From positions 29,952,682 to 30,016,681 of the forward strand of contig NC_080171.1 of assembly GCF_950295315.1 (NCBI RefSeq): a stretch of 64,000 nt of DNA, read 5' to 3'. Shown here in pieces: positions 1 through 64,000 of this stretch. How positions within the stretch are numbered: the stretch's first letter is position 1; every line of letters starts with the position of its first letter. Below the pieces are notes generated by a model, which was given only the letters and a program-made list of their open reading frames with translations, was not told where the DNA came from and searched no databases. Both the position numbers and the translations under genes were made by a program. Source of the stretch: Erinaceus europaeus (Eukaryota > Chordata > Mammalia > Eulipotyphla > Erinaceidae).

Positions 1-1196
1 GACTGACTGAAATAGATCACGATGAATGAAAAGCAATTGTTACAGTTGATTATGGGGTAAGAAAAAAAGAGACTGAGAAGAAGGGAGAGAAAACAGTGAA
101 TAACTAAGATGGGAAGATGTGAAAAGGGGTAAATGTAGTAGAGCTGAGTGATAGTATTAGTTGAATAGTCAGGGTGCCTACTAGAATCCTTCAATTTCTG
201 GTGGCTCTTGGCTTAATCACTTGTAAGTGTCTGAGTGTTTCAGTGAAAGTCAAATCTGAACGTTTCCTTCCCACGTCCTTTGGTCTGGATACAATCTCAA
301 ATTCTGTATTTTCCTTAAGACTCTTCCCATCAGGGCCTCCTAGTTGTCTTCATGGCTTCTATCTGCAGGTGTTTCTTCTTCAAGGTGCTAACAACCTTAT
401 TCTTGTCCAACTGGGCATGGAGGGGGCACTTTGTAGGCTTGCTAGCCGAGGGCTTCCTCCTCCCCCTTTGCTGCTTTTACTTTTAGTCTCTCCTTGGGAA
501 GGCGTTTGGGAGAGACCTTAACTACTCAAACTGGCATACACTCCCATGATCTTTGAGCTCTGTGGATCACCTCTGTGGGAGGAGAGAATACACATTATAT
601 AGAATCCTGCCTCTGAACAAGCTCAGGTTGTGTTGAGTGCTAGGGGCCTTTGACTCAGTTTCTGCCCTCGGCTTGGCCACTGGTCAATCACTGGACATGT
701 GGGGAAGGTTATCCTACATCAATGGGCCCTTGATCAACTTACCAGGTGACTTCAGATACATGAGAGTGTCCAACCAAGATGGACAGGTGCTGACCCAGAT
801 TCACAGACCAACAGGTCACTTTTACAGGCACAAGTAACTGTTGCTTTAAATCTCTTAAGTTGTTGGGCTTTGTTACATTGCCCTTGGTAGGTTTAGAGGA
901 AGATGTTTGATGATCCAACGTCTGGAAGATTTGGGGAACCTCTTCCACTTTGCCATCCAGAGGTGGGAGGAATGGCAGTGTGCATGTCTGTACTGAAATA
1001 GTCATATATCCGAAGTACCAAGGTATTTGACCTCCAAACACTGCTATGGGACTGTGTCTAAGCTGTGGATTCAGCTGTGAAGTGAAAGTGACCAGCAGTG
1101 GCCTTTTGGGTGCACTGCTTCACTCTTAGATCTAACAGAAATGCAGAGGGCAACCTTGAGGAGAATTGGCCCCTTGATAATGCAGATAGGAGTTTT
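1..1196. other. Unique sequence, no gene recognised
   Basis: I see no repeat family, splice-flanked exon series or protein motif here. The longest open frame (174-521, 115 codons) is low-complexity and resembles nothing I know. Confidence 0.5.
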
Positions 1197-1495
1197 AAAA
1201 AATAATTATGATTATTACTACTATTATTATTTGTTTTTATTGCTGCCAGGGTTATTTCTGGGGCTCAGTGCCTGCACAATGAATTCACCTCTCCTGATGG
1301 TTACTTACTATTATTATTATTATTATTTTATTATTATTTGATAGGACACAGTGAATTTGAGAGGGGAGGGGAGGTAGAGATAAAAAGAGAGAGGCACCTA
1401 TATCATTGCTTCAGTGCTTGTGAAACTTCCCCTCTGCAGGTGGGGAGCAGAGGCTTGAGGATGGGTTCTTGTGCGTGGCAACATGTGTACTCAGG
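1197..1495 (-). mobile_element. Type B SINE, old copy with TTA-rich tail
   Basis: On the minus strand this reads tRNA-like head, 'cacctgcagagggg'-like core, CT-rich middle, then the terminal module ending in 'aataaccctggcagcaata'. On the plus strand the module 'gccagggttatttctggggctcagtgcctgcacaatgaa' shows it at about 1246-1284. ATT/TTA microsatellite lies both beyond the 3' end (1202-1230) and at the internal A-rich linker (1307-1339). It is diverged and not transcribable by appearance. Confidence 0.75.
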
Positions 1496-2140
1496 CAGCT
1501 CCTAGATATGAGGTTTTACCTAGCTGAGGACAGGGGAGTTATCTGCATTCCAAAACATTACATATGCAAATCCATTTATGTGGCTATAATAATCAGGCTG
1601 CTGGTCTTGGCAGTCTTTGATCTGTGTGCACTCTACCCATGCATGCTGATGACACTCCAAATTCTGCACAGACCCAGGTCACAAATGGAAGGATGTCATT
1701 GTTCTTTTGTGTGAGAGAGCCAATGGAAAGGATGCGCAAGATGATGTGAGCCCAGCAGTTGGTGATAATGGACGGTGAAGCCAGAGGAAAGATATGGAAT
1801 AAGGAGCCTTTGAGCAATATTTACTGAACTCAATTCAGAGCCCAGTTCCCATGCCTCGCCACATGCAGCCCTATCTAGCAGATCTCAGTTCTGCTTACAA
1901 CCTGTGGCAGGAATTTCAGGGCTTTGTTCTGCAGCAGAACTTTTCATGAATAAATGCTGGAATTAGGACTTGAATTTTCTTTCAAGATAAAGGCTCAAGA
2001 CTAATAGTGGTCTTATTCTCCTCGTATGAAGTAGTTTTCTGATACAATTCTAAGGAAACTCTGTCTCTGCCCAGAGATTGGTAATTTTAGGAAGTGGATG
2101 TATCAGTGTGCCCAAGAATATAGTAACTACAGGGGCTGGC
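1496..2140. other. Unique sequence
   Basis: No repeat or gene recognised between the SINE and the Vingi-derived element. Confidence 0.45.
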
Positions 2141-2235
2141 TTCTTCTTCTTCTAGCGCTTGCCCTTCTTCCGTAGCCAGTCAACAGCGTCAGGTTGAAAG
2201 CTGTCAGGAGCTGCTTGTTGCTGGCTGGCTGATAA
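2141..2235 (-). mobile_element. Mini-Vingi: about 95-bp internally deleted Vingi derivative
   Basis: Read on the minus strand, about 35-40 bp of the Vingi 5' region (the segment coding the start of the endonuclease ORF, matching 58,293-58,332) is joined directly to the last 50 bp of Vingi (matching 20,917-20,966), including the ORF stop codon and a GAA-repeat tail. The join falls on a shared 4-bp TCAA. Nearly all of the endonuclease and RT is missing, so mobility would have needed proteins from a full Vingi. Several nonautonomous families made by internal deletion of Vingi-1_EE are published; whether this is one of them or a private event cannot be told from one copy. I could not define a TSD. 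Confidence 0.82.
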
Positions 2236-2239
2236 CTGG

Positions 2240-3431
2240 GAAATACAAAAAGAGGACCCCAGATTTCAGAAGATGGCTGTGGCCTCGGTGGGTCCATCTA
2301 ATGAAGGTTGTTTACAACCCTGTGGTTTGGTATTTGGTCTTAATGCAGAAGGCTCAGTGGGTATTGCTTGGAGCACTTTGCTGTGTGTAGTTAAAGCATT
2401 CTTAATTGACTTGACAGAGAGGATGGTGGCCAATCTCAGCTGCTCCCATTGCTTCTCTCCATCTCACTCTGGGAGCTTTGGTTCTATCTCATTTCCTCTG
2501 TGGTTTGAGTTTCAGACAAATGTTTTGGAGCTGTCATGAGATGAAGCACGGTTTCTAATATTTACAATTTAGATGGTGGTTTCTTTTAAAATATGAACTT
2601 TCTCAGTTAGGCTAAGTCATTGTATGTTTGCCTCTCTCTGTTTGCTTTGGTGTTTGGTTAGACATTTCAGAGCCAGTTTAATAGGGTTTTCTTTTTCTCT
2701 CCAGATATCAAGGGAGCAAAGGAAAATTAATGTAGCAGGCATAACCTTCCCAGGTCCTGGGACAAATGACTTTACTGCAATGTGAGATCTGAACACCCAT
2801 ATCTATCTAGAAGGCAGTTCAGAAACACTGGGTCTTCCAGGCTCCTGCTGCTTTCTTGTTTGCTCTGGGTCTATGAGCTTTTGGAGGAGAGAAGCATGTC
2901 ATTTCTTCATCCTTTATTGTCACCTTCAATGTAGGATGGAGGCTGCTCAGATGAAAGAAGCCTCAGCCAGCCATTCCTCAAGGACAAAATCCTTCACATC
3001 CCAGATGGCCTACATGCTCAGGAGATCTCACTGTCTTTGTCACCAGTCCTTATAGCCCATCTTTCCTCTCTCCAGATATTTTCTGTGGACATATTCCTGG
3101 CTGAATTTCTGTACTTTTTGACTCAAAGATCTTACAAATAGTGACAACTCCTTCTTGCTTCTGGGGAGCTATGCAGGCCAGGGCCTCCTATGAGCTTAAG
3201 AGTCTGGAAGGATCATGAGTATTTGAGGAATACCTCATATGAGATCTATTCCTTAGAGGTTAACCAGAAGCTTCTCAAGACATAATGGAAATGAATTCCT
3301 TCTAGGAAGATACTAGGTTCTTCAGGTGGGGGTAACTGCACATTTCTTGCATATATCCTGGCCTAGTCATCCTCTGTTTCAATTCTTATATCTAAATACT
3401 TTCCAATGTGTAAGTGGGTATGAAAAATACT
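2240..3431. other. Unique sequence
   Basis: No repeat, motif or exon recognised. Short open frames (2273-2539, 2873-3055) have no family resemblance. Confidence 0.45.
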
Positions 3432-3868
3432 AAGTTGGGGGTGGAGCCAAGATGATGACTTGGAAGCAGCTGCTGGCATGAGCTCTGACAACAACTGCTG
3501 GAAAGGGTAGGATCCTGGCCTTCAGCAGGACGGGGAACAAGAAGTTCTAAGTGTGACACCAAGGAGGTGACTATAGCTCAATTTGGGTTAAAAAATAGAG
3601 AAAAAAGAAAGGAAAATGTTTTGATTATTTCTCTTCACCCCCATAACCAGACCCCGGGGGTGGGGAGCCACTGCTAGCATGCTCCCGGCTGACCTTTTTT
3701 CTTTACGAAGATTCCTGGCTCACTGGGGGTGTCATTTCAATCGTGTTCCTTTTTGACTCCTTTGGCTCTTTTTTATTTTTCTGAGTAAGTGACTTAGGCC
3801 CACTTGGAGTGACAAATATCTGACCGAGCAAAGCCTCACCCCGCCTGGGAAAGACTGCCTGGAAGATT

Positions 3869-3888
3869 TTTTTTTTTTTTTTTTTTTA
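3869..3888. repeat. Poly(T) run
   Basis: About 20 consecutive T inside the L1 5' UTR-like segment. Confidence 0.85.
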
Positions 3889-4301
3889 TAATTGGTTGTC
3901 TTGGCTCACAGTGCCTGAGCTAATCAGGAGCCATCCAAGCTGCAGAGCCACTGTTAGGGCTTTTTACTCTGTTCTATTTTATTATTACTATTATATATAC
4001 GTGCGTACCTTTGCCTTCCCTCCCTCAGGTTGACCAAAATTAACTCACCCTACTAGGGAAAGAAAGAGGCAGACTGGGAGTATGGATTGACCAGTCAATG
4101 CCCATGTTCAGTGGGGACGCAATTATAGAAGCCAGACTTTCCACCTTCTGCAACCCACAATGACCCTGGGTCCATACAACCAGAGGGATAGAGAATGGGA
4201 AAGCTATCAGGGGAGGGGATGGGATAGGGAGATCGGGTGGTGGGAATTGTGTGGAGTTGTAAGCCTCCTATCCTATGGTTTTGTTAATGTCTCCTTTCTT
4301 A

Positions 4302-4353
<52 letters not shown>

Positions 4354-4355
4354 AA
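4302..4355. repeat. (AAAG)n microsatellite at an L1 3' end
   Basis: Roughly 13 AAAG units follow the L1 tail. The repeat probably expanded from the poly(A) tail of the inserted element. Confidence 0.95.
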
Positions 4356-4532
4356 CTAAATAACTAAATTAAGGGCAGTTTCAGTGTCCAGTCATTGAGA
4401 GCAGAATTATATGTCACTCCAACCATAGCCAACACCACCTTTCTTTGAGGAGCCATCTCTTCTCTGCGGTTATTAGATCATGACATCTGGAGTTTTTTTT
4501 TCCCCAAACAAGTCATCAGGTAAGGACGTGGG

Positions 4533-4724
4533 TGTTAGGCAACTGAGTACTGGCACACCTGGTTAAACGCACACATTATATAGTACACAAGGAATCATAT
4601 TCAAGCTCCTGGTCTCCCCAGCTTCATGAGTGGTGAAGCAGTGTTTCTGTTTCAATCTCCCCTTCTATGTCACCCTTCTCTCTCAGTTTCTCTCTGTCTC
4701 TATCCAATAAATAAACATATTTTT
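4533..4724 (+). mobile_element. Type B SINE
   Basis: A degraded tRNA-like head is followed by 'gtggtgaagcagtg', a CT-rich middle and 'tctctatccaataaataaa'. This is the type B order on the plus strand. Confidence 0.72.
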
Positions 4725-5854
4725 AAAAGAGTGTGGGTGCTAGTGGTGCTGGTGGTCTATTGGAAAGGAGATGCTAAGAAACAGCTGGCAAGTGAGTTAG
4801 AGAAGACAGGAAAGATGTTTAATGACATGCTAGTAAAGAGATAACTGAGAAGGACAATGGGAAACCAAATTTCTGTGGAGCTTCTGAGAGACTATCATGT
4901 CATTTTGGGACTGATGTGTTGGCAGACATAGAAGCTGGGAGGATGACCTATTAACTTGCCTCCCTAATTTGTTCAAAATTAAGATAACTCCCTGGTTCTT
5001 CTGGTCAACCTTGCTTGTGACAGAACACATGCCTAGAGTCAGCAGACAGCTTTAAACATATGACAGCAAACTGTACTTGAACAAAACATTTGTAGGTGGA
5101 ATCCAGAAGGACTGAGAAAACATGGATGGATATGGAAAGTGCCCACTATTTCTTGCAGGGAAGGCTACACCTAGCACCTCCAAGTGATCCACTAGTCCTG
5201 CTCATACTGTGTAGTTGACATTCTTTCATATATAAGACAAGAAAGAAGTAAGGCACATACATAAATTGTATCACCCCACTTAAAGAAGTCTACTGCATTA
5301 AGAACAAGGACTTTAGCAAATAAGCTAAAGTCACTTACTGAAAAACAGTCAGAAAGTTGGCCCTGCCCTGTGGCATGGGATCAACATGTTGTAACACCTT
5401 CCAGTTCAGACTCTGACTGGGGTTCTGGTGATTCCCTGAGAAGGGAATGCTGCAGTATCAAGAGCTGAAGCTTCTTCCCACAGAAGCTGGGAGATGGAGC
5501 ATGGGTTGGTAAAAGGAAACGCAATGGGAAATAACAGCATCCACACCATTTCTCTTTCCTGTCATAGTTCTCGTGTTTAGCAGCTATTAGAGTTTGGCTC
5601 TGATCTTGGTTCAGCACACTGAGGACACATGCAGTGCAATTCTAGGAATATCTGACAGTGATAAATATTGCTGTGGCTGCTTTCCATTTTCCTCCCTTTG
5701 TCTCCACGTGATTTCAGTTCAGCCAAACACACAAGCCAGAGCGACCAAACAGGTCAGGTAACTCTGTTGCTTACTGGTGAGACTCATACATCCACCAACA
5801 TGTCAAATGACGTTTAGTCTGCTCTAGTATGTTGTCATGAAATAAAATTATTGG
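4725..5854. other. Unique sequence
   Basis: No repeat or coding exon recognised. Confidence 0.45.
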
Positions 5855-5987
5855 GTCAGTGAAATAGCTCACTTGGATAGTGAAGGTTCAAGACTGGCCC
5901 CCACTGCATTGAAGGAAGCTTTGGTACTGTGGTCTGTCTGTCTCTCTCTCTCTGGCCCTGTCTCTGTTTTTAAAAAAGAAATAATTA
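5855..5987 (+). mobile_element. Type D SINE
   Basis: Shows the type D signature: 'aaatagctcacttggatagtg' head, then 'gcattgaaggaagctttggtactgtggtct' and a CT-rich end followed by an A-rich tail. Confidence 0.7.
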
Positions 5988-6594
5988 TGAAAATAGCTTT
6001 TCCTCCTTAACAGAGGGTTTTGTAACACCCAAACAGTAACCTATACTTCAGGTGAGATGCCACAGGAAGAATCTGAACATTTTTTAAAAATATTAGTTGA
6101 AGATACGTTGCTAGATTAAGAATTTTAGATAGGCTCACTAGCATTTATTTCTTTTCCCTGGAACCCTAATGAGCAGAGACAAATTTTCTGCCCTGGAGAA
6201 TAATCTACTAATGGCTTGAGGAAGACATTCATGGGTGGGAGGGGTTGAAACAAAGGCTTTCATAATGGAAGGAGAAGGTTGGATTTGCAATCTGCCTGCA
6301 CCAGAAACAGAATTTATTACCTGCTTCAGCTTTCCCAGGCTGATATGAATTGAAATGGCATAATTGATCCCCTCCTTCATTTATGACATTGCAAAGAGGG
6401 AGGGATAACAAGCTCTTGTTTTCCTACCTGTCAGAGTAGGCTCTCTCCCGAGAGGCATTTTTTGTTTTTCTCTCTTGTCATCCTAGAGGCAACTACTTTT
6501 TGCTAGTTTTCAGAAGAAAGAAAGGATGCTTAGAAGTTAAAAGAAATCTACTTTTTTCAACTTCACTGACTGGAGTTGGTGTACTGCACCAAAA
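5988..6594. other. Unique sequence
   Basis: Nothing recognised. Confidence 0.4.
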
Positions 6595-6773
6595 TGAAAG
6601 ACTCTGTAGTGGGGGAGGAGGGAAGGATTCAGGTCTGATCATGAAGGCGGAGGAGGGCTTAGTGGGGGTTGAATTGTTATGTGGAAAACTGGGAAATGTT
6701 ATGCATGTAAAACTATAGTATTTTACTACTCAACTGTTAATCATTAATCCCCCATAAAGATAAAAAAAAAAAA
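6595..6773 (+). mobile_element. L1 3' end, second L1 lineage
   Basis: The stretch 'aaaactgggaaatgttatgcatgtaaaactatagtatttta' and the terminal 'ccccataaagataaaaaaa' match the reverse complement of the L1 tail at 41,715-41,825. This 3' UTR differs from the long one in the other L1 copies here, so two L1 lineages have been active. It is heavily 5'-truncated and ends in poly(A) at 6762-6773. Confidence 0.75.
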
Positions 6774-7434
6774 CATGTAGAGATTTTCTTACTCCCTGAA
6801 TTTATAGTGATCATAGGAGGAGTTAGGAGTTTCAGAGAGAAAGGACTTCCCTAGACTGTGCTTTTTTTTTCAGCTGGGGATTTGAGTCATCTTTCCCACT
6901 GTTAGAGAGAAGATGAATCATTGCAGGAGAAGCCTAAGAAAACTGTCGGCGGCCCGTTCATCTGACTCAGCACTCAGAAATCCTTTGTACACCTCTTTGG
7001 TAGTATCTAAACCATAGTCACTGCTATACCTGTTGCTTTTAGGGGGTGGAGGAAAGGGATTGATGTGAGGAGAGACTTATTTCCAAATGTACTAACAGAT
7101 GAAGAAGGTGTTTATGGTGGAAATCATGTGTGAACGAATTGCAAAACTCACTGGTATGTGAGCAGCATCCATATTGCTATTGGAGAAAGATGTGGGAAGC
7201 ATTTAACAGGCACTTCTGTGGGATATGCAGAGGTTCAGAATGTGCCACTAATGTAGTGGCATCTGCAGAGACCTGGAAACTCTTCACATTTCTCCTGTCA
7301 CTGGCTGACTTAGCACCCTGAAAGGGACTAGCCCTGCTTGGGCTGTTACATTATACTAGGATGGCTTTTCAGATAATCATCCAGACATGGGCTCTGCATC
7401 AGAAAGTTTTGTCAGGTTCATAATATAGAATAAA
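6774..7434. other. Unique sequence
   Basis: Nothing recognised. Confidence 0.4.
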
Positions 7435-7540
7435 TAAATGCTCATTTGTTTACTTATTTATGGTATTAGAAATTGGACCCAGAATCATACCACTGACCCA
7501 GGATTTCTATTTCTATTTTTAATATGAGAGAGAGAGAGAA

Positions 7541-7586
<46 letters not shown>

Positions 7587-7670
7587 TCAAGGTACTGCTC
7601 CACCATGACTGAAATTTCCCCTGCTGCTCGCATGGGGGACAGTGTACAGGAAGTGGGTGTTCTACTAAGT
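7435..7670 (-). mobile_element. Old SINE remnant with GA microsatellite
   Basis: The order A-rich linker, GA-rich block, 'actgctccaccatgact' and a tRNA-like end fits a reverse-strand type B SINE, but it is strongly diverged. Confidence 0.4.
7529..7583. repeat. (GA)n microsatellite
   Basis: Near-perfect GA/AG repeats, interrupted once by 'aaagatagata', at the CT-rich part of a reverse-strand SINE. Confidence 0.92.
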
Positions 7671-8657
7671 CCCCATATAGACCCCTAGAAGCACACATTT
7701 ATAGTATATAATACCATATAAATAGGCCAAGAAAGTAATTGACAATAACTGAATACAATATAGGATTCAATATGTATATTGAACATAGATATTCACTCTA
7801 CTCTAATTTAGTCTGCATGCATTTAAGCAATATAAAACCAACTGCTCCAATTAAGAGAAATGGGAAACTGTTTTCCTCATTTGTTCTGAAAAAAATTATC
7901 CCTACACAAATTACATATTCAGAGAGGAAGGAAGGATACAGCTAAGATGTTGAGAGAAACAGTGTAATTTACTTCTTTGTTTTTGAACACCAGCAGGTAT
8001 ATGTCCTGCTAAAGTTAAATATATTGGATAGATTTTCAAGGATAATTTAGGCTGTAGATAATTTCTCAAGTCAAACCTCTAGACGAAATGCATGTTGTGG
8101 GAAATACCCTATATAGCACTTAGGATTTATTTTAGTAGAAATGTGCACATATCAGCAACTGGTGTTCTGATTATAGCTAGTTACACCTGCAGTGGTTCCA
8201 CAAACAAACCTTGAGAAACATGCTTCACACCTCTTCACCAGAGAATGTGCAAGAAGTGTTTGATGGGACTCTGTCAGATGTTCACACCAACCCCACTCCC
8301 TCCACCCTCACAGGGACTAACGGAAAAAGCCCAGCTAGTACTGGAACAATTCTTCTTTAGTTTTCTGGTTGGTTCTATCATGGTCAAAGCAGGCTAATCC
8401 ATACCGAAGTTCAAACACCGTGTTTGGTCATGGGTGTGCATTGACCCAGCATTCAGCCTTACCCTGCAGCCTTCATCATTCATACTCTTTTCAGGTTAGT
8501 TATGTTGGTTCTTGATTTCTCTCTCCATAAATCTATGAAGTGCTTGAAACCTGAGACTTCAGATCAAAGAGTCCCTGCAAACACTTCCTGTGAGTGCTGG
8601 TGTGATAAAGTCTTACCTCCCTCATCAACTCTTGATAGAAGGGAAAACACTTTTGTG
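7671..8657. other. Unique sequence
   Basis: Nothing recognised up to the Vingi insertion. Confidence 0.45.
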
Positions 8658-8663
8658 CTGAGT

Positions 8664-8963
8664 CTTCTTCTAGCATTTGCCCTTCTTCCATAGCCAGTCA
8701 ACAGCGTCAGGTTGAGCCTGATGTAAAGTTTCGAGACGTCCTTTGAATCTGGAGAGGTGGCAGTCGTTGACTATGTGGGTCATAGTCTGTCTGTATCTGT
8801 AGCCGCAGGGGCAGTTCGGTCGTCTCTGGCTCCCCAGTGATGGAACATAGCGGAGCACCGGCCATGTCCTGTTCGATAGCGATTGAGGAGGGCCCAATCA
8901 TAACGTGCTAGGTCAAAGCCGGGTTGACGCTTGCAGGGGTCTGTGATGAGGTGTTTGTTCTTT
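8664..8963 (-). pseudogene. Vingi ORF, C-terminal fragment with CCHC finger
   Basis: Reverse-strand remnant of the Vingi polyprotein end. The zinc-finger region shows as CPCG, then QTMTHIVNDC, with a 4-base insertion between ('tgtatctgtagccg' region, 8793-8806) that shifts the frame relative to the 18.75 kb copy. The intact family spacing is C-x-C-x7-H-x4-C. The fragment ends at the TAG stop next to the GAA tail. Confidence 0.8.
8948..8963 (+). repeat. TSD, left copy, of the L1 in Vingi
   Basis: The 16 bases gaggtgtttgttcttt recur exactly at 11,031-11,046 on the other side of the L1. Confidence 0.95.
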
Positions 8964-9682
8964 TTTTTTTTTTTTTAATTTTTTATTTAAGAAAGGATTA
9001 GTGAACAAAAGCATAAGGTAGGAGGGGTACAATTCCACACAATTCCCAACACCCAATCCCCATAACCCACCCCCTCCCCTGATAGCTTTCCCATTCTCTA
9101 TCCCTCTGGGAGCATGGACCCAGGGTCGTTGAGGGATGCAGAAGGTAGAAGGTCTGGCTTCTGTAATTGCTTCCCCGCTGAACATGGGCGTTGACTGGTC
9201 GGTCCATACCCCCAGTCTGCCTCTCTCTTTCCCTAGTAGGGTGTGACTCTGGGGAAGCTGAGCTCCAGGACACATTGGTGGGGTCTTCAATCCAGGGAAG
9301 CCTAGCCAGCATCCTGGTGGCATCTGGAACCTGGTGATTGAAAACAGAGTTAACATATGAAGCCAAACAATTTGTTGAGCAATCATGGATCCCAAGCTTG
9401 GAATAGTGGAGAGGAAGTGTTAGGGAGGTACTCACTGCAAACTCTAGTGTAGTCCTGCTTTAAGGTATATATTTTGCAGTAGTTTATGGATACGTGTGCA
9501 CATAAGCTCTCTCTCACAGAAACTGGTGTATATCTAGGTTATGGGACTTTGTTAGAAAGTGAACTACCTGAGATGAAATTAGAGTGTACTATTAAAGGAA
9601 AGGTCTCACCCGAGTAATGAAGCTGAAGGGTTGTCATTCCACACGTGAAGTCTCTGGATACATTCTGAGGTGAAGCATGTTG

Positions 9683-10324
9683 AAAAAAGCAAATGACCCC
9701 ATCCAAAAATGGGCAGAGGAAATGAACAAAACATTCACCACAGAGGAGATCCAAAAGGCTAACAAACATATGAAAAACTGCTCTAGGTCACTGATTATCA
9801 GAGAAATGCAAATCAAGACAACACTAAGATACCACCTCACTCCTGTAAGAATGGCATACATCAAAAAGGACAGCAGCAACAAATGCTGGAGAGGATGTGG
9901 GGACAGAGGAACCCTTTTACATTGCTGGTGGGAATGTAAATTGGTACAGCCTCTGTGGAGAGCAGTCTGGAAAACTCTCAGAAGGCTAGACATGGACCTT
10001 CCATATGACCCAATAATTCCTCTCCTGGGGTTATACCCCAAGGACTCCATAACACCCAACCAAAAAGAGGTGTGTACTCCTATGTTCATAGCAGCACAAT
10101 TCATAATAGCTAAAACCTGGAAGCAACCCAGGTGCCCAACAACAGATGAGTGGCTGAGAAAGCTGTGGTATATATACACAATGGAATACTATGCAGCTAT
10201 CAAGAACAATGAACCCACCTTCTCTGACCCATCTTGGACAGAGCTAGAAGGAATTATGTTAAGTGAACTAAGTCAGAAAGATAAAGATGAGTATGGGATG
10301 ATCCCACTCATCAACAGAAGCTGA
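9683..10324 (+). pseudogene. L1 ORF2 C-terminal fragment (intact frame)
   Basis: About 213 codons open to a TGA stop, on the inverted part of the L1. It covers the end of ORF2 after the RT domain. A cysteine motif C-x3-C-x7-H-x4-C (CWRGC...LLHCWWEC) is complete, followed by the well-conserved IPLLG.YPKD and [11 protein letters not shown] blocks seen at the C-terminus of mammalian L1 ORF2. ORF2p is the endonuclease-reverse transcriptase of L1, and this region is thought to aid RNA binding. The endonuclease and RT are missing, so it is a fragment; its start codon is a junction artefact. Confidence 0.93.
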
Positions 10325-11030
10325 CTAAGAAGATCTGAAAGGGAAACTAAAAGCAGGACCTGATCAAATTGTAAGTAGGGCACCAAAGTAAAAACCCAGT
10401 GGTGAGGGGTAGGCATGTAGCTTCCTGGGCCAGTGGGGGGTGGGAGTGGGTGGGAGGGATGGGTCACAGTCCTTTGGTGGTGGGAATGGTGTTTATGTAC
10501 ACTCCTAGCAAAATGTAGACATAAAAATCAGTAGCTAATTAATATGAGAGGGGGAAATCAATTGTATGTCTCAAAGTTTCTCAAAAGACAAACTGAATCT
10601 TTTTAATATATAGGCTATGTATTTGATATGCGGACTCTCTCAAAAGCCTCGACCAAGTAGATTAGAAGCTTCCAATAGCACAGCTATATACAAGATACTG
10701 GGTACTGTCCAGCAAACCATAACAAAGGGACTTTTCAAAGTTAACCCAATTAACAAATAATGTGATGATAATATTAACTATTGATTGTCTTTTTGAACCC
10801 TAAGACAGCAGGAACCTCACATCTTCACTATAGAGCCCCTACTTCCCCCAGTCCTGGAACCCTTGGATAGGGCCCACTTTCCCGTATGCATCTCCCAATC
10901 CAAACCAAATAACATTGCATCTGCCGATCACAACCTAACCAAAGCAACGATTGCTACCTCAACATGCTTCACCTCAGACTGTGTCCAGAGACTTCACGTG
11001 TGGAATGACAACCCTTCAGCTTCATTACTC
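10325..11030 (+). mobile_element. L1 proximal 3' UTR
   Basis: Part of the inverted L1 segment. It includes a G-rich block at 10,430-10,462 (runs of GGGGGG and GTGGG), a typical L1 3' UTR polypurine feature, and a 'ctgtcttagggttcaag'-like stretch shared in reverse with 33,830 and 60,640. Confidence 0.88.
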
Positions 11031-11046
11031 GAGGTGTTTGTTCTTT
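11031..11046 (+). repeat. TSD, right copy, of the L1 in Vingi
   Basis: Exact match of 8948-8963. Confidence 0.95.
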
Positions 11047-11708
11047 ACCTCAGCTGACTGCCAACTCTGTTTCCAAGAGACTGCAACAGAGAAGTTCAGT
11101 GTAGGCGTAGGGGACCAGACTGGATGATGAGACGTCAAGCGTTGGACAGGGTGGGTGAAGATATCCGCGTATATTGGCAAGTCCGGTCGAGCGTAGACGT
11201 GGGAAATGAACTTAGATGATGCCGCATCCCGACGAATATCTGGTGGGGCGATGTTGCTAAGAACTGGCAGCCATGGAACCGGGGTGGAACGGATGGTTCC
11301 AGAAATTATCCTCATGGAGGAATATAATTTGGAATCGACCAAGTGGACATGGGGGCTACGGAACCATACTGGGGCACAGTATTCTGCAGTGGAATAGCAT
11401 AATGCCATAGATGATGATCGCAGTGTGGAAGCACTCGCGCCCCATGAGGAGCTGGCCAGTCTTGCAATGATGTTATTGTTGCAGTTTTTATGAGATGTTC
11501 GTGAAATGACAGAGTGCGATCGAGAGTAACGCCAAGATAGACTGGGTGGGCTTCATGCCGGATTCTCGTATCGCCAAGCTGCACATTAAGCTCACGCGAG
11601 GCCGAGGCATGGTGTAGATGGAAAACAGATGATACCGTTTTTGCAGTGCTAGGGATTAGTTGCCATTTTTTACAGTAATCAGATATCAGATATCAGAGAC
11701 ATGTCTTT
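11031..11708 (-). pseudogene. Vingi RT C-terminal half, fragment
   Basis: Reverse-strand coding remnant matching residues about 203-440 of the 18.75 kb Vingi frame, from the helix after the catalytic box to before the CCHC finger. Recognisable blocks include YLGVTLDRTLSFHEHL, ALCYSTAEYCAPVWF and NIAPPDIRRDAAS. It is broken by indels, for instance near 11,490, where bases between the HEHLIKTA and ASSSWGAS regions are lost. Confidence 0.88.
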
Positions 11709-11714
11709 CTGAGT

Positions 11715-12329
11715 GACAGCAGAGAACAGCCATTCCTTTCTGGGAGGAACTTTCTTCTTTCTGGATATTTCTCACTTGTTCTGTGATTTCTTCTAGCTGC
11801 TCAGTGATGAAATGATGATGAAATTAAATGTACTTGCATTACTCTAGGGGAGGAAGAGTTTTGTTTACTTATCTAGTTGCTGGAAGCTGTGTCTGTATTA
11901 GGTTACATGGCAAAAGGAAACATAAGTTTGCAGATGGAAGTAAAGTTGCCAATTAAACAACTTTAAAAAAATTAGTGAGATTGTTGTAGGATAGTGAGTG
12001 GGCACAGTGTAATTGCAAGTGTCCTGAAACGAGGAAGAAAGAGGAGACTGGCGAGGAGGTGGCTTGGAACTGGAGGGAAAGATCTAAAAACCAAAGAATG
12101 TAGTATGTTTCTGGAAGCTGAAAACAGCAAGGAACTGCATCTTCTCCTCCCAGAGTCTCCAGCAAAGAAGTTCATGGGCAATTGGATTCATTGAGACTCA
12201 ACATGGGTTTCCAGAGCTATAATATCATAAATTTGTATTGATTAAAATCTGATTTTTTTTAAAGGAATATACTATGGCTGTAATAGAAAACTGGTGCCAT
12301 TCTTTTACTACAAATTTTATGTGGGTTGG
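11715..12329. other. Unique sequence
   Basis: Nothing recognised. Confidence 0.4.
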
Positions 12330-12455
12330 CCTGGGAGATGGTATAGGAGGACTTGGATACAAAAGGTTCTGAGTTTGTTCCCTGGCATCTCACCAGAATG
12401 ATGCTCTGGTTTACTATTTCATACATAAATAATCAATCTTTAAACAATTTTGGGG
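12330..12455 (+). mobile_element. Type C SINE
   Basis: 'gcctgggagatggtataggagg...ggttctgagtttgttccctggcatc...accagaatgatgctctggtttac' follows the type C order, ending in an A/T-rich tail. Confidence 0.65.
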
Positions 12456-12555
12456 TTGCTTGTATTTGAGCAATTTATACTCTGAATTTATTTTAAATTA
12501 ATTTTTTAAATGATTTTTAAAATTAAAATTTTTTAAACCTAAAAAATATTAAATT

Positions 12556-12763
12556 AAAAAATTTCTATTTATTTTGGTGGATAGAGACAGCCGGAAATCA
12601 AGAGGGAAGAGGGTGGAAGACGGAGAGAGACAGAGAGACACCTGTGGTCCTGCTTCATCACTCAGAAAGTTTTCCTCCTGCAGGTGGGGGCCAGGGGCTT
12701 GAACTCAGGTCCTTGCACATTGTAACATGTGCTCTCAACCAGGTGTGTCAACGCTTGGCCCCT
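12556..12763 (-). mobile_element. Type B SINE
   Basis: Reverse-strand order: A/T-rich tail, GA-rich block, 'cctgcaggtgggggccaggggcttgaactcaggtcc' (B-box region) and tRNA-like head ending 'gtgtcaacgcttggcccc'. Confidence 0.78.
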
Positions 12764-13368
12764 GTACTGTAATTTTATACTTTGTGTAATATTTTGCATT
12801 TGATAATGGCTTTTGTCTATTCATTGCTGACTCAGGTGCTCCTTTGGGTACTTAACTAATAGTAGTTTATTTAATTGGTGCCTCAAGTCAACACTGTGAG
12901 TGTGATTAACATTCCTGTTTTCCAGAGAGCAAGCAGACTCAGAGCAATGAGGTTATAGGCCCAACCTCTGATGATTTTTTTTGGAGCAATTGTGACTCAA
13001 CAGGGGCAGATCTCAGCAGCAGGGGAGGGTCTTCTTAGCTCATCCTATCACTTGGCTTTGTCTTTGGGAAGTGTTTTGTAGATGGAAAGGATTGCGCTCT
13101 ATATTGCCTGATGAGATGGTGTTACACCAGAGCTCTCTCTGGGCATATTGTCCCTGAGGTGGGCTTTTTTGCAAGTCCTGGTGTTAGCTGAGAAACACAA
13201 ATGCTCCCAGTCTAAAAGGAGACAACAATTCTGTTGCTTGTTAGGGAAGGAACTGGAGGGACGGTAGGGTGGGATTGAAAAGAAGGTGATGTGGATATCT
13301 TGACAATGGCATCCAATTACAAGAATATTTGCAGTCTATACTCTCTCATTCTCTAACTTGTTTTTTAT
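12764..13368. other. Unique sequence
   Basis: Nothing recognised. Confidence 0.4.
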
Positions 13369-13428
13369 CAGAGCATTGCTCAGTTCTAACTTATGGTTGT
13401 CTAGGGTATTGAACCTGGAACTTCATGA
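13369..13428 (-). mobile_element. Type C SINE fragment
   Basis: 'agagcattgctcagttctaacttatgg...gtattgaacctggaacttcat' is the 3' half of a reverse-strand type C SINE, cut at the start of the next SINE. Confidence 0.6.
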
Positions 13429-13429
13429 T

Positions 13430-13588
13430 TGGGGAGATAGCATAACGGACTAATATGCAAAGGACTCTCAAGCCTGAGTCTCTAAGGTCCCAGGTTCAGT
13501 CCCTAGTACTACCATATGCCAGAGCTGAGCAGTCCTCTGGTCTTAGGATCTCTCTCTCTCATAAAATAAATAAAATATTTTTAATGTC
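13430..13588 (+). mobile_element. Type C SINE
   Basis: Complete order on the plus strand: 'ggggagatagcataacgg' A-box region, 'cccaggttcagtccc' B-box region, 'agagctgagcagtcctctgg', CT repeats, 'aaaataaataaaatattttt' tail. It lies head-on against a reverse type C fragment, making an inverted pair. Confidence 0.8.
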
Positions 13589-13652
13589 AACTGAAAGCTC
13601 AGAGCTCTAGGCACGAAAGTCTTTTGCATAACTAATAGGTAGAACTTCTTTT

Positions 13653-13842
13653 GAAAATATTTATTTATTTGATAGACACAGAGAGAAATCAAGAGGAGAA
13701 GGGGAGATAGAGAGGGAAGTGGGCAGAGAGACATCTGAGCCTCACCATTCACAAAGCTTTTCCCCCTGCTTATGGGGTTGGGGGCTTGAATCTGGGTCCC
13801 TGAACCTTGGTAACTCAATCAAGTGTGCCACTGCCTGGCACC
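13653..13842 (-). mobile_element. Type B SINE with 13-bp TSD
   Basis: Reverse-strand type B SINE. The flanks tagaacttctttt (13,640-13,652) and taggacttctttt (13,843-13,855) differ at one base and are its TSD. Confidence 0.85.
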
Positions 13843-14062
13843 TAGGACTTCTTTTTAATAATGTTTTTATCCTATGGAGCCAAAGGAATGGCTTGACATT
13901 GCAAGAGTCTATGCAGTTTGTTCAGAACTAATGACTCTTGGATAAAAAGAGAAAGACAGTGTTTAAGGTCAGTCCCAACTATGGTTCTCCAAATTCTCTG
14001 GGTTACAGACCATGCACAGGACACTACGATCGCTTCATCCATCTGTTACCACTAGATTTTCT

Positions 14063-14361
14063 TTCTTTATTTTTAAAAAATATTTATTTATTTCCTTTTT
14101 GTTGCCCTTGTTTTTATTGTTGTTATAGTTATTATTATTGTTGTTATTGATGTCATCGTTGTTGGATAGGACAGAGAGAAATGGAGAGAGGAGGGGAAGA
14201 TAGAGAGGGGAGAGAAAGATAGACACCTGCAGACCTGCTTCACAGCTTGCGAAGTGACTCCCCTGCAGATGGGGAGCTGGGGGCTCGAACCGGGATCCTC
14301 ACGCGGGTCCTTGGGCTTTGTGCCACATGTGCTTAAGCCGCTGTGCTACCGCCTAACTCCC
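14063..14361 (-). mobile_element. Type A SINE with 15-bp TSD
   Basis: Young hedgehog SINE. Reverse order: AAC/AAT-rich tail (14,080-14,165), GA-rich block, core 'acacctgcagacctgcttca', B box 'ggctcgaaccggg' and tRNA head to 'ccgcctaactccc'. Flanked by perfect TSDs accactagattttct at 14,048-14,062 and 14,362-14,376. Confidence 0.94.
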
Positions 14362-14397
14362 ACCACTAGATTTTCTAATAAAAAAAAAATCAACAGC

Positions 14398-14545
14398 CTA
14401 TGAGGTACTGCAGTGGATAAGGCATTAGACTCTCAAGCATGAGGCCCCAAGTTCAAGTCCCATCATTGCCAGTGCCAGAGGGCTGCTCTGGCTCACTCAC
14501 TCTCTTCCTCTCACATTAATAATGACTCTCACATTAATAAACAAA
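14398..14545 (+). mobile_element. Type C SINE
   Basis: 'ggtactgcagtggataaggcattagactctcaagcatgaggcccc' head, B-box 'aagttcaagtccc', 'ccagagggctgctctggctc' and a tail in which 'actctcacattaata' is duplicated. Confidence 0.75.
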
Positions 14546-15397
14546 CATTTGTAATAAACCTAAATACTATACTGAAATCAGTGAGATTATGATGCTCTTG
14601 ATAAGAAGACAATATAGTGTTTTCTTGGCTTTTATTTAAGTCTGCAAGGGGAAAGTAGCCTGGAAATGACGGTACACCATTGTCACATAAAGATAAAAGC
14701 CAAATGTTTCTGTCAGCCCTGTCTTAGCCCTTCCACCACACTGTAAGTGCCTCACGGTGGGACACCTGTGCACCACAGAGTATGGGATGGATGTGCAGAA
14801 GGCAGAAAGTACATTCCCCATTGTTCCAAAAATACATTCCCCATTATTCTAGGTCCAGGTCACTGAATGTTTATTTTTCAGTGTGCTGTGCTGATTTTTT
14901 TTTTTACCCTTTAGTCTTTCCAAGCTTTAGTATTGTCCAACCAAATTAAAATTCATCTCAATAATTTAGATTAATGTAAGTCTCTTCAATAGAAATGGGA
15001 ATAACTTGCATAAAAAATGAGGCCATTAAAGGATTCTCTGGCAGCTGTATGTAGAAATATAGGCTGGCAGTATAATAGTTATATTAATAATCTATTTTTT
15101 ATGTGCTTTTCATCCCAAAGGGTTTCAAAGAGCTTTACTAACTTTACCAGTAATGTGTGTGCCTATAAGTAATGCATGTGTGCATTAACCTTGTAGATTT
15201 TTCCTAATATCATTAGCTCCCTCCCTTTACCCCTATTTGGGTTTTAATATCTTTTATTGGTATTCTCCATGTTTACATATTATATATCTTTTATCATTTA
15301 ACATATAAATTCTTCTGTTTGTGTATGCTTCATCAGTTACAATGTTAAAGTCTGAACTACCCTACATCTATATGTAATTATAGAACAGGAATTTTCA
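14546..15397. other. Unique sequence
   Basis: Nothing recognised. Confidence 0.4.
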
Positions 15398-15550
15398 AGA
15401 CTGGCAAAATAGCTCGCCTGGATAATGCACCTTCTTTGCCATTCATGCCACCCAGTCGGAACCTAGTCCCCATAGCATTGGAAGGAATATTGGTGCTATG
15501 GTGTCTCTCTGTCTCTATCTCTGTGTCCCTCTGTCTCCTTCTATCTGAAC
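15398..15550 (+). mobile_element. Type D SINE
   Basis: 'ctggcaaaatagctcgcctggataatgcacc' and 'gcattggaaggaatattggtgctatggtgtctctctgtctct' give the type D signature. Confidence 0.75.
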
Positions 15551-16063
15551 AGTCATCCTGGAGCAGTGAAGCCCCAGCAAAGACAAAAGAAAAGAAGTTA
15601 TCCCCCCCCAAATAACTACAGTACTGATGTTATAAGGCATATCTGATGATACAGGGATTAAAAAATGATGACCTAAATATAAAATTTTGAGAAGCATTAC
15701 TATATATTTTTTATAACTTTAAGACTTCATTAGTTAATCTCTCAAAACACCATAAACATCTACAGAGAAACCTAGTGTTAATGACATTGGAGGTAAATCT
15801 ATAGATTTAATAATGTTTTTAGTAAAATTCTCACTGTTTTAGTCAACTCAGAACATTTTTAGAGACTTTTTTAAATTGAATTTTTATTGTGTGAGAGAGG
15901 ATATGCATTAAACTCTAACATTTCATGCATTTCTGGGAATAGGAACAAGGGTTGTAGATATGCAGGGCACTTACTCTACAACTGATATGCAGGGCACTTA
16001 CTCTACAATTCCATAGCCTTTGAAACATTAAAAAAATTTTTTTTAGGTATAAATAGTAGTGAC
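15551..16063. other. Unique sequence with a small tandem duplication
   Basis: Nothing recognised apart from the 27-bp duplication annotated separately. Confidence 0.4.
15957..16010. repeat. 27-bp direct tandem duplication
   Basis: gatatgcagggcacttac...caact at 15,957-15,983 is repeated at 15,984-16,010 with one mismatch. Confidence 0.93.
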
Positions 16064-16187
16064 CAGGGACAGTGGCTGAGAGCAGTACTTGAGGTTTGTG
16101 TGAGGTCCCACGTTTGATTTTTGGTACTAAATATGCCAGAATGATGCTCTGGTTCTCCTGGTTCTCTCATTATATAAATAACTGGGC
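16064..16187 (+). mobile_element. Type C SINE
   Basis: 'agggacagtggctgagagcagtacttgaggtttg', 'ggtcccacgtttgatttttggtac' and 'ccagaatgatgctctggttctc', then 'cattatataaataact'. Confidence 0.65.
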
Positions 16188-16395
16188 TTCAATGCTGAGC
16201 ATTGGCAGATTGATCCATACTCCTGTCCTGTTTCTATCTTTCTCTAGTGGGGTAGGGCTCTGGAGAAATGAGGTCCCAAGGCACATTGGTGAAGTCCTCT
16301 GCCCAGGGAAATCAGGATGGAATCATAGTAGTATCTGCCACTTGATGACTAAAAAGTGGTAAGATATAAAGCAGGACAAAGTGATTAATGAACAT
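16188..16395 (-). mobile_element. Old L1 3' UTR fragment
   Basis: Reverse-strand match to the module at 45,360-45,580: 'tgagcattggcagattgatccatac', 'ctagtggggtagggctctgga', 'ggcacattggtgaagtcctctgcc'. Both ends are truncated. Confidence 0.78.
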
Positions 16396-16440
16396 CCATT
16401 TTCTCTTCGTCCATTGTGCTTGCATTTTTGGTGCTGTCTT

Positions 16441-16715
16441 ACTATTATTTTGTTAACTACCATCAGGGTTATTGCTGGAACTGAGTGCCTGCAAAATGAA
16501 TCCATCACTCTCGATGGCCATCCCCCCCTTTTTTTTTTTATAGGGACAGAGAGAAATTGAGAATGGAGTAGGAGATAGAAAAGAAGTGGGAAAGGGAACC
16601 ACTTGCAGCACAGCTTCACTGCTCAGGGAGCCTCCCCTCTGTAGATAGGGAACAGATGCTTGAACCTGGGTTGTACGTGTGTATTCTGCCTGGTGAGCTA
16701 CTGCTGGCCCTTGGC
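16441..16715 (-). mobile_element. Type B SINE
   Basis: Reverse strand with the terminal module 'catcagggttattgctggaactgagtgcctgcaaaatgaatcc', then GA-rich core, B-box region 'gcttgaacctggg' and head. Confidence 0.8.
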
Positions 16716-16724
16716 ACCATTTAT

Positions 16725-17012
16725 GCCTTCACAAGAGAAATATGTAAATATGTAAGATACTGCTTGGACTGCCACCACAAAACCCCGTCGACTGGGTGGC
16801 TTCATTGGCAGAAACACATTTTCTTTAGGCTCTGGAAGCTGAGGTTGTGGCAGTGGGATGATTTCTGGTGATGGTCCTCCTTCTGGCCTGTAGGGGGCCA
16901 TGTTCTCAGTGTGTGCTCAGATGGCTTTGTGTGGGGATAGGCAGAGAGTATGCTGTCTGTTGTCATTGTCTCTCTTTGTCTGGTGAAATGAGGGCCTCAC
17001 TCTTGGTCACTT
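16725..17012. other. Unique sequence
   Basis: Nothing recognised. Confidence 0.4.
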
Positions 17013-17190
17013 TTTCACTGTGTGGGGGAGACAGAGATAGATAGACAGACAGACAGAGCAGAGGGAGAGATCTTCTCCTTGTCAAAGCTACCTCCATTGT
17101 CATAGCACCTCTCATGTGAGTTGGGGGCCCTAACCTGAGTCAGGTGCATGTCAGTGCCGACACTCTACCTGTGAGCTACCTCTAATATTC
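17013..17190 (-). mobile_element. Old SINE remnant
   Basis: Reverse-strand order: 'gggggagacagagatagatagacag', 'gggggccctaacctgagtcaggtgcatgtcagtgccgacactctacct'. A diverged tRNA-type SINE. Confidence 0.5.
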
Positions 17191-18155
17191 CTCCCTTCCT
17201 TTCCCCCTTTTTCTTTTTAACTGAGGAAATGTTGCTTTACAAGACTATTTTTGTCATGGGTGACAGTCCTGCTCTCCCACAAATAGGTCCCAGCACACCT
17301 CACCCACCACCACACTGCTGTCTCCCTCCCAAGAATCCTATCAGATCAGAGCTCCCTACCCTCCTGACTTCATCTTTCTGATTGTCTCCCAAAGGTGCTG
17401 GTCCCAAAATGCATTACATTGAGGGTGGCAAGGCCGGGGAGGAGGGGGTTGGTAAGGCTTCAGTGTGTGGGTTTGGGGGAGGCACAATTCAGTCTGCAGC
17501 ATTAAGTACAGTTCTTTGATAGACAAGGTAGATATTAGAAGCTATAAATCCTCTGCACTGTTATGAAATGTTGAAATAAACATATGAGAGAGGGAGCCAC
17601 TGACTGTGAAGCCTCATTCTTCCCTCGGTTCTATCATCCCACACGTGCTGTGAGATAGATATCTCCAATGAAGACACCACTGTCAGCGAGTAAATGAAAT
17701 ATGAGTGTGACTGATTATTTTAAGAGATGAATAGCTGTTGCTAGAGCTTCTAGAATTTTCTTCTAGTGCTCAGTTGCTGCACATCACCCATCTAGGGAAC
17801 CACATTCCCTTTAGTGCATGAATGCCCATATTTTGTTGGTGACCACATCATTTCCACACTGTCTCGGCAGGTGAATTCAATGCTGAATCAAAGCACACTG
17901 ACTATGTCTGATTTATCAAAAAATACGGTTTTTAAATTTCATTAGAAAGAAAGAGCACTTGGCTTTCTGCTCCTAGAGCTCAGCAACCTAAAATGCAGTA
18001 GCTCCTCAGGATACCTGTGTGAGCATATTGAGTATCTGCAATTTGTTGCATCCCATTTACCTCTCATTGATTCAACAAACACTGAATATGTTGTTGTGTA
18101 CCAGGCACTAGTCTTGCCCCATAGACAATAAGTATCCATTCTGAGGAGGAATGGC
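17191..18155. other. Unique sequence
   Basis: No gene recognised. The part 17,215-17,330, which starts with a CT-rich run and 'tttttaactgagg', could be the tail of an old reverse-strand retroposon, but I cannot name it. Confidence 0.35.
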
Positions 18156-18287
18156 TATAGGGGGAAATGGATTGGGGGGAAAGTACATCAAGTAGAGCAT
18201 AGGGCTGGTGTGCATGAGGTCTCTACACCCGGGGCTGCGTGTACCAGTGTTCTGGTCTGTCTCTGAAAAAAATCTTTAAGAAATAAA
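18156..18287 (+). mobile_element. Type C/D SINE, diverged
   Basis: 'catcaagtagagcatagggctggtgtgcatgaggtct' and 'agtgttctggtctgtctct' then 'aagaaataaa' resemble a short tRNA SINE. Confidence 0.5.
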
Positions 18288-18319
18288 GTGGTGTGTGTGT
18301 GTGTGTGTGTGTGTGTGCA
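18287..18319. repeat. (TG)n microsatellite
   Basis: About 15 TG dinucleotides directly after the SINE tail. Confidence 0.96.
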
Positions 18320-18742
18320 AATTATACAGATTGAAGAAGTAAATGCTATGGAAAAATACAAAGAAAATCAGGATGGAGGGGTTGCGACTGTATAGGGGGA
18401 ACTGGGCTGCAGTTTTGAGTAAAGGGCTCAGGGTCAGCCGCAAGTGAGAGTGAGCTCTGAGCAAATATTTAAGAGATGAGAAAGTTGGATATGGGTCTGG
18501 AATGTTCTGATATCAGGAACAGTACATTTGATTGTTAGCTTGTAAGTCAGTGTATGTGGAAGTGAGAGAAAGTTAGATAATAAAGACCCAGGTTACATGG
18601 AGTTTTCTGTTGTCAGACTTTGGCTTTTACTCTGAAAGGAATGCAGAGTCAGTGTAGCTTTTGAGGGGTGAGGTGTGATATGACTTTGTTTTCAAGGAGT
18701 TTGTCTAACTGCCATGTTTATTTATTTATTTGTTTAATTATT
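18320..18742. other. Unique sequence
   Basis: Nothing recognised. Confidence 0.4.
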
Positions 18743-18752
18743 ATTATTTTAA
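18743..18752 (+). repeat. Vingi TSD, left copy
   Basis: attattttaa recurs at 20,967-20,976 just after the GAA tail. The left copy lies in an ATT-rich stretch, so its exact edge is uncertain. Confidence 0.72.
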
Positions 18753-18759
18753 TAATAAT

Positions 18760-19150
18760 CAGTGATCTTACCAACAAATCTATTCCTGCAATTCCAATTA
18801 ACTCTATACCCTCTGAAGATTCCTACAGGTGCTTCCGCCAAACCATCTTCAAAGCAGCTTCCCAAGCCATTCCTTGTGGGAGACGTGCTAACTATACGCC
18901 TTGTCTTGATGCTGAATGCGAGCAACTACTAAAGCAGTATGATGAGTCGGGCGACCCAGATGTGGCTGACCATCTCATTGCCTCCCTGGATGCAGCACGC
19001 CAAGCCCGCTGGCAACAACTCACGGAAATTTTGAACTTCACCCATTCAGTAGGAAGGCCTGGAAGCTTCTTCACAGACTGGGTGCCGGTAGCCAACCCCC
19101 TCCCGTCTCCCATCCTCCCGTATCTCCAAACTCAGTGGCCAGTCACCTAA
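18760..19150 (+). pseudogene. Vingi endonuclease-RT linker region, broken
   Basis: Open in the same frame as the RT ORF. It codes the segment containing FRQTIFKAASQAIPCGRR and DVADHLIASLDAARQARW, also present, inverted, at 57,300-57,560. It ends at a TAA stop (19,148-19,150). Between 19,151 and about 19,300 at least one indel separates it from the RT frame, with an in-frame TGA just before the AGYDNINPEL block. Confidence 0.82.
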
Positions 19151-19303
19151 CTCAAGTTGGACGTGCTAAGATCGACCCAGTCTGGAAAAGAGAAATTTCC
19201 CATGAGTGGTCATCCCACTTCTGTTTATCTTGTCCATCTCCAAAACTCTCTCCCTTTACACTGTCTGAACTGGAAGACGCTTTGAACAACTGCTGGCTAT
19301 GAT

Positions 19304-20959
19304 AACATCAACCCAGAACTCATTCTTAACCTGGGTCCCGCGGCAAATAAGTGGCTCGCTTCATTCCTGTCCCACATCTTGGAATCTAGGTCTATGCCCA
19401 AAGTTTGGCGTCGTGCGAAGATTATAGCGGTTTTGAAACCAAAGAAAGACCCAACACTGGCCGCCAGCTATAGACCGATTTCTCTCCTCTCCGTGTGTTA
19501 CAAACTCCTCGAGAGGCTGCTTCTGTCACGTATTTCTCCTCTTACAGAGAAATTCCTATCACCCGCCCAAGCTGGTTTCCACCCAGGAAGATCTACCTGT
19601 GAACAAGCCCTGGCCCTCTCAACTTACACTGAAAATGGATTCCAGAAGAATTTAAAGACGGGTGCTGTCTTTGTTGATCTCACAGCAGCCTATGACACCG
19701 TCTGGCACCGTGGTCTCCTAGTTAAGATCTCAAGATGCCTGCCTCCATGGGTGGCCAACACTATAACGTTTCTTCTCCAAAACAGAAGATTCCGGGTGCA
19801 TCTGGGTGACAAGTCTAGCAGATGGAGACTTGTCTCAAATGGCCTCCCCCAGGGCTCTGTTCTGGCTCCTACGCTATTTAATATTTACATCAATGACCTC
19901 CCAGAAACTTCTTCAAGGAAGTTCATCTACGCCAATGACATATGCTGTGCAACTCAGGCATCCAAGTTCGACATCCTCGAGGAAACACTCATGAAAGACA
20001 TGTCTCTGATATCTGATTACTGTAAAAAATGGCGACTAATCCCTAGCACTGCAAAAACGGTATCATCTGTTTTCCATCTACACCATGCCTCGGCCTCGCG
20101 TGAGCTAAATGTGCAGCTTGGCGATACGAGAATCCGGCATGAAGCCCAGCCAGTCTATCTTGGCATTACTCTCAATCGCACCCTGTCATTTCACGAACAT
20201 CTCATAAAAACTGCAGCAAAGGTGGGCGCGAGGAATAACATCATTGCAAGACTGGCCAGCTCCTCATGGGGTGCGAGTGCTTCCACACTACGATCATCAT
20301 CTCTGGCATTATGTTATTCCACTGCAGAATACTGTGCCCCAGTATGGTTCCGTAGCCCCCATGTCCACTTGGTCGATTCCAAATTATATTCCTCCATGAG
20401 GATAATTTCTGGAACCATCCGTTCTGGAACCACCCCAGTTCCATGGCTGCCAGTTCTTAGCAACATCGCCCCACCAGATATTCGTCGGGATGCGGCATCA
20501 TCTAAGTTCATTTCCCACGTCTACGCTCGACCGGACCTGCCAATATACGCAGATATCTTCGCCCACCCTGTCCAACGCTTGACGTCTCGTCACCCAATCT
20601 GGTCCCCTACACCTACACTGAACTTCTCTGTTCCAGACTCTTGGAAACAGAGTTGGCAGTCAGCTGAGGTAAAGAACAAACACCTCATCACAGATCCCTG
20701 CAAGCGTCAACCCGGCTTTGACCTAGCACGTTATGATTGGGCCCTCCTCAAACACTATCGAACAGGCCATGGCTGGTGCGCCGCTATGTTCCATCGCTGG
20801 GGAGCCAGAGACGACCCGAACTGCCCCTGCGGCTACAGACAGACTATGACCCACATAGTCAACGACTGCCACCTCTCCAGATTCAAAGGAGGTCTTGAAA
20901 CTTTACATCAGGCTCAACCTGACGCTGTTGACTGGCTACGGAAGAAGGGCAAACGCTAG
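19304..20959 (+). pseudogene. Vingi reverse transcriptase ORF, catalytic box mutated
   Basis: Target-primed RT of a Vingi element. A 526-codon frame is open from 19,379 to the TAG at 20,957, and open codons extend upstream to about 19,304 (AGYDNINPEL). With residue 1 at 19,379: RT motifs YRPISLL at 31, motif A FVDLTAAYDTV with catalytic Asp100, motif B GLPQGS at 155-160, motif C at 184-187. Motif C reads YAND where the family has YADD, a G-to-A type change (19,934) that removes a metal-binding Asp. The C-terminus has a CCHC finger (C482, C484, H492, C497). No RNase H domain follows, as expected for Vingi. A 9-bp in-frame duplication near 20,424 (SGTT) is absent from the other two copies. It is likely a dead copy, though the long frame implies recent decay. 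Confidence 0.92.
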
Positions 20960-20966
20960 AAGAAGA

Positions 20967-20976
20967 ATTATTTTAA
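20967..20976 (+). repeat. Vingi TSD, right copy
   Basis: attattttaa, matching 18,743-18,752. Confidence 0.72.
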
Positions 20977-21088
20977 CCGGAGCACTGCTCAGCTCTGGCT
21001 GATGGTAGTGCAGGGGATTGAACCTGGGACTTTAGAGCCTCAGACATGAGAGTCTCTTTGCAGAACCATTATGCTATCTACCCTCCTA
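20977..21088 (-). mobile_element. Type C SINE
   Basis: Reverse strand: 'agcactgctcagctctggctgatgg', 'gggattgaacctgggactttagagcctcagacatgagagtctctttgc', 'accattatgctatctaccc'. The Vingi inserted into or beside its 3' end. Confidence 0.88.
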
Positions 21089-21366
21089 TCTGCCATATTT
21101 AGTCTTACGAGTCAGGGCAAGGAAGGGCACAATAAATACAATGAAAACCATGTAGGAACCTGTCATAAGAGTCTGTTTGGATGAGTTCTGGCCAGAAAAA
21201 AACTATGGCAGTAATGAGAATAATTACTTGAGCCTCTGTTAAAGAAACAGGAAAAGCAGGGTGGGGGAGGCAAACAGTAGCACCCCAATCTGAGTTTTTG
21301 ACCCACATTTATTTAAATCAGAATCTTAGTATCAATATGTCTTACAAGTTCTTACTATGCTATCTC
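21089..21366. other. Unique sequence
   Basis: Nothing recognised. Confidence 0.4.
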
Positions 21367-21471
21367 CAAGACTTGTTTTGTGGTTACACTTGTGTTATTT
21401 CAAGACGTGTTTTGTAGTTATAGTTGCATTATTTTTAGGGCAAGTTTTGTGGTTACATGTGTGTTATTTCT
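21367..21471. repeat. Diverged tandem repeat, about 35-40 bp unit, 3 copies
   Basis: Units of the form 'caag..ttgttttgtggttacacttgtgttatttc' start near 21,367, 21,402 and 21,437. A further partial unit (catttgtgttatttct, 21,771-21,786) after the SINE is the SINE's TSD copy. Confidence 0.8.
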
Positions 21472-21770
21472 TTTTTTTAATTTTAATAATATTTATTTAT
21501 TTCCCCTTTTGTTGCCCTTGTTTTTTTATTGTTGTTGTAGTTATTATTGTTGTTATTGATGTTGTTGTTGTTAGATAGGACAGAGAGAAATGGAGAGAGC
21601 AGGGGAAGACAGAGGGGGAGAGAAAGATAGACACCTGCAGACCTGCTTCACTGCCTGTGAAACGACCCCCTGCAGGTGAGGAGCTGAGGGCTGGAACCCG
21701 GATCCTTATGCCTGTCCTTGTGGCTTTGAGCCACCTGCGTTTAACCTGCTGTGCTATGGCCCGACGCCCA
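21472..21770 (-). mobile_element. Type A SINE with 16-bp TSD
   Basis: Reverse-strand type A SINE with AAC/AAT tail (21,530-21,575) and tRNA head ending 'cccgacgccca'. TSDs catgtgtgttatttct (21,456-21,471) and catttgtgttatttct (21,771-21,786) differ at one base. The target lies inside the tandem repeat. Confidence 0.93.
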
Positions 21771-21786
21771 CATTTGTGTTATTTCT

Positions 21787-21967
21787 AAGAGCCAATCTAT
21801 ACCATTATTTCCTGCTAACAAAGGAATATTTATTCCATCTAGCTGTTTTTCAGGTTAAAAAGAACACTATGTACTTCTGCTGTCTGGGTAGTCTTCTATC
21901 TGACAATAAGAGTCCAAAGCACTGCAATTTCTTTATCCAAATGGTTTCCATTTGTTCTCTTATTTAA
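21787..21967. other. Unique sequence
   Basis: Nothing recognised. Confidence 0.35.
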
Positions 21968-22075
21968 CTTCTTTTTATTTTTTATTTATAAAAAGGAAAC
22001 ATTGACGAAACCATAGTATACGAGGATATAGCTCCACATAGTTCCCACTGTTAGAACTCCGTATCTTACTTAACT
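21968..22075 (-). mobile_element. L1 3' tail fragment
   Basis: 'ttttatttataaaaaggaaacattgacgaaaccatagtat' and 'ccactgttagaactcc' match the terminal L1 3' UTR seen at 39,640-39,725 on the same strand. Only about 100 bp remain. Confidence 0.8.
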
Positions 22076-22639
22076 TCTGTAGGAAACCAGTTGAGAAACG
22101 ATGGTGTCTGGACCAGGTAGATGCTGTGGTGGTGTTAGAAGTGGCTGAATTTTGGTTATGTTTTGAAGGCTTTGCAAAAGCCTCTTTATGACAGGCTGAC
22201 TCATGGGAAAGGAAATCAGGGTTTTTCACCTGAGCTACTGGAAGGATGGAGTTTGTTACTGGTGACCACCAACTGAGGTAGGCTGTAGGTACAGTTAAGA
22301 CTTGCTGGAATGACCTAATGTTTGGCTTTGGAAGTGCTTAGTTCAAGGTGTTCATTAAGTAACCATGTGAAGGTGCCCTGTAGGTTCAGAAAGCTGTGAG
22401 TCTGGAGGCCCTTAGAAAGACCAGGAACTGGAGGAAAAAGAAAAAAGGAAATTAATGCCATAGAGAACACCCATTGTGTGCTGGGTACACATCATAAGAT
22501 GGACTTAAAAATCATTGTAAAGCTTCCTAAATTCTGTTCTCTGAACACCATTCTGGGTAGATTAGTAGGTATAAGGATTTAAAAAAAAAAGGTCTGTGGT
22601 CAAAAACTTGGGAAGTACATTTCACTCTCTGGATTCATT
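22076..22639. other. Unique sequence
   Basis: Nothing recognised. Confidence 0.4.
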
Positions 22640-23030
22640 GTGCATACTAATAGCTTACTGATATTGGGATGACAGTTTACAGTACAGCTGTTGACATATG
22701 GACACACTTTTCCTGTGATAGGTGTCTGCACACCACGGCTACCTGTGGGGAGGGACCATGGTCTGGAAGGAACCGGCCCATTGGGTTCCCTGATGGCCTG
22801 AGGGAGTCAACCTCAAGCCCCCTCCTCTGGAGAGGCGGTAGGCAAGTCCTCTCTTGGCCCCATGGACCTCAAGTGGCCCTGGGGATTTCCCAGCCAGTGG
22901 TTCTTCGCCAAGTTCCTCATTGCTGCCCCACTATATAGAGTTAGAAGCCATGACCCTTCGCTATACACTCGTGGCCATACCTTATATGGTGCTCTACTGA
23001 TAAGTCCAGACCACTGGGTAAGCCAGAATA
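22640..23030. other. GC-richer block, unidentified
   Basis: A locally GC-rich stretch with an 89-codon frame (22,669-22,938) and no motif I can place. It is followed by a poly(T) run (23,036-23,051). It could be an old retroposon piece or non-coding unique DNA; I would not call it a gene. Confidence 0.3.
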
Positions 23031-23103
23031 ATTTACTTTTTTTTTTTTTTAATTTGAAGTGTTAGGCAACAATGTGGACCTACTCTGTAAAAATACCATG
23101 AGT

Positions 23104-23205
23104 ACTGGGTGGTGAGCTAAAATAGTGGGCCATGCATGGTCAGAGGAGCCGGGTTCAGGTTCTCGGCATCTTGTTGTACTCTGTCAGCCCTACCAGTCCT
23201 ACCCA
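23104..23205 (+). mobile_element. Possible old SINE
   Basis: 'tggtgagctaaaatagtgggccatgcatggtcagaggagccgggttcagg' has the shape of a type C/D tRNA head, but is very diverged. Confidence 0.35.
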
Positions 23206-23489
23206 CAACTTAGTTATAATGTGTTTTCATTATAACTTAGTGTTGGTGATACTTGCTTTACAGGGATGTTATGAGGGTTTAATAGATACATATATACCTC
23301 CAAAATGTTGCTGAATCCAAATGCATATGAACTATGAATGAAATTGTTATCTGTTTTTCAAATATTGCATTGGGCTGTACAATATTCAATTCTTATATTT
23401 AAGCAAACATACTGATATATGCTTAGAAATTTATTTGCTAATTATTTCTTAACAAATATTTTTATTCCCCGCAACCCCTCACCCCACTC
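23206..23489. other. Unique sequence
   Basis: Nothing recognised. Confidence 0.35.
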
Positions 23490-23865
23490 TAGGGATAGCA
23501 AAATAGCTCATTTGGATAATGTACAGCTTTGTCATGTGTGTGACCTAGGTTTGAGCCCAGGCCCTCACTCCTATCTGTCTGTCTGTCTGTCTATCTAGTC
23601 AACTTTCTTCCTTTATTTCATAGGATAGAGAGAAATTGAGAGGGGAGGGAGCAGTAGAGAGGGAAAGAGAAAGAGAGACACCTTCAGTACTTGTTTCATT
23701 GCTCTTGAAGCTTCCCCCTTGCAGGTGGGGAGCAAAGGCTCAAACCCAGGTCCACTGCTCCCCAACACACTGTATTGAAGGAAGCTCAGTGCTATGGTCT
23801 CTTTAACTATTTCTGTCTTCCTGTCTTTATTTCAAACAAACAAACAAACAATCAACAGACTAGAT
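23490..23865 (+). mobile_element. Type D SINE split by another SINE
   Basis: Left part 23,490-23,570 ('gcaaaatagctcatttggataatg', 'ggtttgagcccaggccctcact'); right part about 23,760-23,865 ('ccccaacacactgtattgaaggaagctcagtgctatggtctc', CT-rich, then CAAA repeats). The gap holds TCTG repeats and a reverse-strand type B SINE. Confidence 0.75.
23595..23759 (-). mobile_element. Type B SINE nested in a type D SINE
   Basis: Reverse strand: 'gatagagagaaattgagagggg', 'ttgaagcttcccccttgcaggtggggagcaaaggctcaaacccagg'. The tRNA head is cut short. Confidence 0.78.
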
Positions 23866-24382
23866 AGCCCCCCACCCACCTTTAGAGGAGAAAGGTGGAA
23901 GAACCTAAGGCAACTTCGGTTAGTTTAATTAGAGAATGATGTTATTCCAAAGGATTTTGAAAAGCTCTAAGTTTTGAGGCAGAATAGTATTGAGTGCCTC
24001 TTAGGTGGGCTGTAATTAGTTTTGTCCACATGATATTAACATGTGGGGTAAGCACAGAGGGGGGCTGTATTTACATTCTATTATTGATATCTTCTTAAAC
24101 ATTCCCACCCACCAACTTAACAAGGGAGTCCACAAGACTTTGCTAAGTTCTTCATTGCTAGATGATGCTGGGATTAAAAAAAAAAAAAAAATCAATATTC
24201 CAAGAAATACGGCTTAATTGCATTATGTAACTAACACAGGTTCTAACTTTGACAAAGTATTGAATGTATGAGAGAAATAGAATGATGGACAGATTTGAGC
24301 ACTTAGGGAATAAATTCATATCAACAACCATCAGCTGCTTATTTCTAGTGTTTGTTATTTTACACACATTTCTTCTCCATTT
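23866..24382. other. Unique sequence
   Basis: Nothing recognised; a poly(A) run lies at 24,175-24,190. Confidence 0.35.
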
Positions 24383-24505
24383 ATTTTTTTAAACAGATAC
24401 TGCTCAGCTCTGGTTTATGGCCATATTGAGAATTGAACATAGGACCTCAGAGGCTCAGGCAGGAAAGTCTTTTTGCATAACCATTATGCTACCTCCCCAA
24501 CCCTT
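24383..24505 (-). mobile_element. Type C SINE
   Basis: Reverse strand: 'atactgctcagctctggtttatgg', 'gagaattgaacataggacctcagaggctcaggcaggaaagtctttttgcataaccattatgctacctcccc'. Confidence 0.85.
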
Positions 24506-24509
24506 CTCC

Positions 24510-24512
24510 ATA

Positions 24513-24575
<63 letters not shown>

Positions 24576-24576
24576 A
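24510..24576. repeat. (TA)n microsatellite and poly(T)
   Basis: About 25 TA units, then about 15 T, directly after the SINE head. Confidence 0.96.
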
Positions 24577-25273
24577 CTCCAATCTTGCCTCTTGTTTCTA
24601 ATGCTGAGAAATGTTGACAGCCATGCATTCTAGTATATAAATTTATTTCTCACTCTGACAGTTCAAAATCAAAGATGTTAATGGGGTTCTGAACTGTTTT
24701 ATTTTGTTTTATTCCTTCCTCATATTTTAGAAACTGATTCTTTAAAGTATTGTGTTCCTTCATTCTATGTAATATACTGTCAATTATTCATTTCCTGGAC
24801 AATGTCTACGTATGTTTAAGTCTTCTATAGTTTTGGAATAGTTCTCATTTTCTTGCTAGAATAGGAATGTGCATGCTAGCTCTTGAATTAGCTTGAGAAG
24901 TTAAAAAATAGTAGGTAGATAATTGATTTATAACTACATTATCGAGTTTAAAGTGTTAATATTATTCTGGTTCTGAAATTTCTGCAAGTTGCAGGAGAGA
25001 AAAGTGGCAAATTAGCGGCAGAGGATGATATGGGATTTCATACTGGAATTTTGGCCCCTAGTTTCAAGGGGAGTTGGTGCATGATGGAGTATTTGGAAGA
25101 ATGATTGTACTGCCTGGTCATTGGAAGCATCAAAAATTTGAATTGTTCCAGAATATCCCATTAATTCTGACTGTACCCCTAATTTTCTCTTAATTTAGTC
25201 ACCTAACCCAAGATTTTTATAATTGAATTCATCTCTGCCATTATGCCCCATCTTCATCATCCCTCTTTTTTAG
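24577..25273. other. Unique sequence
   Basis: Nothing recognised. Confidence 0.4.
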
Positions 25274-25701
25274 TGTTTCTTCTTTTGGGAGGAATAAAAC
25301 CGTTTCCCAGGACGGAGGCTCTTAAGTCTCTCCCCCATAGTGGCTGGTTTGCCATGGTTTTGATCCCAAAGAATTATGGAGGACTGTGATTTCAGGAATT
25401 ATAAATTTATTCAGAAAAAATGAAAGTCACACACATAGAGAGGAGACACCTGGGTCATTTTGAGCGAAATGGCAGAGTGGATGAAGCTGGGGCCCATTTT
25501 TATGCATTTTTCTAAGGCCCTGCCTTCTCTTCCTTTCTAAGCCACACCCACATTTGCTGCTTCCTCTGGTGTTTTTCCTTTGTCTTAATCTGTTGGTAAA
25601 GGAAACAAAGGACCTGACTGCCTCCTCAGATGTTCTCCATATTCTCTTCCTTCTCAGTGGCAGAGGCAAAAACAATGGTTTCTGCTCAACAAAGGTTCCA
25701 T
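25274..25701 (-). mobile_element. Possible solo LTR (tentative)
   Basis: On the minus strand a TATA-like ataaaaa (25,503-25,497) lies about 90 bp upstream of AATAAA (25,411-25,406), and the region begins 'tgtcatggaacc' at 25,701. That layout is LTR-like. I found no clear 3' end or TSD, so the borders are guesses. Confidence 0.3.
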
Positions 25702-26766
25702 GACAGAAGTTGTGGGTGCTAATCGAACGGAACTAATATCCACTTGTAAGTGCAAGACCAAAAGCTAGTCTCTCACTAGTGATACTTTACTAAACTTTAT
25801 CTCCACTAATCAATTGAGAGACATACTTATTCTGCCCTCCAAATAGCTCTTAAACAGACACCCACATCTTTGTTCTGTGGGTGCCAGGGGCATGATCACC
25901 CCAACTGTATCATCTCTAGTGTGGACCTCTGCAGAGTCTTCTCTACTCTCCCTCAGAGTCCTCTTCATTCTCTCCCCTACACTTAATGGCTGCAGATCAG
26001 AATGGTAACCTGAGAGCCTCTCCCCTCCCATTCAATGGCTTCTTTCCCCTGACACATCTTCTTAACAGAGCCTCTAAGGGCTTGCTTAATGCCTGTGCCT
26101 GTCTCCTTCCAGACTCATCTCAGCCCTGGTCCTTCTCCCTGATCTCCAGACATACTAGCTTTCCTCCAGCCTTCACATCCACCCTGAAACAGGAAACCTG
26201 CTGGCCTTTGCACATACTCTAGTCTCTGCCTACAACTTCTTTCCCTGTGGTTGACTCAGTCTTATGCATCCAATAGGTCTCAGCTCCTTCAGCATGCCCT
26301 CTTTGTAACTCCCTTAACCTGGGCCAGGTGAGGTTTCTGCTGTTTCCTGGTGTTACCCACCCTGTGCCTACAGTCATGGTGCTTCACATAATTGTGATTC
26401 TGTAAGTATTTGTATAACTTATTAATTAATAAAGGCTATGAAGCCAAGGATTATCTATCTAATATTTCATTTGTCTTCAAATTAAATCCAAAATTTGATA
26501 TATAAAAAAGCTATATATCAGTGTTTTTAACACAAAACCTGGCCTTAGTAGGTACTCAGTACATTTGGAGGTAGTGGTGGGGGGTTGATCGGTTAATCAA
26601 TCTGCAAAGCTTTCCCAAGATGATTGACTCTACTCTGTCAAAGCAAGAGGCAAGAAAATTTTCTCTCTTGTATTACTGTCTAAGAATCTTACTCTAAGAC
26701 CTAAAATTAGTTGTTAATTTTATGTTAAGATCCTCATGTATGTCTGCAGTCTTTCCTGAACACTAT
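25702..26766. other. Unique sequence
   Basis: Nothing recognised. Confidence 0.4.
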
Positions 26767-27312
26767 TCTCTCTCCCCTCCCTTCCTCTCCTGTCTCCTCT
26801 CCTCTCCTCTCCTCTCCTCTCCTCTCTCCTCTCCTCTCCTCTCCTCTCCTTTTTGTCTCCTCTCCTCTCCTGACTCCTCTCCTGTCTCCTCTCCTGTCTC
26901 CTCCCCTCCCTCTCCTTTCTTCTCCCCTCCCCTTTCCTCTCCCCTCCTCCTCCCCATTCCCCTCCTCTCCTTTCCTCTCTTCTCCTCTCCTCTCCTTTCC
27001 TCTCCCCTCCTCTCCTCTCCCCTCCTCTCCTCTCCTCTCCTCTCCTCTCCTCTCCTCTCCTCTCATCTCCCCTCCCCTCCCTTTCCCTCCCCTCCTCTCC
27101 TCTCCCTTCCTCCTCCCCTTTCCTCTCCTCCCCATTCCCCTCCTCTCCCCTCCCCTCCTCTCCTTTCCTCTCTTCTCCTCTCCTCTCATCTCCTCTCCTC
27201 TCATCTCCTCTCCCGACTCCTCTCCTCTCCTCTCCTCTCCTCTCCTCTCCTCTCCTCTCCTGACTCCTCTCCTCTCCTCTCCACTCTTTTCTCCATCTCC
27301 CCTTTCTCTTCC
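26767..27312. repeat. CCTCT polypyrimidine array, about 545 bp
   Basis: Imperfect tandem CTCCT/CCTCT pentamers, interrupted by 'gactcctctcc', 'ttttgtctcc' and 'cattcccc' variants that recur as blocks. One strand is almost purely pyrimidine. Long open frames on both strands are artefacts of the period-5 repeat. Confidence 0.97.
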
Positions 27313-27425
27313 CACAGCACTGCTCAGCTATGGGTCATGTTGGTGCCAGGGATTGAACCTGGGACCTTGGAACCTTAGACTTGAAAGTTTCTTGTATAAG
27401 CATCATGCCTCATCTCTGGACCTCT
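27313..27425 (-). mobile_element. Type C SINE
   Basis: Reverse strand: 'cagcactgctcagctatgggtcatg', 'agggattgaacctgggaccttggaaccttagacttgaaagtttct', 'catgcctcatctctggacc'. The pyrimidine array abuts its 3' end. Confidence 0.85.
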
Positions 27426-28221
27426 CTCTTTTTTTCTTATTGATGCTTTCTCATATATGTTAAACTTTCATACAGGGTATATTATGACCACTTTGCTCTC
27501 TTTTTGTTTTGTGTGTCTCTGAGAATGGAAAATAGAGTGGTGGCATTCTGCTTCCTGATTTCACACAGGAAGGTTTTAAGCAGTGAGTAAGATGATGTGT
27601 AAGAAATGCCTCTACAGTGTACAAATCAGTAGGTGTTCAGTGCTGTTACTGCTAATTCTCATGCAAAAGCAGCTTGAAGGTCAGGTTGTGGGTAGGAATT
27701 TTATAATCTCCAAGTGTGAGGATTCTCTCAGGAATGGGGCCTCAGGACATCACCTTTCATTTATACATGAGACATAAATCAATAAACTAGCTTGTGTGTG
27801 AATGAGTGTGTGTGTGTGTGTGTGTGTGTGTTGCACTTAGTTTATGTGTGGGTGCTCACTTTACTTTGATCATTTTCTACAGGTAAGGCTCACAAAAAAA
27901 TATCACTAAGTGCTCTCTTGGTTCAGGAAGGATTAAATGCAGGCAGTGTGGATAAAAACACACATATTCAATCTCCAAGAAAATACATATTTTATGCTAA
28001 TATACCAAAGTATGATTTAAAAGAATGTAAAAGTATGGCTTTATCAAATACAGAATGAACTAATATTAAAATTTATTAATGTATCATTAAAAGAATTGGT
28101 AAAATGATAAAACTTCAAAAACATTTAAGAATCTGGAGTTTATATGACATAGCCCATTAGGGAGATCATACACAGAAATGTGTGCATGCATATGAAATGG
28201 AGTCCAGTTTGATTAATATTC
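27426..28221. other. Unique sequence with a TG repeat
   Basis: Nothing recognised except (TG)n at 27,807-27,831. Confidence 0.4.
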
Positions 28222-28500
28222 CTTTTTTTTTTGCTACCAGATTTATTGCTGAGGCTTGATGCCTGCTTGACAGTTCCACTGCTTCCTAAAGCCATTTCTT
28301 TTTTCTTTTCTTTTTCTTAGAGTGACAGACAGAGAGGGAGTGGGGTGACAAGGAGGAATAGCAGAGGGAGAGGAAGAAATACCTGCAGCACTGCTCCACC
28401 ACTTTTGAATCTTTTCCACTTAGGTGGGGACCAGGGGCTTGAACCCAGATCCTTGTACATGGTGATGTGTGTGTCCTACAGCGTGCACCACTTCCTGGCC
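28222..28500 (-). mobile_element. Type B SINE
   Basis: Reverse strand with terminal module 'accagatttattgctgaggcttgatgcctgcttgacagttccactgct', GA-rich core and 'ggggcttgaacccagatcc' B-box region. Confidence 0.82.
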
Positions 28501-28804
28501 TTGAGTTTGGTTATATTCTATAGGGCAACTCAACACTAGTCTTTGGGGCCATTTCTTACTGAAGTAATTTGCATTTGTCTACAAATTAATATACAGCTTC
28601 CCTGTGTCTGGGTTCTAATCAATAGTAAACAGAAATATCAAGAGAAGCACATTCTCCCAGAGAATTAAATGACTCCTCCTGGGTCAGAGGAGCAATATTT
28701 CAGTTTAGCATTGTCAGCATTTGCAGTGATGCTTTTGGTGTTATTCTCAGGCTTGAGCATAAGTCTTGCAATATGTGAATGCTTTAATGTGAGTTCTCAA
28801 TTTG
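28501..28804. other. Unique sequence
   Basis: Nothing recognised. Confidence 0.35.
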
Positions 28805-28841
28805 AGAACTGAGAGAGAGACCTCATAACATACAATGTAAA

Positions 28842-29807
28842 ATGGTTAAACCAACAAGAAGAAACATTGGAGAAATTAACCAGGGCAAGAGTCCAAGTAA
28901 AAGCCCCCCAAAAGTTGAAACACAAAATAATGAGGTCAACATCCAAACACTAGTTAAGGAAATAATAACAGAGATGAGTAAAGAGTTTGAAAGAATTGTC
29001 ATCAGAAATGCAGAAACAACAAATGAGACCCTGGAAGAAAACACTAATTATCTCAAGGTTATTAGAGAGCTGAAATAGCTGAGCTAAGAACACAACTAGC
29101 TGAACAAGCTAAAACAGTATCAGAACAGGGTAACAAAATAGATGAACTCCAGCGAACAGTAGAGGAGGGAGAGAGAATAGAATAAATGAGGCTGAAGACA
29201 GAATTAGCAAGATCAAGGAGGAATTAGAGACAACTAAAAAAGAAGAGATCTCAAAAAGAGATTAAGAGATACTGAAAACAACAACAGAGACCTATGGGAT
29301 GACTTCAAAAGAAATAATATATGCATTATTGGATTTCCAGAGGAAGAAAGAAAAGGAAGGGAAGAAAGTATTCTTTAGGACATAATAGCTGAGAACTTCT
29401 CTAGTCTAGACAACATAAAAGACATAAAGGTTCAAGAAGCCCAGAAGCTCACAAACAGAATTAACCCAGACTTAAAGACACCAAGACACATCATATTTAG
29501 AATGGAAAGGAATAAGGATAAAGACAGGATCCTGAAGGCTGCAAAAGGAAAACAAAGAGTCACCTACAGAGGAAAACCAATAAGATTAGCAACAGACTTC
29601 TCCACAAAAACACTATAAGCCAGAAGAGAATGGCAAGATATCTATCGAGTGCTAAATGAGAAGGGCTTTCAACCAAGACTACTGTATCCTGCTAGACTGT
29701 CATTCAGACTAGATGGAGGCATCAAAATCTTTTCAGACAAGTAACAGTTGAAAGAATCAACTATCACCAAGCCTGCCCTTAAAGAAATTCTGAAAGGTCT
29801 CCTATAA
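28842..29807 (+). pseudogene. L1 ORF1 (RNA-binding protein), broken
   Basis: Reads from an ATG at 28,842 (MVKPTRRNIG) through a lysine/glutamate-rich coiled-coil region (about 28,920-29,260), then the RRM-like part (NICIIGFPEEE, 29,316 on), then the C-terminal domain (TYRGKPIRLATDFS and YPARLSF, 29,560-29,710), ending at TAA 29,805. ORF1p coats L1 RNA as trimers. The frame is broken by shifts near 29,078-29,250 and by stops within the RRM (29,376) and C-terminal (29,617) parts. Confidence 0.88.
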
Positions 29808-29859
29808 AAAGTCAGATAAATATGCATTATGTCACTCTAAAAATCTATAAGAATGGCAT

Positions 29860-32800
29860 TAAAATATCATCAATCCTTGATATAAATAAATGTCAGTGGT
29901 ATGAATTCACCTATTAAAAGACACAGAATAGGAAGATGAATCAGAAAACACAACTCAACCATATGCTGTCTACAGGAAGTCCACCTAACTCAACAAGACA
30001 AACACAAGCTCAAAGTGAAAGGATGGAAAACTATCATACAAGCCAATGGCCTACAACAAAGGGCAGGAACAGCTATTCTCATATCTGACATGATAGACTT
30101 TAAAATAAAATTAAAAAAATAGGGATGGACACTACTTAATGCTCAGAGGATCATTCAATCAAGAGGACTTAACAATTATTAACACCTATGCACCCAATGA
30201 GAAGCCATCTAAATACATCAAACATATACTGAAAGAGCAACAGCAATATATTAATAGCAACACAGTCATAGTAGGGGACTGCAACACCTCATTCTCTCAA
30301 CTTGACAGATCATCAAGGCAGAAAATCAATAAGGACATGAGGAAGCTCAATGAGGAGATAGATAAACTAGAACTAGTGGATATTTTCAGAATCATTCATC
30401 CCAAAATACACATTGTACTCAAGTCCACATGGGTTATTCTCAAGAATAAACCATATGTTAGGCCACAAAGACAGCATCAGCAATTATAGAGCATTGAAAT
30501 CCTCCCTAGCATCTTCTCAGACCACAGTGGAATTAAACTAACACTTCACAATCAACAAAAGATTAAAAATAGTCCCAAAATGTGGAAGCTCAACAGTAAA
30601 CTACTTAACAACTACTGGGTCAAAGAGGAAATAAAGGAAGAAATCAAAATGTTTCAAGGGTTCAATGAAAATGAAGACACAATCTATCAAAATATTTGGG
30701 ACACAGCTAAGGCAGTACTGAGAGGGAAGTCTGTAGCCATACAAGCACACATTAGGAAACAAGAAAAAAAAACACAAATAAACAGCCTGATTGCACATCT
30801 TAAAGACCTAGAAGAAGAAGAAGAACAAAGGAACCCTGAAACAAGCAGAAGGAAAGAAATCACTAAAGTTGGGGCAGAAATCAATGACATTGAAAATAAG
30901 AAAACCATACAAAAGATCATGAAAGTAAATGTTGGTTCTTCGAAAGAGTGAACAAAATTAACAAACCTTTAGCCAGATTCACAAAACAAAAGGGGAGAAG
31001 ACCCAAATAAATTGGATCATAAATGAAAGAGGAGATATGACAACAGACACCACAGAAATTCAGCATATCATCTTTGATATAACATCTATGAATAACTATA
31101 TGCCACCAAGCTAGAGAACCTGGAATAAATGGACGATTTCCTAGATACCTACGAACTTCCAAAATTAAAAAAAAACAGGAACTAGATAACATGAACAAGC
31201 CCATCACAGCTAATGAAATTGAATTTGAAACAGTTATCAGAAACCTTCCCAAAAATAAAAGTCCTGGGCTGGATGATTTTACAAATGAATTCTACAGAAC
31301 CTTCAAAGAAGAACTAATACCTCTACTTTTAAAGTCTTCTAGAAGATTGAAGACACTGGAATACTTCCTTCCAGCTTCTATGAAGCCAACATCATGCTGA
31401 TACCAAAAGCAGACAGGGACACAACCAAAAAAAACCTACAGACCAATATCACTGATGAACATAGATGCTAAAATATGGAACAAAATTCTAGCCACCCAGA
31501 TACAGTAGTATATTTAAAAGATTGATCATCATTACCAAGTGGGGTTTATCCCAGGGATGCAAGGTTGGTTTAACATATGTAAATCAATGAACGTGATCCA
31601 CCACATCAATAAAAGCAAGACCAAAAACTACATGGCTCTATTGACTGATATAGAGAAAGCCTTTGACAAAATACAGCATCCCTTTATGATCAAAACACTG
31701 CAAAAATCCGAAGTAGATGGAAAATTCCTCAAGATAGTGGAGTCTATATATAGCAAACCTACAGCCAACAACATACTCAGTGGTGAAAAACTGGAAGCAT
31801 TTCCACTCAGACCAGGTACTAGACTGGGCTGCCCACTATCACTATTACTATTAAACACAGTGTTGGAAGTTCTTGCCTAGAAATCAAGCAGGAACAAGGA
31901 ATTAAAAGGATACAGATAGGAAGAGAAGTCAAACTGTCCCTATTAGCAGATGACATGATAGTATCCATAGAAAAACCTAAGAAATCCAGCAGGAAGTTTT
32001 TGGAAATCATCAGGAAATGCAGTAAGGTGTCAGGCTACAAAATTAACATTCAAAAGTCAGTGGCATTTCTCTAAGCAAACACTAAGTTAGAAGAAGTTGA
32101 AATCCAGAAATCAATTCCTTTCACTATAGCAACAAAAACAATAAAATATGTAGTAATAAAACTAACCAAAGAAGTGAAAGACTTGTATACTGAAAATTAT
32201 GAGTCACTACTCATGGATATTGAAAAAGACCCAAAGTAGTGGAAAGATATTCCATGTTCATGGGTTGGAAGAATTAACATCATCAAATGAATATACTACC
32301 CATACCCATATATAAATTTAATGGTATCCCTATCAAGATCCCAACCACATTTTTAAGAGAATAGAACAATTGATACAAATGTTTATCTGGAACCAGAAAA
32401 GACCTAGAATTGCCAAAACAATCTTGAGAAGAAAGAACAGAACTGTAGGCATCACAATCCCAGATCTCAAATTGTATTATAGGGCCATTGTCATCAAAAC
32501 TGCTTGGTACTGGAACATGAATAGACAAATTGAGCAGTGAAATAGAATTGAGAGTGTGGAAGGAAGCCACACACCTGTGGAATCTAATCTTTGACAAAGG
32601 TGCCCAGACTAGTAAATGGGGAAAGCAGAATCTCTTCAACAAATGGTGTGGGAAACAATGGGTTGAAACATGCAGAAGAATGAAACTGAACCACTCTATT
32701 TCACCAAATAAAAAAGTAAATTCCAAGTGGATCAATGACTTGAATGTTAGACCAGAAACTATCAGATACTTAGAGGAGAATATTGGCAGAACTCTTTTCC

Positions 32801-32960
32801 ACATAAATTTTAAAGACATCTTTAATGAAATGAATCCAATTGCAAAGAAGACTAAGGCAAGCATAAACCTATGGGACTACATCAAATTAAAAAGCTTCTG
32901 CAAATCAATAGAAACCACTACCCAAACCAAGAGACCCCTCACCGAATGGGAGAAGATCTT
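29860..32960 (+). pseudogene. L1 ORF2 (endonuclease-RT), broken, N-terminal and RT part
   Basis: Endonuclease region about 29,860-30,560: QEVHLT (family QETHLT, 29,970), APNEKPS, GDCNT (family GDFNT; F to C, 30,282). RT region about 31,190-32,250: [19 protein letters not shown], motif [10 protein letters not shown] (31,648), motif [11 protein letters not shown] (31,827), motif C LADD (31,945; usually FADD). The thumb/C-terminal part follows to EWEKIF at 32,958. At least eight frame breaks. The catalytic residues of motif A and motif C are still readable. Confidence 0.9.
32955..32960 (+). repeat. LTR TSD, left copy (GATCTT)
   Basis: gatctt recurs at 35,345-35,350. The L1 reading frame continues EWEKIF into TCHTSD across it, which fixes the site. 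Confidence 0.92.
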
Positions 32961-33416
32961 TGTGGGGAAATTGTGAGGAAGTGGTTGAACTTGGCAGGGT
33001 TTGACCTGAGAGGCAAGTCCATCCTGTCAGTCTCCCTCTCTCTCCACTGAGAGGTCAAGTGAGGGACACGAGAAGCCCCCAAGTTTTGCCTTATCTTGTC
33101 AGACTCCCTGCCTCACAAAGCACCCTGCATTCTTGATACTATGGCCTGCTCCCTTAGCTACATAATCATTGTTTTGCCTAAAAGATCCCCACTCATCCCA
33201 TTCCTTTAATCTGTCTTCTTTCTACCTCAAGGCCCTCCCTGCCTGCAGGGTATTATTTATCCTACCAGTTAAAACCCTCTCAACAGTTGCTAAGGAAGTT
33301 CCTAGTTTTCCCAGTCCTTTTGCCTTTCTCTGCCTCTTTCCAAACCACGTTAAGTCATTTCCATTTCCAACTTGCCACTTCTGGGCCTGATTCTTAAAAA
33401 CCTTGGCTCTCTGATC

Positions 33417-33422
33417 AATAAA
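33417..33422 (+). promoter_or_regulatory. LTR polyadenylation signal
   Basis: AATAAA, followed about 110 bp later by the L1 insertion within U5. Confidence 0.75.
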
Positions 33423-33530
33423 GAATTGAATTGCCTCGCCACCACCAGCTCAATTGCTGAGTCATCTCTCTCGATTTGCTGAGTGAGTAGCAGCCCAGGC
33501 TGGCTCTGTTCACATTCTATCCAACCCAGA
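33420..33530 (+). repeat. 111-bp TSD of inner L1, left copy
   Basis: aaagaattgaattgcctc... to ...ccaacccaga, matched over exactly 111 bp by 35,192-35,302 with 12 mismatches. Confidence 0.8.
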
Positions 33531-34187
33531 TATCTAAGTTTGGGGACTTTATTGGGGAGTGGAACACCTGGAATGGAATTAGAGAATACTATCAAAGGAA
33601 AGGTCTCATCCGAGTGATGAAGCTGAAGGGTTGTCATTTCATACCTGAAGTCTCTGGACACAGTCTGAAGTGAACCATGCTGGGGTGGCACTCGTTGCTT
33701 TGATTAGGTTGGGATCAGTATATGCAATATTATTTGATATGAATTGAGAGAAGCATGCAGGAAAGTGGGCCCCACCCTAAGGTTCCAGGACTGGGGGAAA
33801 TATAGGCTCTATAGTGGAAATGTGAGGTTCCTGCTGTCTTAGGGTTCAAGAAGACAATGGATAGTTACTGTTATCATCACATTATTTGGTAATTGGGTTA
33901 ACTTTGGAAGTCCCTTTGTTAGGGTTTGCTGTATAATACCCAGCATCTTGTATATAGCTGTGCTACTGGTTGCTTCTATTCTCCCTGGTCTAGGCTTTTG
34001 AGAGAGTTGACACATCAAAGACTCAGCCTATGTATTCAATAGACTCAGTCTGTGTTTTTAAAAGTTTGAGACATATGATCAATTTTTCCCCTCTCATATT
34101 AATTAAATAGTGGTTTATATGACTACACTTTAATAGGAATGTACATAAACACCATACCACCAGCAAAAGACTGTGTCCTTTCCCAAC

Positions 34188-34199
34188 CCCCCCCCCCCG
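34188..34199. repeat. Poly(C) run
   Basis: About 11 consecutive C in the reverse-strand L1 3' UTR G-rich block. Another C run is at 34,711-34,724. Confidence 0.85.
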
Positions 34200-34339
34200 C
34201 TGCCCCAGGAAGCCAAATGTTCACCCTCCCCACACCACAGGGTTTTTACTTTGGTGCCCTATTTAATCAGATCCTACTTTTAGTTTCCCTTTCTGTTCTT
34301 CTTTCTCAGCTTCTGTTGATGAGTGGGATCATACCATAC

Positions 34340-34590
34340 TCATCTTTATCTTTCTGTCTTAGCTGACTTAACATAATTCCTTCTAGCTCCATCCAAGATG
34401 GGTCCGATAAGGTGGGTTCATTGTTCTTAAGAGCTGCATAGTATTCCATTGTGTATATGTACCATAGCTTTCTCATCTACTGCTGAGCACCTGGGTTCCT
34501 TCCAGGTTTTAGCTATTATGAACTATGCTGATATGAACATAGGTGTACACATATGTTTTTGATTGGGCATTATGGAATCTTTGGGGTATA
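34340..34590 (-). pseudogene. L1 ORF2 C-terminal remnant (inverted)
   Basis: Minus strand reads the last ORF2 blocks (FIIAKTW-like, [12 protein letters not shown], SELSQ-like) with stops and substitutions; for example the WLRKL region is altered. Confidence 0.75.
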
Positions 34591-35191
34591 TCCAACCCCC
34601 AAGCCTAGATATAGTCCAGGTACCCTGAGATAGAGCATATGTTCACACATGCCCATAAATCAGGGAAAAATATATGCCTGAAAGCAGAAATACATGAGTC
34701 TGCGGGGAGTACCCCCCCCCCCCCAAAACACTTCATCTGCACTATTCCAGCTTTTAGGTCCATAACTGTTCAACAATTTGTTTGGCTTTGTATGCTAACT
34801 CTCTTTTCAGCCACCAAGTTCCAGATGCCAGCATGATGCTGACCAGGCTTCCCTGGACTGACAACCTCTCCAATGTGTCCTGGAGCTCCATTTCCCCAGA
34901 GACCCACCCTACCAGGGAAAGAGAGGGGCAGACTGGGAGTATGGTTTGACCAGTCAACGACCATGTTCAGCAGGGAAGTAATTATAGAAGCCCAACCTCC
35001 CACCTTCTGCAACCTACAACGACCCTGGATCCATACTCCCAGAGAGATAGAGAATGGGAAAGCTATCAGGGGAGGGGATAGGATATGGAGTTCTGGTGGT
35101 GAGAACTGTGTGGAGCTGAACCACTCTTATCCTATGGTTTTGTTAATGTCTCCTTTCTTAAATAAACAATAAAAAAGAAAAAAAGAAAAAA

Positions 35192-35302
35192 AAAGAATTG
35201 AATTGCCTCACCACCACCAGCTCTGTTCCTGAGTCATCTCTCTCGCTTCGCTGAGTGAGTAGCAGCCCAGGCTGGCTCCGGTAGCGTTCTCTCCAACCCA
35301 GA
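35192..35302 (+). repeat. 111-bp TSD of inner L1, right copy
   Basis: See 33,420-33,530; it continues without break into the LTR end. Confidence 0.8.
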
Positions 35303-35344
35303 GAGTACATGCCCGAGAAGAGGCACCCCCACACTAGCCTGGCA

Positions 35345-35350
35345 GATCTT
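35345..35350 (+). repeat. LTR TSD, right copy (GATCTT)
   Basis: Immediately follows the LTR terminal CA and precedes resumed L1 ORF2. Confidence 0.92.
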
Positions 35351-35585
35351 TACATGCCATACATCAGACAAGAGGTTAATAGCCAAAATATATAAAGAAC
35401 TTGCAGAACTCAACCACAAGATAACAAGTAACCCCATCCAAAAATGGGGAGAGGACATGAACATAATATTCACAACAGAAGAGTTCCAAAAGGCTGAAAA
35501 ACACATGAAAAAATGCTCCAAGTCTTTGATTGTCAGAGAAGTGAAAATAAAGATAACAATGAGATACCACTTCACTCATATTAGA
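35351..35585 (+). pseudogene. L1 ORF2 continuation after the LTR
   Basis: Reads HTSDKRLIAKIYKEL, NPIQKWGED and FTTEEFQKAEKHMKKCS, the ORF2 segment between RT and the Cys motif, then HFTHIRM before breaking off. Best reading frame continues that of 32,960. Confidence 0.85.
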
Positions 35586-35587
35586 AT

Positions 35588-35800
35588 GTTATCAATCTTT
35601 TAGAAGAGTTTAAAAGTAGAGGATTTGACTCTTCCTTGAAGATTTTGTAGAATTCATTCGTAATACCATCTGTCCCAGGACTTTTATTGTTGGGAATGTT
35701 TTTGATAAGTATTTCATTTTCTTTGGCTGTGACTGGCCTGCTCATATTTTCTAGTTCCTCTTTGTTTAATTTTTGAAGTTTGTAGTTAAAAAATGACTTC
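35588..35800 (-). mobile_element. L1 ORF2 fragment, opposite orientation
   Basis: Minus strand reads the ORF2 segment just before the RT palm: KNIPNNKSPGTDGITNEFYKIFKEE at about 35,700-35,620. It abuts the plus-strand L1 at 35,585-35,588. It could be a second L1 insertion cut by later events or a rearranged part of the same L1. Confidence 0.85.
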
Positions 35801-35813
35801 AGAACTGAGCTTA

Positions 35814-36074
35814 TAGGAGTTGGGCGTTAGTGCAGTGGGTTAAGCACACATGGTGCAAAGAGCAAGGATCCCGGTTTGAGCCCCCAGATTCTCACCTGCA
35901 GGGGAGTCGCTTCACAAGTGGTGAAGCAGGTCTGCAGGTGTCTATCTTTCTGTCCCCCTCTCTGTCTTCCCCTCCTCTCTCCATTTCTCTCTGTCCTGAA
36001 CATCAACAACAAGAACTACAACAATAAAATAACAAGGGCAATAAATAAATATAAAAAATGTTTTTTTTAAAAAA
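35814..36074 (+). mobile_element. Type A SINE with 13-bp TSD
   Basis: Plus strand: tRNA head 'ggagttgggcgttagtgcagtgggttaagcacac', B-box region 'ggtttgagccccc', core 'gtggtgaagcaggtctgcaggtgtct', CT-rich, 'aacatcaacaacaagaactac' tail. TSDs agaactgagctta (35,801-35,813) and agaactgagttta (36,075-36,087). Confidence 0.94.
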
Positions 36075-36087
36075 AGAACTGAGTTTA

Positions 36088-36539
36088 CCAAGGCACTGAA
36101 TTAAAATTGCAATGCTGAAAGGCATTTAGACATTATCCTTTCTCACTTTTCCCCTTTGTTCTCTTTTATTTCTCTGAGTGCCTTGTGCTGCCAAAATATT
36201 TACTTCCACTTGCCTCCTCCCCAGCCCCATTTGCTGCTTCTCTTGATTTGAGAATTGAGGGTACCAAAAATATTGAAAACTAAAGCTTTTGCCTTAGCAT
36301 GGTTTCTCAGCACTTCCTTAGCTGCTTCTCTTACATTCTTTTTCCCTCTTTGCCTTTACTTCAGCTTAATCCATACTTCCCTTTATGTATGGCTGATGGG
36401 CCAGCTAAGTAATATGAAACCATGACAGTGGACAGAACACAGCAAGGCCGTTGGTCATGATCCCTGTTGATGTTATTTGCGTTTCTAAAAGGAATGGAAA
36501 GAGAAATATTACACAATCTGTAATTGCCAAAAGAAGATG
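36088..36539. other. Unique sequence
   Basis: Nothing recognised. Confidence 0.4.
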
Positions 36540-36845
36540 TCTGGGGGGCGGGGGGAGCATGTGGTGGTGTACGTGGTTGAGCACACACATTGCCATGCTC
36601 AAACCCCTGCTCCGGGGAAGCTTCAAGAGCAGTGAAACCGTGCTATAGGTATCTCTTGTCTCTATTCTTCTCTATCTCCCCTTCTTCTCTCAATTTCTCT
36701 CTGTCCTATCAAATAAAGCAGAAAGAAAGAAAAAAAAGGAAGGAAAAATGATCCCTGGGGTGTGGATTTGTAGTATTTATATTTAGTCCCAGCAATCACA
36801 GAATAAATAAATAAATAAAAAAAGAGAAAGAAAGAAAGAAAAAAG
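36540..36845 (+). mobile_element. Type B SINE with terminal module
   Basis: 'gagcatgtggtggtgtacgtggttgagcacacacattgcc', 'gggaagcttcaagagcagtgaaaccgtgctataggtatctc', 'tctctctgtcctatcaaataaag', then 'tggatttgtagtatttatatttagtcccagcaatcac' and an AAAT/AAAG tail. Confidence 0.82.
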
Positions 36846-37453
36846 ACATCTGCTTGCTAACTATTAAGAAATCATTGAAAATCAACATTATAGCTGTCTT
36901 CTTGGGGGAAATGTTTTCCATGTGTGTATTTTCCTGTGTTGTCTTCATAGCGTCTGCCATCTGGAAGAGCTGTTGGGAATCTCTGATGACGTGGCTTTTC
37001 CAAGTCTTTCTTAACAGCTCCAGAACCCCCTTGAGTCTTGAAATGATTGCCCCTGTCTCCCCCCCCCCCCAATTTTGAAAAGCAACGTAGCAACTGAAGG
37101 CAGAGTTGGGGAGTTGATTTCATGATAGCTCTGCTCTGTCTGCACACCCCGACCTCAGACATGACTGCCAAGTTGTCCTCTTGTCTTCTTTCTCCTTCTC
37201 TTGCTAGTTTACCTTGTATGACCCTTTCTGTTTTAAAAAGGTCTTGGCCTTACATCATGTTTAGGAAAGGCAGCCTCAAATTTATGCAGCTGTGGAAGAT
37301 TATATCCGAGAGCATGGTGAGAGGTAGGGGAGGTGGGGGAAATTTGGGGAAACTATCATGTGCGGTTAATAGTTTCCTCATAAATCTTCCAATGATCTGA
37401 AAGTTGGTGATCTTCCCTCCTTTCTCTGTCCACTGACATTACTTAGAAAAAGA

Positions 37454-37458
<5 letters not shown>
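36846..37458. other. Unique sequence
   Basis: Nothing recognised apart from a C run at 37,060-37,070. Confidence 0.4.

Positions 37459-37531
<73 letters not shown>
37459..37531. repeat. (GT)n(GA)n compound microsatellite
   Basis: About 22 GT units run directly into about 14 GA units. Confidence 0.97.
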
Positions 37532-37532
<1 letters not shown>

Positions 37533-37666
37533 CTGGGTTAGAGTCAGTTAAAGCTTTGAGACAATAGATACCAACTCTCTCACATTCTAAAGCCAGGAGC
37601 ACTTCCCTCCTCTAAGCTACCATGGAAAGTACTGACTGAGAGTGCTCAGCTGCCTACCCACTTCTT

Positions 37667-38026
37667 TTTTTTTTTTTTTTTTTTTTTTCCCCTCCAGGGT
37701 TATTGCTGGGCTTGGTGCCTGTACCATGAATCCACCGCTCCTGGGGGCCATTTTTCCTCCTTTTGTTGCCCTTGTTGTTGTAGCCTCGTTGTGGTTATTA
37801 TTATTGCCATTGTTGACGCTATTCGTTGTTGGATAGGACAGAGAGAAATGGAGAGAGGAGGGGAAGACAGAGGGGGAGAGAAAGATAGACACCTGCAGAC
37901 CTGCTTCACCGCCTGTGAAGCGACTCCCCAGCAGGTGGGGAGCCGGGGGCTCGAACCGGGATCCTTACGCCGGTCCTTGCGCTTTGCGCCACATGCGCTT
38001 AACCCACTGCGCCACCGCCTGACCCC
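37667..38026 (-). mobile_element. Type A SINE, long form, with 17-bp TSD
   Basis: Reverse strand. Carries the extra terminal module ('ccagggttattgctgggcttggtgcctgtaccatgaatccacc') seen in type B copies, as well as the type A AAC/AAT tract, core and B box 'ggctcgaaccggg'. It links types A and B. TSDs ctgcctacccacttctt (37,650-37,666) and ctgcctatccacttctt (38,027-38,043). Confidence 0.94.
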
Positions 38027-38107
38027 CTGCCTATCCACTTCTTATATAAGAGGCCAGGAAAGGAGCTGAAGGTTATGTCTAGCAGTGCACTAGGCACCAC
38101 TCATTCT

Positions 38108-38210
38108 TGCATAGAAAAGAGTGGTCTGGGAGGTGGCACAGTGGATATAGCATAGAAAAAAGAAGAAACATTCTTCTCTCTCTCTCTCTCTTTCTCTCTC
38201 TTAGCAAAAT
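38108..38210 (+). mobile_element. SINE fragment with (CT)n
   Basis: 'ggtctgggaggtggcacagtggatatagcata' is a short-SINE head; a (CT)n run (38,173-38,203) follows. Confidence 0.5.
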
Positions 38211-38395
38211 GAACTTTAAGAAATCAGTGGAAACCTTCATTTGTGACCACTTCCATCTGGGGGATGGTATTTGACACCCATCTCATACTAGAGAAGCCGA
38301 GGGATTTCTGGCTGGCTGCTGGTGTGTGTGTGCTACAGAACCTAAGGAAGGCTGCAGTGGAGCATCATGCTCTTCTTGGGAGATAAGTAAATAGA

Positions 38396-38461
38396 GAGAA
38401 AGATAGATAGACGGATGGATGGATGGATGGACGGATGGACGGATGGATGGATGGATGGATG
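38396..38461. repeat. (GATG)n microsatellite
   Basis: GATA units grade into GATG/GACG units; near-perfect 4-bp period. Confidence 0.95.
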
Positions 38462-38588
38462 CACCAGGCAGAGAAAGCTTGACACTATTGAGGAGGTATT
38501 TGTGTGGCAGTGCATGGAGAATCCAAGAAAATAAGTCAACAGGCAGAAAACAAAGGGACAACGATGTTCTATTAGAATAAGCAAGTCA

Positions 38589-38870
38589 AGGGGCCAGGCA
38601 ATGGTGCACCTGGCAGAACACACGCATTACAGTGCGCAAACACCCACGTCCAAGGTCTTGCTCCCCACCTACAGGAGGAAAGCATCACAAGTGGTGAAGC
38701 AGTGCTGCAGGTGTCTCTCTTTCTCTCCCTCTCTATCTGTTCCCCTCTCAGTTTATCTTTGTCTTATCAAAAACAAACAAACTGGAAAAAATGGCTGTAA
38801 GAGATGGTAGATTCATGATGCAGGCACCAAGCTTGAGCAATAACTCTAGTGACAATAAAAATAAATAAGT
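38589..38870 (+). mobile_element. Type B SINE with terminal module
   Basis: 'gggccaggcaatggtgcacctggcagaacacacgc' head through 'gtggtgaagcagtgctgcaggtgtctc', 'cttatcaaaaacaaacaaactgg', then module 'gtagattcatgatgcaggcaccaagcttgagcaataactctagtgac' and AAAT tail. Confidence 0.88.
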
Positions 38871-39616
38871 AAGTGTATGCCACAACAAGTACTGTGCTAA
38901 AGTCACAAAAATGGCCTGCAGAGCTCCGGCAGAATACTCTACGAATGGGCATCTCCCATAGCCAGAAATCACTGGTGCAAGTTACCATCAGTGAAGAATT
39001 TCTGCCTGTTTTCATACCCTTAATTCTTGGCTGTGTGGAGGGTTGAGGAAACCATCAGTCAGAGAAATAAAGGTCCATCACACCTGCTAGGACTGGCAAA
39101 GGGGCAAACTTAATTTCTGAATAAAGTTTGGTGCTTGATCATTACACTGGATTTGGGGCACTAAATGTCAAAATGAGCTAGACTAAGAGATTAAAAAGAA
39201 GATGGGCTGTTTTATTCCTTGGTGGTGAGAAGATAAGCTTCAGTGGCTCCTGGGGAGTATTTGAAGGACAGAAGAAGTACTAGCCACAGAGCAGTTTTAA
39301 TCACACAGTGGGAGTAAAACAAAGGTGCCTGTGACCCTTTCTTCTGTTTATAGAGTTGGTGCTTCACACAGGGTGTGTGGTGAGGGATCATTCATTCCAG
39401 GTGGGCTCAGTTGGCTGGTTCTTCTCCTCAGTACAGGCATGGGATGGGACTAGCAGGTACTAGAGCATCTTGCTAATGTTTTGTCTTCTTCCTGGACCAC
39501 TGAATGGGATGTGTACGTTCTCATGGTGAAGGAAAGGACTAGACAGGAAAGGATTAGAGGACAAGTGGAGGCCTGTGAGAGCTCTTAAGACAAATTTAGA
39601 CATGAACCTGGTGTTA
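38871..39616. other. Unique sequence
   Basis: Nothing recognised. Confidence 0.4.
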
Positions 39617-40110
39617 TCAATTTTTATTTTATTTTTAAAATTTTTATTTATAAAATGGAAACACTGACAAGACCATATGATAAGAGGGGTATTATTTCAC
39701 ACAATCCCCACCACCAGAACTCCATATCTGATCTCCTCCCCTGATAGCCTTCCTATTCTTTATCCCTCTGGGAGTATGGACCCAGGGTCATTATGGGGTG
39801 CAGAAGGTGGAAGGTCTGGCTTCTGTAATTGCTTCCCAACTGAACATGGGTGTTGATAGGTCATCCATATTCCCAGCCTGTCTCTCTCTTTCCCTAGTGG
39901 GGCAGGGCTCTGGGGAAGCGGGGCTCCAGGACACATTGGTGAGGTCATCGGTCCAGGGAAGTCCATTTGGCATCATAGTAGAGTCTGGAACCTGGTGGCT
40001 GAAAAAGAGTTAACATATAAAGCCAAAAAAATTGTTGACTAATCATGAACCTAAAGCCAAGAATATTGCAGATGAAGGCTTGGGGTCTCCCTTTTGTAAA
40101 TTGTTGTCAA
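39617..40110 (-). mobile_element. L1 3' UTR, distal part
   Basis: Reverse strand L1 tail: A/T-rich end (39,617-39,652) for the poly(A), then 'ctcccctgatagcc', 'ctctgggagtatggacccagggtcatt', 'ctagtggggcagggctctggggaagcggggctccaggacacattgg', 'gttaacatataaagcc'. Truncated at about 40,110. Confidence 0.93.
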
Positions 40111-41119
40111 TTTTGACCATGTGCCCTTGTTCAGAGCAAGTCATCTATGAGAGAGTAATTCAAAGGGCAGAGATGTGCACTTCATGTATAATGGGGCCAC
40201 AGTAAAGGCACAGAAGCAGGAAGTGACAAAGAATGAGTTCCTTAAGGGAATACACCAAAGACACTGTGGGAAACTATGATGGTACAAGACTCATCATTGC
40301 ATATAGGTGGGGTGGGAGGATGGCGATCACATCTGCATTGCTTGTACCTTTCCACCCAGATCTGCCTTAGATACAATCAGTCATAAAAAGACTGAGGAAG
40401 AGAGGATTCAATTTATGGTGTATGTCCTCATGGGATATGAGATCAGTGTTTTCTCTTGCCATTTAAGAGGGAGTTAGGACTAAGGAGGGAGCCTTTTAAT
40501 TCCTCTGCTCTTTTGCAACTCTAGGAGCTTGTCCTGGGGTATACTGTCACCAGTAGAGTGAGGAACCTATTTCCTATCCTCTAATCAATCTTCAGTCATC
40601 AGAGAAGAACCTCAAAGGTTAAGCAATAGCTAGCTACTAAGGGGCATGAAAATCTGACTGAACCCCAGACTCTATTCTAAGGGTGCAAAGGATTTATTTA
40701 CTGCATATTTTCTAGACTCCAGAAAGAGGGCTAAATGTATCTGTGGAACATTTGACTTCATCTTCACCAGCGTAGTACTCCCTGATGACTTTGAATATCC
40801 CCAGTTAAATGTGAGGACCAGCACACAAAGGAGTGACTTTCCCCAGACCACACAACTCATGCCTGGCTAAGGTAAAGTGCTTGAGTTAATCTGTGTTGTA
40901 GTCACCATTGCCATTTGAGTCTGAACTGGAGGATCCATTGAGAAAAGATCCCTCAAAAAATCTCTGAGCTCCAGGTTGGGCTCACATATTTATACCATTT
41001 TCCATACTCCTATGGGGACCCCAGAATGAGTGCCCAGTGGGGGGAGGGGGAGGGACCTTTTTGAGATAAGCCATGTCATGGGGTTGATTGGCTGGCTGGA
41101 TAAAGCTTCATATATAACT
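40111..41119. other. Unique sequence
   Basis: Nothing recognised. Confidence 0.4.
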
Positions 41120-41560
41120 CTTCCAGAAAGACAACAGAGCAGATGAGATTAGGGATTTTAGGCTGGAAGAAATCTTGGAAGTCCATTTTAGGCAAGTTCC
41201 TAGGGGCACAGGACTATGGGAGTTTTGCTTGAGTTTTTTATCTAGCATGAAGTTGGATAAAAGCACTGGGAAAATTAGGGCAACAAGGGGAAAAATAAAA
41301 GGCTCTAGGAGCAGTGGCTTCATAGTGTAGGCACCAAGCCCCAGAAATAACCCTGGAGGCAAAAAAAAAAAAACTGGGAAAATTGTGTCAGAGTAGGGAA
41401 AAGGGCTAGAGTGTTGGATTAGGTCAGAGAGTAGCTCCAACTCTTGAAAACATTCTGTGGATAGAATTAACTATTTACTTCCATCCACCCAATGCTGGGA
41501 ACATTGCAGGCTGTGCTCATTTCAGGACCAATTTTCCTTGAGTGGGAGGGCAGGATACAC
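41120..41560 (-). mobile_element. Old L1 3' UTR fragment
   Basis: Reverse strand, collinear with 45,590-45,955: 'cagagcagatgagattagggatttta', 'ttgcttgagttt', 'ggaaaagggctagagtgttggattagg', 'gggaacattgcaggctg'. Contains a truncated SINE at 41,277-41,372. Confidence 0.82.
41277..41372 (+). mobile_element. 5'-truncated SINE (3' module only) with 12-bp TSD
   Basis: Only the last 96 bp of a SINE: 'agggcaacaaggggaaaa', then 'ctctaggagcagtggcttcatagtgtaggcaccaagccccagaaataaccctggaggc' and poly(A). Perfect TSDs actgggaaaatt at 41,265-41,276 and 41,373-41,384. Confidence 0.94.
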
Positions 41561-41704
41561 CAGCTTCCCTTTGGTCTGGGTTTCTTTTTTAGTGAGCAAG
41601 GAACTCTGCCTTTCTAGAATACCCAGCAAACCTCTTCAGGTGTTGTCTTCCCTTGTCAGAACTGGAGGTACACTCCCCTTCAGCCACAGTCTTCCTTGTT
41701 TTCT

Positions 41705-42065
41705 TTTCTTTCTTTTTTTAAAATTTCTTTATTGGGGAATTAATGTTTTATATTCAGCAGTAAATACAATAGTTTGTACATGCATAACATTTCCCAGTTT
41801 TCCATATAACAATACAACCCCCACTAGGTCCTCTGTCTTCCTCTTTGGACCTGTATTCTTCCCTATACCCACCCAGAGTCTTTTACTTTGGGGCAACACG
41901 CCAATTCCAGTTCAGGTTCTACTTGTGTTTTCTCTTCTGATCTTGTTTTTCAACTTCTGCCTGAGAGTGAGATCATCCCATATTCATCCATCTGTTTCTG
42001 ACTTATTTCACTTAACATGACTTTTTCAAGGTCCATCCAAGATCGGCTGAAACCAGGCTCTGCAT
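41705..42065 (-). mobile_element. L1 3' end, second lineage
   Basis: Poly(T)-rich start, then 'tttattggggaattaatgttttatattcagcagtaaata' (reverse of the terminal AATAAAG) and the 3' UTR, and at about 41,940-42,060 the end of ORF2 ('gacttatttcacttaacatgactttttcaaggtccatccaaga'). Same lineage as 6,595-6,773. Confidence 0.85.
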
Positions 42066-42244
42066 CTTGCTGTCATCTTTTCCTGGACCAATTGCAAGTG
42101 TTGACATAGCAACTATAGGAATTAGTACAGAGAAAATATTTTGGCCCTGTTGGATCTTTGACCAAAAGCTATGCTGGATGACTGACGGTATCATGACTCT
42201 TCATTCCAGAAGTGGCTGCCTTTGGGTTAAGAATTTTCTCTTAG

Positions 42245-42441
42245 GGGATCAGATTGTGGTATACCTGGTAGAGCACACCTGGTATAATGCACAAGGACCA
42301 GGGTTCAAGTCCCCAGTCCCCATCCATAGGGTGAGAAGCCTCAAAAGTGGTAAGGCAGTGCTGCTTCTTTCTCTCTCCCTTTTAAAAATCTTCAACCCCT
42401 ATCCATCTCTCTCTTTCTATAAATAAATAAAATATTAAAAA
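42245..42441 (+). mobile_element. Type B SINE
   Basis: 'gatcagattgtggtatacctggtagagcacacctgg', B box 'gggttcaagtcccc', CT-rich and 'tctctttctataaataaataaaat'. Confidence 0.85.
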
Positions 42442-42442
42442 G

Positions 42443-42735
42443 AGTTTTTCTTGGACCCGAGATTGTCACACCTTTATACATGTTACCATGTGTAAAGACT
42501 AAGGTTCAAGTCCCCAGTCCCCACCTGCAGTGGGGAAGCTTCACAAATGGTGAAGCAGAGCTGCACATGTCTCCTCCTTCTCAACCTCTCTCTCCTCTCA
42601 GTTTCCCGCTGTCCTATAAAGAAAAGAAAAGTTTATAAAGGGAGAGGGATGGCTGCTGGAAGCAGTGGATATCTAGTGTAGGTACTGAGCCTCAGTGATA
42701 ACCCTGATGTAAATAAAATTAAAAAGAAAAATTCA
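42443..42735 (+). mobile_element. Type B SINE with terminal module
   Basis: 'gacccgagattgtcacacctttatacatgttaccatg', 'aggttcaagtccccagtccccacctgcagtggggaagcttcacaaatggtgaagcag', 'gtcctataaagaaaag', 'gcagtggatatctagtgtaggtactgagcctcagtgataaccc', A-rich end. Lies in tandem with the preceding SINE. Confidence 0.88.
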
Positions 42736-43044
42736 GAACTATTCAAAGTTTGTGGCTAAATGTAGATCAAACCTGTAAGGTAGAGTGCTATTTTATGTTC
42801 ACACTATCTTACATATCTAGATATTCTGAGCTGCAAGCCCTGAAGAATTACTTTTGAGTATATGGAAGAAAAAGAAAAAGATAATGAAAATAGTTTCTTC
42901 TTAACCAATTTCTCTAAGAAGCTAATAAACTCTAAGCTTGTGATGAGAAATTTGGCATTGAGTCTACTCTTCCTTCCACCAACCTGACTTATCACACAGT
43001 GAAGGCCCTTAGAAAAAGGAAAGTCATGCTACCACGCTCTTTGC
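42736..43044. other. Unique sequence
   Basis: Nothing recognised. Confidence 0.35.
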
Positions 43045-43382
43045 AAAGGAGGTCAGGCAATGAGTGACAAACTGGATGAGGGTGCATGTTACCATGTGAA
43101 AGGAGCCTGGTTGAAGGAGCCTCTGCCCCTCCCACCTGCAAGGGGGAAGCTTCACAAGTGGTGAAGCAGTGCTGCAGGTATCTTTCTTCCTCTGTGTGTG
43201 TGTCTATCTCCCCTCCCCTCTCAATTTCTTTCTGTGCTACCATATAAGAGAGAGAGAGAGAGACAGAGAGAGACAGAGAGAGAAAAAAGAAAAATGGCCA
43301 CCAGGAGCAGTGGATTTGTAGTGCCAGCAATAACCCTGGTGGCAAAAATAAAACAACAACCAAAAAAGGGCAGACAAAAATA
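43045..43382 (+). mobile_element. Type B SINE with terminal module
   Basis: 'ggcaatgagtgacaaactggatgagggtgcatgttacc' head, 'aagcttcacaagtggtgaagcagtgctgcaggtatc', (GA)n expansion at 43,248-43,286, 'atggccaccaggagcagtggatttgtagtgccagcaataaccctggtgg'. Confidence 0.85.
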
Positions 43383-44124
43383 AAAGAAGAAACTCAGGTT
43401 CTTGCCCAGACCTACTAGATCGGCATCTTGGTATAACCATCAGGGGACTCAGATGGCCACTAAAGGCTGGGCAGCCTTGCCCTTCTCCACCCCAGGGTTT
43501 GAGGGCATTTTTTAGCTTCCATGTGAGACCAGTCATTCTCGGCTACATCTCAAAACCCTTTCAGATATACTTCACACTGCCTGAATGGGTAATTTTTTCA
43601 ACCAAGTCCAGAACATGAAAATTGTTGATTCTGGACCAACATCTGGCACAGCTGGCACCAAAAAAACATTTAAAAAGTAGCATTTGTTCTACCACTTTCT
43701 CTTTAATCCTGCTAGACTCTGTTCTCTCTATTATAAATGTCCCTTTGTGTGAGTTATTAGTGATACATACCAGATCACCCCAAAACCTAATGACTGAAAA
43801 CAACAACCACTTGATATCTTGAAGTTTCTGTGGGTCAGGGAAACTTGCTAAAGGATTATTGGCTCATGTCTCTGAGTCAAGGCCCAGGGCTGCTAGCTTT
43901 AGCAAGAAAAATAAAAAGCAGGTGCCTAGTGAAATCAGAATTTTGGATGAAAGATGTCTGTTTCCCAGTGCCAATATTATTCCATATTTGGAACATACCT
44001 GAAGTGAAAAGAAGGAAAAGATTATCTGTTTCAACCTGGTCTAGGTCTCCTGGGAGGTTATGGTTAGTCAAACTGTTAAACAGGACTTTCATCAACCAAA
44101 GCATTGCTTATTTTTTATTCTTTT
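43383..44124. other. Unique sequence
   Basis: Nothing recognised. Confidence 0.4.
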
Positions 44125-44305
44125 ATTTTTATAGGACAGAGAAAAATTGAGGGGGGAAAGAGAGAAATTCAATAGAGAGAGAGAGAGAGAGAGAGGGACT
44201 TGCAACACTGCTTTCCCCCACAGGTGGGGACTAGGGGCTTGAACCCAAGTCCTTGCACATGGTAATATATGTTCTCAATGGGGTGTGCCACCACCTGACC
44301 CTACC
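44125..44305 (-). mobile_element. Type B SINE
   Basis: Reverse strand: 'ataggacagagaaaaattg', (GA)n, 'ccccacaggtggggactaggggcttgaacccaagtccttgcacatgg', 'gggtgtgccaccacctgaccc'. Confidence 0.85.
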
Positions 44306-44837
44306 CAGTTACTGTAAGGAACAGTTTGGCTGCTAATTTCATGTGTCCTTTTGACTGTTTTGTGGGTGCTCAGATACTGGATGGACACACACACACATAT
44401 GCACGCACACATGCACGCATGCGAATAGCAAAAGAAACAACAAAAGTACAGTCTGCTTCTAAGTAGTCTCTCAGGGTTTTTGGTTATGGTCTGGCCTTGA
44501 GCCCTCAACACCTGTGTCTTCCCACAAAACTGCCTCGCCATGTGGCAGCAGCCCAGTTGGGCGTGATCTAGTCACGGAAGACCAATAGGAAGCACTACCT
44601 AGTACAGAAATCAGACTTCTTGCATCCTAATCTTGGAAGCGCTGTCCCATACCCCAATAATTCTTCCATATTTTATCCATGAATCTGAAGGTCTAGCTCA
44701 CATGCAAAGGGAATGATTCTACAAGGATATGCAAGCCAGGAAACAGGACTCACTGGGGGCCATATTGAGGTCTGCCTATCATACCCTTATTTCTTTTTTC
44801 TAAATATATATTTTTAATTTAATTATTTTATTTTTTT
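44306..44837. other. Unique sequence
   Basis: Contains an alternating purine-pyrimidine stretch at about 44,387-44,424, otherwise nothing recognised. Confidence 0.4.
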
Positions 44838-46226
44838 GCCTCCAAGGTTATTGCTGGGGCTCGGTACCCGCACTGTGAATCCACTGCTCCTGGCAGCCAT
44901 CTTTTGTCTTTTTCTATTTATTTATTTATTATTTTATTTTATTTATTTTACTTAAAAATATTTTTATATTACAGAATTACAGGTCTACAGGGGTTTGAAT
45001 CCACACCATTCCCACCACCAGAGTTCTGAATCTTCACTCTCCCCACTGCAATCCACCACAGTCCCCTAAAGTTGTAGACATGGGCCAACCATCTTCTCTA
45101 CAACTATCTGTCCACATTTATACATAGTTGCCCCTTCTTTTTCTGATTCAATCCTCTCTTTCCCCTCTAAGCCACTCATGACATCATAACTACCTCCATA
45201 TGTCCCTCTCCTTTTCCTTCTCTCTCTCTGGGTGCTGATGGAGCTGGAGTGCAGAGTCCTCTTATCTTCATCCTATCACTTCTCCCTTGCTGGGAGTATG
45301 GATCAAGGTTGTTTATGGGGAGCAGAAAGTAGGAGTTCTGGCTTCTGTAGCTGCTTCTCCGCTGAGCATGGGCATTGACAGGTTGATCCATACCCCCTGC
45401 CTGTTTCTGTCTTTCCCTAGTGGACCAGAGCTCTGGAGATGTGAGGGTCTAGGACACATTGATGAGGTCATCTGCCGAGAGAAGTCGGGGTGGGATCATG
45501 GTAGCATCTCTAGTTTGGTGTCTGGAAAGTGGCATGACCTAAGTTGAGACAAGATGGTTAATGAACAGAAACCAAAAAGCAGGATCAGAGCAGATGAGAT
45601 TAGGGATTTTAGGGTAGAAGAAAGCTAGGAAATCCATTTTAGGCGTTTTCCTGGGGGTGCACAACTATAGTAGTTTTGCTTGAGTTTGGTAGCTAGCCTG
45701 AGGTTGGATGTGCATATTGTCTGAGAGAATCATGTCAGAGTAGAGAAAAGGGCTAGAAAGTTGGATTAGGGCAGGGAGTAGCTCCCATTCTTATAAAAAA
45801 AAAAAAACTGTGGCTAAAATTAACTATTTATCTCCATCTACCTGCTCCAAGGCCCATATGTAAATGCATATTTATATTTAGTGCCAGAGTCTGTGTAACC
45901 TCTAAGTCCCTACTGGTCTGAGCTTATAGCTCACGGTCACATGAGGAACATTGCAGGCTGCCATATTTTTTCCATTGATGTTGTTGCTGTTGTTGGGTAG
46001 GACAGAGAGAGATTGAGAGAGAAAGGGAAGACAGAGAGGGCGAGAGAAAGATAGACACCCACAGACCTGCTTCAGTGCTTGCAAATCGACCCCCCTGCAG
46101 ACTTGCTTCAGCACTTGCAAAGCAACCCCTCCTGCAGGTGGGAAGCCGGTGGCTCGAACCAGGATCCTTGAACACATCCTTGCACTTTTACTATGTGCAC
46201 TTAACCTGGTGCCTTACCGCCCACCT
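44838..46226 (-). mobile_element. SINE (type A/B) split by an L1
   Basis: SINE end module at 44,838-44,910 ('ctccaaggttattgctggggctcggtacccgcactgtgaatccactgctcctggcagccat') and the remainder at 45,971-46,226 (tail tract, core, head). The two halves fit the long form at 37,667-38,026. Within the second half about 37 bp of the core is duplicated in tandem (46,065-46,137). Confidence 0.8.
44916..45960 (-). mobile_element. Old L1 3' UTR, inserted in a SINE
   Basis: A/T-rich end (44,916-44,965), then 'ggtctacaggggtttgaatccacaccattcccaccaccagagttctg', 'ctgggagtatggatcaagg', 'ctctggagatgtgagggtctaggacacattgatgaggtcatctgcc', to 'aggaacattgcaggctgcca'. An older relative of the young L1 3' UTR. Flanks gcagccatctttt and gctgccatatttt may be diverged TSDs. 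Confidence 0.85.
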
Positions 46227-46279
46227 GTCTTTTCTAAATATTTTAAAAACAGCTATGTACTGAGAGAGAGATATAGTGA

Positions 46280-46395
46280 AGGAGACCACAGAACTATTCA
46301 GCTCTGGCTTCTGGTGGTGTCAGGAGTTAATCCTCAGAATCAGAGCCTCAAGAATTATAGAACCATTTTTTTCTGTTCCCCAACCCTCGTATCGT
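46280..46395 (-). mobile_element. Type C SINE, diverged
   Basis: Reverse strand: 'agaactattcagctctggcttctggtggtgtcaggagttaatcc', 'cagagcctcaagaattatagaaccattt'. Confidence 0.7.
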
Positions 46396-48667
46396 TACTC
46401 AGCTGGATGAAGGTAGTAAACTGTGAATCTTACTCATAAAGAGGGTTGTCATTCCAGTGATGTAAAGGTAGTGCAAAAAAAAAAAAAAACCTGAGAAAAT
46501 GAGTTTTGCATTAGAGTGACTGGAAGACCATTTAAGATTTAGAGGACCTTGAAATGGTGGGATGTCTGTACATGGCAGCTCAGCCTCTGACTCCACCACC
46601 AGGAGTTTTTTGTTGTTGTCGTTGAATTTCACTTGGACATTACTAGAAAGGTTCGCCAAGTCTTCTCAATCTTGCCAAAATTACTAGCTAGGATTGAAAA
46701 AGAATCATCCCAGCAGTATATTACTTGGTATTTTGTAAACAAAGTGTCTTTGGGGAGCTAAGAAAGTAGGACTGGAGATGGGGAGGAGAGTGGCTGCTAG
46801 AAAACCCATTCAAAATGCCTTCTTTGAACTGTGCTCCAGGAGCTCATTCCACTGAGAGGAAGTGGACTTTCTTTCCCTTCTATCTTCCCACTCTCTGCTC
46901 TCTAAGAGAGGAGTCACAGACGATACTGCACCATAGGCCAGGCTCAATTCTGAATCCAATCATACTCAGAGCATTTTATGGTAGGGGGAAATGGGATCAA
47001 ATATAAAGGAAATAAAATAGTAGTAGTGAAGGGCTGTGAGCCAAAAGAACCATTAAAATAAGAACATGAAATAAAGAACATTTAACCATCTTATGGCCTT
47101 TAGATTTCTGTGGTTGGTGGTTCTACAACAACCCCCCTACCTCAATCAGCATAGACATTAAGAAAATTATTTCCATAGAACCCAACTTCATTTGAAGCAG
47201 TATCGCAGAGCCAACTTCTAATAATTATAAGGCAATTCACAGAAATTAAGCTGATTCCATGGCAGCCTAATCAACCTAAATTCTTGTAAAACTGTTGTTT
47301 TTCCAGAGCTTCCATTAAACACAGGCTGGCCTTGTGAGACTATTTGTATTAGATTTGGGGGTGAGGGGAAGAGGAGGAAAAACAGATTAAGTGGTTTTTT
47401 ACACAAGTTTTCAGAGTACTGTGTATATTGTACATCATGTGTATCCCCAAAGGAGTCTATTCACTGGAGTGTAATAGAATAAAATTGGAACCAGGTTGAC
47501 TATGGAGATATCTCTAGTAAGCTGAGAATGTTTCTTTATTCGTGTTTCAAAGTATAGATAACATACCTTACTTAAATGTATTACAGAAACAAGGCTAATC
47601 TCTCCCAATTCCTTGTGGAGCTTAAGACCACAGCATAGAAGGCTCCCTGGAGCATGCTAACATTGGCATTTCGAGAGGGACTTCCATTCCTCAGAGGCAG
47701 AAGGAAGAGGAATTAGTTTGTTCTGTGAAGTGTATTTATCACATTTTGCTAGTGTCTCTGAATCTTTGTCTATTAGCCCTCAGTCTGTTCTATGTTTTTG
47801 TTTGTTTGTTTGTTTTTAGTAACTAAGCATTCATTTTAACAAAGATTTATTATGTAAAAGTACCATTCTAGCAACAGCAGAAGGAAGAAATATCTACCCT
47901 CATGTAATGTTCCACCTGGTAGTAGGGACCTGGCAAATGCAACAGGCATGGCCTGAGTCAACTCTGTTCACACACACACAAATCCCAGGCACTATTCCTT
48001 GTGCTTTACAAGAACTAACTCACTTCATTCCTACAACAGCCATATCCAGTGAGTTCTGTTATTACACACATTTTCTGGCTAAAGAGAGACTAAAGAAGTT
48101 TTTAGAATTTAGAACAGTGCTCCCTTCAAAGGAAACTTCTGTGTTGAAGTCCTAATTCCCTAGTACCTCCAACTGTGACTATAAATGGGCAGAGGGCCTT
48201 TTAAACAGATTATTGAGTTAAGTTCACTAAGATGACTTTAATATAATTGTTGCTCATAGTGGAAGGAAATTTAGACATAGAGAAGAAGACCTTGTAAAGA
48301 CAAGAGCAAAGCTTGAGAGGGTATCTTCTAGTCCAGGAGTGAGTATTCAGAGGAAGCAACCTTGCTAGCACTACTGTAAATATAAAAAAGGGTTTTTTTT
48401 TTTTGTGGGTTTCATAAACTTGGCAGGTTTCTTAGGTTCTTCAAATCCACTGTGAGGAAAATAGGTAAGAGAGAAAAGACTAGCCAGCCATGTGGAATGT
48501 GTCCTGGGTCCTTAAACATCCGCTCATGACGTTCCAGGAGAAGGCAACAGGAGAAGCAGGTGCAGCAGATCAGGAACCATGGGGAAGCAAGAGAGAGTAA
48601 CAAAGGACCACAGCTCCACCCGACTCTTCCTTAAATAGTTGTGCAAGTCCCTAAGAGTTTATGTCTG
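46396..48667. other. Unique sequence, 2.3 kb
   Basis: The longest stretch here without a recognised mobile element. No exon, promoter or RNA gene seen; small A runs and a (TTTG)n at 47,797-47,816 only. Confidence 0.45.
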
Positions 48668-48940
48668 TCTAATCAAGAGAAACATGAAGGAAAATGAGCA
48701 AAACCCCAGAGGTTCCAGGACTGGCAGAAATATAGCATTTGTAGAGAATGAGGAATGTATTAGAGTTTAAGAAGGCAATAGATGATGATGATTATTATAA
48801 TCAAGTTATTTGAGAGCTAGTTTTACTTTGAAAATCCCATGGTTAGGATTTTCTGTACCATATAAGACCTTATCATGACTTAATGTCATTTAGGGCTATT
48901 TACAAATAACTATGTCTTATATACTGATAAGGCCACAGCC
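48668..48940 (-). mobile_element. Old L1 proximal 3' UTR fragment
   Basis: Collinear with 60,540-60,790: 'aatcaagagaaacatgaaggaaaatgagcaaaaccccagaggttccaggactgg', 'ttaagaaggcaatagatg', 'ggttaggattttctgtacca'. Strongly diverged. Confidence 0.72.
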
Positions 48941-49161
48941 TTCATTTTATTTATTGTCAGTAAAGCATAACATATACCCAACATCACCTTAACTAGACAT
49001 CTAGTTTCTGGGACTATGAAGAAATAACTTCCTATTGTTTAAACGCCATAATTTTCCCCCCACTATTATAGCTGAGCTGCACTTCTTAATCACTTCTTGA
49101 ACACTTGGATTATTTCAATTTGTTTTTTCTATTTCTGGGCCACAATTAAAGGATAGCACAG

Positions 49162-49457
49162 GGGAGTCGGGCGGTAGCACAGCAGGTTAAGCACACGTGG
49201 TATGGAATGCAAGGATTGGCTTAAAGATCCTGGTTCCAGCCCCCAGCTCCCTACCTGCAGGGGAGTCACTTCACATTCTCTGAAGCAGGTCTGCAGGTGT
49301 CTGTCTTTCTCTCCCCCTCTCTGTCTTCCCTTCTTCTCTCCATTTCTCTCTGTCATATCTAACAATGACGACATCAACAACAACAACAATAATAACTACG
49401 ACAACAAGGGCAACAAAAGGGAAAAAATAATTTAAAAAAGAAAGTCTTTAAAAAAAA
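49162..49457 (+). mobile_element. Type A SINE with 9-bp TSD
   Basis: 'gggagtcgggcggtagcacagcaggttaagcacacgtgg' (clear A box), 'ctgcaggggagtcacttcacattctctgaagcaggtctgcaggtgtct', AAC/AAT tail. atagcacag at 49,153-49,161 and 49,458-49,466 is the TSD. An 18-bp interruption precedes the B-box region. Confidence 0.93.
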
Positions 49458-49466
49458 TAGCACAGC

Positions 49467-49570
49467 AGCAGTCAGTGAAGTAGTTCAGCAAGGAAAGCAT
49501 ATTTCTTGTGTCCATGAGGCCTTGTATTTGATCTCCTCTACCATACTTGCCAGAGTGGTGCTCAAGGCCA
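49467..49570 (+). mobile_element. Type C SINE, diverged
   Basis: 'agcagtcagtgaagtagttcagcaaggaaagca', 'tccatgaggccttgtatttgatctcctctacca', 'gccagagtggtgctcaaggc'. Confidence 0.6.
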
Positions 49571-51183
49571 CTGGAGAGATGCAAATGCATGGTAGAAGAG
49601 TCAAAGGATGGAGACATCAACTCTCTGAAGGTTGGGGGTCCTGTATAAAGAGGCACTTGGGATGATCCTTGAAAGTAGATTTGAACAGATTTGAAAAGAT
49701 CCTGTAGTTGAAATAAGGCATTTCAAGCTGTACAAACAGGGAAGGAAGGCTCCAGTCAGAAAATTTGTGATGAACTTATCAAACCCGGTAGGACCTATTG
49801 ATAACCTACCAAGGACTATTAGCCTTGTGTCTGTTCCGCATGCCTCTTTGGAACTATGGTGAAATCTATAGATTTATTTTTTTTCAGTTGCATACGTATG
49901 AAAAATTTTAAATCACATAAATATTTCAAGGTTTGGGCATATAATAATGATGCATGTTATTCTTTACTGATGTGTTTGATTAAGTCTAGTGACAGGCCTA
50001 AGAACGACTTTAACTTTGAAGTAGTGGTGAACGTGGATGGCATTTTGAGGCATGTGCCCAACATACCTGCAATCCAATAGGAAATGTCTGTAATTTCTAT
50101 GAGTAGCAAAACCTTAGGTACAACAGTTACCTTATTGTGCTTCTCCTGCCTACTTTTACAATGGGAAGATATGCTAATGTCCAGCCAAAGATCAACAAAA
50201 ATAAATAAGTATTTTCTTCCCATCAAACTCACAAACTCCTAACTGAGGGCAATGCATTTATTTCTTTTAATCTTTGGGTTTCTTCATTCCTAGAATCTGA
50301 TTATGGTTGTGGGTCTCCCTGTCTTCTCCCTTGTGAAAGAAAAGCTCAAATAAACCTAATTTTATATACAACTGGAGTAAATGAGTAAGCCACAAAGTCC
50401 TTTAATTTTTTTTCTGAGTATATGAATTGTTTACATTTAAATACCCACAGTGTCTTAGTACTGCTTTTGTCGTGTTAATTCTTAGAAATGCAGTTTACTT
50501 ACTACTAACTTTGTGAAAGAAGATCAGTCATGCCAGATGTTCTTACTGAATGACTGCAGAGGTTGCTGGTGATCAGCTCAGATGCTGTGTTCATTGCGAC
50601 GGTGGAGCACTGAACCATTGATCAACTGCCAAGTATTCAATCTAATTTATTTGTTAAAATGGCCAGAACAACTAGGCAAGTGCCACTACAAATGCTTAAC
50701 CACAGTGCTGGCTTAACCACTCATCCATCAATTGATTTTTCTTAGCCTATGTGACAGCTCGGTAAGTGAAGAATCATTGCCTGACAGTTCATTCCTTGGT
50801 ATTCCAAAGACACAACTGCTCAGGTGAAAGGATCTCTTTTCTTCTTTCCCTGCTACCATCCACAATGAGTTTCAGGGCCTATAGTAACACTCAAAGTGGG
50901 TCACAGTCTTTGAGGAAGAAGCTGATTTGTAAAAAGCTGTCAAAACTCTGACCTTGGAAGGCAGCATTAGGGAGCACTAGTCTTTATAGAAGTCATTCTG
51001 AGGGAGTTAGTCAAGTCCTTGACTTGCACTTTTCAAAACCCAAGTGGAGAGCCATGGAGACCCATAACATCCTACACTGGAAGTTCCTAACTTCTGTTTA
51101 CCTCCATTACACCCTGCAAGGAGATTACTATTGTGTCTTTGCAGTGGGATCTTTCACTAGACCTCTCTGTACTTCTAGAAGAT
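49571..51183. other. Unique sequence
   Basis: Nothing recognised. Confidence 0.4.
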
Positions 51184-51247
51184 CAATCTGTCTATCTGTC
51201 TGTCTGTCTGTCTGTCTTTCTGTCTGTCTATCTATCTATCATCTATC
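51184..51247. repeat. (TCTG)n(TATC)n microsatellite
   Basis: About 9 TCTG units then TATC units. Confidence 0.95.
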
Positions 51248-51254
51248 CATGTTC

Positions 51255-51520
51255 TTTTATTGATACTGAGGTTATCACTGGGGCTATTGGTACTATTAAT
51301 CTACCATTCCAGTGGCCATTTTTCCTTTCTGTTTTATTTGATAGGACAGAGAGAAATTGAGAAGGTAGGATGGGATAGAGAGGGAGAGAGACACCTGTAC
51401 ACCTGCTTCACCACTAGTGAAGCTTCCACCCTGCAGGTGGAGAGTGGGGGTTCGAACCCAGGTACTTGTGCATGGTAATGTGTGTGCCTAGCCCGCTACA
51501 GGGCCCTTCTGTTATCTCCC
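51255..51520 (-). mobile_element. Type B SINE
   Basis: Reverse strand: terminal module 'tgatactgaggttatcactggggctattggtactattaatctacc', GA-rich, 'cctgcaggtggagagtgggggttcgaacccagg' (perfect B box) and head. Confidence 0.87.
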
Positions 51521-52394
51521 ATTTATTTTCTCTATTTCTTTATTAGCTATCTTGACTTAGACTTTCTGGGGCAAGGGGAGTCCTTCATCTTTCAGAGGAA
51601 AGTGGAAGGAGAGATGGGGATTTATGGAGGTCTGGATGATGAGGAAGCTATGAGTGAGCTTCATTAGGGACTTTTGTCCTTGCTGCCCCAAATCACTGTT
51701 CTGAATTCTTCTTAGTAATTGTCTGAGGAGGCACTACTTTGGCTCCCCAAAGTATTTGTGAAATCATTGCTAATGCTTTCTCTATCTTAGACATCTTTGT
51801 ATTTCCAGAATAAAGTACTTAGTAGTTTGACATATGTCCAGACTTCATCATCTTGCTTTGTACTTCTGAGAAGGAGGTGCAGGGGTACCATTTTTCTAAA
51901 CCTCACAGTTTTGAACATTCCTTTCCCTCTGTTTTTAGTCCCCTCAATCCTTGGGCGAATAATTGCCTTCTTAAGTTTCTAATAGTTGGTTGCCCTAGAA
52001 AGTTCTTTTTACATTTCTTGTCTTTCTAAAAGTGTGCAATCTATTCTTTGTATTAAATATGCCCTCTGAAATACTTAGCATTGTTTCTACTTTCCTAATT
52101 GAGCCCTGACAAATTAAAGTTTAATAAAGTTAAAACAAATGATTTTCAATCTCAAGTGAACTTGATTTCTCTGTGGGGAAGCATTTGTTGTATAAAGATG
52201 TTGTTCGGGGCATGGGGAAGAAATGGATTATAGTTGTAGCTCAATCAATATTACACAGTTTGACCTCAAGTCAGACACTGAGAAGCTAAACTCCATCACC
52301 TCTAGTATTCTTTCATCTTAATATACTAGTTTTTGTTTGTTTGTTTGTTTCAACCCATTCCAATTTCATGTAAGCAGTCTATTCGTGATCTTAC
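51521..52394. other. Unique sequence
   Basis: Nothing recognised except TTTG repeats at 52,332-52,350. Confidence 0.4.
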
Positions 52395-52531
52395 AATGTT
52401 TCTCCTTTTTGCCAGCAAAGTTATTGCTGTGGTTTGGTGTCTACAAGACCATTTCCCCATTCCTGGTGGCCATTTCTTTCTTCCTTTCTTTTTAATTTCC
52501 TTCCCTCTCCCTTCCTTCTTTCTTCTTCTTT

Positions 52532-52595
<64 letters not shown>

Positions 52596-52915
52596 TCCTT
52601 CTTCTTCTTCTTCTTCTTCTTCTTCTTCTTCTTCTTCTTCTTCTTCTTCTTCTTCTTCTTCTCCTCCTCCTCCTCCTCCTCCTCCTCCTCTTCCTCCTCC
52701 TCCTCCTCCTCCTCCTCCTTCTTCTCCTTCTCCTTCTCCTTCTCCTTCTCCTCCTTCTCCTTCTCCTTCTCCTTCTCCTTCTCCTTCTCCTTCTCCTTCT
52801 CCTTCTTCTTCTTCTTCTTCTTGCCTCCAGTCACTGGGGCTCAATGCCAGCCCTATGAAACTACTTTGTGTACCCTTAACTGGGTGCACCACTGCCCACT
52901 CTCCAGTTTTTTTTT
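52395..52915 (-). mobile_element. Type B SINE split by a grown microsatellite
   Basis: Terminal module at 52,405-52,475 ('gccagcaaagttattgctgtggtttggtgtctacaagaccatt') and a further SINE piece at 52,823-52,915 ('cagtcactggggctcaatgccagcc', 'ccttaactgggtgcaccactgcccact'). The usual GA-rich core is replaced by the repeat array. Confidence 0.72.
52476..52822. repeat. Layered polypyrimidine microsatellite, about 345 bp
   Basis: Ordered blocks: (TTTC)n about 52,530-52,595; (TTC)n about 52,597-52,660; (TCC)n about 52,661-52,720; (TTCTCC)n about 52,720-52,804; (TTC)n to 52,822. All on one strand pyrimidine. Long frames here are artefacts. Confidence 0.97.
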
Positions 52916-53033
52916 TTTAATAGAGAAGGCAGAAAGAGAGACCACAGCCCCAAAACTTCCCTCAGTGCAGTGAGGACTGGCCTTGAACCTGGATACATGG
53001 CAATGCAGCTATTTCACTGGTTCTTCCTTTCAC
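52916..53033 (-). mobile_element. SINE fragment
   Basis: 'agagaaggcagaaagagagaccacagcccc', 'ggccttgaacctggatacatggcaatgcagc' reads as a reverse-strand short SINE. Confidence 0.5.
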
Positions 53034-53222
53034 ATTCTTATAGATACAGAGAGAAATAGAGAGGAAGAGAGAAGGGATAAATGAGGGAGAGAGAGATACC
53101 AGCAGCACCACTTCACTACTTGTGAAGCTTCCGCCCCTATAGTTGGGAACCAGGGACTTGAACCCAGGCTCACACATGGCCACATGGGTGCTGTACTGGT
53201 GTTTCACTGTCTGAGTCCCAGT
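53034..53222 (-). mobile_element. Type B SINE
   Basis: Reverse strand: 'tatagatacagagagaaatagagagg', 'cttgtgaagcttccgcccctatagttgggaaccagggacttgaacccagg', 'gtgtttcactgtctgagtccc'. Confidence 0.87.
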
Positions 53223-53234
53223 GTTTGCATTTTT

Positions 53235-53350
53235 TTTTTTCCAGAGCACTGCTCAGCTCTCACTTGTGGTGGTACAGGGGATTGAACCTGGGACTTTGGA
53301 GCCTCGGCCATGAGAGTCTTTTTGCATAACCATTATGCTATCTTTCCCAC
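53235..53350 (-). mobile_element. Type C SINE
   Basis: Reverse strand: 'agagcactgctcagctctcacttgtggtggtacaggggattgaacctgggactttggagcctcggccatgag', 'ataaccattatgctatctttcccac'. A clean copy. Confidence 0.93.
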
Positions 53351-55658
53351 TTCTAATGTTTTCTTTAGTGGATTTCTTTATACTTCCTAGGCATTTTAGA
53401 AAATTGTTCTAACAGACATTGCTTATCTTTCCCAGTGCAATATCCTTCTAGCCTAATCCTAGTTAAATCATCTGTAGGCTACCCTGGGTTTCTTAAGGAG
53501 AATGTAAATGTCTTCAGCCAAAATGACTCTTTCTTGCTAAGTAGTTTAAAGATGACATTGTTTTATATCTTGGCTTTAACCATGGGAATTTTGTGCTAAA
53601 TCACTTTCTCTCCTTATATGAAGCTACACATTTAAGCTATTATCTCTGGGAAGTCAATATGCTGTCTACACACATACCCTGATGGGGAGCAATAATCATA
53701 TAATGAAAAGAATAGACTAAATGTATAACAGATGCCCAAGTGCAAATTGAGGTGGATGTTTGTGGATAAGGAACTGTCATCACCTACATCATGAACATAT
53801 CCAGCTGGTATCTGAGACACAATTTATATGAAAATCTGAACCACACCCTCAACTTCCAGCATCAAAATGGGAGGAATATTGCATTTTAATATTGGTGAGA
53901 TCAATGACACACTCAGGGTACCACCTCTCACCCCCAGAATTTTAAGCATGGCTTCCTTCTAGAATCTATTTCATCTGTCTTTCTGCCAAGTTGGCCTGAT
54001 TCTTATGCTTGGGGAACAATGCCAGAACCTTGGGCCAGAAAAGCTGATGGCAGTTGAGTCTTAGGTCCCTGTTGACAAGAAACATCCTCAGGGAGATTGA
54101 TGTGAGCTTCCCATGAAGCAGCAACTAATATGTTGATGAGGGAGTGACAAACACAACATCACTTTAGATAATTTTAGTAACTCCCACCACCACCCTCATT
54201 TTCAGGCATACTGCAATCATTATTTTTTATGGATTTCTCAGATTTCCAAGAACTAACAGTGGTAGGTTATCACTTTCCTGGTAATCAATTTAGTTCTCCG
54301 ACTGTGTTTAGGTAGGTGACATCCATTGTCCTGTGAGATAACAGATGAACTACTGCACATGCCCACAGATTCAACTCTCAGTTGAATACCACACCACTGA
54401 TAGTCTTTCTAAGATGTTAAGAGTCACTGGACTTTGGCGGCTCTACTATGGGTTTGGGAAAGCATCAAAAGGGAGGTAGGAGGTCAGGGGCAGTGGAGGG
54501 GTATGTATACTTGAGTTTGGATATCAGATACTGAAAATTTGTTTCCAGTTCTAGATCTATGAGAACAATAATGCTTCCTACCATCTGGTCACTATCATTG
54601 TGGAGACAGAGATCTTGTTCTACAATTTATATTCTCATTTAACAATTTTTCTTTAAGAGCTACTCAGAGATTACTCTATCTAGCCAAAAAGTCCTTCCAC
54701 AAGATACTTCCTTGAGAAAGGGCTTAGAGTTTATTGATATCAGATATTGTGAAAACATTGCTAGCATAAGAATCCCTGGCTGGACATGCTTAAACGTGAG
54801 AATATAAGAGCCTTTGTCATTTGGCTCATGAGGTAGCTCACAGTGAGAGAGAAAGAGACACTGGTATTGAGCATTGGATCCCACGCTCAGGTCAGATCTT
54901 GTAGGAACTGCTCAGCAAATAAAATTGGGCTTTTTATTTGTTTACTTTTTTCTACCCCACCCCACCCAAACCCCCCACCTCCCAGGGAATCGCTTATCGC
55001 CAGTTTTTTATTCTCATTTTCATTATCCCTTAAAAAAAAAATCCCTTTCAATAATGGAGCTAATAAATGGTTTACGTTGAGTTATGTAAGGCCTGAAGAG
55101 ACTTAGTATTGTCCATTATCATAATCAGTGGAGAAAAAAAGAAAATAAGAGTTCTCATTTGGAAGGAAGTAAACCCATATATGGTAGAATTGAATACATC
55201 AGTGAGTTCATCAAATCATTCTACCTCTCTGGCTATCCATGGTTAACCAATTCTGATAATCTCAACAATAGACATCAATGTGGACAGCATTGATTTAGTT
55301 TCAATCTTTTAGTTTTTGTTCATTCTAGTTTGATATTTTGAGAATTTGAATCTCTAGTAAATATGGTCCAGTTTTGCATGGGAAAGTCCCTAGACTCATT
55401 GTATATTTACGTACATGTTCAGTAAGCATAAGTTGTGATATAATGTAATTTGAGTTTATTTTTCATCTTTTGCTTTATGTTAATGTGTTCTTTGTGGGAC
55501 ACTATTTTACAAAGCCACTTGCTAAAGATTTTGAGGGTCTCTAGATATTTTTCAGTCATTCTTCAATAATAGATATTCCTATAATAACTAAGTCATGGAG
55601 AATATCTAAATTCAGAATCAGTATGTCTAGTCTAAGACATTTTTAAAATATATAGAGT
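53351..55658. other. Unique sequence, 2.3 kb
   Basis: No gene recognised. A possible short-SINE head lies at 54,822-54,905 ('ctcatgaggtagctcacagtgag', 'gcattggatcccacgctcagg'). Confidence 0.4.
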
Positions 55659-55953
55659 TGAGGGAGTTGGGCTGTAGCGCAGCGGGTTAAGCACAGGTGG
55701 CACAAAGCACAAGGACCGGCATAAGGATCCCGGTTCGAACCCCGGCTCCCTACCTGCAGGGGAGTCGCTTCACAGGCGGTGAAGCAGGTCTGCAGGTGTC
55801 TGTCTTTCTCTCCTCCTCTCTGTCTTCCCCTCCTCTCTCCATTTCTCTCTGTCCTATCCAACAACGACAACAACAATAATAACTACAACAATAAAAAACA
55901 ACAACAAGGGCAACAAAAGGGAATAAATAAATAAAATAAATATTTAAAAAAAT
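55659..55953 (+). mobile_element. Type A SINE, well preserved
   Basis: 'gagggagttgggctgtagcgcagcgggttaagcac' carries a good A box and 'cggttcgaacccc' (55,731-55,743) a perfect B box, so polymerase III promoter elements look intact. Core 'ggcggtgaagcaggtctgcaggtgtctgtc', CT-rich, CAA-rich tail and AAAT end. Flanks 'aaatatatagagttga' and 'aaatatagagagagagttga' look like its TSD. Confidence 0.95.
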
Positions 55954-56165
55954 ATAGAGAGAGAGTTGATTTCACCTGAAATTATCTTTGTGTGTGGAAC
56001 TCTAGAAAAGAGATTTTTCCATGAAGGTATGCAAAGGTCTTTCCCATGAAAGACTTCCTCATTGAGTTTTGGTAGAGAAACTTATATCCCTCCTTCACTT
56101 ACTGGGGGAAAATTAGAAGTTCAGAATAGCAATAGCCACTTTCTTCATACTGTCCAATTTCTTTT
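55954..56165. other. Unique sequence
   Basis: Nothing recognised. Confidence 0.35.
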
Positions 56166-56239
56166 CTCTTTTTTTAATTATTTTATTTTTATTTATTTTT
56201 ATTAGTGATTTAATATTGATTTAAAAAGTACAAGACAAC

Positions 56240-56251
56240 GGGGGGGGGGGG
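56240..56251. repeat. Poly(G) run
   Basis: About 12 G inside the L1 distal 3' UTR. Confidence 0.85.
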
Positions 56252-57269
56252 AATAACTCCATACCTTTCCCAACACCAGAGTTCTGGATCCCCATTCCCT
56301 CCACTAAACTATAGGATAAGAGTGGTACAACTCCACTCAATTCCCACTACCAGAACTCTGTGTCACATCCCCTCCCCCGATATCTTTCCTATTCCTTAAC
56401 CCTCTGGGAGTATGGACCCAAGGTCATTGTGGGATGTAGCAGGTGGAAGGTATGGCTTCTGTAATTGCTTTCCCACTGAACATGGGGGTCGACAGTTCGA
56501 TCCATACTCCCAGCCTGTCTCTCTCTTTCCCTAGTGGGGTGGGGCTCTGAGGAATCGGGGCTCTAGGACACATTGGTGGGGTTGTCTGCCCAGGGAAGTC
56601 TGGTTGGCATCATGTTAGCATCTGGAACCTGGTGGCTGAAAGAAGAGTTAACATATAAAGCCAAACCAATTGTTGACCAATCATGATCCTAAAGGCTGAA
56701 ATAGTGCAGATGAAGAGTTGGGGGGGGTACTCCATTTTATAAATAGCTAGTAGGCATTTTTAAGTTATATTCCAAAGGGCCTGTGGCTATACTAGCATTT
56801 TTTTTTTTCTTTCTTTTTCTTTTTTTCCCCCTGAGCCTGAAATCTAATATGCAGGTAGATCCAAGTTATTGTCTGGGGAGATGATTTCATGGCTTGAAAA
56901 AGGACCAGAAAGCTGGATCAGGGAAGAGTTTAGGTCCCTAATAAGGGAAAGGGGTATAAATATTGTTGACTGTAGACCCCACTGATTTGATGTGATCTGG
57001 GGCCCATATTCAGCTTAGGAGCCTATGTGACCTCTGCAGTCCCATGTGGTCATGAGTAGGAACATTCCATGCTGCCACCAATCTTTCTCAGGTGTAGCAT
57101 AGAATATGTTGTCCATCCTCCCTTTGGAGGATGGAACGTTCTCTACCATTATTGATCCAAGTTGCGGGCAAGGTCCTATGGAGGCCCACAAAAGGGTCTA
57201 TTGTGTTGTTCCTGATAGAAATAACCGGTAACAATGGAGAGAGGCCCATCATGTCTGTTTGGGAATCTC

Positions 57270-57279
57270 AGGACTCCCC
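57270..57279 (+). repeat. Vingi TSD, left copy (aggactcccc)
   Basis: Exact repeat of 59,331-59,340. Confidence 0.93.
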
Positions 57280-57575
57280 AGGCCTTCCTACTTGAGTGGG
57301 TGAAGTTCAGACTTTCTGTGAGTTGTTGCCAGCAGGCTTGGCATGCTGCATCCAGGGAGGCAATGAGATGGTCGGCCACATCTGGGTCGCCAGACTCATC
57401 ATACTGCTTTAGTAGTTGCTCGCATTCAGCATCAAGACAAGGCGTATAGTTAGCACGTCTCCCACAAGGAATAGCTTGGGAAGCTGCTTTGAAGATGGCT
57501 TGGCGGAAGCGCCTGTAGGAATCTTCAGAGGGGATAGAGTTAATTGGAATTGCAGGAATAGATTTGTTGGTAAGA
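57280..57575 (-). pseudogene. Vingi linker region after endonuclease (inverted part)
   Basis: Minus strand reads QFQLTLSPLKIP and, in another frame, MADHLIASLDAACQACW and LNFTHS, matching 18,790-19,050. The inverted segment ends here at 57,280. Confidence 0.82.
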
Positions 57576-58352
57576 TCACTGAACAGACGCCAGTTTGCTT
57601 TTCCGAAAGTTCCATCTTAGTTTCTCCGAGCACAGAATCAGTGGGAGCTGGAGACCAATGTGGATGATAGCTGGGCGGTGATGACTGTGCGGGAAGATCT
57701 TGAGAACTTGTCTCGTAGTGGGAAAAGCTTGGCTGTTGACTGTGCTAATCCAGCACAGGTCGGATGACGAGTCTTTATTCCATCTAGCACTGTGAAAAGA
57801 GCCTGGCTGTTTGGGATCGTATAATAGGGAGAGGTCATTTGCTGAAGCCCAGTCGGCTAAGATAGAGCCGTCAGCATGAGTGGAGGAATATTCCCAGTCT
57901 TGGTGATGACTCTTAAAGTCTCCAACGTAAATGGCTGGGTGATTCGGGCTAGGCAGGACCTCATTATCCCATGAGGCACCGGGAGGCTTATATATGTTGA
58001 CGAGCTGAATAGTTCCAATAGTAATGGAGTCGTAGAAGGTCAAAGAGGCCGTATGGTAAACGTCCGCAAGATACGGTTTAGTGTAGATGGCTTGGCCGTG
58101 TTTAGGATGGAGATTATAGCATATTAAATCTAATCCACTGATGGTGAATTGAGCAGCTTCATTGACTGCTATATGTGTTTCTTGTAGGCAAATAACATCT
58201 GCCTGATGCTGTATCGCCAATTGACCAATAAGAATGTGTTTGGCAAAGGACAGCCCCTCAACATTAAGTTGGAGGACTCGAAGAGCAGGACCAACAGCTT
58301 GAAAGCTGTCAGGAGCTACTTGTTGCTGGCTTTGAAAGTGACTGGGATCCAT
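57576..58352 (-). pseudogene. Vingi APE-type endonuclease, catalytic motifs changed
   Basis: A 258-codon frame from ATG at 58,352, close to the RNA 5' end. Apurinic-endonuclease-like domain that would nick target DNA for priming. Motifs: LRVLQLN (Asn30), CLQETH (Glu58), VNIYKPP (Tyr121), GDFK at 144-147 where the family has GDFN, SSDLCW at 196-201, and SHHRPA at 223-228 where SDHxP is usual. Two conserved residues are therefore changed, so activity is unlikely. A frameshift near 57,576 cuts it from the following linker. Confidence 0.9.
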
Positions 58353-58436
58353 GTGGATTCAGTCGGCTAGGAAGGATCGTCAGTTTCCCCAGTGATTGGG
58401 TACTCATGGGATGCACCACGGGAAGGTCGATCCAAT

Positions 58437-59325
58437 GGTATCATCTGTTTTCCATCTACACCATGCCTTGGCCTCGCGTGAGCTTAATGTGCAGCTTGAC
58501 GATACGAGAATCCGGCATGAAGCCCAGCCAGTCTATCTTGGCGTTACTCTCGATCGCACTCTGTCATTTCACGAACATCTCATAAAAAGTGCAGCAAAGG
58601 TGGGCGCGAGGAATAACATAATTGCAAGACTGGCCAGCTCCTCATGGGGCGCGAGCGCTTCCACACTACGATCATCATCTCTGGCATTATGCTATTCCAC
58701 TGCAGAATACTGTGCCCCAGTATGGTTCCGTAGCCCCCATGTCCACTTGGTCGATTCCAAATTATATTCCTCCATGAGGATAATTTCTGGAACCATCTGT
58801 TCCACCCCAGTTCCATGGCTGCCAGTTCTTAGCAACATCACCCCGCCAGATATTCGTCGGGATGCGGCATCATCTAAGTTAATTTCCCACGTCTACGCTC
58901 GACCGGACCTGCCAATATACGCAGATATCTTTGCCCACCCTGTCCAACGCTTGACGTCATCCAATCTGGTCTCCTGTGCCTACACTGAACTTCTCTGTTC
59001 CAGACTCTTGGAAACAGAGTTGGCAGTCAGCTGAGGTAAAGAACAAACACCTCATCACAGACCCCTGCAAGCGTCAACCCGGCTTTGACCTAGCGCATTA
59101 TGATTGGACCCTCCTCAATCGCTATCGAACAGGCCATGGCCGGTGCGCCACTATGTTCCATCGCTGGGGATCCAGAGATGACCCGAACTGCCCCTGCGGC
59201 TCCAGACAGACTATGACCCACATAGTCAACGACTGCCACCTCTCCAGATTCAAAGGAGGTCTCGAAACTTTACATTAGGCTCAACCTGATGCTGTTGACT
59301 GGCTACGGAAGAAGGGCAAACGCTA
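58437..59325 (+). pseudogene. Vingi RT C-terminal half with CCHC finger
   Basis: Direct part. Open from the junction through ELNVQLDDTRIRHEAQPVYLGVTLDR, ALCYSTAEYCAPVW and PPDIRRDAAS, then a frameshift near 58,960 and a second frame with VPDSWKQSWQS and the CCHC finger CPCGSRQTMTHIVNDC. A premature TAG at 59,276 precedes the family stop at 59,321. Catalytic box absent. Confidence 0.88.
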
Positions 59326-59330
59326 GAAGA

Positions 59331-59340
59331 AGGACTCCCC
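59331..59340 (+). repeat. Vingi TSD, right copy
   Basis: aggactcccc, followed by L1 3' UTR. Confidence 0.93.
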
Positions 59341-59742
59341 GACTAGGGCCACAGCTGATGGGGTGGCCTGATATTGACTAAAGAGTCATCATTAAAGTAT
59401 GCCAGTCTCTTGCCCTTATTTAGTTTTTGCAGTCCTTGCTTTGATAAGGTTAGCTTTGGACTGAGTGAGAGAACTGTAATAGGAAGTAAGTGAGGAGGGT
59501 ATCTAAGTAGACATTATTTCATTATGAACTTTATACTGACTCACTATAGACTATTGGGTATTTTTGCTTTCAGGTATATATTTTGTCCTAACTTATATAT
59601 ACATGTGAACATATGCTCTATCTCATGGACCTGGTCTATATCTAGCTTTTGGGACTTTGTTAGGAAGTGAAACTCTTGGAATAGAATTATACAATACTGT
59701 GAAAAGAAAGGTCTCACCCGAGTAATGAGGGTGAAGGGTTGA

Positions 59743-60431
59743 TGCTGGGATTTAGGTGGGGTGACTCTCAGCAAGGAAGGTAAACGACCGATTCTCCTTT
59801 GCTAGTTTCAAGGGACTCAACGATATAGGCAAGAGACACAGGGGAGAATTGGAACACTCTCATTTATTGAAAAGTGGGCTCGGGTTTAAATAGGGATCCA
59901 GACAAAGAACACTTTTCAAATATGTCAGAAATTACAGGTTTCTTAAAGGTCAGCTTGCCCCTATGGTAGGGGGTTGGTATGACAAGAATTGATGCAGATA
60001 CATAAAGTTCAAGATAATTAGTCTCTGATGCAGGCATTTAATTACCCAAAGGCATTTGAGAGGAGAATAGGGGTTGAACCAATTAAGGTGAGATAGAAGA
60101 TAAGCAAGGTTTGATGCAAATTTAAGGACATCAAAGGGCACTGTTAGGAGTGTGTGATAAGGTGTGTTCTCCTTTGTGATCAGAAGGTGAGGTGAACTTT
60201 GAGTAAATGAACCTTAAAGCAGGCAGCCATGTGGCCTGCAGTTAGTGGGGAGAAACAGTGAGATCTCTGTGGGCTTGAGAGTCTGATAAGGGAAAACTGA
60301 GTCTGAGAGACATTTTTCCCCTTTGCTCATCTCTTGTGAGAGAGGTTAACAAGGGGATGTCTTTTCAGACCTCCATCCAAGGATGGGGGGAGTTTTCCCT
60401 AAGCTCTACCAAGCTTACATATAGTCCCACA
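59743..60431 (-). mobile_element. Solo ERV LTR, 689 bp
   Basis: Minus strand runs from TGTGGGACTA (60,431) to TCCCAGCA (59,743), with imperfect inverted ends. TATA-like tatttaaa (59,894-59,887) and AATAAA (about 59,871-59,866) lie near the 3' side. Flanks ggttga (59,737-59,742) and ggctga (60,432-60,437) form a 6-bp TSD with one change, again as in class II ERVs. No viral coding sequence. Confidence 0.82.
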
Positions 60432-60437
60432 GGCTGA

Positions 60438-61130
60438 CATTCCAAGCCTGATATCTCTGAACACAGTCTGAAGTGAAGCATGCTGAGGTGGTACTCCTTG
60501 CTTTGCTTAGGTTGGGATCGGCGGATACAATATCATTTGGTATGAATTGAGAGAAGCATGCAGGAAAGTGAGCCCCACCCTAGAGGTTCCAGGACTGGGG
60601 TAAATAGAGGCTCTATAGAGGAAGTGGGAGGTTCCTGCTGTCTTAGGGTTTAAGAAGACAATAGATAGTTATTGATGTAATCACATTATTTGGCAATTTG
60701 GTTAACTTTTAAATATCCCTTTGTTAGGATTTGCTGTATCATACACAGCATCACCATAATTTATGTCCTTTGACATTATTTGTATATAGCTGTGCCACCG
60801 GTTGCTTCTGTTCTCCCTGGTCTAAGCTTTTAAGAGAGTCAACATATCAAAGACTCAGCCTATGTATAAAAAAGACTCAGTCTGTGCTTTAAAAAGTGAG
60901 GCATTCAATTTTCCCCCTCATATTAATTAATTATTTCTATGACTAAAAATTAATAGGAGTGTACATAAACACCATTCCCACCACCAAAATACTGTGTCCC
61001 ATCCCATCCCCATGAAGCTGAACATTCACCTTCACCCTCAACCCAGGGTTTTTACTTTGGTGCCCTATTCCAAATTTAGTCAAATCCTGCTTTTAGTTTT
61101 TCTTTCTGCTATTTTTTCTCGACCTGTGTT
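60438..61130 (-). mobile_element. L1 proximal 3' UTR
   Basis: Collinear with 33,650-34,330 and the inverse of 10,325-10,990. Includes the reverse of the polypurine block (about 60,985-61,050). Confidence 0.88.
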
Positions 61131-61134
61131 TATG

Positions 61135-64000
61135 AGTGGGATCATCCCATATACATCTTTATCTTTCTGACTTAGCTCACTTAACACAATTCCTTCTAGC
61201 TCCATCCAAGATGGGTCAGAGAATGTGCATAATATAAGAGCATATTATATTAATATAATATAACTGCATAGTATTAATTAATTATATATTATATCAATAT
61301 GTAAAACAGCTGTATAGTATTCCATTGTGCATGTATACCCCAGCTTTCTCAGCCATTCATCTGTTGTTGGGCACATGGGTTGCTTCCAGATATTAGCTAT
61401 TATGAATTGTGCTGCTATGAACATAGGTATACACATATCTTTTTGGTTGGGTGTTATGGAGTCCTTGGGGTATATCCCTAGGAGAGGAATTACTGGGTCA
61501 TATTGAAGGCCCATGTCTAGCCTTGTGAGAGTTCTCCTGACTGCTCTCCACAGAGACTTGACCTGTTTACATTCCCAGCAGTGCAGAGGGTTCCTCTGTC
61601 CCCACAGCCTTTCCAGCATTTGTTGCTGATGTCCTTTTTGATGTATGCCATTCTCACAGGGGTGAGGTGGTATATCAGTTTTGTCTTTATTTGCATTTCT
61701 CTGACAATCAGCGACCTGGAGCAATTTTTTATGTGTTTGTTAGCCTTTTGTATCTCTTCTGTAGTGAATGTTCTTTTCATGTCCTCTGCCCATTTTGGGA
61801 TGGGGTCATTTGATTTTTTGTTGCTAAGTTTGCTGAGCTCTTTGTATATTTTGGTTATTTGTCTCTTGTCTGATGTATGGGATGTAAAGATCTTCTCCCA
61901 CTCTGTGAGGGGTCTCTTTGTTTGATAGTTTCTTTGGCTGTGCAGAAGCTTTTCAATTTGATGTAGTCCCACTGATTTATTTCTGCTTTAGTCTTCCTTG
62001 CAATTGGGTTTGTATCATCAAATATGTCCTTGAGGTTTAGGTTGGAAAGTGTTCCACCAATGTTTTCCTCTAAGTATTTGATAGTTTCTGGTCTAACATC
62101 TAGGTCCTTGATCCATTTGGAGTTGATTTTTGTTTCTGGTGAGATAAGGTGGTTCAGTTTCATTCTTCTGCATGTTTCAACCCAGTTTTCCCAATAGCAT
62201 CTATTGAAGAGAACCTCCTTCTTCCATTTAATACTTTCAGCCCCCTATTAAAGATTACTTGTCTATAGGTGTGGGGGTTTAGTTCTGGGCTTTCAATTCT
62301 GTTCCACTGGTCTGTGTGCCCATTTTTGTTCCAGTACCAGGCTATTTTGATGATGATGGCCTTATAATATAGTTTAAGATCTGGGAGTGTGATGCCTCCA
62401 TTTCTGTTTCTTTTCCTCAAGATTGTTTTTGGCAATTCTAGGTGTTTTCTGGTTCCTGATAAATGATTGTAGTTTTTTTTCTATTAAAGACGCTTGGTGG
62501 AACTTTGATGGGTATCGCATCATCATATTTGTATATGGCTCTGGGGAGAAAATTCATTTCGATGATATTTATTTTTCCAATCCATGAGCATGGGATGTCT
62601 TTCGATTTCTTGGTATCAGTTTCTATTTCCTTGAATAGTGACACATAGTTTTCAGTATACAAGTCTTTCATTTATTTGGTCAGCTTTACTCCTGGGTATT
62701 TTATTGATTTTGCTGCAACAGTAAATGGGAGTGATTTTTTGATGTCTTTTTCTTCAGATTTAGTGTTTGCATAAAATAATGCCACTGATTTTTGTACATT
62801 GATTTTGTAGCCTGACATCTTGCTATATTTCCTAATAACTTCTAGTAGCTTTCTGCTGGATTCCCTAGGCTTCTTTTTGTATACTATCATATCATCTGCA
62901 AATAGAGTTTGACTTCTTCCCTTCCAATCTGTATTCCTTTGATTCCTTTCTCTTGCCTGATTGCTATGGCAAGAATTTCCAATATTATGTTGAAGTGTAA
63001 TGATGATAATGGACAGCCCTATCTAGTCCCCGATCTGAGGGGGAATGCTTTCAGCTTCTGTCCATTGAGTATGATGTTGGCTGTAGGTTTGCTATATATG
63101 GACTCCACTATCTTGAGGAATTTCCCACCTGTTCCCATTTTTTTATAGTGTTTTGAGCATTTATGGGTGTTGGATTTTGCCAATGGCTTTCTTTGCATCT
63201 ATTGAGATAATCATGTGGTTTGTGTCTTTGCTTTTATTGATGTGGTGAATGACATTGATTAACTTACGCATGTTGAACCAGCCTTGCATTCCTGGGATAA
63301 ATCTCACTTGGTCATGATGAACAATCTTTTTGATGTACTGTTGTATCCAGTTGGCCAGGATCTTGTTTAATATTTTGGCATCTATGCTCATCAGAGATAT
63401 TGGTCTGTAGTTTTCCTTTTTTGTTGTGTCCCTATCTACTTTTGGTATTAGGGTGATGCTGTCTTCATAGAAGGTGGAAGGGAGTGTTCCTGTTTCTTTG
63501 ATCTTGTGGAAAAGCTTTAGAAGTATAGGTATTTACTGTTTCCTGAAGGTTTTGTTGAATTCATTTGTGAAGCCATCTGGTCCAGGACATTTGTTGTTGG
63601 GAAGATTCTTAATAACTGTTTTGATTTCTTTGTCTGTGATTGGTGCATTTAAGTTTTGTGGTTCTTCTTGGTTCAGTTTTGGAAGGGCATATGTTTCTAG
63701 GAATTCTTCTATTTCTCCCAGATTCTCTAGCTTGGTGGCATATAGTTCTTCATAGAAGTTTCGCATGATTTTATGGATTTCTGTGTTGTCAGTTGTGATA
63801 TCTCCTCTGTCATTTACAATTATATTTATTTGAGTCTCTCCCTTTCATTTATTATTATTTTTTTAGTGAGTCTGGCTAATTTTTCAAAGAACCAACTTTT
63901 GGCTTCATTCCTCTAATTTTAGTGATTTCTATCCTTCTGGTTGCTTTAGGGTACCTTTGTTTCTCTTCCTCTAAGTCAATCCTTAATGTGTGCTTTAAGA
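61135..64000 (-). pseudogene. L1 ORF2, broken, 5' part beyond the window
   Basis: From the right edge leftward: linker (63,950-63,770), NFYEELYATKLENL (63,758), [26 protein letters not shown] (63,385), [13 protein letters not shown], motif A region DAKKAIGKI where DAEKAFDKI is usual (63,200), motif C FADD intact (about 62,905-62,894), [32 protein letters not shown] (61,710), Cys motif [10 protein letters not shown] (61,615), YTMEYYTA near 61,320. Frameshifts separate most blocks. Dead. Confidence 0.93.
61225..61310. repeat. AT-rich insertion in L1 ORF2
   Basis: 'cataatataagagcatattatattaatataatataactgcatagtattaattaattatatattatatcaatatg' replaces the usual short ORF2 sequence before YTMEYY. 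Part of it repeats 'ctgcatagtatt', suggesting local duplication. Confidence 0.75.

Follow-up and report, generated by a model that had tools for sequence, protein, structure and literature searches.

A stretch of hedgehog DNA with the remains of a Vingi retrotransposon raises the question of what kind of element it is, and of how a family of this kind forms its RNA and multiplies in a mammalian genome. We analysed 64,000 nucleotides of Erinaceus europaeus contig NC_080171.1 (hereafter the window; positions are counted from its first base), together with other copies from the same genome and with homologous proteins.

Anatomy and insertion site of the window copy

The window carries a 5'-truncated Vingi LINE copy on its plus strand (18760..20967), which corresponds to nucleotides (nt) ca. 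870–3090 of the full-length element and ends in AGAAGAAGAA. In comparison with a full-length sister copy (L023), the homologous stretch spans ca. 2.2 kb (18759-20967) and shows 95.4% identity over 2227 columns. A preliminary description of this DNA had proposed the limits 18753..20966; the homology begins at 18759, and 18753 is the first base after a candidate 5' target-site duplication.

The copy contains an open frame of 526 aa (19379..20959, plus strand) with a reverse transcriptase (RT) domain, whose motif C is YAND, and a C-terminal CCHC finger (C-x-C-x7-H-x4-C). The motifs YRPISLL, DLTAAYDTV and GLPQGS, on which the preliminary description had relied together with the finger, are all present in this frame, where Pfam recognizes RVT_1 at 2.1e-31 and no other domain above the cut-off; motif C had not figured in that earlier list. 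Likewise, the claimed absence of RNase H holds in Pfam searches of the frame, and the 3' end, CTAGAAGAAGAA, is indeed a short GAA tail; the terminus reads CTAG followed by AAGAAGAA. Among solved structures, the RT of the 526-aa frame matches human LINE-1 ORF2p and R2 proteins (PDB 8uw3, 8sxt, 9nl3 and others; E 8.4e-9 to 8.3e-7). LINE-1, which has an ORF1 and a poly(A) tail, differs from Vingi and is of another clade.

Candidate target-site duplications of 10 bp, ATTATTTTAA, flank the copy at 18743..18752 and 20967..20976 (both on the plus strand). The 7 nt TAATAAT (18753-18759) separate the 5' duplicate from the start of the element, and the duplication could possibly be shorter, the site being AT-rich. 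The copy sits within the T-rich end of an antisense element, which we take to be a SINE, with its body at 20977..21089 (minus strand) and its own duplications to the left (CTGCCATGTTTA, 18709..18720, plus strand) and to the right (CTGCCATATTTA, 21090-21101). Because Vingi inserted in the T-rich end of a SINE that is flanked by its own duplications, the SINE is the older of the two.

The window holds other Vingi copies. The second (57278..59332, plus strand), whose flanks share GGACTCCCC, has a 5' inversion: 57278-58437 corresponds, on the minus strand, to nt 1174-7 of the element, and 58434-59332, on the plus strand, to nt 2185-3088. The third (8663..11709, minus strand) comprises nt 2122-3089 and is split by an insert of ca. 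2.07 kb (8963-11030). This insert, probably a younger LINE insertion, has one end marked by a run of T, and the same 15 nt of the element (nt 2795-2809) stand on both its borders. The fourth (2144..2226, minus strand) is a short, internally deleted derivative, joining nt 113-149 to 3037-3090, with GCCAGC near both its ends. Apart from these copies, the window contains long pyrimidine-rich simple repeats, CTCTC-like and CTTCTT-like, at 26770-27286 and 52473-52822.

A known Vingi family with a recent expansion

Vingi is the sister clade of Ingi, which differs from it in having RNase H, and the published Vingi-1_EE family encodes an endonuclease and an RT without RNase H, like the hedgehog element analysed here. 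Kojima, Kapitonov and Jurka reportedly described Vingi in 2011 as related to Ingi, as the title of their work has it. From its host, its anatomy and the literature, we name the element Vingi-1 of hedgehogs, which was published in 2011 and is not new. The preliminary description had recognized a Vingi element in a mammal, already described from hedgehogs and proposed as a horizontal transfer; domain content, young expansion and literature agree with it, as Vingi-1N3_EE was described in Erinaceus europaeus, with 311 copies less than 1% divergent, in an article that cites Kojima et al. 2011 for the likely horizontal transfer of Vingi (PMC3183009). The Vingi-1_EE and Vingi-1N families, as cited in PMC3183009 and PMC5753468, share with the element the hedgehog host, a recent expansion and the existence of short derivatives.

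A search of the same 2.72-Gb genome with the 526-aa frame gave 69,369 first-look candidates, of which 82 were scored, all with 94–100% amino acid identity; the window itself accounts for the 100%, and sister copies show 94–96%. Twenty-four copies differed on average by 2.98% in pair comparisons (1.58% outside CpG columns), and their tree was star-like, with end branches of 0.009–0.021 and 0.018 for the window copy, figures that lean young because these copies were chosen as best matches. If mammalian DNA changes at 2–5 substitutions per billion sites and year, an age of roughly 4–9 million years would follow for the window copy.

Full-length copies measure ca. 3.07–3.08 kb. The natural ORF of L023, of 971 aa, contains an APE-type endonuclease (PF14529 Exo_endo_phos_2, 1e-10; PF03372 Exo_endo_phos, 7.4e-10) upstream of the RT (PF00078 RVT_1, 4e-29), and Pfam did not find RNase H in it either. 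Of 21 copies, all but L010 share a 3' end that runs on as AGAAG. A script run on 21 copies detected candidate target duplications of 7–13 bp at nine, candidates of only 6 bp, some plainly spurious, at five, and no duplication of at least 6 bp at seven. Inversions of the 5' part occur in L010, L016 and the window copy at 57278-59332. Together, the target duplications at scattered sites, the 5' truncations and inversions, and the 3' GAA tail point to insertion by target-primed reverse transcription.

Horizontal or vertical origin

The family could have entered the hedgehog lineage by horizontal transfer from an invertebrate or a reptile, as Kojima et al. 2011 proposed according to PMC3183009, and a young, star-like family with a mean pairwise difference of 2.98% is in keeping with this. 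In a protein search, the best 120 of 1922 matches included one of 96% identity (P0001), after which identity does not exceed 61% over the full query or 64% over part of it. The next full-query protein, at 61%, is an environmental one, and the named species among these 120 lie further away: pseudoscorpion, planthopper, moth and aphid at 45–47%, and a fish at 48% over 56% of the query. Another search, starting from P0002, added as named species only more pseudoscorpion and aphid among the matches listed. None of the 120 listed homologues (of 1922), and none of the 120 listed in the P0002 search, contained RNase H PF00075; P0147, from the latter, carries the RNase-H-like PF17917.

Two trees were built with rows picked from both protein listings, a quick one of 69 rows and a careful one of 37; the quick tree held, besides homologues of the hedgehog element, three unlabelled LINEs, and in the careful one the outgroup did not form a single clade. 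In both, the hedgehog element falls inside a fully supported clade of environmental proteins (38 rows in the quick and 19 in the careful tree, hedgehog rows included), its nearest group being P0002, P0003 and P0046 (support 80/93), and the named arthropods and fish fall outside this clade. However, the drop from 96 to 61% is also expected if vertebrate Vingi proteins are missing from the database, and for the same reason the trees neither name a donor nor exclude vertical descent. No donor appears among the homologues listed or in their trees, and old traces of Vingi exist in human, namely the Vingi repeat X12_LINE (PMC5753468, where Vingi is also reported in reptiles) and one pre-amniote Vingi protein fossil (PMC9004415). 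We thus cannot tell whether the transfer occurred; the chances appear evenly balanced, and a transfer would be compatible with the ribozyme described below.

Full-length copies begin with a predicted HDV-like ribozyme

Where the 5' end is complete, copies start with GGGATGCATTGG. The loci collected first contained 12 matches to the first 100 nt of the element, half of them (6/12) beginning at nt 1 and the rest between nt 4 and 57. In 30 loci fetched for their 5' end, which are top-scoring matches and so biased to complete ends (one of them, L059, is the place of L023 again), the element starts at nt 1 in 23, at nt 2 in four and at nt 3 in three; that is, all begin at nt 1 or within two bases of it, and their flanks are unlike.

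The first 75 nt of full-length copies fit the fold of a hepatitis delta virus (HDV)-like ribozyme, with helices P1, P2, P3 and P4, and CUGA in J4/2. The predicted P1 (GGGAUGC/GCAUCCC, nt 1-7/30-36) has 7 bp starting from nt 1 and encloses P3 (ACC/GGU, nt 17-19/27-29, with loop UUCCCGU); the predicted P2 (GGAUCG/CGAUCC, nt 11-16/65-70) forms a pseudoknot, and the predicted P4 is CCCA/UGGG (nt 44-47/53-56). The candidate catalytic C belongs to the CUGA directly before P2', and the J4/2 consensus of HDV-like ribozymes is CNRA; when the downstream part was shuffled 200,000 times, the combination of P2' plus CNRA arose by chance in 160 cases. Scored on the same six sequences from which the structure was derived, pairing in the helices held in 99.2% of 120 cells over six rows, and in 39–50% for slid versions.

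An independent check came from Rfam. When the 161-nt 5' region was compared with its 4227 families, HDV_ribozyme (RF00094) ranked first with 21.6 bits (E 0.23), aligned over the whole model (1-89) with P1 beginning at nt 1 of the element; L018, which is near-identical and not independent, gave 20.8 bits (E 0.33). Neither score reaches half the gathering score, which is 50, so we class the region only as HDV-like and not as a member of RF00094; in whole-locus scans of eight sources, Rfam gave no match at gathering threshold. The Rfam alignment also leaves P2 unpaired and places J4/2 upstream of CUGA. A generic descriptor (P1 of 7 bp, P2, P3, P4 and CNRA), composed after the fold had been fitted by hand, matches at nt 1 in L017, L018 (two copies) and L023, and misses L009, where J4/2 is mutated, and L026 and L028, in which the first P1 bases are absent or different. 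In shuffled window DNA it matched 388 times in 57.85 Mb of one strand, ca. one per 149 kb, and two stray matches in 21 pieces plus the window (L010:6440; window 5409, minus strand) were treated as background.

In the window, a covariance model (R1) found a single match, at 58369-58444 (79 bits, E 6.7e-17), within the inverted part of the second copy. There, 58369..58437 (minus strand) corresponds to nt 7-75 of the element, and the first six nt of P1 do not come from the element. In all, we predict that full-length Vingi copies carry an HDV-like self-cleaving ribozyme starting at nt 1.

Promoter or hairpin as an alternative to the ribozyme

A different reading takes the 5' sequence for an internal promoter or no more than a hairpin, with transcription starting at nt 1 and a coincidental likeness to the HDV fold. 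Several properties of the sequence suit it or count against the ribozyme. The strong P1 hairpin folds alone. A rival inner hairpin is preferred when the nested structure of minimum energy is computed (-28.4), compared with -19.4 for P1+P3+P4 and -7.5 for the P2 duplex, so that the ribozyme fold is at best level with the rival one. The pseudoknot P1.1 looks weak, with no more than a single Watson-Crick pair that could be placed there by eye, a feature that also differs between R2/HDV and trypanosomatid ribozymes (PMC4035085, section 9). Compensatory changes were absent, as none of 20 pairs had changed on both sides among six distinct rows; the family is too uniform for covariation to be visible, and the pairing is therefore not proved by evolution.

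Distant relatives that might have shown covariation amounted to one locus of 23% identity in viral contigs and 28 loci of 22–32% in genome contigs with bacterial or archaeal titles, and Rfam found no HDV match in L030-L032, the best three among the 28. These three are LINE-like RT frames of 913–1134 aa in contigs assigned to bacterial MAGs (Flavobacteriales, Aquifex and Janthinobacterium), probably through eukaryotic contamination.

On the other hand, P1, P2, P3, P4 and CNRA come jointly at nt 1, a coincidence of about one start per 149,000 in shuffled DNA; HDV_ribozyme comes first in the Rfam ranking, and Ingi-clade elements and R2 have a ribozyme at the same position. We regard the promoter or hairpin reading as unlikely. 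The trypanosome Pr77 is described both as a promoter (PMC4748587, PMC8190864) and as a ribozyme (PMC4035085), so the hedgehog sequence, too, might act as a promoter.

Abundance and short derivatives

An exact 26-nt ribozyme core (nt 10-35) occurs 1535 times genome-wide (746 + 789), an intact 70-mer of one common variant 334 times (158 + 176), and the 32-nt 3' end 17,705 times (8967 + 8738), whereas reversed-pattern controls for these exact counts gave zero. Using nt 1-100 as a query, 40 of 1032 candidates were scored, from which the above 30 loci were fetched. Two thirds of them (20/30) are internally deleted, with nine different junctions, and ten consist of a 157-bp form, at separate sites, that unites the ribozyme region with the last 40 nt of the element (nt 1-117 + 3051-3090; L060:1501-1657, L065, L066, L068, L071, L073, L074, L079, L082 and L083). 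The one in L060 is flanked by a duplication of 10–12 bp around AGTCACTCCTT. All 20 internally deleted copies keep the whole ribozyme region, a retention that is biased by the query itself (nt 1-100) and by the scoring of only 40 of 1032 candidates. A less biased inspection, by hand, of the first 11.16 Mb of C1 revealed 11 cores, five of which lay within 600 bp of an exact 3' end, defining elements of about 154, 192, 192, 192 and 563 bp.

Decay of the window copy

The window copy is dead, because it is 5'-truncated, its frame is broken upstream and its motif C is mutated. Since it begins at ca. nt 870 of the full-length element, the first ca. 870 nt are missing, and with them the endonuclease. 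In comparison with L023, it has deletions of 1 nt and 17 nt upstream of the open frame. Motif C reads YAND instead of YADD, and the altered residue, D186, is the first aspartate of YADD and is near-invariant in an alignment of the window copy with 16 homologues; the change lies at a CpG and is present in five of 24 genome copies, including the window copy. Although the 526-aa frame is long and open, it is extremely improbable that the host has preserved it as a gene derived from Vingi, and we rejected its domestication, because its end branch is ordinary (0.018, inside the 0.009–0.021 of its sisters), motif C was lost at a CpG as in other copies, the N-terminal part is absent, and similar frames are numerous in the same genome.

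Discussion

We consider it quite likely that the window holds a dead, 5'-truncated Vingi-1 copy in the tail of a SINE, and that its full-length sisters carry a predicted 5' HDV-like ribozyme that releases the element RNA. The longer family members (ca. 3.1 kb, with one ORF of ca. 970 aa for endonuclease, RT and CCHC finger) would copy themselves by target-primed reverse transcription. The element would be transcribed inside host transcripts, the ribozyme would cleave precisely in front of nt 1, and translation and retrotransposition of the freed RNA would follow; short derivatives keeping the ribozyme and the 3' end may be mobilised in trans. What the sequences show is the anatomy, the 5' ends at nt 1 or no more than two bases from it, the abundance and the match to the fold; self-cleavage, co-transcription and trans-mobilisation of hedgehog Vingi are our inferences.

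This model has close parallels. The L1Tc/ingi elements of trypanosomatids have an active 5' HDV-like ribozyme, Pr77, which like the predicted one lies at the 5' end and cleaves 5' of nt +1, and their short non-autonomous derivatives (SIDERs) keep it (PMC4035085). The trypanosomatid ribozyme is active, whereas that of the hedgehog is predicted from sequence. Similarly, R2 possesses an active 5' HDV-like ribozyme (PMC3774820), which its internally deleted partners, the R2 SIDEs, keep (PMC3414825; R2Dwi_SIDE in PMC4035085, section 9); R2, however, is site-specific in 28S genes, and the hedgehog Vingi copies are at scattered sites with differing flanks. Because Vingi was published as related to Ingi, shared inheritance of the ribozyme is the simplest account.

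We know of no 5' HDV-like ribozyme described before in a recently expanded mammalian LINE. A literature search, with most subscription journals outside its coverage, did not retrieve a paper linking Vingi and HDV-like ribozymes; the element is known, and the ribozyme is probably new.

A broader reading, to which we give about an even chance, is that young Vingi elements and their tiny derivatives, made up of the ribozyme plus the 3' end, have seeded a mammalian genome with more than 1,500 HDV-like self-cleaving ribozymes. The ribozyme would have been inherited from an Ingi/Vingi ancestor, would free the element from a host-matched promoter and, in sense intronic copies, could cut host pre-mRNAs. 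If this reading is true, independence from a host-matched promoter would favour jumps between distant species. A 5' HDV-like ribozyme in Vingi would itself extend a feature of Ingi-clade elements to this clade and explain how the 5' end of Vingi RNA is formed, with a bearing on its crossing between hosts, and in hedgehogs nature would offer a setting in which to see how numerous self-cleaving ribozymes affect a single mammalian genome.
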